Both the position numbers and the translations under genes were made by a program. DNA of 32,957 nt from an uncultured Pelagibacteraceae bacterium (GTDB taxonomy: Bacteria; Pseudomonadota; Alphaproteobacteria; Pelagibacterales; Pelagibacteraceae): positions 1-32,957 of the forward strand of contig CACKCD010000010.1 in assembly GCA_902598595.1 (NCBI GenBank). The letters are read 5' to 3'. Each line of letters opens with the position of its first letter. Within the stretch, counting starts at the first letter, position 1. Below, in pieces: positions 1 to 32,957 of the stretch. The notes under the pieces are model-generated. The model saw only the letters and a program-made list of their open reading frames with translations, was not told the DNA's origin and did not search any database.

Positions 1-1
1 T

Positions 2-1051
2 AGTGGAAATAGATTACTTGATAGAATAAATACAAATTTTAATTCAAGTAATTTTAATGCTTTTTTAAGTTTATTAGTAATTTTTACCCTAATCAAATAT
101 ATTCCATCTATATTAAATTGGTTTATTTTTGATGCTAATTTTGTAGGTAATACAAAACAAGATTGTACTAGTGGCGGAGCGTGCTGGGTATTTGTTAAAG
201 TGTGGCTTAATAGATTTGTATATGGAATGTATCCTGATACTGAACAATGGCGAATAAATGCAGCATTCTTTATCTTATTCACCCTTGTAGGAGCATCTTT
301 TTTTGTTCCTACTAAATTTAAAAAGTATTTACTTTTATTTCTACTATTTGTTTATCCTGTGATTGGTCTAAAACTAATTTCTGGTGGAGACTTTGGTTTA
401 AAATTTATCGAAACTGGAGCATGGGGAGGTTTATCTTTAACATTTATAGTTTCAGCTTTTGCTTTGATTTTATGTTTTCCTGTTGGTATGCTTTTAGCTT
501 TAGGCCGTAGATCAAATTTGCCAGCCATTAGATATTCTTCAATAGGTTTTATAGAGTTGTGGAGAGGTGTTCCTTTAATAACAGTTTTATTTATGTCTGC
601 AGTTATGTTTCCAATGTTTTTACCTGATGGAACTTATGTAGATAAATTAATTAGAGTATTGATTGCTATAACTCTTTTTGAGGCGGCATATATGGCCGAA
701 GTAATAAGAGGAGGTCTTCAAGCTTTACCAAAAGGTCAGTATGAAGCAGCTAGGTCTCTTGGTATGGGATATTGGAGAATGCATTTTCTTATTGTTTTAC
801 CTCAAGCACTAAAGTTAGTGATACCTGGTATTGCAAATACATTCTTAGCTTTAGTGAAAGATACTCCTTTAATTTTTGTTGTTGGACTGTTAGAACTAGC
901 TGGTATGGTAAATCTAGCCAAAACAAATCCAGAATGGCTTGGTATGGCTATGGAAGGGTATGTTTTTGCAGGTTTAGTTTTCTGGATTATTTGTTATGCT
1001 ATGAGTAGATATAGTCAAAATTTAGAAAAAAAATTAAGCACAGAAAGATAA
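2..1051 (+). CDS. aapM: General L-amino acid ABC transporter permease AapM (5'-partial)
   Basis: This is an inner-membrane permease subunit of a broad-specificity amino acid ABC importer. The frame is open from base 2, so the gene starts before the window. A GTG at 200 is only an internal codon, because AapM-like sequence (CTSGGACWVF) lies upstream of it. The C-terminal half carries the permease signature that contacts the ATPase (EAARSLGMGYWRMHF, then a Pro/Gly-rich turn) at about 720-830, between several membrane segments. The stop codon abuts the ATG of the ATPase gene aapP, so the two are co-translated or nearly so. The periplasmic binding protein and AapQ are expected just outside the left edge (inference). 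The family is certain; the AapM name rests on the neighbour and on the long N-terminal extension typical of AapM. Confidence 0.9.
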   Translation, partial: SGNRLLDRINTNFNSSNFNAFLSLLVIFTLIKYIPSILNWFIFDANFVGNTKQDCTSGGACWVFVKVWLNRFVYGMYPDTEQWRINAAFFILFTLVGASFFVPTKFKKYLLLFLLFVYPVIGLKLISGGDFGLKFIETGAWGGLSLTFIVSAFALILCFPVGMLLALGRRSNLPAIRYSSIGFIELWRGVPLITVLFMSAVMFPMFLPDGTYVDKLIRVLIAITLFEAAYMAEVIRGGLQALPKGQYEAARSLGMGYWRMHFLIVLPQALKLVIPGIANTFLALVKDTPLIFVVGLLELAGMVNLAKTNPEWLGMAMEGYVFAGLVFWIICYAMSRYSQNLEKKLSTER

Positions 1052-1783
1052 ATGAGCAAAATTATAGAACTTAAAAACGTAAATAAATGGTTTGATAAAT
1101 TCCAAGCTTTAAAAGATGTAAGTCTTGAAGTAAATCAACAAGAAAAAATTGTTATTTGTGGACCATCGGGATCAGGTAAATCAACTTTGATTAGATGTAT
1201 AAATAGACTAGAAGAACACCAAGATGGTCAAATAATAGTGGATGGAAAAGAAATATCTGAAAACACAAAAGATATTGAAAAAATACGTGCTGAAGTTGGA
1301 ATGGTTTTTCAACAATTTAATTTGTTTCCTCATCTATCAATATTAGATAATTGCACCTTGGCACCTATTTGGGTTAAAAAAATGCCAAAAAAACAAGCCG
1401 AAGAAGTTGCAATGAAAAACTTGGAGAGAGTTCAAATTGCTGATCAAGCTAAGAAATTTCCAGGTCAATTATCTGGCGGTCAACAACAACGATGTGCTTT
1501 AGCAAGAGCGTTGTGTATGGAGCCTAAAATTATGTTATTTGATGAACCTACGTCAGCACTTGATCCTGAAATGATCAAAGAAGTTTTAGATGCTATGGTA
1601 GATTTAGCAAAAGCTGGAATGACAATGATAGTTGTTACTCATGAAATGGGGTTTGCTAAAGAAGTTGCAGATAATATGATTTTTATGGATGAAGGCAGGA
1701 TTGTAGAAAAAGCAAAAACAAAAGATTTTTTTAATAATCCTAAATCTGATCGAACAAAGCTTTTTTTAAGTCAAATACTTTAA
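1052..1783 (+). CDS. aapP: Amino acid ABC transporter ATP-binding protein AapP
   Basis: This cytoplasmic ATPase subunit drives the amino acid importer whose permease is immediately upstream. At 243 residues it is full length for polar amino acid transporter ATPases. The Walker A motif GPSGSGKST is at residues 37-45, the Q-loop reads FQQFNLFPH, the ABC signature is LSGGQQQR, Walker B is [13 protein letters not shown], and the switch histidine is in VVTHEMGF. The start ATG follows the aapM stop with no gap. No good terminator hairpin is visible in the 109 bases after the stop. Confidence 0.95.
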
Positions 1784-1864
1784 CAGGATATTTTAAATAA
1801 TTCTAAGTCGTAACATTTCATAGACTTGTTTTAATCTCATTAATAGTGTATCTCAATTTCAGAA

Positions 1865-1870
1865 TATAAT
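1865..1870 (+). promoter_or_regulatory. Candidate -10 element upstream of the DUF6134-like gene
   Basis: A perfect TATAAT lies 23 bases before the start codon at 1893. No convincing -35 element sits 16-18 bases upstream. It is a plausible sigma-70 -10 box, but such hexamers occur often by chance in DNA this A+T-rich. Confidence 0.3.
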
Positions 1871-1892
1871 GAAATTTCTTGAATTATAAAAA

Positions 1893-2576
1893 ATGAAAAA
1901 AACTCTATTTTTAGTTATAATTTTTTTTTCATTTAATTTTAGCGCTATAAGTCATGTAGAACACTATAAGGAATTTACATATTTAGAGTACGAACTATTT
2001 AGAAACAATAAATCTATTGGTTATCATAAATACGACTTTGTAAGAAAAAATGATATTTTATCAATTAAAAGTGAGGTTAAATTTAAGATAACGAAGCTCG
2101 GGGTTGATCTTTATAAATATTTTGCTGCCAGTGAGGAAACATATAAAAACAACAAGTTTTTTAAGTTTTCTTCAAAAACAAATCAGAATAAAAAGAAAAA
2201 ATATGTAAATATTAGTGTCGATCCAATTAAGAAAAATCTAATTATTGATGGTAACTCATATAAAGGTGAAGCTTCAAAAGATTATATTGTAGGCACTTGG
2301 TGGAACCATGAGATTGTAAAAGCTGATGCTCAAATCAGTGCTATATCTGGAAGAATTATTGAGCAAACAGTAACTTTTATAGGTAAAGAAACATTAGAAA
2401 TAGGTGATAAAACATTTAATACGTTACGTTTTAACTTTAGATCTTCTGATGAAACACTACCTGATAACAAAAAATTAAATACTGATATCTGGTATGATGA
2501 AAAATCCTATCTTTGGGTAAAAGCTGCATTTGATAAAACAGGTTATTGGGAGTATAGGATAAAAACTTATAAATAA
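1893..2576 (+). CDS. Secreted protein of unknown function, DUF6134-like
   Basis: The 227-residue product begins with a hydrophobic signal sequence (about residues 1-20, Lys-Lys at the start) and should be exported to the periplasm. The rest looks like a soluble beta-rich domain with the layout of DUF6134/DUF3108-type proteins: a YEL..NN.SIGYHKYDF opening, a central GTWWNHEIVKAD segment, and a closing IWYDEKSYLWVKAAFDKTGYWEYR block. Function is unknown and none is proposed. It stands alone between the amino acid transporter and a small regulator. The family label is recognition by eye and should be treated as probable. Confidence 0.75.
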   Translation: MKKTLFLVIIFFSFNFSAISHVEHYKEFTYLEYELFRNNKSIGYHKYDFVRKNDILSIKSEVKFKITKLGVDLYKYFAASEETYKNNKFFKFSSKTNQNKKKKYVNISVDPIKKNLIIDGNSYKGEASKDYIVGTWWNHEIVKADAQISAISGRIIEQTVTFIGKETLEIGDKTFNTLRFNFRSSDETLPDNKKLNTDIWYDEKSYLWVKAAFDKTGYWEYRIKTYK

Positions 2577-2764
2577 TTTAAATTCTAGCAGTTTTTTTTT
2601 CCTTGGAGTCAATACTTTTTATGAACTTTTTTAGCTATTTTTAAGTAAAAACCAGGTCTTTTTTTTTTACCCAAATTGAACTTTTACTGTTGCCAAAAAC
2701 TGAAAATTAGGGTTGTATGAGTAATATTTACAGAGCTAAAACGTTGAAATTTTGGGGAATTTAA
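2577..2764 (+). other. Intergenic region upstream of the XRE regulator, no gene seen
   Basis: These 188 bases are the largest gap in the window free of genes and RNAs. They hold several long T runs and no open frame worth calling. I see no compact terminator stem-loop and recognise no riboswitch consensus. A weak promoter candidate is TTGCCA at 2690-2695, followed 17 bases later by TTGTAT; its -10 match is poor. A purine-rich GGGGA at about 2754-2758 precedes the XRE ATG and is the clearest Shine-Dalgarno-like site in the window. Confidence 0.4.
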
Positions 2765-3049
2765 ATGGAAGAAAATTTTAATATTCATTTAGGAAAAAAA
2801 CTACGAATAAGAAGATTATCATTAGGCCTCACCCAAACAAAAGTCGCCCAAGCTATTAACGTTACATTCCAACAAATACAAAAATATGAAAAAGGTACTA
2901 ATGGTGTTAGCTCGAATAGATTAATGCAATTAGCTCAATTTTTAAAAGTTCCTATTATTTATTTTTTTGAAGATTTTAAAGACTTTAAAGACTTGTCCTC
3001 AAGTAATGAAACATTAAATGATGATTTAAATTACTCTTTTTTTAAGTAG
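2765..3049 (+). CDS. XRE-family helix-turn-helix regulator, C-terminus frameshifted
   Basis: This is a small DNA-binding regulator. Residues 9-63 form a Cro/CI-type HTH: LGKKLRIRRLSLGLTQTKVA, then QQIQKYEKGTNGVS, ending LAQFLKVPIIYFF, as in the common alphaproteobacterial XRE proteins. As read, the frame stops after 94 residues. The usual members carry a further helical tail of about 25-30 residues. That tail is present in the +1 frame immediately after a run of seven T at 3037-3043: it reads FSSLSKPQKEKILQILNNV and stops at 3134. Removing one T would give a normal-looking protein of about 122 residues. The cause could be a real mutation, slippage on the T run, or a sequence error. A GGGGA Shine-Dalgarno-like site supports the ATG. 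The target is unknown; autoregulation is only a guess. Confidence 0.8.
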   Translation: MEENFNIHLGKKLRIRRLSLGLTQTKVAQAINVTFQQIQKYEKGTNGVSSNRLMQLAQFLKVPIIYFFEDFKDFKDLSSSNETLNDDLNYSFFK

Positions 3050-3134
3050 AACATTTTCATCATTATCTAAACCTCAAAAAGAAAAAATACTTCAAATATT
3101 AAATAACGTTAGCAAATTCGATAAAGTTGGTTAA
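3050..3134 (+). other. Out-of-frame C-terminal tail of the XRE regulator
   Basis: Read in the frame one base ahead of the regulator, this segment encodes a Lys-rich helix (LSKPQKEKILQILNNVSKF) and ends with TAA at 3132-3134. It has no start codon of its own in a sensible place and resembles the conserved tail of full-length relatives. It is best read as part of the upstream gene. Confidence 0.65.
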
Positions 3135-3144
3135 GAAGATCATT

Positions 3145-3220
3145 TGGCTCCTCGGGCAGGACTCGAACCTGCGACCAATTGATTAACAGTCAACTGCTCT
3201 ACCAACTGAGCTACCGAGGA
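3145..3220 (-). tRNA. tRNA-Asn (GTT)
   Basis: On the minus strand the 76-base gene starts TCCTCGGTAGCTCAGTTGG and ends with a genome-encoded CCA. The acceptor stem pairs TCCTCGG with CCGAGGA; the anticodon loop is CTGTTAA with anticodon GTT. The T-arm contains GTTCGAGTC. It lies 47 bases downstream of tRNA-Cys on the same strand, so the two may share a transcript. Confidence 0.97.
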
Positions 3221-3235
3221 ATGAAAGTGAACATA

Positions 3236-3267
3236 CTTTTTTTTTTAAAAAAAACAACTGATTTTTT
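3236..3267 (-). repeat. Homopolymer inverted repeats between two tRNA genes
   Basis: The spacer between tRNA-Asn and tRNA-Cys holds ten T followed directly by eight A (3237-3254) and then seven T (3261-3267). On the minus strand this reads as A7, a seven-base loop, then T8, which could form a weak A-U hairpin. It might aid tRNA processing or cause pausing, but could equally be compositional noise. Confidence 0.35.
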
Positions 3268-3341
3268 TGGAGGCCACGCCCAGAATCGAACTGGGATAAA
3301 AGGATTTGCAATCCTCTGCGTAACCATTCCGCCACGTGGCC
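3268..3341 (-). tRNA. tRNA-Cys (GCA)
   Basis: On the minus strand the 74-base gene starts GGCCACGTGGCGGAATGG and ends with CCA. The acceptor stem pairs GGCCACG with CGTGGCC, the discriminator is T (U73, the key cysteine identity base), and the anticodon in GATTGCAAATC is GCA. The T-loop reads GTTCGATTC. It is upstream of tRNA-Asn on the same strand. Confidence 0.97.
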
Positions 3342-3355
3342 CAAACTTACCTTTA

Positions 3356-3384
3356 AAACTATTTAAATCATTTAAATGGTTCAA
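3356..3384 (-). promoter_or_regulatory. Candidate promoter for tRNA-Cys/tRNA-Asn
   Basis: On the minus strand TTGAAC (3384-3379) is followed after exactly 17 bases by TAGTTT (3361-3356), 14 bases before the tRNA-Cys 5' end. The -35 is a fair match and the -10 is weak. The spacer contains two copies of the palindrome ATTTAAAT one base apart. Confidence 0.3.
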
Positions 3385-3453
3385 TAAAGCAAAATCTATC
3401 CTTTTTAGGTTTTTGCTCTTTTGATATAAAGTATATTAAGAAATATTCATATA

Positions 3454-6102
3454 ATGGAATTTAAAAAATACGATCATTTAAAAGAAGAAAAAAAAGTCTC
3501 TAATTTTTGGATAAAAAAAGGCTCTTTTAAACCTAAAAAAGGTAAGTATAAAAATACATTTTCAATCGTAATACCACCTCCAAATATAACAGGAAGATTA
3601 CATATGGGACATGCTTTGAATAATACTCTTCAAGATGTTTTAGTTAGATTTAATCGAATGAAGGGGCTTGAAACTTTATGGCAGCCCGGAACAGATCATG
3701 CGGGAATAGCTACTCAAGCAGTTGTGGAAAAAAATTTAGAAAAAGAGGGAATTAAAAAGGATGATTTAGGAAGAGAAGAATTCATTAAAAAAGTTTGGAA
3801 ATGGAAAGAGGAATCTGGAGGTATAATTTTAGATCAACTTAAAAAATTGGGTTGTTCATGTGATTGGTCAAGAACTAGATTTACTATGGATAAAGATCTA
3901 TCTCATGCTGTTATAAAAGTTTTTGTAGATCTCTATAATAATAAATTAGTTTACAAAGATAAAAAACTTGTAAATTGGGATACTCAACTTCAAACAGCTA
4001 TTTCAGATTTAGAAGTAATTCAAAAAGACGTACAATCTCAACTCTATTACATAGAATATTCTATTGATAATTCTGATAATAAAATAACAATTGCCACAAC
4101 AAGACCAGAAACAATGATGGGAGATACAGCAGTGGCCGTAAATCCGAAAGATGAAAGATATATTAATTTCATTGGAAAAAATGTCACAATTCCCTTAGTA
4201 AACAGAAAAGTAAAAATTATTGCAGATCATTATGCGGATCCTGATCAGGGTTCAGGAGCAGTAAAAATAACACCAGCTCATGATTTCAATGACTATGAAG
4301 TGGGTAAAAGGAATAAATTGGATATAATTAATATTTTTGAAAAGAATGGAAAAATAAATAATAGAGGAATTAAAGAATTCATAGGATTAGATAGATTTGA
4401 AGCTAGAAAATTATTAGTTAAGAAACTTAAAGAAGCTGGAAATTTAGTAAAAATTGAAACCATCAAAAACAAAGTTCCTTATGGAGATAGGTCTAATACT
4501 ATAATTGAACCACTTTTAACAGAGCAATGGTTTGTTAATGCAAAAAAATTATCTAAGAAACCAATCAAAATAGTAAACGAAGGATCAACATCTTTTTTTC
4601 CTAACAACTGGACTAAGATTTTTTTTCAATGGATGAAAAATATTGAACCTTGGTGTATATCGCGTCAAATTTGGTGGGGCCACAGAATCCCTGCGTGGTA
4701 TGACGAAAATAAAAATATATTTGTTGCTGAAAATATTAAAGAGGCTTTGAAATTAGCAAAGAAAAAAAATAAAAATAAAAAAGTTAAACTTTTACAAGAA
4801 ACTGATGTTTTGGATACTTGGTTTTCTTCTGCTTTATGGCCATTTGCTACATTAGGATGGCCTTCTAAAACAAAAGAACTTTCAAAATTTTATCCTACAT
4901 CTGTTCTAGTAACGGGTTTCGATATAATTTTTTTCTGGGTTGCTAGAATGTTAATGATGGGTAATTATTTTAATAAACATACTCCATTTCATAAAATTTA
5001 TGTTCACGCATTAGTAAGAGATGAGAAAGGGCAAAAAATGTCTAAATCTAAAGGAAATGTAATTGATCCTCTTAAACTTATTAATGAGTTCGGTGCAGAT
5101 AGTTTGAGATTTACTTTGATATCTATGGCCTCTCCTGGAAGAGATGTAAAATTATCAAAAGATAGAGTTATTGGGAATAGAAATTTTATAACAAAGATAT
5201 GGAGTGCTAATAATTTCTTAAAACTTAACAACTGTAAACTAAACAAAAAAATAAACATCCGGTCTATAAAACTTCCAATAAATCAGTGGATATTCAATGA
5301 GTTTATTAAAACACAAAATTTAATATCTAAAAACATTGAAAATTTTAGATTTGATGAGGCTGCAAAATGGGCTTATCAATTTGTATGGCATTATTATTGT
5401 GATTGGTACTTAGAGTTTTTAAAACCAATTTTTAATTCTAATAATAAAGCTGAAATCCAAGAAGCAAAATTATTCTCATCATATATGATGAGTAATATAT
5501 TAAGGATTCTTCATCCTTTCATACCTTTCTTTACCGAGTCTGTTTGGTCAATTAATAGATATAAAACAATTTACAAAAAAGACTTGATTTCTTCGCCATG
5601 GCCTAATTATAAAGATTTTAATAAATTTAATAAAAATCAATTAGATATTAATAATATTATTGAACTAATTTCTAACATTAGGTCTACAAAATCAGAGTTA
5701 AAGATTAAGCCAAAATTATTTTGTGATCTATATTTTTCAGAAAAAGGAGGAAAGATTAAAGATTTAGTTTATAAATATCTCAATCTTATCAAACAAACAG
5801 GTAGAGTGAATAGCATTATAAAGGACAAACAAGCTAACAAAAATTCAATTGATATTTTGGTTTTAAAAGAAAAGCTTTCATTAAGATTTAATGAAGACAT
5901 AGATTTAGTTTCCCAGAAAGCCAGAATTTTAAAAAAAATAGATAGCATAAAAAATCAAACTATTGGTTTAAATAATAAGCTTCAAAATAAGGCTTATGTA
6001 AAGAAAGCACCTAAAGAAATTGTTCAAAACGATAAAAAATTAGTCAAAGAATTAACTATTGAAGAAGGAAAATTAAGAAGTATTGTATCAAGTATCAAAT
6101 AA
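3454..6102 (+). CDS. valS: Valine--tRNA ligase
   Basis: This class I aminoacyl-tRNA synthetase charges tRNA-Val in the cytoplasm. The HIGH-type motif is HMGH at residues 50-53, inside [21 protein letters not shown]. The KMSKS motif is at residues 528-532 (KMSKSKGN). The editing (CP1) domain shows [17 protein letters not shown] near residues 215-230, which hydrolyses mischarged threonine. A C-terminal Lys/Glu-rich coiled coil (about 810-882, with [19 protein letters not shown]) is the usual tRNA-binding arm of ValS. The length of 882 is normal. Only two bases separate its stop from ilvD, which makes branched-chain amino acids including valine, so the pair are probably co-transcribed. No Shine-Dalgarno site precedes the ATG. 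Confidence 0.97.
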
Positions 6103-6104
6103 AT

Positions 6105-7823
6105 ATGTCTAAAATTAATAAAAAAAAACTACCTAGTCGTCATACATCTTTAGGACCAGATAGAGCTCCGCATAGATCCTTTTATTATGCAATGGGTGAA
6201 ACTGAAGAAGATGTGGCAAAACCTTTTGTAGGCGTTGTATCAACGTGGAACGAAGCAGCTCCTTGTAATACTGCTCTTATGAGACAAGCCCAGTCGGTTA
6301 AGAAGGGAGTTAAAAAATTTGGAGGAACACCCAGAGAATTTTGTACAATAACAGTCACTGACGGTATAGCTATGGGCCACGAAGGAATGAAGTCTTCCTT
6401 GATTTCAAGAGAGGTTATAGCTGACTCCGCAGAATTAACAGTTAGAGGACACTGTTACGATGCTTTAGTTGGTATTGCTGGATGTGACAAATCTTTGCCT
6501 GGTTTAATGATGTCTATGTTAAGGTTAAATGTTCCAAGCGTTTTTATTTATGGAGGCTCAATTTTACCCGGTAAATTTAAAGGTAAAGATGTAACTGTTG
6601 TGGATGTGTTTGAGGCTGTTGGAAAACATTCTTCTGGATCTATGTCTTCTGAAGAACTTAGAGAGCTAGAATTAGTTGCGTGTCCAAGCGCAGGTGCGTG
6701 TGGTGGTCAATTTACAGCTAACACAATGGCATGTGTTTCAGAAGCTATAGGACTAGCATTACCTTACTCTGCAGGAACCCCAGCTCCTTATGAAGAAAGA
6801 GACAAGTATGCTTTTGAGAGTGGTCAAGCTGTAATGAGCTTATTAGAAAAAAATATAAAACCAAGAGATATAGTAACAAAAAAATCACTGGAAAATGCTG
6901 CTACAATCGTTGCTGCAACTGGAGGATCTACAAATGCAGCTCTTCATCTGCCAGCTTTAGCTAATGAAATAGGTATTAAATTTGATTTAATGGATGTGGC
7001 AAAAATTTTTAAAAAAACACCCTATCTTGCAGATTTAAAACCTGGTGGAAAATATGTTGCAAAAGATATGTGGGAAGCAGGTGGAGTTCCTATGTTATTA
7101 AAAACTTTATATGATGGCGGTTTTATTCATGGTGAATGTTTGACAGTAACTGGAAAAACAATAAAAGAAAATTTAAAAGATATAAAATTTAATCCTAATC
7201 AAAAAGTTTTAAGAAAATACAATAATCCTTTGTCTGCAGACGGTGGAGTTGTGGGACTTAAAGGAAATCTAGCTCCAGATGGAGCTATTGTAAAAATAGC
7301 TGGATTGAAAAAGTTACAATTCACAGGTAAAGCAAGATGCTTTGACAACGAAGAAGATGCAATGAAGGCAGTACAAAACAAAAAATATAAAGATGGAGAT
7401 GTAATAATAATAAGATACGAGGGACCGAGAGGAGGTCCAGGTATGAGAGAAATGTTATCAACTACTGGAGCTATTTACGGTCAAGGAAAAGGTGAAAAGG
7501 TTGCTTTAATTACTGATGGAAGATTTTCAGGTGCAACACGAGGATTCTGTGTTGGACATGTGGGCCCAGAAGCTGCATTAGGAGGACCTATTGCTTTACT
7601 CAAAAATGGAGACACCATAGATATAGATGCGAAAAAAGGAACAATTAATGTTAGACTAACAAAAACTCAATTAACCTCAAGAAAGAAGAAATGGAGAGCA
7701 AAAAAATCCTCATTTGGTTCAGGGACGTTATGGAAATACGCTCAAACAGTTGGACCTGCATACTTAGGTGCCCCAACACATCCTGGCAAGAAAAAAGAGG
7801 TAAAAGAATACTCTAAGATTTAA
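6105..7823 (+). CDS. ilvD: Dihydroxy-acid dehydratase
   Basis: It dehydrates 2,3-dihydroxy-isovalerate and 2,3-dihydroxy-3-methylvalerate to the 2-oxo acids that give valine and isoleucine. The three cysteines expected to bind the iron-sulfur cluster are present: Cys54 (EAAPCNT), Cys127 (AGCDKSLPG) and Cys199 ([12 protein letters not shown]). All three together point to a [2Fe-2S]-type enzyme. Further signatures are [14 protein letters not shown] and [11 protein letters not shown], and the C-terminal [19 protein letters not shown] block. The length of 572 residues is standard. The stop overlaps the ATG of the next gene by one base, suggesting translational coupling to manC although the pathways are unrelated. 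Confidence 0.97.
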
Positions 7824-9028
7824 TGAAGATTAGACCAGTTATTTTATGTGGAGGTTCAGGAACTAGGTTGTGGCCTAATTTAAAAAAGCATCAAGCTAAA
7901 CAATTTATAGACTTTGGTGGATGGACATTACTTGAAAAAACTTTAAATAGAATAAAAGGCTCTTTATTTGATGCTCCTATAATTAGTACTAACTCAAAAT
8001 ATCTAAAAGAAATACGAAAACATTTAAATAAATGCAAAATTAAAAACTATAAAATTCTATTAGAACCGGCGAAAAGAAATACAGGACCAGCAATTCTTGC
8101 TGCAACTCTTATAAAAGATATTCCTGATAAACAACCCATGTTATTTTTAACTTCAGACCATTTAATTGAAAAAGTGGGAAAATTTAATATTGAAGTAAAA
8201 AAAAATAAAAAAAATCTAACCGATAAAAATATTTTTATATTTGGTGTAAAACCTTATACACCTTCTACTCAATTTGGATATTTAATTACTAAAAAATTTA
8301 AAAAAAATTTAAATAAAGTTACTAAATTTATAGAAAAACCAAATATAATTAACGCAAGAAAGATAATTAAAAAAGGAGGCTATTGGAATTCAGGCATGTT
8401 CTTTGTGAGAAAAGACTCGATTATTAGTAATTTTAAGAAATACCAGAAAAAAATATATAGAAATACTTCACAAGCGGTAAATAAAGGTAATTTTAGAAAT
8501 AATGTCTATTATTTAAAAATGCGATCATTTAATAAAAATCCTTCCAAATCTTTTGATTATGCAATTTTAGAAAAAATGAGGGATATTAACGCAATAAAAT
8601 TAAATATGCCTTGGTCAGATCTAGGGAGCTGGAAAGAAATTCTCTTAATGTACAGTAGAAATAAAACAAAATATTTTACTAAAAAAAATACTTTTTATAG
8701 ACCTTGGGGCAAATATACAAACTTATTTAATGGTAATAATTTTTTAGTAAAACAGATATATGTTAAACCAAAAGGAATTTTAAGTTTACAAAAACATTTC
8801 CATAGATCTGAACATTGGGTTGTGACAGAAGGCTCTCCAAAAATAACATTAAATAAAAAATTTTTTTTTAAAAAACCCGGTGAAAGTATTTTTATTCCTC
8901 AAGGAGCCATTCATAGAATTCAAAATCTAAGTAATAAACCTGTAAAGATTATGGAGGCGCAATTAGGTTTTATTCTAAAAGAAACTGATATAGTTCGTTA
9001 TGAAGATATTTATGGTCGAGCTAACTAA
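7823..9028 (+). CDS. manC: Mannose-1-phosphate guanylyltransferase / mannose-6-phosphate isomerase, shortened
   Basis: This cytoplasmic enzyme should make GDP-mannose from mannose-1-phosphate and GTP, with a C-terminal cupin of the type II phosphomannose isomerase kind, feeding surface polysaccharide synthesis. The N-terminal nucleotidyltransferase shows PVILCGGSGTRLWP (residues 5-18), EPAKRNTGPAILAAT, TSDHLI, FIEKPN and YWNSGMFFVR. The cupin part begins at YRPWGKYTNLF (about residue 292) and shows QKHFHRSEHWVVTEG, FIPQGAIHRIQN and IVRYEDIYGR. Relatives are usually about 470 residues; this one is 401 because the segment of some 60-70 residues between WSDLGSW and YRPWGKY is nearly gone. Both catalytic modules look intact. 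Its 3' end overlaps the oppositely oriented xthA by eight bases. Confidence 0.88.
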   Translation: MKIRPVILCGGSGTRLWPNLKKHQAKQFIDFGGWTLLEKTLNRIKGSLFDAPIISTNSKYLKEIRKHLNKCKIKNYKILLEPAKRNTGPAILAATLIKDIPDKQPMLFLTSDHLIEKVGKFNIEVKKNKKNLTDKNIFIFGVKPYTPSTQFGYLITKKFKKNLNKVTKFIEKPNIINARKIIKKGGYWNSGMFFVRKDSIISNFKKYQKKIYRNTSQAVNKGNFRNNVYYLKMRSFNKNPSKSFDYAILEKMRDINAIKLNMPWSDLGSWKEILLMYSRNKTKYFTKKNTFYRPWGKYTNLFNGNNFLVKQIYVKPKGILSLQKHFHRSEHWVVTEGSPKITLNKKFFFKKPGESIFIPQGAIHRIQNLSNKPVKIMEAQLGFILKETDIVRYEDIYGRAN

Positions 9029-9797
9029 TTTCTAATTCTATTGGTGTATGATCAGAAGGCTTAGTTTTAGATCTTGGCTTTTTATTAATAGTTATTGATT
9101 TTACATTGCCTATCAAGTTATTTGAAGCTAAAAAATGATCTATTCTCATTCCATAATTTTTTTTCCAAGAGCCAGCAAAGTAATCCCAAAAAGTATATTC
9201 ATGCTTTGATTTATTAAAATGTCTGAATAGATCACTAAAACCATAATTGATTAATTCTCTAAATTTTTTTCTTATTTCTAGTCTATATAAAGCATCATCT
9301 TCATATCTTTTAGAGTCATAAACATCAATTTCTTCTGGTATAATATTAAAATCTCCAGAAATTATTATATTAGAATTAATTGTTAGTTCTTTTTTTATTT
9401 TTTTAATGAATGATGTCAACCAATCTTTTTTGTATTCATATTTCTCTGTATCAACTGGGTTACCGTTAGGTACATAAATATTGATAAGTTTTATTTTTTT
9501 TTTATTTATAAGAATTTCACCTGTTATTATTCTTGATTGTTTTAATTTATCTTTTATAAAATCTCTTTTAATATTTTCTATTTTAGACTTTGATACAAAA
9601 GCAACACCATTGTAACTTTTTTGGCCAAACACGTAGGAATTATATCCACTTTTAGCAAAGCTCTCTGATGGAAAGTTTTCATTTTGAGTTTTTATTTCTT
9701 GTAAGAACAATATATCAGGATTTGAGTCATTTATATATTCAAGAATATTTTCTATTCGAGCACGAACTGAATTTACATTCCATGATACAATTTTCAT
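9021..9797 (-). CDS. xthA: Exodeoxyribonuclease III (AP endonuclease)
   Basis: This is a DNA repair nuclease that cuts at abasic sites and degrades 3' ends. I place the start at 9797 (MKIVSWNVNSVRAR), not the in-frame ATG 30 bases upstream, because the shorter form begins exactly as family members do and overlaps the erpA stop by one base (TAATG). The product is then 258 residues. The exonuclease-endonuclease-phosphatase motifs are in order: WNVNS at the N-terminus, LFLQEIKT (metal-binding Glu34), YVPNG, SGDFNI, MRIDHFL and the catalytic KPSDHTP near the C-terminus. It lies downstream of erpA on the same strand, a frequent alphaproteobacterial pairing. Confidence 0.95.
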   Translation of the reverse strand: MKIVSWNVNSVRARIENILEYINDSNPDILFLQEIKTQNENFPSESFAKSGYNSYVFGQKSYNGVAFVSKSKIENIKRDFIKDKLKQSRIITGEILINKKKIKLINIYVPNGNPVDTEKYEYKKDWLTSFIKKIKKELTINSNIIISGDFNIIPEEIDVYDSKRYEDDALYRLEIRKKFRELINYGFSDLFRHFNKSKHEYTFWDYFAGSWKKNYGMRIDHFLASNNLIGNVKSITINKKPRSKTKPSDHTPIELEIS

Positions 9798-10114
9798 TAA
9801 ACAGAAAATGATAATCCACATCCACAAGAAGATGATGCCTTAGGATTATTAATAACAAATGACTCACCAATCATTTCTTTTTTAAAGTCAATGACTGATC
9901 CCGAGATAATATCAAGGGAGGTGTTATCAATTATAGCATTACCAAAAAGAACATCTTCTTTGTTAATTTTGTTGTCAAAACTAAAATTATATTTAAAACC
10001 CGAACAACCTCCACCTTTTACTGAAATTCTAAAAAATTTTTTTATTTGGTCTTCACTAATAATCTTTTCGATTTGTTCTTTTGCTCGATCTGTAAATTCT
10101 ATTTTCTTTGTCAT
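9797..10114 (-). CDS. erpA: A-type iron-sulfur cluster insertion protein
   Basis: This 105-residue A-type carrier delivers Fe-S clusters to apo-proteins. The three cluster-binding cysteines are visible: Cys37 in VKGGGCSGFKY, and Cys97 and Cys99 in the C-terminal SSSCGCGLSF. The size and the position beside xthA and dgt fit the alphaproteobacterial ErpA/HesB gene. IlvD in this window is a plausible client (inference). It overlaps xthA by one base and is divergent from dgt across 32 bases that contain a perfect palindrome. No Shine-Dalgarno site is seen. IscA or SufA are alternative names for the same fold. Confidence 0.93.
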   Translation of the reverse strand: MTKKIEFTDRAKEQIEKIISEDQIKKFFRISVKGGGCSGFKYNFSFDNKINKEDVLFGNAIIDNTSLDIISGSVIDFKKEMIGESFVINNPKASSSCGCGLSFSV

Positions 10115-10122
10115 AATTAGTT

Positions 10123-10139
10123 AATATATAGTATATATT
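10123..10139. promoter_or_regulatory. Perfect palindrome in the erpA/dgt divergent promoter
   Basis: The 17 bases AATATATA-G-TATATATT form a perfect 8+1+8 inverted repeat centred at 10131, in the 32-base gap between divergent erpA and dgt. Each arm provides a -10-like hexamer (TATAGT or TATATT toward dgt, TATACT toward erpA). It could be a two-way core promoter, an operator, or simply alternating A/T sequence. Confidence 0.45.
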
Positions 10140-10146
10140 TTAATAG

Positions 10147-11283
10147 ATGATTATGCAAAATAATACCTTCTCTAAATTATCGGTTCCTATTAAATCAAAA
10201 GGAAGATTTTATACTGAAAAAAAAAGTAAACTTAGATCTCCTTATCAAAGAGATAGAGATAGAATAATTCATTCGTCAGCTTTTAGGAGATTAAAACATA
10301 AAACTCAAGTTTTTGTTAATACCACAGATGATCACTATAGAACTAGAATCACTCATTCTTTAGAAGTTGCTCAAATTGCTAGAACTTTAGCGAAACATTT
10401 TAAGCTAAATGAAGATTTAAGTGAAACTTTAAGTTTAGCTCATGATTTAGGCCATACTCCCTTTGGACACGCTGGAGAAGAGGCTTTAAATTATTGTATG
10501 AAAAATAATGGAGGATTTGATCATAATATTCAAACAATAAGAATTGTAACTCTTTTGGAAAATAAATATTATAATTTTAAAGGTCTTAATTTAACTTTTG
10601 AGACTTTAGATGGGCTGGTAAAGCACAATGGACCAATCTATAATTTGGATAAATTAGATAATATTTTAGGAAAAAATTTTTTTGAAAAAAAGTTAAATTT
10701 TCATCAAAGTCCTTCCTTAGAAGCCCAAATAGCATCAATTTCAGACGATATTGCATACAATAGTCATGATCTCGAGGATGGTTTAAGGGCAAAATTATTT
10801 AAATTAAAAGATTTAAAGAACCTGCCTGTTTTGAAATCAATATTAGCAAAACATGAAAAAAAACTTGAAAAATTTTCTCAAGACTTAGTTTTTAGACAGA
10901 TAATTAGAGATATCATAAATACCATGGTTAAAGATATTATAATAAATACTTCAAAAAATATAAAAACTTATAAGATCGAAAATATTAATGACGTATATGA
11001 GTCAAGATTTCCCATAGTCCAATTTTCTAAGAAAATGAATCTATTTCACATAAGTATAAAAAGATTTTTAAAAGAAAAAATGTATCTTCACAAAAAAGTT
11101 GTAGATAAGACCTCTCATGGCAAAAAAGTCATAAATTCTTTATTTTTAAAAATTAAAAAAAACCCAAAAAAATATATAAGTATAAATAATGATAAAAAAT
11201 TTGATATTGATAGATCAATCTGTGATTTTATAGCTGGAATGACTGATAGATTTGCAATAAATTTGCACAATAAATCAAAATGA
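10147..11283 (+). CDS. dgt: dGTPase-like HD-domain triphosphohydrolase
   Basis: This is a deoxyguanosinetriphosphate triphosphohydrolase-like enzyme that releases tripolyphosphate from dNTPs and helps control their pools. The HD metal site is complete: His70 (TRITHSLEVAQIAR), His99-Asp100 (LAHDLGHTPFGHAGEEAL), with the adjacent family block SSAFRRLKHKTQVF at about 43-56 and SDDIAYNSHDLEDG further on. At 378 residues it fits the type 2 dGTPase-like subfamily common in alphaproteobacteria. A second in-frame ATG lies two codons in, so the exact start is uncertain. Its last codons overlap the argS start by four bases (ATGA), implying coupling. Confidence 0.93.
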   Translation: MIMQNNTFSKLSVPIKSKGRFYTEKKSKLRSPYQRDRDRIIHSSAFRRLKHKTQVFVNTTDDHYRTRITHSLEVAQIARTLAKHFKLNEDLSETLSLAHDLGHTPFGHAGEEALNYCMKNNGGFDHNIQTIRIVTLLENKYYNFKGLNLTFETLDGLVKHNGPIYNLDKLDNILGKNFFEKKLNFHQSPSLEAQIASISDDIAYNSHDLEDGLRAKLFKLKDLKNLPVLKSILAKHEKKLEKFSQDLVFRQIIRDIINTMVKDIIINTSKNIKTYKIENINDVYESRFPIVQFSKKMNLFHISIKRFLKEKMYLHKKVVDKTSHGKKVINSLFLKIKKNPKKYISINNDKKFDIDRSICDFIAGMTDRFAINLHNKSK

Positions 11284-13004
11284 ATATTTTTGAAGAATAC
11301 ATAAAAAAGATTACTGATCTAATAATTAAAAATCAAAAATCTCTTAATTTAGATAACTTAAATGATTTAAAAGGAATTGTTGTAGAAAATCCTCCAGTTG
11401 AATTTAATTTTGATTTATCTTGTAACGCAGGACTTTTACTTGGAAAAATTAATAGAATTAACCCGATAGAACTATCAAATAAGATTAGAGATTTAATTTT
11501 AAAAGAATTAAAAGATTTTGAAAAAGTAGAAATTGCAGGACCAGGTTTTTTAAATTTAAAATTAACTAGTGAATCTTTGATATTAAATATAAATAAAATT
11601 TTAAAAGATAAAGAATATTTTGGTAAAAAAGCTACTAACAATAATTATAATATAGAATTTGTATCAGCAAATCCCACAGGTCCAATGCATGTTGGACATT
11701 GTAGAGGCGCAATATACGGAGATGTTTTAGCAAATTTGCTTAAATTTAATGGCAACAAGGTTACTAAGGAGTATTATATTAATGATTACGGCAATCAAAT
11801 TAAAAACTTTGCTAAATCTGTTTTCTTAAGAATTAGAGAGATTAAGTATAATGAAAAATTTATTTCTAACGAAGATCTCTATCCTGGAGAATACATAAAG
11901 GACATAGGTAAAAAAATCATTGAGTTAAATAAAAATGAAAAATTTGATGATTTTGATCAGTCCTTAACTTTACTAAAAAAACAGTCATTAAAACATTCTA
12001 TGGAATTAATTAAGTCAGACTTAAAAAAACTAGGTATTGAACATGATATTTTTTTTTCTGAAACTGACTTGGTTGAAAAAAAATTAGTAGATAAAGCAAT
12101 TAATCAACTAAAGAAAAATAATTATGTACAAGAAGGCTTTCTAGAGGCTCCTAAAGGAGAATCAGACAAAACTTGGAAAAAAACAAAAAGATTAATTTTT
12201 AAATCTACTTTATTTGGTGATGACACTGATAGAGCGATGCAAAAAAATGATGGAACTTGGACATATTTTGCAAATGATGTCGGTTATCATATGGACAAAG
12301 TTAATAGAAAATATAAGTATTTGATTAATGTTTTAGGAGCTGATCACACTGGATATACGAAAAGAATTACTGCCGCAGTTAGCGCGTTATCGGAAAATAA
12401 AGTTAAATTGAATTGTAAAGTTTGTCAGTTAGTAAAATTGTATAAAAATGGAAAGCCATTTAAAATGTCTAAAAGGGCTGGAGACTTCATTTCAGCACAA
12501 GATCTTTTAAACGAAGTAAATAAAGACTCTATAAGATTTATGATGCTAAATAGAAGCAATGATGTTGAAATTGATTTTGACTTCGATAAAGTTCTAGAAA
12601 AAAGTAAAGATAACCCAGTGTTTTATGTTCAATACGCGTTTGCAAGAATTAGCTCAATTTTTAGAACTTTAAAAATAGATGCCAATGAAAAAATTAATCT
12701 TGATTCAAATGAATTTTCTTTAAATGAAAATGAAACAAAAATTTTAAGAAAAATATTTGAATGGCCAAAAATTGTAGAAACAGCTTCTTCCAAATACGAG
12801 CCACACAAGATACCTTTTTATCTTTACGAACTAGCAACTTTATTTCATTCATATTGGAGCAAAGGAAATAAAAATGAAAGATTTAAATTTATTGATGATG
12901 GGAAAATTAAAAAAAATGAAACTCTAGCTATTATTATTCTTGTATCAATAGTTATAAAGCGAGGGATGAACATACTGGGTGTTTCTTTGCCTGATAAAAT
13001 GTAA
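11280..13004 (+). CDS. argS: Arginine--tRNA ligase
   Basis: This class I synthetase charges tRNA-Arg. The N-terminal Arg-specific add-on domain covers about residues 1-110. The HIGH motif is HVGH at 137-140 within SANPTGPMHVGHCRGAIYGD, and KMSKR is at 395-399. The all-alpha anticodon-binding domain follows (VFYVQYAFARISSIFR onward). At 574 residues it is full length, and it ends in the usual short hydrophobic tail. The start overlaps dgt by four bases and the stop overlaps the next small gene by one base (TAATG). Confidence 0.97.
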   Translation: MNIFEEYIKKITDLIIKNQKSLNLDNLNDLKGIVVENPPVEFNFDLSCNAGLLLGKINRINPIELSNKIRDLILKELKDFEKVEIAGPGFLNLKLTSESLILNINKILKDKEYFGKKATNNNYNIEFVSANPTGPMHVGHCRGAIYGDVLANLLKFNGNKVTKEYYINDYGNQIKNFAKSVFLRIREIKYNEKFISNEDLYPGEYIKDIGKKIIELNKNEKFDDFDQSLTLLKKQSLKHSMELIKSDLKKLGIEHDIFFSETDLVEKKLVDKAINQLKKNNYVQEGFLEAPKGESDKTWKKTKRLIFKSTLFGDDTDRAMQKNDGTWTYFANDVGYHMDKVNRKYKYLINVLGADHTGYTKRITAAVSALSENKVKLNCKVCQLVKLYKNGKPFKMSKRAGDFISAQDLLNEVNKDSIRFMMLNRSNDVEIDFDFDKVLEKSKDNPVFYVQYAFARISSIFRTLKIDANEKINLDSNEFSLNENETKILRKIFEWPKIVETASSKYEPHKIPFYLYELATLFHSYWSKGNKNERFKFIDDGKIKKNETLAIIILVSIVIKRGMNILGVSLPDKM

Positions 13005-13267
13005 TGTATAAGATTATTAATTTATTATTAATTATAGCTATTGTTCTATTTTTTTTTAATATTTACAAATATTATTCTTCAGACAAAAATATAAGAAAAA
13101 TTAATTTAAACAGATCTAATATAGAAACAATTCTTCAATCAAAAATTTCCAATATTCCAATTTTAAAAAATGACACTGATAATGTTATCGAATTTAACTC
13201 TTCATTTTCTGATGAGACACAAGATCAAAAGAAAAGGAATTTTTGGGATCTGTTGAAAGTAAAATGA
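13004..13267 (+). CDS. Small membrane-anchored protein in the SPOR-gene position
   Basis: The 87-residue product has one clear N-terminal membrane segment (about residues 4-21, very rich in Ile, Leu and Phe), then a short polar tail without recognisable motifs. The predicted topology is a bitopic protein with most of its tail outside the cytoplasm or disordered. In many alphaproteobacteria the gene between argS and nagZ encodes a longer membrane protein with a C-terminal peptidoglycan-binding SPOR domain. Here only the anchor and a linker-like tail remain. The gene is still coupled by overlaps at both ends, TAATG with argS and ATGA with nagZ, so it is probably translated. Function unknown. 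Confidence 0.75.
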   Translation: MYKIINLLLIIAIVLFFFNIYKYYSSDKNIRKINLNRSNIETILQSKISNIPILKNDTDNVIEFNSSFSDETQDQKKRNFWDLLKVK

Positions 13268-14208
13268 AAAGAAAAGCAATTATTATTAGCATCAAAAGTT
13301 ATCATCTTTCAATTAAAGAAAAGAAACTTTTATCTAATGAAAAACCTTGGGGTTTAATTCTTTTTAGAAGAAACATAAAATCTTTAAAACAAGTAAAAAA
13401 ACTAATAAATAATATTAGAAAATTAACGAAAGAACCAAATTTTCCAATTCTAATTGATGAAGAAGGCGCTGATGTTTCAAGATTAAATAAGATTATTGAT
13501 CACGATTTCTCTCAAAAGTTCTTAGCTGATATTTATAAGATTAATAAAAAACTGAGTTTAGATTATTATAAAGATTATATTAATAATCTAGCTTATATTT
13601 TGAGAAAAATTGGAGTAAACATTAACACTGTTCCAGTTCTTGACGTACTAAGAAAAAAAACTAATAAGATAATAGGGAATAGAAGTTTTTCTGAAGATCC
13701 AGATATTGTCAAAATATTAGGAAAAATTTGTGTAAAACAATATGAACTAAATAAGTTGGGAACTGTAATAAAACACATACCTGGTCATGGGTGTGCTTCA
13801 GTGGATAGTCATTTAAGTATACCAAAAGTTAAGTTAAACTATAATGAACTAGTTAAGACTGATTTTTTGCCTTTTAAATCAAATTCTTCAAGATTTGCTA
13901 TGACTGCCCATGTTTTGTATGAGAAGATAGATGATAAAAATGTTGCTACTTTTTCAAAAAAAGTTATCTCGAAAATTATTAGAAGAAAGATTGGATTCAA
14001 AGGAATTCTAATTTCTGATGATATTTCTATGAAAGCTTTAAAATATGATTTAGTTACAAATGCGAAAAGATCACTTTTTGCAGGTTGTAATTTGGTGTTG
14101 TATTGTGCAGGAAATTACAAAGATACTTACAAATTGATAAAAGAAGTTCCATTTATTGATAAATTTACGGCTAAAAAAACATCAGAATTTTATAAATTTT
14201 TAAGATAA
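13264..14208 (+). CDS. nagZ: Beta-N-acetylhexosaminidase (cell-wall recycling)
   Basis: This GH3 enzyme removes GlcNAc from anhydromuropeptides during peptidoglycan recycling and acts in the cytoplasm. The start is placed at 13264, where ATGA overlaps the upstream stop, not at a TTG 21 bases earlier. The 314-residue product shows LIDEEGADVSRLN, the KHIPGHG loop with His171, Asp181 and His183 of the catalytic DSH triad, and the nucleophile region ISDDISMKAL with Asp252 or Asp253. These are the NagZ-type features that separate it from other GH3 glucosidases. It is slightly shorter than typical (about 330-340). Confidence 0.92.
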   Translation: MKRKAIIISIKSYHLSIKEKKLLSNEKPWGLILFRRNIKSLKQVKKLINNIRKLTKEPNFPILIDEEGADVSRLNKIIDHDFSQKFLADIYKINKKLSLDYYKDYINNLAYILRKIGVNINTVPVLDVLRKKTNKIIGNRSFSEDPDIVKILGKICVKQYELNKLGTVIKHIPGHGCASVDSHLSIPKVKLNYNELVKTDFLPFKSNSSRFAMTAHVLYEKIDDKNVATFSKKVISKIIRRKIGFKGILISDDISMKALKYDLVTNAKRSLFAGCNLVLYCAGNYKDTYKLIKEVPFIDKFTAKKTSEFYKFLR

Positions 14209-14217
14209 AATCATTTT

Positions 14218-14958
14218 ATGGAATCAAAAAACTTAGATGAGATATCTATTGATATCCCTAATTACAGCGGACCTCTAGAAGTTTTACTTGATCTAGCAAA
14301 AACTCAAAAAGTTAATCTAGCGGAAATTTCAATAACAATGTTAGCAGATCAATTTTTACAATTTATTAAAGATAATCAAAACTTAAATTTAGAAACAGCT
14401 TCAGAATATTTGTTGATGGCAACTTGGTTAGCTTATTTAAAATCTAAGCTACTATTACCTGAAGATGAAGATGATGATTTTAAAGCCTTAGAAGTTGCTG
14501 AAAGGTTAAAACTTCAATTAAAAAAATTAGAATTAATAAGAATTCTCTCAGATCAAATGCTTCAAAAAAAAAGATTAGGCGTTCATATTTTTAATAGAGG
14601 CATGAAAGGCGGAATAAGATCTATTAATACTCCTATTTACGACATTTCTCTTTATGAACTACTTAAAACTTATTCGAGAATTCAAATAGAAAAAACATTT
14701 CAAACAATAAATATTCCTAAATTACCAGTTTTAACAACTGAGGAAGGAATTAAACAAATAGAAAACAAATTAGATACAATGAATGATTGGACAAATATTG
14801 ATGATCTAATACCCAATTCTTATTCTAATAAAAAAATGAAAAAAACAGGTTTATCTGGTATATTTGCGGCAAGCCTGGAGTTAACTAAAGAAGGCGCTAT
14901 AAAAATTTTACAAGAAAGAATTTTTGATAAAATAATGATTAAAAAAAATTCTAATTAA
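14218..14958 (+). CDS. scpA: Segregation and condensation protein A
   Basis: ScpA is the kleisin subunit that bridges the SMC ATPase dimer and recruits ScpB for chromosome condensation. The 246-residue protein has the N-terminal kleisin signature YSGPLEVLLDLAKTQKVNLAEISI, followed by ATWLAYLKSKLLLPEDEDD, and a C-terminal winged-helix portion (about 190-246). Its stop and the scpB ATG overlap by one base, which fits the stoichiometric complex. The nine bases after nagZ leave no room for a separate promoter. Confidence 0.95.
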   Translation: MESKNLDEISIDIPNYSGPLEVLLDLAKTQKVNLAEISITMLADQFLQFIKDNQNLNLETASEYLLMATWLAYLKSKLLLPEDEDDDFKALEVAERLKLQLKKLELIRILSDQMLQKKRLGVHIFNRGMKGGIRSINTPIYDISLYELLKTYSRIQIEKTFQTINIPKLPVLTTEEGIKQIENKLDTMNDWTNIDDLIPNSYSNKKMKKTGLSGIFAASLELTKEGAIKILQERIFDKIMIKKNSN

Positions 14959-15644
14959 TGAAAAATAAAGGTAAGAATAATATAATTTCTTTTCCATCGA
15001 GTATTTCAAAACTTGAACGTCAAGTTGAAGCAATTCTTTTTGCTGCGTCGGAACCATTGGATTTAGAAACTATTGAACAAAGAGTAAAAACTAGTGCGAG
15101 TTTAATAAAAGTATTAGAAAAAATTAAAGATAATTATAAAAATAGAGGAATAAATCTAGTTTGCATAAGAAATAAATGGTCATTTAGAACAGCTGAAGAT
15201 TTATCAAAGTTAATGTCCCTACAAAAATCTACACAAAAAAAACTTTCAAAAGCTACCATTGAAACTTTAGCTATCATTGTTTATCATCAGCCAGTCACGA
15301 GATCAGAAATAGAGGAAATTAGAGGAGTTTCATTTGCAACGAATACTTTAGAAATATTGTTAGAACTTGACTGGGTAAGACCAGCTGGACGAAAAGATGT
15401 CCCAGGAAAACCAATTCAATACGCAACTACTGAAAATTTTTTAAATCACTTTAATATACAAAAATTATCTGATTTACCTACTATTGATGAGCTAAGTTCA
15501 GCTGGTTTGATAGACACATCAAGTATAGATCAATCAATTTTTGGAACTGGAAAATTTTTTAAAGAACAGTCTATGGAGGAGAAAAAGAATATCTACGAGG
15601 ATATTGAAAATGCAATTAAGAAAGCTCCTGAAACAGATAAATAA
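14958..15644 (+). CDS. scpB: Segregation and condensation protein B
   Basis: ScpB forms a dimer of winged-helix proteins that binds ScpA in the Smc-ScpAB complex. Family blocks are LERQVEAILFAASEPLD near the N-terminus, TIETLAIIVYHQPVTRSEIEEIRGV in the middle, and the second winged helix ending RPAGRKDVPGKPIQYATT. The C-terminal tail (about 175-228) is polar and poorly conserved, as usual. At 228 residues it is normal. It is coupled to scpA by a TAATG overlap. Confidence 0.95.
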   Translation: MKNKGKNNIISFPSSISKLERQVEAILFAASEPLDLETIEQRVKTSASLIKVLEKIKDNYKNRGINLVCIRNKWSFRTAEDLSKLMSLQKSTQKKLSKATIETLAIIVYHQPVTRSEIEEIRGVSFATNTLEILLELDWVRPAGRKDVPGKPIQYATTENFLNHFNIQKLSDLPTIDELSSAGLIDTSSIDQSIFGTGKFFKEQSMEEKKNIYEDIENAIKKAPETDK

Positions 15645-15684
15645 AGATATTTATTTAACTAAAATTATTGTATATAAATGACGT

Positions 15685-15885
15685 ATGGGAAATATTGGTT
15701 GGACAGGTATTATAATTATTGCAATTTTAGTTGTTATTCTCTTTGGAAAAGGGAAAATTTCTAGCATTATGGGTGATCTTGCTAAAGGGATAAAAAGTTT
15801 TAAGAAAGGTTTGTCAGATGACAACTCTTCAAAAAACGACGACAATAACAACAGTTCAGATAGTTCAAATTCCGAAAATAAATAA
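15685..15885 (+). CDS. tatA: Sec-independent (Tat) translocase subunit TatA
   Basis: TatA subunits assemble the transient pore of the twin-arginine pathway, which exports folded proteins. The 66-residue protein has a short N-terminal membrane helix (about 5-20), the hinge Phe20-Gly21, and an amphipathic helix ([19 protein letters not shown], 24-42). The rest is a low-complexity Asn/Ser/Asp tail. The start ATG is the one giving MGNIGWTGI, matching the family; another ATG at 15678 is out of frame. A TATAAA at 15673-15678 could be a -10 for this cluster, but without a clear -35. Confidence 0.95.
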
Positions 15886-15891
15886 TCTTCA

Positions 15892-16131
15892 ATGCCTCAA
15901 ATTGGTTGGTTAGAGATATTAGCGGTAGTTATCATTGCTATTTTAGTTTTAGGGCCTAAAGAATTTCCAATAGCTTTAAAAAAAATTGGATCATATGTTG
16001 GAAAAGTAAAAAATTTATTCAGCAGCTTTCAAAAAGAGGTTTCATCAGTAACTAATGAAATAGATTTAGAAAAAGATTTAGATAAAGAAGAAGATAAAAA
16101 TAAAATTAATAAAGATAAAACAGATGGGTAA
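15892..16131 (+). CDS. tatB: Tat translocase subunit TatB
   Basis: TatB forms the substrate-receptor complex with TatC. Residues 1-30 read as the family: GWLEI with Glu8, a membrane helix, then LGPKEFP with the conserved Gly21-Pro22 hinge that separates TatB from TatA. An amphipathic helix and a charged Lys/Asp/Glu tail follow. At 79 residues it is short compared with enterobacterial TatB, as expected in a streamlined genome. It begins six bases after tatA and overlaps tatC by eight. Confidence 0.92.
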   Translation: MPQIGWLEILAVVIIAILVLGPKEFPIALKKIGSYVGKVKNLFSSFQKEVSSVTNEIDLEKDLDKEEDKNKINKDKTDG

Positions 16132-16879
16132 TTCTTTTACAAGTCATTTTGTTGAGTTAAGATCCAGGCTTATTAAATCAATAATTTTTATTTTGTTTAT
16201 TTTTGTGGTCTCTTACACTTTTGCTGAACAAATTTATAATTTTTTAGTAGAGCCTTATGCAAATGCTGTAAAAGATGATAGTGCATCAAGACGACTTATT
16301 TTTACAGCTTTACATGAAACTTTTATTACTTATTTAAAAGTTGCATTTTTCGCAGCTATTTTCCTGGGAAGTCCAGTTTTATTAATTCAAATTTATAAAT
16401 TTATTGCCCCAGGGCTGTATAAAAACGAAAAAAAAGCTATCTTGCCATATTTGATATCAACTCCGATACTTTTTTTATTAGGAGGACTGTTGGTTTATTA
16501 TTTAGTTATGCCTCTAGCTATTAAATTTTTTTTATCTTTTGAGTCAATGGGATCAAATACGAGCCTGCCAATACAATTAGAAGCTAAAGTTAATGAGTAT
16601 TTATCTTTAATCATGAGATTAATTTTTGCATTTGGAATAAGTTTCCAGCTTCCAATATTATTAAATTTATTGGCGAGAATTGGCGTAATTAATTCTAATT
16701 ACCTAAAGAAAACAAGAAGATATGTGATAGTTATAATTTTTACTGTAGCAGCAATATTAACACCTCCAGATCCAATTACACAGATTGGCCTAGCTATACC
16801 TTTATTATTACTTTATGAGTTATCTATTATAACAGTGAAGTTTACTGAAAAAAAAGATAAAGATGTAGAAAATGTATAA
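16124..16879 (+). CDS. tatC: Tat translocase subunit TatC
   Basis: TatC is the polytopic inner-membrane receptor for twin-arginine signal peptides. The 251-residue protein shows the N-terminal SHFVELRSRL motif (Glu11 and Arg13, which help bind the RR signal), the periplasmic-loop and membrane block FKFIAPGLYKNEKK-type sequence (here IYKFIAPGLYKNEKK), and about six membrane segments, ending AAILTPPDPITQIGLAIPLLLLYE. It overlaps tatB and serS by eight bases each. The M48 protease at 29882-30715 in this window is a likely substrate (inference). Confidence 0.97.
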   Translation: MGNSFTSHFVELRSRLIKSIIFILFIFVVSYTFAEQIYNFLVEPYANAVKDDSASRRLIFTALHETFITYLKVAFFAAIFLGSPVLLIQIYKFIAPGLYKNEKKAILPYLISTPILFLLGGLLVYYLVMPLAIKFFLSFESMGSNTSLPIQLEAKVNEYLSLIMRLIFAFGISFQLPILLNLLARIGVINSNYLKKTRRYVIVIIFTVAAILTPPDPITQIGLAIPLLLLYELSIITVKFTEKKDKDVENV

Positions 16880-18119
16880 TCTTAAAGATTTAAGAAAAAA
16901 TTTGGAAATTTATAAAAAAAAATTTAAAGAAAGAAATTTAGATTTTGATATAGATGAATTTAACAAAGCAGATAAAATAAACAGAGAATTAATAAATAAA
17001 AAAGAATTACTAGAACAAGAGAAAAAACAGTTATCTAAATCAAAAGATAAATCAAATTTTGAGAAATCAAAAAAAATTTCAGGGGAAATTGATATAACTT
17101 TGATAGAACAAAAAAAATCTCAACAAATAATTGACAAGATTCTTCATAATCTTCCTAATATTGCTCATCAAGATGTTCCAATTGGTAGAGATGAAAAAGA
17201 TAATAAATTGATAAAAAAATCAGCAAAACTAAAAGACTTTGGTTTCACTATAAAATCACATATAGATCTTGGGTTAAAAAACAAAAATATCGATTTTGAC
17301 ACATCGATAAAATTATCTGGGTCAAGATTTGTAGTACTTAGAGATAAATTTGCAATGCTTGAGAGAGCATTAATTAATTTTATGTTAGATATCCACGTAA
17401 ATCAATTTAATTACACAGAAATTTCACCTCCATTAATTGTTAATGAAGATGTAATGTTTGGGACAGGTCAACTTCCTAAATTTGAGGATGATCAATTTGA
17501 ATTAAAAATTAATAATTCAAATGAAAGAAAATTTCTAATTCCTACTGCTGAGGTAGTGCTTACTAATTTAGTAAGAAAATCAATTTTAAGCGAGAAGGAA
17601 CTACCACTTAGATTTGTTGCGTCTACTCCATGTTTTAGAAAAGAGGCAGGAAGTTATGGTAAAGACACAAAAGGAATGATGAGACAACATCAATTTTACA
17701 AAGTTGAACTAGTTAGCATTGTTGAACCTAAAAATTGTATTAATGAATTAGATCGAATGTTAAATTGTGCTGAGGAAATATTAAAGAAATTAGAAATTCC
17801 TTACCAAGTTGTGCTTTTATCTTCTGGAGACATGGGTTTTAGTGCTGAAAAAACTTTTGATATTGAGGTTTGGATTCCTTCTGAAAATAAATATAGGGAA
17901 ATTTCAAGTTGTTCATCCTGTGGATCTTTTCAAGCAAAGCGAATGGGTGCAAAATATAAAACTGTTAATGGAAGTGAATATGTTGGAACTCTTAATGGCT
18001 CAGGTTTGGCTGTAGGAAGATTGATGATTGCTTTGTTAGAAAATAATCAAAATAAAGATGGATCAATAAGCATTCCAAATATTTTAAAAAAATATATGAA
18101 TAACTTGGATAAAATTTGA
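16872..18119 (+). CDS. serS: Serine--tRNA ligase
   Basis: This class II synthetase charges tRNA-Ser (and tRNA-Sec if present). Residues 1-100 form the long antiparallel coiled-coil arm, very rich in Lys and Glu, that grips the tRNA variable arm. The catalytic core shows motif 2 (FRKEAGSYGKDTKGMMRQHQF), the serine-binding region (REISSCSSCGSFQAKRM) and motif 3 (NGSGLAVGRLMIALLEN). At 415 residues it is full length. In other alphaproteobacteria surE and pcm often follow; here the next gene is yajC after 47 bases. Confidence 0.97.
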   Translation: MYNLKDLRKNLEIYKKKFKERNLDFDIDEFNKADKINRELINKKELLEQEKKQLSKSKDKSNFEKSKKISGEIDITLIEQKKSQQIIDKILHNLPNIAHQDVPIGRDEKDNKLIKKSAKLKDFGFTIKSHIDLGLKNKNIDFDTSIKLSGSRFVVLRDKFAMLERALINFMLDIHVNQFNYTEISPPLIVNEDVMFGTGQLPKFEDDQFELKINNSNERKFLIPTAEVVLTNLVRKSILSEKELPLRFVASTPCFRKEAGSYGKDTKGMMRQHQFYKVELVSIVEPKNCINELDRMLNCAEEILKKLEIPYQVVLLSSGDMGFSAEKTFDIEVWIPSENKYREISSCSSCGSFQAKRMGAKYKTVNGSEYVGTLNGSGLAVGRLMIALLENNQNKDGSISIPNILKKYMNNLDKI

Positions 18120-18130
18120 CTATTATTTTC

Positions 18131-18157
18131 TTGTTAAATTAACTCTTTTATTATAAT
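18131..18157 (+). promoter_or_regulatory. Candidate promoter for yajC-secD-secF
   Basis: TTGTTA (18131-18136) is followed after 15 bases by a perfect TATAAT (18152-18157), ten bases before the yajC ATG at 18167. The spacing is shorter than the usual 17. If used, transcription would start only a few bases before the start codon. Confidence 0.42.
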
Positions 18158-18166
18158 TATCCTAAA

Positions 18167-18451
18167 ATGAGCGGCCAAGGAATAGCACAATTCATACCAC
18201 TAATTTTAATATTTGTAATTTTTTACTTTTTTCTAATTAGACCACAACAGAAAAGGGTAAAAGACCACAAAACTATGGTTGAGTCTTTAAAAAGGGGTGA
18301 TGAAATTATTACTTCTGGAGGAATCATAGGGACGATAGATAGAGTGATGGAAGATGATCGTATAGAAGTGGTTATTGGAGACAATGTCAAAGTCCAGATT
18401 ATAAAGTCAACAATAACAAGCTTGCTTAAAAAAGAAGAAGTTAAAAAATAA
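18167..18451 (+). CDS. yajC: Preprotein translocase accessory subunit YajC
   Basis: YajC is a small inner-membrane partner of SecDF in Sec-dependent export. The 94-residue protein has one N-terminal membrane segment (about 8-22, IPLILIFVIFYFFLIRPQQKR) ending in the family's RPQQKR motif. The compact domain that follows carries SLKRGDEIITSGGIIGTI. It is directly upstream of secD and secF, the canonical order. Confidence 0.96.
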   Translation: MSGQGIAQFIPLILIFVIFYFFLIRPQQKRVKDHKTMVESLKRGDEIITSGGIIGTIDRVMEDDRIEVVIGDNVKVQIIKSTITSLLKKEEVKK

Positions 18452-18460
18452 TTCTTTTTC

Positions 18461-20005
18461 GTGTTAAATTTTTCAAAAATAAATATTTTTCTAATCTATT
18501 TTATTTTTTTATTTATATCACTTTTTTCAATATTAAATTTTCAATCAAAAGAGCAGATTTTAATAGAAAAAAAAGTTAATTTAGGATTGGATTTACAAGG
18601 TGGTTCTTATCTTCTTTTAGAGATAAATTCCGATCCTTTAGTTAAAGAAAAAATTCAATCAAAAGTAATTCCTCTGAAAAAAATGTTAAAAGATAATGAA
18701 TTAAATTACTCAGATTTTGAAATACAAGAAAAAAAATTGACTTTTTTTTTAAAAGATATTGAGAAACTTGAATTATTGTTTTTTTCTAAAAAAGAAAATC
18801 TTTTAAATCCTTACATAGATAAATATAATTCATTTGAACTTGATTTAAAAATTTTAGACAACAATAAAGTAGAAGTTTTGTTTTCAAAATATGGTTTATT
18901 AACTATAAATAATTCAGCCTTAAAACAATCAATTGAAATTGTTAGAAGAAGAATTGATGATGTTGGTACAAAAGAACCAACAATTTTACAAAGAGGTGAT
19001 AAAAGAATTTTGGTAGAATTACCTGGATTAAAAGATCCAGAAAGAATTAAAAATCTTTTAGGTAAAACGGCTCAATTAAATTTTAGATTAGTTTCAGATA
19101 ATGAAGAATTTGGAGTTGACAAACTTATTTCAGAGAATGGAGAAGCACTGAATGTCAGTAAGAGAATTATAATGAGTGGTGAAAATTTAATTGATGCTCA
19201 ACCTAACTTTAATAATCAATCAAATCAGCCTACTGTTTCATTTACCTTGGATAGAATGGGTGCTCAAAAATTTGGAAGAGCTACCACAGACAATGTAGGA
19301 AAAAGGCTAGCTATAGTTTTAGACGGAAAAATTGTAAGCGCTCCTTCTATTAATGAACCTATAACTTCGGGGAACGGAATGATTTCAGGTAATTTTTCAT
19401 TTCAGGAGGCAACAGATCTAGCTTTATTATTGAGGTCAGGATCATTACCAACGCCTTTAGATATTGTTGAAGAGAGAACGGTAGGTCCTGACCTGGGGGA
19501 AGATTCTATTAAATCTGGAATAACATCTTTAATAATTGGGTTTGTTCTAGTTATTTTGTTTATGATTTATAAATATAAAATTTTTGGCTTGGTAGCTAAC
19601 ATAGCATTAATTGCAAATTTGATAATGCTCGTTGGAGTTTTAACTATTTTAGAAGCCACCTTAACATTACCTGGTATAGCTGGAATAATTTTAACAGTTG
19701 GTATGGCTGTGGATGCAAATGTACTAATTTTTGAGAGAATTAAAGAGGAGCTTAAAACTGAAAAGTCTATTATTCATGCTTTTGATATTGGTTACTCCAA
19801 GGCAAAAATTACTGTTCTAGATGCAAATATTACAACTTTAATCGCTGCAGTTATACTTTTTGCTTTTGGATCTGGTCCAGTGAAGGGGTTTGCTATAACA
19901 CTTGGAATAGGAATAATTACAACTCTATTTTCTGCATATTTCTTAGCTAGACATCTAACCTCAATAATTGTTTTAAATAAAAAAGAAGGCGAAGTAAGGA
20001 TATAA
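18461..20005 (+). CDS. secD: Protein translocase subunit SecD
   Basis: SecD uses the proton gradient to pull proteins through SecYEG from the periplasmic side. It starts with GTG at 18461, nine bases after yajC. The 514-residue protein has an N-terminal membrane helix (about 6-22), the GLDLQGGSYLLLEI motif, a large periplasmic P1 region with VRRRIDDVGTKEPTI and LVELPGLKDPERIK, and five C-terminal membrane helices (about 350-505) with GMAVDANVLIFERIKEE. The stop overlaps the secF ATG by one base. Confidence 0.96.
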   Translation: MLNFSKINIFLIYFIFLFISLFSILNFQSKEQILIEKKVNLGLDLQGGSYLLLEINSDPLVKEKIQSKVIPLKKMLKDNELNYSDFEIQEKKLTFFLKDIEKLELLFFSKKENLLNPYIDKYNSFELDLKILDNNKVEVLFSKYGLLTINNSALKQSIEIVRRRIDDVGTKEPTILQRGDKRILVELPGLKDPERIKNLLGKTAQLNFRLVSDNEEFGVDKLISENGEALNVSKRIIMSGENLIDAQPNFNNQSNQPTVSFTLDRMGAQKFGRATTDNVGKRLAIVLDGKIVSAPSINEPITSGNGMISGNFSFQEATDLALLLRSGSLPTPLDIVEERTVGPDLGEDSIKSGITSLIIGFVLVILFMIYKYKIFGLVANIALIANLIMLVGVLTILEATLTLPGIAGIILTVGMAVDANVLIFERIKEELKTEKSIIHAFDIGYSKAKITVLDANITTLIAAVILFAFGSGPVKGFAITLGIGIITTLFSAYFLARHLTSIIVLNKKEGEVRI

Positions 20006-20913
20006 TGAATAGAAATATTGATTTTTCCTCTAAATTTAAATCTGCAAATTTTTTATCTTTATTATTTTTTGTAGTAAGTGTTCTATTTATTATATTTAAA
20101 GGTCTTAATTACGGTATTGATTTTAAAGGTGGTACTTTAATAGAATTAAGGGCGGACAGTAAAAATGTCAATATATCTGAGATAAGATCGTCTCTTACCT
20201 CAATGAATCTAGGAGATGTTAATGTTAAACAGTTTGGTAAAGAAGGTGATTATTTAATAAAGATAGAACAAAAAATAGAAAATAATAATGAGCTAATTCC
20301 AGACATAAAAAAAAATTTAGTTAATAATTTAAATGCAGAAATCAATTTTAGAAGAGTTGAAAACGTAGGGCCAAAAATTAGTTCCGAACTTCTACAATCA
20401 GGAATAATCGCTATTTCATTATCTTTAGCGGCAATGCTTTTTTATATTTGGATAAGATTTGAATGGCAATTTAGCGTTGGATCAATTATTGCATTATTTC
20501 ATGATATAATAATTACCATAGGAATATTTTCTATTTTATCTTTAGAAATTAATCTCTCAATTATAGCAGCTGTTTTAACGATTGTAGGATATTCAATGAA
20601 TGATACAGTTGTTATATATGATCGTATTAGAGAGAACCTTTATAAACATACAAGATTAAATATAAAGGAAACTGCGAATCTTTCTATTAATGAAACTTTA
20701 TCTAGAACTATTATAACTTCTATAACTACCTTGTTGGCTCTATTCTCTATTTATATTCTTGGAGGTGAAATTTTAAGAGGCTTCGCTTTTGCTATGATAC
20801 TCGGAGTTTTAATTGGAACATATTCATCTATTTTTGTAGCTGCTCCTGTTTTGAAGTTTTTTAAAGTCAGTTATAAAACCTTAGAAAAAAAAGAAGAAAA
20901 AATAGTTCCTTAA
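20005..20913 (+). CDS. secF: Protein translocase subunit SecF
   Basis: SecF pairs with SecD in the translocation motor. The 302-residue protein has an N-terminal helix, the GIDFKGGTLIEL motif (about 33-44), a small periplasmic domain, and five membrane helices with YSMNDTVVIYDRIREN and the closing RTIITSITTLLALFSIYILGG. It ends three bases before the convergent gene at 20917, so there is no space for a separate terminator. Confidence 0.96.
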   Translation: MNRNIDFSSKFKSANFLSLLFFVVSVLFIIFKGLNYGIDFKGGTLIELRADSKNVNISEIRSSLTSMNLGDVNVKQFGKEGDYLIKIEQKIENNNELIPDIKKNLVNNLNAEINFRRVENVGPKISSELLQSGIIAISLSLAAMLFYIWIRFEWQFSVGSIIALFHDIIITIGIFSILSLEINLSIIAAVLTIVGYSMNDTVVIYDRIRENLYKHTRLNIKETANLSINETLSRTIITSITTLLALFSIYILGGEILRGFAFAMILGVLIGTYSSIFVAAPVLKFFKVSYKTLEKKEEKIVP

Positions 20914-20916
20914 GCA

Positions 20917-21519
20917 CTAATATAAATTTTGGGCTGCTACCATAGATAGTAACATTGGAAATGAAAGCAAAGTATTAGCCCTAGAAAACAACATTGCTGT
21001 TTTAGCTGATTTAGCCTTTTCCTCTGGAGAACTTTCAACTATCCCAAGAGCTTTTTTTTGATTAGGCCAAATAACAAACCAAACGTTATAAGCCATAATA
21101 ATTCCTAACCACATTCCAATTCCTATAGTAGTATTTTTTCCAAAACCACTTCCAATATCCAAAGTCATAGCTTGATGCAAATATCCATTCAGGTAAGCAA
21201 CTATAAGTCCTGTTATTATTGTTCCAAATGCAGCCCATCTAAACCAAAATAATGCTTTTGGAGCTATTACTTTACCTATGGCTGGTTTTTGCTCATCAGG
21301 AATGTTTGGCATTGAAGGTATTTGAACGAAATTAAAGTACCAAAGTAAACCAATCCACATAATTCCAGTCAACACATGTAGATATCTGAACAGCCAACTA
21401 AAAAAATATCTATCAAAAGCAAAACCATCACCTCCAAAATGAAGTCCTAAAAGGAGTAATATTGCTAATCCTAGAGAAACATGAACTGTTTTAGATAAAG
21501 ATTGTAGTATTGAAATCAT
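20917..21519 (-). CDS. PuuD-like urate hydroxylase membrane domain protein
   Basis: The 200-residue protein has about five hydrophobic helices and matches, by eye, the N-terminal membrane domain of PuuD-type urate hydroxylases (Urate_ox_N). The clearest block is the helix LHVLTGIMWIGLLWYFNFVQIP (about 47-68) and the later WFRWAAFGTIITG. Full PuuD enzymes carry a C-terminal cytochrome c domain; here no CxxCH is present, so electron transfer, if any, needs a partner. No purine catabolism genes are nearby. Its role should be left open. It lies 26 bases downstream of uvrA on the same strand and may have its own extended -10 promoter. Confidence 0.75.
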   Translation of the reverse strand: MISILQSLSKTVHVSLGLAILLLLGLHFGGDGFAFDRYFFSWLFRYLHVLTGIMWIGLLWYFNFVQIPSMPNIPDEQKPAIGKVIAPKALFWFRWAAFGTIITGLIVAYLNGYLHQAMTLDIGSGFGKNTTIGIGMWLGIIMAYNVWFVIWPNQKKALGIVESSPEEKAKSAKTAMLFSRANTLLSFPMLLSMVAAQNLY

Positions 21520-21524
21520 GATTC

Positions 21525-21533
21525 ATTATATCA
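21525..21533 (-). promoter_or_regulatory. Extended -10 promoter candidate for the PuuD-like gene
   Basis: On the minus strand TGATATAAT gives a perfect TATAAT with the TG of an extended -10, only five bases before the ATG. No -35 is obvious. Transcription would begin at or next to the start codon, giving a leaderless or almost leaderless message. Confidence 0.45.
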
Positions 21534-21545
21534 TAAATTAATTAT

Positions 21546-24425
21546 TTAGGCAGTTTTTTTCATATTAGAATTACCCAATAATTCTTTAATAAATCTGCCC
21601 GTATAGCTATCATTATTTTGAGACACTTTTTCTGGTGACCCTTCTGCAATTATTCTTCCCCCATTAACTCCACCTTCAGGACCCATATCAATGATATGGT
21701 CAGCTGTCTTAATAACATCTAAATTGTGTTCTATAACAACGACTGTATTTCCAGTATTTGCAAAAGCTTGTAAAATTTCTAATAATTTTTTTATATCATG
21801 AGAATGAAGGCCAGTAGTTGGTTCATCTAATATGTATAATGTTCTTCCAGTTGGTCTTTTTGATAGTTCTTTAGCTAATTTTATTCTTTGAGCTTCACCT
21901 CCAGAAAGTGTAGTAGCTTGTTGACCAATTTTCATATAGCCTAACCCAACATGTTTTAAAGTGATTAACTTAGATTTTATACTTTGAATATTTTCAAAAA
22001 AATCACATCCTTCATCCACTGTCATATCAAGAATATTAGCTATATTTTTGTTCTTAAAGCGAATTTCTAAGGTTTCTCTATTATACCTAGCTCCTTTACA
22101 AGTATCACAAGGGATAAAAACGTCAGGAAGAAAATGCATTTCATAAGTTATAACTCCATCTCCTTCGCATGTTTCACATCTGCCACCTTTAACATTAAAT
22201 GAATATCTTCCAACTTTATATCCTCTAGCTTTTGATTCTGGTAAAGCTGCAAACCATTCTCTTATAGGCCCGAAAGCACCTGTATAGGTAGCTGGATTTG
22301 ATCTAGGTGTTCTTCCGATAGGCGATTGATCAATATCAATTATTTTATCAATTAATTCTGTTCCCTTAAAACCAGTAAAAGCTTTAGGGACTTTTCTACT
22401 TTTATTTTTATTTAACATAAGATTGAACGCATTATACAAAGTTTGTAATATTAAAGTTGATTTTCCACTTCCAGAAACACCGGTAACACAAGTAAAAGTT
22501 CCTACAGGGATTTTTAAATTAACTTTTTTTAGATTATTTCCACTTGCACCACTAATTTCGATATGTCTACCATTTTTTGCTGTTCTACGTTTTCTTGGTA
22601 TTGATATAAATTTTTTACCTGAAAGATAATCACCAGTAATACTATTTTTACTTTCGGTGATTTGTTTTACATTTCCCTCTGCAACTATCTCTCCACCATT
22701 TAAACCTGCTTCAGGACCTATATCAATTATATGATCAGAACTTTCCATTGTTTCAATATCATGCTCAACAACAATCACAGTATTTCCTAAATCTCTTAAT
22801 TTTTTCAAAGCAGTAATTAATTTTTTATTATCTCTCTGATGGAGACCAATTGAAGGTTCATCTAAAACATATAAAACACCAGTTAACCCAGAACCAATTT
22901 GAGAAGCCAACCTTATTCTTTGAGCTTCACCTCCTGACAAAGTCCCAGATTCTCTAGATAAAGTTAAATAATTTAGTCCAACATTAAGCAGAAAGTTTAA
23001 TCTTTCGTTAATTTCTTTAAGTATATGTTGTGCAATTTTATTTTCACGTTCTGATAATACATTTTCTAAATTTTCAAACCATTTTTGAGCTTCATCAATC
23101 GATTTTTTAGTTATTTCACTTATATTAAGTGAGTCAATTTTTATACAAAGAGCCTCATCTTTTAACCTCATTCCTTTACATTTTTCACAATTAGACTCAC
23201 TTTGATATTGAGAAATTTCTTCTCTTTTCCATTCACTATCCGTTTCTAAATAACGTCTTTCCAAATTATTAACCACACCTTCAAATGTCTTTTTAGTGCT
23301 ATATGACTCATATCCATCATCATAGGAAAATTTTATTTCTTCATCATCTGAACCATATAAAATTACATCTTGAATTTTTTTTGGTAATTTTTTCCAAGGA
23401 TCAGAAAGGGATATCTTGTAGTGTTTAGCTATAGATGACAAAGTTTGAGCGTAATACATAGAAGTAGATTTTGCCCATGGTTCTACAACTCCATCTTGTA
23501 AACTTTTTTTAGCGTCAGTTATTACTAAATTAGGATCAATATTTAGATTATGTCCAATACCCTCGCATTCTTCACAAGCACCAAAAGGTGAATTAAATGA
23601 AAATAATCTTGGCTCAATTTCTTCTATTGTAAAGCCACTTTCTGGACAAGAAAACTTTGAAGAAAACGTTATACTTTCAAGCTTTCTAAACTTTTTAGGT
23701 AAAGTTTCATTCTCATATTCTACAATCAATAGACCATTAGATAAATTGACAGCAGTTTCTACACTATCTGCGAGTCTGTTACCTAATTTTGAATTTAAAA
23801 CGACTCTATCTACGACTATCGAAATATCATGTTTAACTTTTTTATTTAGATTAGGAAAATCGTCAATATTTAAATATTTACCATCAACTTTAATTTTTGA
23901 AAAACCTCTTCTTTTAAAGTTTAAAATATCTTTTTTATACTCGCCTTTTCTTCCTCTAACAACTGGAGCTAATAAATATATGGTACTATCTTTGGGTAAT
24001 TTTTTGATTTTATCAACCATTTCACTAATGGGTTGAGAAACAATAGGTTTGCCTGTGAAAGGAGAATAAGGAATTCCAATTCTTGCGAATAATACACGCA
24101 TATAATCATATATTTCAGTAACCGTTGCTACTGTTGATCTAGGATTTTTAGAAGTATTTTTTTGCTCAATAGAGATAGCAGGGCTCAAACCTTCGATTAA
24201 ATCTACTTTTGGTTTTTTCATTTTATCTAAAAATTGTCTAGCGTAAGAAGATAAACTTTCTACGTAACGTCTCTGACCTTCAGCATAAATTGTATCAAAC
24301 GCTAAAGACGATTTTCCCGAACCTGATAGACCCGTAATGACGATTAATTTCTCTTTTGGTATTTCAAGAGAAACATTTTTTAGATTGTGTTCTTTAGCGC
24401 CTTTTACAACGATTTTTTTCAACAT
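21546..24425 (-). CDS. uvrA: Excinuclease ABC subunit A
   Basis: UvrA recognises bulky DNA damage and loads UvrB in nucleotide excision repair. It has two ABC ATPase modules: Walker [10 protein letters not shown] at residues 32-40 and GVSGSGKST in the second half, with two LSGGEAQRI signatures followed by LDEPSIGLH and LDEPTTGLH. The second zinc finger is complete (CETCEGDGV and CDTCKGARY). The first is not: its opening pair reads CPESGF where E. coli has CPICGY, although [10 protein letters not shown] is kept. I believe this Ser is usual in alphaproteobacteria. The length of 959 is normal. No SOS-box-like repeat was seen upstream. Confidence 0.97.
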
Positions 24426-24438
24426 ATTTTTTTATAAA

Positions 24439-24467
24439 ATAATAATGATCTTATATTTATTAATCAA
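24439..24467 (-). promoter_or_regulatory. Candidate sigma-70 promoter for uvrA
   Basis: On the minus strand TTGATT (24467-24462) is followed after exactly 17 bases by TATTAT (24444-24439). The -35 matches four of six positions and the -10 five of six. The predicted transcription start is about seven bases before the uvrA ATG. Confidence 0.45.
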
Positions 24468-24470
24468 TTA

Positions 24471-24479
24471 TGATATAGT
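24471..24479 (+). promoter_or_regulatory. Extended -10 promoter candidate for ssb-gyrA
   Basis: TGATATAGT contains an extended -10 TG and a TATAGT hexamer (five of six). It lies 45 bases before the ssb ATG, back to back with the uvrA promoter candidate. No strong -35 is visible. Confidence 0.4.
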
Positions 24480-24524
24480 TATTTAATTTTTAATAAATAA
24501 AATCAAAAATTTAGTCAAAATATT

Positions 24525-24986
24525 ATGGCAGGAAGTTTAAATAAAGTACAATTAATAGGTCGTTTAGGCGCAGACCCAGATATCAAACAAATGGTTAACG
24601 GCAAAAATGTCGCTAGGCTAAGCGTGGCGACAAGCCAATCATGGAAAGATAAATCTAGCGGAGAGCGAAAAGAGAAAACAGAGTGGCATAGGGTTGTAAT
24701 TTTTAATGAAGGTTTGGTAAATGTTGTTCAACAATACTTAAAAAAAGGTGCTAATGTCTATATCGAAGGACAGTTAAGTACAAGAAAATGGAAGGACGAG
24801 TCTTCTGGACAAGATAAGTATTCTACAGAAATAGTTCTTCAAGGCTACAATTCTAGTTTGACTATGCTGGATAGCAGAAACAGTAAAAATGATTCTTCTA
24901 ATTTAGTAAAAGAAAATAAAAGTTCATTACCTAATGATAATTTAAATCAAGACAATTCTGATTTAGATGATGAAATTCCATTTTAA
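24525..24986 (+). CDS. ssb: Single-stranded DNA-binding protein
   Basis: SSB coats single-stranded DNA in replication, repair and recombination. The 153-residue protein has the OB-fold (about 5-113) with [41 protein letters not shown] and [17 protein letters not shown] polar linker leads to the acidic tip DLDDEIPF, the peptide that docks partner proteins. It is divergent from uvrA, a widespread arrangement, and five bases upstream of gyrA. Confidence 0.97.
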
Positions 24987-24991
24987 TTTCC

Positions 24992-27562
24992 ATGGAAAAA
25001 TCTAGCATAGAGAATAAATCGTTTAAACCTATTTTCGTTCAAGATGAAATGAGTTCTTCGTACTTATCTTATGCTATGAGCGTAATAGTAAGTAGAGCTT
25101 TACCAGATGTTAGAGACGGACTAAAACCAGTTCATAGAAGGATTATATACGCCATGTACAAAGGCGGGTATGATTGGTCGAAGCCATTTAGAAAATCTGC
25201 AAGAATAGTTGGAGATGTTATAGGTAAATATCATCCACACGGTGATCAATCTGTTTATGATGCTTTAGTTAGATTGGTTCAAGATTTTTCTATGAGCTTG
25301 CCATTAATATCTGGCCAAGGGAATTTTGGATCTATAGACGGTGACCCACCAGCAGCTATGCGTTATACAGAAACTAAACTTGGCAAAATTGCGCAATTTC
25401 TAACTGAAGATTTAGAGAAAAATACTGTTAATTATAGAAATAACTATGATGAAACTGAAAAAGAACCAGAAGTTCTCCCGTCTCAATACCCAAACATATT
25501 AGTTAATGGTGCAGGCGGTATAGCCGTTGGTATGGCAACAAGTATACCTCCTCACAATTTAAGTGAAATTATTAATGCTACAGTAGCGTACATAGGTGAT
25601 AAAGATATTACCATCGGCCAGTTAATGAAACATGTTCCGGGTCCTGACTTTCCAACCGGGGGAATAATCATTGGAAAAGATATTTTAAAACAAGGATATA
25701 ACAAAGGAAGGGGTTCATTCAAAATAAGAGGTGAAATAGACCTCGAAGAAAAAAAAGGTGGCAGAGAATGTTTAATTATAAAGTCAATTCCTTACCAAGT
25801 TAATAAATCGATATTGATTGAAAAGATTGCACAGTTAGCAAGGGATAAAAAAATTGAAGGAATAAGAGATATTAGAGATGAGTCAAACAGAGAAGGAATA
25901 AGAGTTGTCATTGAGCTTAGAAAAGCAGTTGAACCAGAAACTATTAGAAGACAATTATATAAATTAACGAATATAGAGAGTTCTTTTGGTTTTAATACTC
26001 TTGCTATAGTTAATAACAAACCAAAAATTTTAAATTTAAAAGAATTTATATCTGAATTTTTAAAATTTAGAGAAGATACAGTAACTAAAAGAATAAAATT
26101 CGATTTAAAAAAAGCCGAAGAAAGAGCTCACATCTTAATTGGCCTTGCTACAGCTGTTGAAAATATTGATGATATAATTAAGATAATTAAAAATTCTAAA
26201 GATACAGAAATAGCTAAAAAAAATCTTTTATTAAAAAAATGGAAAATTAAGAAAAGTATTAAATTAATCAATTTGATTGAAAAGAAAAAAAATGCATCTA
26301 GCTATCAACTTTCATTAAATCAAGTAAATGCTATTTTAGAATTAAGATTACAAAAACTAACAGCCTATGGAATAGGAGAAATAGAGACTGAGATTACTAA
26401 ATTATCAAATTTGATAATAGAGTATAATAAGATTATTAGCTCTAAAAAAGAACTTTATAAACTTATTGTAAAAGAATTAGAAAATATTAAAGAAAAATTT
26501 GGATCACCTAGAAAAACAAAGATTATAGATGCAGTATTAAATTATAACATTGAAGAAACTATACAAAAGGAGTCAGTTGTTATTAGTATTACCAGCCAAG
26601 GTTATATTAAAAGAAGCCCATTAAATTCTTTAAAAGTTCAAAAAAGAGGGGGTAAAGGTAAATCAGGTATTTCGACAAGAGAAGAAGATTATGTAATTCA
26701 AATTTTTACAGCTAATACTCATACTCCAGTTTTATTTTTTTCAACGCAGGGGTTAGCATATAAGATAAAAGCGCATAAAATACCTGAAGGAACAGCCGCA
26801 TCTAAAGGGAAATCTATATTTAATATATTGCCACTGAAAAATCATCATTCTATTAGCTCTATCATGCCACTACCCGAAGACGAGTCTGAATGGAAAAATA
26901 TGATGATAATTTTTGCTACTGCAAAGGGCAACGTAAGAAAAAACACTTTGGAAGATTTTATTAATATTAATAATAGTGGTAAAATAGCAATGAAATTAGA
27001 CCAAGATGATAAAATTATTGGTGTTAAAATATGCAAAGATGATCAAGATGTTTTATTAAGCACCCAAACAGGTAAATGTATAAGATTTAAGACTAAAAAG
27101 TTAAGATTATTTAAAGGCCGATCTTCAAAAGGAATAAAAGGAATTAAATTAAATGATAAAGATAAAGTAATTTCATTATCTGTTTTAGATAATTCCAACA
27201 TTGACACAAAAGTATTGAAAAAAGATAAAAAAATTAAAAATGGAATCGATAATTTCATTTTATCTGTTTCAGAAAATGGTTACGGAAAAAGATCTTCCTA
27301 TTTAGATTATAGAGTTACAAATAGAGGCGGAAAGGGAATTATAGGTATAATTAATTCTCCAAGAAACGGAAATATAGCTGCTTCTTTAGTAGTGAGAGAT
27401 AATGATGAAATCATATTATCTACAGATAAAGGAAGCATAATGAGATGTGCGGTAAAAGAAATACGAATTGCTGGTAGAAATACTCAGGGTGTTAGAATTA
27501 AAAAACTATCTGGGAATGAGAAAGTTGTCTCAGTTATAAAAATAGAAGATAATATTCAATAA
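24992..27562 (+). CDS. gyrA: DNA gyrase subunit A
   Basis: GyrA is the DNA-cleaving subunit of gyrase, which adds negative supercoils. The catalytic tyrosine is Tyr125 (AAMRYTE). The quinolone-determining region reads HPHGDQSVYDALVR, so the position of E. coli Ser83 is Gln86, while the acidic residue equivalent to Asp87 is kept as Asp90. The C-terminal DNA-wrapping beta-pinwheel has a GyrA-box as QKRGGKG at about residue 550, with one Lys for the usual Arg. The presence of this box argues for GyrA, not ParC. At 856 residues it is typical for the group. Only two bases separate it from coaD. Confidence 0.96.
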   Translation: MEKSSIENKSFKPIFVQDEMSSSYLSYAMSVIVSRALPDVRDGLKPVHRRIIYAMYKGGYDWSKPFRKSARIVGDVIGKYHPHGDQSVYDALVRLVQDFSMSLPLISGQGNFGSIDGDPPAAMRYTETKLGKIAQFLTEDLEKNTVNYRNNYDETEKEPEVLPSQYPNILVNGAGGIAVGMATSIPPHNLSEIINATVAYIGDKDITIGQLMKHVPGPDFPTGGIIIGKDILKQGYNKGRGSFKIRGEIDLEEKKGGRECLIIKSIPYQVNKSILIEKIAQLARDKKIEGIRDIRDESNREGIRVVIELRKAVEPETIRRQLYKLTNIESSFGFNTLAIVNNKPKILNLKEFISEFLKFREDTVTKRIKFDLKKAEERAHILIGLATAVENIDDIIKIIKNSKDTEIAKKNLLLKKWKIKKSIKLINLIEKKKNASSYQLSLNQVNAILELRLQKLTAYGIGEIETEITKLSNLIIEYNKIISSKKELYKLIVKELENIKEKFGSPRKTKIIDAVLNYNIEETIQKESVVISITSQGYIKRSPLNSLKVQKRGGKGKSGISTREEDYVIQIFTANTHTPVLFFSTQGLAYKIKAHKIPEGTAASKGKSIFNILPLKNHHSISSIMPLPEDESEWKNMMIIFATAKGNVRKNTLEDFININNSGKIAMKLDQDDKIIGVKICKDDQDVLLSTQTGKCIRFKTKKLRLFKGRSSKGIKGIKLNDKDKVISLSVLDNSNIDTKVLKKDKKIKNGIDNFILSVSENGYGKRSSYLDYRVTNRGGKGIIGIINSPRNGNIAASLVVRDNDEIILSTDKGSIMRCAVKEIRIAGRNTQGVRIKKLSGNEKVVSVIKIEDNIQ

Positions 27563-27564
27563 TT

Positions 27565-28053
27565 ATGAAAACAGCTATTTATCCAGGGACATTTGATCCA
27601 ATTACATATGGTCACATTGATGTAATTAAAAAATCCTTAAAAATTTTTGATCGAGTCATTGTTGCCACAACAGACAATATTAATAAGAATTATTATTTTT
27701 CTATAGAAGAAAGACTATTAATAATTAAAAATTCATTGTTTCAAGATTTAAAATTAAATAAAAATAAAATTAAAGTAGTAGCATTTGATACTTTAACTAT
27801 AAATTTGTGTAAAAAATATAAAGCCTCTGTTATCATTAGAGGTCTTAGAGCAGTTTCGGATTTTGAATATGAGTTTCAATTAGCTGGCATGAATAAAAAA
27901 CTTAATGCATATATTGAAACCATGTTTTTAATGTCAGATGTTGAAAACCAGATTATTTCATCAAAATTTGTTAAAGAAATATCAAAATTAGACGGTAATA
28001 TTAATAAATTTGTAACTAAATCAACAGTGAAAATGCTCAAGAACAAATTTTAA
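27565..28053 (+). CDS. coaD: Phosphopantetheine adenylyltransferase
   Basis: CoaD makes dephospho-CoA from ATP and 4'-phosphopantetheine, the penultimate step of coenzyme A synthesis. The nucleotidyltransferase motif TYGH is at residues 14-17 (YPGTFDPITYGHIDVI). Substrate-binding blocks are IIRGLRAVSDFEYEFQLAGMNKKL and the ISSKFVKEI loop. The 162-residue length is normal. Its TAA overlaps the next ATG by one base. Confidence 0.96.
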   Translation: MKTAIYPGTFDPITYGHIDVIKKSLKIFDRVIVATTDNINKNYYFSIEERLLIIKNSLFQDLKLNKNKIKVVAFDTLTINLCKKYKASVIIRGLRAVSDFEYEFQLAGMNKKLNAYIETMFLMSDVENQIISSKFVKEISKLDGNINKFVTKSTVKMLKNKF

Positions 28054-28610
28054 TGAAGAAATTTATCTATTTATTTATATTCTTTTTTAGTCTATTAAAC
28101 ACTCATTCAATTGCTAAAGAAAAAATAATGATACTAAAATTAAAATACGGAGAGGTTCAAATAGAATTATATCCTGAAAAAGCTCCAAATCATGTTAAAA
28201 GATTTATAGAGCTTTCGGATCAAGGCAAATACGACAATGTTATTTTTCATAGAGTAATAGAAGGGTTCATGGCCCAAACAGGTGACGTAAAATTTGGAAA
28301 CTCTAGTAACTCAGAATTTAATTTATCTTTAGCTGGAACAGGCGGATCAGATCTACCTAATTTAAAAGCTGAATTTTCTGAAATTGCTCACACTAGAGGT
28401 ATTTTGTCCGCCGCTAGATCCGCTGATCCGAACAGCGCAAATAGCCAATTTTTTATATGTTTTGAGTCTGCTCCTCATTTAGACAGACAATATTCTGCTT
28501 TTGGTAAAGTAATCAAAGGTATGGAATTTGTAGACATGATTAAAAAAGGAGATCCGAATAGTGGATCTGTAGCAGACCCAGATAAAATTATTACTTTAAG
28601 ATCAAAATAA
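28053..28610 (+). CDS. Periplasmic cyclophilin-type peptidyl-prolyl isomerase
   Basis: This enzyme speeds proline cis-trans isomerisation during protein folding. Residues 1-21 form a signal peptide (Lys-Lys, a Phe/Ile-rich core, then HSIA as a cleavage site), so it should act in the periplasm. The cyclophilin active site is FHRVIEGFMAQTGD, with catalytic Arg67 and Gln75, followed by GGSDLPNLKAEF and SQFFICFESAPHLD. At 185 residues it is PpiA/PpiB-sized. It sits between coaD and tgt, where other alphaproteobacteria often have one or two ppi genes and then queA. Confidence 0.94.
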   Translation: MKKFIYLFIFFFSLLNTHSIAKEKIMILKLKYGEVQIELYPEKAPNHVKRFIELSDQGKYDNVIFHRVIEGFMAQTGDVKFGNSSNSEFNLSLAGTGGSDLPNLKAEFSEIAHTRGILSAARSADPNSANSQFFICFESAPHLDRQYSAFGKVIKGMEFVDMIKKGDPNSGSVADPDKIITLRSK

Positions 28611-28615
28611 CTTAA

Positions 28616-29731
28616 ATGCAAAAAGAAGAATTTTCTTTTGAGTTGTTAGCTCAAGAGAATAAAGCAAGACTAGGGAAAATCACTACACCTAGAGGAAAAA
28701 TAGATACACCCGCTTTTATGCCAGTTGGAACATTAGGAACTGTAAAAGGTGTATTTGTTGATGATCTTTTAAAAACTGGAACTCAAATTCTTTTGGGTAA
28801 TACTTATCATTTATTACTACGACCAGGAATTGATATAATTAAAAAATTTGATGGACTTCATAAATTTATGAATTGGAACAAACCAATTTTAACAGACTCT
28901 GGAGGTTATCAAATTATGTCTTTATCAAAACTAAACAAAATTGATAAAAATATTGGAGCAATTTTTAAATCACATATCGATGGAAAAAAAATTATTTTAA
29001 GTCCAGAAAAAAGTATTCAAGTTCAAAAATCTATTAACTCAGATATAATTATGGTTTTAGACGAATGCCCTAAGTTAACAAAAGACAAAAAAATTATATC
29101 AAAAGCAATTGATATATCTACTCATTGGGCTGAACGCTCTAAAATTGAATTTGGCCACAATAAATCAAAAGCATTATTTGGTATAGCGCAAGGCGGCCTT
29201 TATAAAGATTTGCGTCAAGAAAGTATCGAAAATTTAATCAACATAGATTTTGATGGTTATGCTATGGGAGGTTTAGCTGTAGGAGAGACTCAGTCTCAAA
29301 TGTTTAAAATTTTAAATGAAACAACACACTTGTTGCCTGAAAATAAACCCAGATATTTAATGGGCGTAGGTACTCCATCTGATATTCTAGGAGCTGTTTA
29401 TTATGGCATAGATATGTTCGATTGTGTTTTACCAACTAGATCGGGTAGAACAGGATTAGCTTTTACTTGGCAGGGAAAGCTAAATATTAAAAATTCTAAA
29501 TATCAAAATGATAAATTACCATTAGATCCAAATTGTGAACTAAAAGGGCTAAACAAATACTCAAAAAGTTATTTAAATCATTTAGTCAAAACCAATGAAA
29601 TGATGGCTTCAATGTTGATTTCGTTACATAATATCAATTTTTACCAGCAATTTATGAGTGAAATTAGAAAAAATATTAAGGGTGGCACTTTTGCTACTTT
29701 TTATAAAAAATATATTAACTATTTTAATTAA
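28616..29731 (+). CDS. tgt: Queuine/preQ1 tRNA-guanine transglycosylase with degenerate zinc site
   Basis: Bacterial TGT exchanges guanine-34 for preQ1 in tRNAs with GUN anticodons. The catalytic core is intact: Asp94 (LTDSGGYQ), VLDECP, IAQGGLYKDLR, the bacterial-type GGLAVGE, and the nucleophile Asp269 in DMFDCVLPTRSGRTG. The zinc site is not. Relatives have C-x-C-x2-C plus a downstream His; here the segment reads DPNCELKGLNKYSKSYLNHL, so Cys307 is kept but the next two are Leu309 and Leu312. The fourth ligand His338 (LHNINFY) is kept. Length (371) is normal and the codons are Leu CTA, two or more base changes from Cys, so sequence error is unlikely. No queA lies beside it. Confidence 0.93.
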   Translation: MQKEEFSFELLAQENKARLGKITTPRGKIDTPAFMPVGTLGTVKGVFVDDLLKTGTQILLGNTYHLLLRPGIDIIKKFDGLHKFMNWNKPILTDSGGYQIMSLSKLNKIDKNIGAIFKSHIDGKKIILSPEKSIQVQKSINSDIIMVLDECPKLTKDKKIISKAIDISTHWAERSKIEFGHNKSKALFGIAQGGLYKDLRQESIENLINIDFDGYAMGGLAVGETQSQMFKILNETTHLLPENKPRYLMGVGTPSDILGAVYYGIDMFDCVLPTRSGRTGLAFTWQGKLNIKNSKYQNDKLPLDPNCELKGLNKYSKSYLNHLVKTNEMMASMLISLHNINFYQQFMSEIRKNIKGGTFATFYKKYINYFN

Positions 29732-29738
29732 TAATTAT

Positions 29739-29765
29739 TTGAAATTCTTTCAATATGTATATAAA
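29739..29765 (+). promoter_or_regulatory. Candidate tRNA-Lys promoter
   Basis: TTGAAA (29739-29744) is followed after 15 bases by TATAAA (29760-29765), 15 bases before the tRNA 5' end. TTGAAATTCTTTCAA (29739-29753) is also a perfect inverted repeat with a three-base loop, which may instead be a weak 3' element of tgt. Confidence 0.35.
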
Positions 29766-29780
29766 AGAGAATTTCTTTAA

Positions 29781-29856
29781 GGGCCCTTAGCTCAGTTGGT
29801 AGAGCACCTCCCTTTTAAGGAGGGTGTCGATGGTTCGAGTCCATCAGGGCTCACCA
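29781..29856 (+). tRNA. tRNA-Lys (TTT)
   Basis: The 76-base gene starts GGGCCCTTAGCTCAGTTGG and ends in encoded CCA. The acceptor pairs GGGCCCT with AGGGCTC (one G-U pair). The anticodon stem CCTCC/GGAGG encloses CTTTTAA with anticodon TTT, and the T-arm holds GTTCGAGTC. It stands alone between tgt and the convergent protease gene. Confidence 0.97.
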
Positions 29857-29881
29857 ACAATTTTGTCAGAAATTAATTTAA

Positions 29882-30715
29882 TCAAATTTTTATTGGTGGG
29901 TATTTTATTATAACTTCATTTATCCAATTATTAAGATTTTCAATTCTTTTTTTACTAGAAGGGTGAGTGCTTAAAAAAACAGGTGGTTCCTTACCTTTGT
30001 TTTTTTCAGACATTCTTTGCCATAACTTTACCGACTCCCTTATATCGTAACCTGCTAAAGATGAAAAAATTAAACCTAAGTAGTCAGCTTCAGTTTCTTG
30101 TTTTCTACCAAATGGATTGAATATTCCTACTTGAAATATATCCATACCAGTATTCGAACCAATTGTATTTCGAGTTCTGTTGATTGCTCCACCTAAGAAA
30201 ATATCAGCTACAGTTGTACCCAAATTAATAGTCATTGCTTGACTTGCTCTTTCTACGGAGTGTTTTGCAACTGCATGAGCAATTTCGTGACCCATAACAA
30301 TTGATAAAGCATTAGTATTTTTTGTAATCTTTAATAATCCTGTATAGACAGCAATCTTTCCACCAGGCATACACCATGCGTTAACAACCTTATCATTATC
30401 AACAAGGACATAATCCCATTCAAAGTTTTTTGTTGGATCTTCTTGATTTTTATTTTGAAAGAAAGAACTAACAGATACTTCAATCCTTTTACCTATTTCT
30501 ATTATTTCTTTTAATTGAGGTCCATCATTTATAAGTTTTGCTTTACTTCTAAACTTTTCGTAGGCAATGGCAGCCTGCCGATTAATTTTATATTCTGGGA
30601 TAATTGAGAGTTGCTTCCTATCTGTAATAGGCACAGTAGCGCAAGATGGGAGAATTAATGAACAACAACTGCATCCAAATAAGCCAAGAAATTTTCTTCT
30701 ATTTATGTTATACAT
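29882..30715 (-). CDS. M48-family metalloprotease, probable Tat-exported lipoprotein
   Basis: The zinc protease core is clear: HEIAH at residues 143-147 (MGHEIAHAVAKHSVERASQ) and the third-ligand region QETEADYLG (206-214). The N-terminus carries a twin-arginine signal, NRRKFLG at 5-11, a Cys-rich hydrophobic stretch and a lipobox-like LPSC with Cys25, then CATVPITDRKQL, which resembles the mature start of M48 lipoproteins (CATNPVTGR-type). It should therefore be a folded periplasmic lipoprotein protease involved in envelope quality control, as the LoiP/YcaL group is (inference). Pro at position -2 of the lipobox is unusual. The other end of the gene is 25 bases from tRNA-Lys. Confidence 0.9.
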   Translation of the reverse strand: MYNINRRKFLGLFGCSCCSLILPSCATVPITDRKQLSIIPEYKINRQAAIAYEKFRSKAKLINDGPQLKEIIEIGKRIEVSVSSFFQNKNQEDPTKNFEWDYVLVDNDKVVNAWCMPGGKIAVYTGLLKITKNTNALSIVMGHEIAHAVAKHSVERASQAMTINLGTTVADIFLGGAINRTRNTIGSNTGMDIFQVGIFNPFGRKQETEADYLGLIFSSLAGYDIRESVKLWQRMSEKNKGKEPPVFLSTHPSSKKRIENLNNWINEVIIKYPPIKI

Positions 30716-30726
30716 ATTTAAGATTT

Positions 30727-30804
30727 ATGATTTTAAATAATAAATTATTAATTGCAATTTTTATCTTAATATTAGTGTTTATTGTTTATTCTAGCTACTC
30801 TTAA
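30727..30804 (+). CDS. Possible 25-residue hydrophobic mini-ORF
   Basis: A short frame starting ATG at 30727 encodes one membrane-spanning stretch (NKLLIAIFILILVFIVYSSYS) and stops three bases before the DUF502 start, an operon-like position. Against it: its DNA overlaps the promoter candidate of the divergent protease gene, it has no Shine-Dalgarno site, and A+T-rich spacers easily encode such Ile/Leu-rich peptides. Treat as unproven. Confidence 0.25.
   Translation: MILNNKLLIAIFILILVFIVYSSYS
30730..30757 (-). promoter_or_regulatory. Candidate promoter for the M48 protease gene
   Basis: On the minus strand TTGCAA (30757-30752) is followed after 16 bases by TAAAAT (30735-30730), which matches five of six -10 positions. 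It lies 14 bases before the ATG at 30715, so the leader would be about eight bases. Confidence 0.4.
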
Positions 30805-30807
30805 TTA

Positions 30808-31419
30808 ATGAAAAAACCAAATAAAAAATCTTTTTTTGCAAGACTACGTAATAATTTTATAGCTGGTATAGTTGTATTGATACCAATCAGTATAACTCTA
30901 TATTTAACTGTTTTTCTTATAAAGATATCTGGAAACATTATTCCAAAAAAAATTAATCCGAATAATTATTTACCATTCGATATTCCCGGTTTAGAAATAT
31001 TAATTGCATTATTTCTTATTACTTTTATTGGCTGGATCTCTCTTTCTTTTATTGGAAAAAAATTTTTTGAATTATTCGACAATTTTTTAAAAAGAATACC
31101 TATTTTAAGAACAATATATTCAGCTATTGGTCAGATGACTGAAACTTTTACAAAAACTGATAATAGTGAAAAAAGTGTTGTGTTGTTAGAGTATCCAAGA
31201 AAAGGCATATGGGTCGTAGGATTTGCTACTAAAGAAAATACAGGAATTATAAAGAATAAAATTAACGAAGATCTTGTAAATATTTTTGTTCCTACCACTC
31301 CAAATCCTACAAGTGGATTTTTATTAATGCTGCCAAAAAAAGATTTGATATATCTAGATGTTTCTTTTGAACAGGCCTCAAAGTTTATTGTTTCAGCAGG
31401 CACAACAAATATTGACTAA
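30808..31419 (+). CDS. DUF502 family membrane protein
   Basis: The 203-residue protein matches the DUF502 family by layout: a short basic N-terminus, a first membrane helix (about 16-41, FIAGIVVLIPISITLYLTV), a second (about 62-87, LEILIALFLITFIGWISLSF), the block RIPILRTIYSAIGQMTET, and a soluble C-terminal part with VVLLEYPRKGIWVVGFAT and VFVPTTPNPTSGFLLMLP-type sequence. The family's function is not established. It is often found beside recG in alphaproteobacteria, and here its stop overlaps the convergent recG stop by four bases. Confidence 0.9.
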   Translation: MKKPNKKSFFARLRNNFIAGIVVLIPISITLYLTVFLIKISGNIIPKKINPNNYLPFDIPGLEILIALFLITFIGWISLSFIGKKFFELFDNFLKRIPILRTIYSAIGQMTETFTKTDNSEKSVVLLEYPRKGIWVVGFATKENTGIIKNKINEDLVNIFVPTTPNPTSGFLLMLPKKDLIYLDVSFEQASKFIVSAGTTNID

Positions 31420-32957
31420 ACTTCTTCGACATTAATGATTTCAGCTCTATCAAATAATCTAAGGAGAAAGGAATATTTCGTTTGATTGATGCTTACTTCA
31501 TTGCTGTAAACGTATTTTTCAGCTAATTTGAATAGATCTTCATGGATAACTGGGTCTGCAAATCTAAAATTTTTTATTCCACTTTGTTGATAGCCAATTA
31601 AATCACCAAATCCTCTTAGTTTTAAATCTTCTTCAGCAATATAAAAACCATCATCAGAACTTTTTAAAATTTTAATTCTTTTGATTGCATTTTTACTTAA
31701 TCCTTCTTTAAATAATAAAACACAAGTTCCTTGTTTCTCACCTCTACCAACTCGTCCTCTTAATTGATGAAGTTGTGCGAGACCAAATTTATTAGCATTT
31801 TCAATTATAATTAAATTTGCGTTGGGAAAATCAATACCAACTTCAATAACAGTTGTTGAAACAAGAATAGATATTTCCTTATTAAGGAATCTTTTCAATA
31901 TAGTTTCTTTATCACTTTTATTTAAGGCACCATGAATTAAGCCAACTTGATTAGGAAATTTTTTATTTATTAAATCAAATTTTTTTTTAGCTGAAGAAAA
32001 TTCAAGGAAAGACGACTCTTCAATTAAAGGGCAAACCCAAAAAATTTGGTTTTGATTTAATATTTGTTTTTTTATGTATGGCCATAATTCATTAGTTTTT
32101 TTTTCAGGCTTACTGATTGTATTAATTATTTTTCTATTAGAGGGCTTTTCATCAATTTTTGAAATATCCATATCTCCATATAGTGACATCATCATAGTTC
32201 TAGGTATTGGTGTAGCGGACATTAAAAGCACGTCACAATTATTACCACCTTTTTTTGCAAGTTCAGATCTTTGTTTTACTCCGAATTTATGTTGTTCATC
32301 TATTATTGTTAGTCCTAACTTTTTAAAATTAATTTTTTTTTGAAATAAAGTATGTGTGCCTATTATTATGTTTGTTTTACCTGTTTCTAGATTTTCAATT
32401 ATTTTTTTTCTTTCTTTATTTTCAGTTTTTCCTGTGAGAAAATCTATCTCAAAGTTTGTATCTTTATATATTTTTTTGGCTAACTCAAAATGTTGCTTAG
32501 CTAAAATTTCTGTTGGCCCCATCAGAGCACATTGGTATCCACTCTCAACAACGTTTGAAATAGCTAATAAAGATACAATTGTTTTTCCAGATCCTACATC
32601 TCCTTGAATAATTCTAAACATTCTTTTTTTGCTATAAAGATCTTCGTTTATTTCATTTAAGACTTTTTCTTGAGCTCTAGTTAAGTCAAAAGGAAGATTC
32701 TTTATTATTAGATTTGATTTTTTTTTATTAAAATTTTTAGGTAATTTATTTTTTTTAATTCTTTTTCTACTTTCAGATAGTGTTAAGAAGTTGGCACAAA
32801 GTTCATCAAATACAAGTCTTCTAAAACTTTTTGATAAATTATTTTTAGCATCTTGAGTTTTGTGCAATTTGTTAATACTTGTGTTCCAGTCTAATAAGTT
32901 GTTTTTCTTAATATAATCATCATCGAGCCAGTCAACCATGGAAGGAATTTTGTTAAT
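31416..32957 (-). CDS. recG: ATP-dependent DNA helicase RecG (5'-partial)
   Basis: RecG remodels stalled replication forks and Holliday junctions. The frame remains open to the right edge (six codons beyond the ATG at 32939), and family members are about 680-700 residues, so the N-terminal wedge domain lies outside the window. What is present starts in the linker (WLDDDYI) and runs through the helicase core: Walker A GDVGSGKT, DEQHKFGVKQR, SATPIPRTMMM, then VSTTVIEVGIDFPNA and QLHQLRGRVGRG, and the closing LKLRGFGDLIGYQQSG typical of RecG. Confidence 0.95.
   Translation of the reverse strand: MNKIPSMVDWLDDDYIKKNNLLDWNTSINKLHKTQDAKNNLSKSFRRLVFDELCANFLTLSESRKRIKKNKLPKNFNKKKSNLIIKNLPFDLTRAQEKVLNEINEDLYSKKRMFRIIQGDVGSGKTIVSLLAISNVVESGYQCALMGPTEILAKQHFELAKKIYKDTNFEIDFLTGKTENKERKKIIENLETGKTNIIIGTHTLFQKKINFKKLGLTIIDEQHKFGVKQRSELAKKGGNNCDVLLMSATPIPRTMMMSLYGDMDISKIDEKPSNRKIINTISKPEKKTNELWPYIKKQILNQNQIFWVCPLIEESSFLEFSSAKKKFDLINKKFPNQVGLIHGALNKSDKETILKRFLNKEISILVSTTVIEVGIDFPNANLIIIENANKFGLAQLHQLRGRVGRGEKQGTCVLLFKEGLSKNAIKRIKILKSSDDGFYIAEEDLKLRGFGDLIGYQQSGIKNFRFADPVIHEDLFKLAEKYVYSNEVSINQTKYSFLLRLFDRAEIINVEEV

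Follow-up and report, generated by a model that had tools for sequence, protein, structure and literature searches.

The tgt gene of an uncultured Pelagibacteraceae bacterium (GCA_902598595.1, contig CACKCD010000010.1), found in the 32,957-nucleotide stretch of DNA analyzed here (the window), encodes a full-length tRNA-guanine(34) transglycosylase (TGT) in which two of the four ligands of the structural zinc site are replaced by leucine. The product is quite probably a functional, zinc-free TGT in which the metal knuckle has been replaced by side-chain packing, the site having been lost several times. This feature is ordinary, being common to much of the class Alphaproteobacteria, and yet unusual, since a site described as a hallmark is missing and no report of a zinc-less TGT was found, judged by title or opening of the abstract, among the papers listed from the open-access literature, to which the search was directed (most subscription papers lay outside its scope). 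Nor was any paper on zinc in alphaproteobacterial TGTs found in the open-access literature.

The tgt Gene of the Window

The tgt open reading frame starts with ATG and contains no internal stop codon, and its product scores far above the cut-offs of TIGR00430 (478.6 bits; cut-off 306.75) and PF01702 (487 bits; cut-off 26.3); it is the one copy of TGT found in the window's 65.57%-complete genome (Table 1). When the protein is aligned to the TGT chains of Zymomonas mobilis, its C-E-L-K-G-L segment sits gap-free on C-H-C-A-V-C, so that no alignment shift exposes replacement ligands. The protein contains three cysteines in total, at positions 151, 270, and 307, of which Cys151 belongs to the conserved DEC motif and Cys270 to the FDCV motif; together, the gap-free alignment and this inventory rule out a shifted alignment or replacement ligands. 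A sequence test for the C-x-C-x2-C set plus distal His likewise returned an incomplete set, with ligands 2 and 3 missing. The first-pass annotation, made from the sequence, had stated that these two ligands were lost while Cys307 and His338 were kept, and the alignment and codons show this to be correct. Its statement that the catalytic residues and the frame were intact also holds: Asp94, Asp269, and the GGLAVGE loop are all present in the stop-free frame, and the catalytic pair Asp94/Asp269 (Asp102 and Asp280 in Z. mobilis) is found in 403 of 403 aligned rows, as well as in all 66 rows of the alignment used for structure modeling.

Table 1. Features of the window, with positions counted from its first nucleotide.
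Feature	Position	Strand	Basis or remark
tRNA-Asn (GUU)	3145..3220	-	ARAGORN
uvrA, in-window control with C4 set C750, C753, C773, C776	21546..24425	-	Pfam UvrA domains
coaD-like gene, cytidylyltransferase-like domain	27565..28053	+	gene order as in S. meliloti
cyclophilin-type peptidyl-prolyl isomerase, directly 5′ of tgt	28053..28610	+	five bases before tgt
tgt, tRNA-guanine(34) transglycosylase, 371 aa	28616..29731	+	PF01702, TIGR00430, structural model
Cys307 codon TGT, sole zinc-ligand Cys retained	29534..29536	+	alignment and codons
Leu309 codon CTA, replaces ligand Cys 2	29540..29542	+	alignment and codons
Leu312 codon CTA, replaces ligand Cys 3	29549..29551	+	alignment and codons
His338 codon CAT, ligand position 4, retained; Asn in some relatives	29627..29629	+	alignment and codons

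Zinc Ligands Across the Pelagibacterales

TGT was found in 120 of the 169 genomes of a genus scan (14 of the 14 with completeness of 90% or more and contamination of 5% or less), in 98 of the 118 genomes of a family scan, and in 101 of the 117 genomes of an order scan, the three genome sets overlapping. The Pelagibacterales rows analyzed, a subset of these matches, number 179 and represent 158 distinct genes (126 from family f1, named relatives included, and 32 from family f2). A check for close relatives with a full site, proposed in the first-pass annotation, returned none: each of the 158 genes has at most one of the three ligand cysteines. One ligand Cys is present in 93 of the f1 genes and none in the other 33; all f2 genes keep the third ligand Cys only. 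The fourth ligand position is His in 132 of the 158 genes and Asn in 26. Cysteines elsewhere within positions 300–319 occur in seven genes, two of which also have a ligand Cys, and none of these totals three.

The identity of the retained cysteine varies among subgroups (genera, coded g1 and so on). The first is retained in 49 of 51 g1 rows, the single g10 row, three of six g2 rows, and 11 of 17 g4 rows, and the second, without exception, in the 20 rows of g5, g7, g9, and g12; ligand cysteines are absent in g3, g6, g8, and g13. In g3 the distal His is gone too, Asn standing there in all 11 rows (one of which has a His where the first Cys would be), and the catalytic core is unchanged. Within the window's genus, taken together with named relatives (66 distinct genes), Cys307 and His338 are each retained in 58; Cys307 is replaced in eight and His338 by Asn in eight. 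The named relatives, from which the names SAR11 and Pelagibacterales are taken for the sampled rows, are up to 95% identical to the window TGT, and one at this level of identity (L032) has the same two leucines. Since none of the 158 genes has more than one ligand Cys and the Cys that is kept varies, the loss in the window is one form of an erosion spread through the Pelagibacterales as sampled. The ligand loss described in the first-pass annotation is thus real, but it is not particular to the window genome, and the ligands regarded as remaining vary among relatives. In two other genomes, G218 of the family scan and G398 of a draw across the phylum, tgt lies in two pieces, with a TAA within one of the G218 pieces.

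Selection on tgt

The window tgt and that of L032, its most similar named relative, differ with dN 0.021 and dS 0.484, and their C-terminal parts (residues 286–370) with dN 0.025 and dS 0.264. In the same 66 genes, position 309 is Ile in 44, Leu in 21, and Met in one, and position 312 is Leu in 64, Met in one, and Ile in one; the residue type at both positions is held while the codons vary, nine being used at the former and eight at the latter. Asp94, Asp149, Gln192, Val222, Asp269, Arg275, Arg278, Tyr319, and His322 are invariant over the 179 Pelagibacterales rows; 174 of these have Phe84 and 176 have Tyr315. Purifying selection acts on the gene, and a reading of decay fails; the earlier view that the change was selected is supported both by dN lying far below dS and by the restriction of positions 309 and 312 to Ile, Leu, or Met in every one of the 66 genes.

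Distribution Outside the Pelagibacterales and Pattern of Loss

A draw of 150 genomes, spread evenly over the phylum and at least 90% complete except for the window's own, contained TGT in 147. All 40 other alphaproteobacteria with TGT in this draw were analyzed, and the site is full in 16 and not full in 24, some of the latter having genomes of 6–8 Mb. The alignment of alphaproteobacterial TGTs suggested in the first-pass annotation therefore shows that the loss is not confined to SAR11. Among 50 non-alphaproteobacteria, taken from the 106 with TGT as the 30 best-scoring and 20 others of mostly lower score, the site is full in 49, and the remaining gene is broken in two. A second draw, across the class, contained TGT in 141 of 153 genomes; the 90 analyzed (the 30 best-scoring and 60 others, mostly low-scoring, three genomes repeating the phylum draw) comprise 72 with a full site and 18 without. 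Against a widespread loss, the site is full in all 44 named non-SAR11 records among the 80 best relatives, nearly all of them alphaproteobacteria by title and chosen by likeness to the query. Plasmid records searched at the protein level supplied named examples of loss, five of the 69 matching records being compared. The TGT of Sinorhizobium meliloti Ak57 (CP090106.1) reads S-S-C-P-A-T plus Asn, with Ser, Cys, Thr, and Asn at the ligand positions and hence one ligand of four kept; that of Shinella reads S-T-C-P-A-A plus Asn and that of Methylobacterium bullatum S-A-C-P-A-A plus Asn. The full site is present in the TGTs of Paracoccus ferrooxidans and Escherichia coli.

In 378 distinct genes from all groups, among which SAR11 is over-represented, four ligands occur in 177, three in two, two in 127, one in 47, and none in 23, and two genes are gapped. 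Both three-ligand rows, L327 (C-x-C-x2-S) and L378 (C-x-C-x2-L), have the His. Every one of the 177 rows that have all three cysteines has the distal His as well, which 50 of the 199 other rows lack, a distribution in which the zinc site acts as a single unit whose leftover ligands drift once it is broken. With the zinc columns excluded, the minimum number of changes between full and broken sites is 10 on a 125-row tree (LG+G4) and eight on a 99-row tree (mixture model, with the divergent low-scoring rows L344–L370 left out), and still eight on the latter with the SAR11 rows uncounted; as both trees have many weak forks, an odd SAR11 composition, and no direction of change, the number of losses is approximate and only several independent losses are safe. 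The zinc site thus seems to have been lost several times among alphaproteobacterial TGTs. In an attractive Dollo view, the retention of three different cysteines by three SAR11 subgroups would point to an ancestor with all three and to separate losses; however, rows with Cys at position 1 are nested in the trees among others that have Val, Leu, or Asn there, so that regain is possible.

Two other variants were encountered in these rows. One alphaproteobacterial TGT (L272, genome G451) has H-P-H-P-A-L plus Ala at the ligand positions, a His-containing replacement. Rows L344–L370 of the class draw form a divergent alphaproteobacterial TGT clade in which a GGSLG-like loop mostly replaces GGLAVG and whose matches are longer than usual, in an insertion-like manner; the substrate of this clade may be different.

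Structure Model

The C-terminal zinc subdomain and the TIM barrel have been described as supporting tRNA binding and dimer contact (PMC6165067; PMC4425180), and the zinc domain has been termed a hallmark of TGT (PMC6165067). The structure prediction suggested in the first-pass annotation was carried out with AlphaFold2, and the C-terminal region was modeled confidently in a fold like that of Z. mobilis TGT: the mean pLDDT is 94.7, with ten-residue blocks of 96–98 over residues 301–360, and the top Foldseek match is Z. mobilis TGT (TM-score 0.96, 50% identity), with the TIM barrel and the C-terminal subdomain both present. The model places a helix at residues 309–314. A zinc-holding control, L066 (ligands at 310, 312, 315, and 341), was modeled from the same 66 rows with a pLDDT of 94.9 and a helix at 313–317, and the two models, compared on listed secondary structure alone, differ little. 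Because AlphaFold2 is blind to metals and the control is predicted equally well, the confidence of the model is no proof of stability without zinc. A zinc-free fold is likely. In known TGTs, three Cys and one His staple the C-terminal subdomain, whereas in the window protein the aliphatic residues 309 and 312 lie in the predicted short helix, and the pocket would presumably be held by side chains packing on the long helix that bears His338.

Z. mobilis TGT, known from PDB entries 1pud, 1enu, 1ozm, and others, thus resembles the window protein in its fold, catalytic Asp pair, GGLAVG preQ1-type loop, and dimer hot-spot positions, and differs from it in having C-H-C-A-V-C plus His where the window protein has C-E-L-K-G-L plus His. 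The aromatic hot spot of the Z. mobilis dimer, formed by Phe92, Trp326, Tyr330, and His333 (PMC5395182), corresponds in the alignment to Phe84, Tyr315, Tyr319, and His322 of the window protein.

Function in Organisms Without the Full Site

The TGT of S. meliloti resembles that of the window in being full length, in having lost most zinc ligands, and in its coaD-isomerase neighborhood. The Ak57 protein keeps the second Cys and has Asn for the distal His, whereas the window protein keeps the first Cys and the His; in Ak57, a queA gene (396.6 bits in Pfam) runs into the start of tgt. In S. meliloti 1021, where tgt is SMc01206, tgt mutants were reported to have a profound nitrogen-fixation defect and, at low serum, to cause no cytoskeletal changes in HeLa cells (PMC3568095). 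In the same HeLa assay, preQ1 rescued queC and queF mutants and did not rescue tgt or queA mutants, and the queA mutant was described as having little or no symbiotic phenotype (PMC3568095). These phenotypes are those of insertion mutants, and complementation is described for queF (PMC3568095). By analogy, and assuming that the motif of strain 1021 is that of Ak57, a TGT without the full site would matter in vivo in S. meliloti. As the same loss is found in wider relatives, including this soil bacterium, where the importance of the gene is established, zinc is probably dispensable and its loss would not be a special adaptation to the ocean.

A second comparison is offered by Bartonella henselae, which, like the window genome, has TGT and QPTR without QueA and a preQ1-type pocket; preQ1 salvage has been proposed for Bartonella and Pelagibacter alike, and B. 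henselae bTGT supplied with preQ1 partially restored Q in an E. coli queDF tgt mutant (PMC11570991). The word zinc does not occur in the main text of that paper. A row inferred to be from Bartonella (L263) reads S-P-C-S-A-A plus Asn against the C-E-L-K-G-L plus His of the window, and has Val at position 220, in the numbering of PMC11570991, if the later of two adjacent Met codons is taken as its start; queA was not found in its genome.

Queuosine Pathway and Substrate

No queA was found in the window's genome (65.57% complete, 39 contigs) or in any of 86 f1 genomes; it is present in 11 of 12 f2 genomes and lies just 5′ of tgt where both share a contig. The QPTR transporter family (PF02592) was found in 91 of 98 genomes, including that of the window, which has one. 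Within its incomplete assembly, the window genome fits the salvage set of TGT and QPTR without QueA (PMC11570991). Imported preQ1 would be inserted at G34 of the tRNAs for Asp, Asn, His, and Tyr, and without QueA the modification would end at preQ1. Because the zinc site is lost in f2 with queA still present, the loss of the site and that of queA are separate events, and a tie between the two is ruled out by f2 and S. meliloti, both of which retain queA. The pocket of queuine-type TGTs is described as GG[LS][AS]G, with Gly for Val in the substrate loop (PMC11570991); this type was not found, the preQ1-type Val222 standing in all of the Pelagibacterales rows. The suggestion of a changed substrate in the first-pass annotation finds no support in this residue or in the f2 genomes, which lack the site and mostly have queA.

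Alternative Explanations

The first-pass annotation had offered a reduced need for zinc in a lineage of the metal-poor ocean as a cause, that is, SAR11 would have dropped the zinc of TGT owing to zinc-scarce seawater. Metal uptake systems have been reported to be few in SAR11, half of 22 genomes carrying znuA (PMC4771312), and the absence of the full site from every Pelagibacterales gene analyzed would agree with such thrift. Ribosomal protein L31, too, has no Cys in any of the 26 Pelagibacterales loci analyzed (26 of 30, L421–L450) and hence no Cys zinc site, but as alphaproteobacterial L31 is often without Cys, this is not counted as thrift. As a specific cause this explanation is improbable: the same site has been lost in S. 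meliloti, Shinella, and Methylobacterium and in 24 of the 40 other alphaproteobacteria, large genomes among them, and other zinc sites have been kept. DnaJ has four C-x-x-C-x-G repeats in 29 of 29 Pelagibacterales loci (in the genome of the window, a DnaJ search matched nothing better than UvrA, and that weakly), and the window itself encodes UvrA with its C4 module and an M48 peptidase in which HEIAH is kept. With these sites of DnaJ, UvrA, and M48 peptidase retained, wholesale shedding of zinc in SAR11 is ruled out, and ocean thrift, though it may have played a part, is not needed as a cause. It is equally doubtful that a reduced-ligand metal site persists, in which Cys307 and His338, with water, Glu308, or other side chains, would bind a metal, perhaps weakly. 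The retention of each of these residues in 58 of the 66 genes and of exactly one Cys in several subgroups speaks for it; against it stand g3, with no ligand Cys, Asn for His, and the same catalytic core, the change of the retained Cys from subgroup to subgroup, and the aliphatic character of positions 309 and 312 across the window's genus.

Relaxed constraint, by which a Q pathway shrunk to preQ1 salvage would make TGT matter less and let it drift toward loss, is consistent with the lack of queA in f1 and with tgt not being seen in four of 75 order genomes whose completeness is 90% or more and contamination 5% or less. It is very unlikely, given that f2, with queA kept in 11 of 12 genomes, and S. 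meliloti, with queA adjacent, have lost the site, that dS greatly exceeds dN in each part of tgt, and that the catalytic residues are invariant in the 179 rows. An error of sequencing or assembly at the two CTA codons might be imagined in a fragmented genome of 39 contigs; its probability is negligible, as it is refuted by the relatives, L032 having the same Leu pair and all 66 genes an aliphatic residue or Met at both positions. A functional TGT that probably lacks zinc is therefore retained as the preferred reading.

Significance

More broadly, it is fairly likely that the structural zinc of TGT is dispensable and that many Alphaproteobacteria, SAR11 and rhizobia included, insert queuosine or preQ1 with metal-free enzymes, the staple having been exchanged for packing several times independently, with C-x-C-x2-S and C-x-C-x2-L forms that keep the His as possible intermediates. 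Loss of zinc in Ros/MucR zinc fingers may offer a precedent, but it was not seen in the text consulted of PMC9569694 and carries no weight here; mutagenesis of the zinc ligands of E. coli TGT is reportedly the subject of a classic study. The TGTs form a natural series with four, three, two, one, and no zinc ligands, some in testable organisms, in which it can be asked how a structural metal site goes while the fold stays. Zinc-proteome counts that assume zinc in every TGT would need correction. For SAR11, one assumed zinc demand would be removed, and a minimal preQ1-salvage module would be supported in a very common marine lineage.

Neighborhood and Other Features of the Window

The right end of the window carries a gyrA-like open reading frame (by sequence), the coaD-like gene, the cyclophilin-type isomerase gene, tgt, tRNA-Lys, and genes for an M48 peptidase, a DUF502 protein, and a recG-like helicase. 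The gap between the isomerase gene and tgt is only five bases, whereas S. meliloti has two isomerase genes there and queA separates them from tgt. The tRNA-Asn (GUU) encoded elsewhere in the window belongs to the class of tRNAs modified by TGT. In the window UvrA, residues 260–263 are C-P-E-S. Other UvrA proteins usually have C-x-x-C as their first Cys pair, so that the window protein is one Cys short here; it does have C413/C416/C427 and C750/C753/C773/C776. A 200-aa protein encoded at 20917–21519 on the minus strand matches Urate_ox_N (Pfam) partially, over positions 170–238 of 295.
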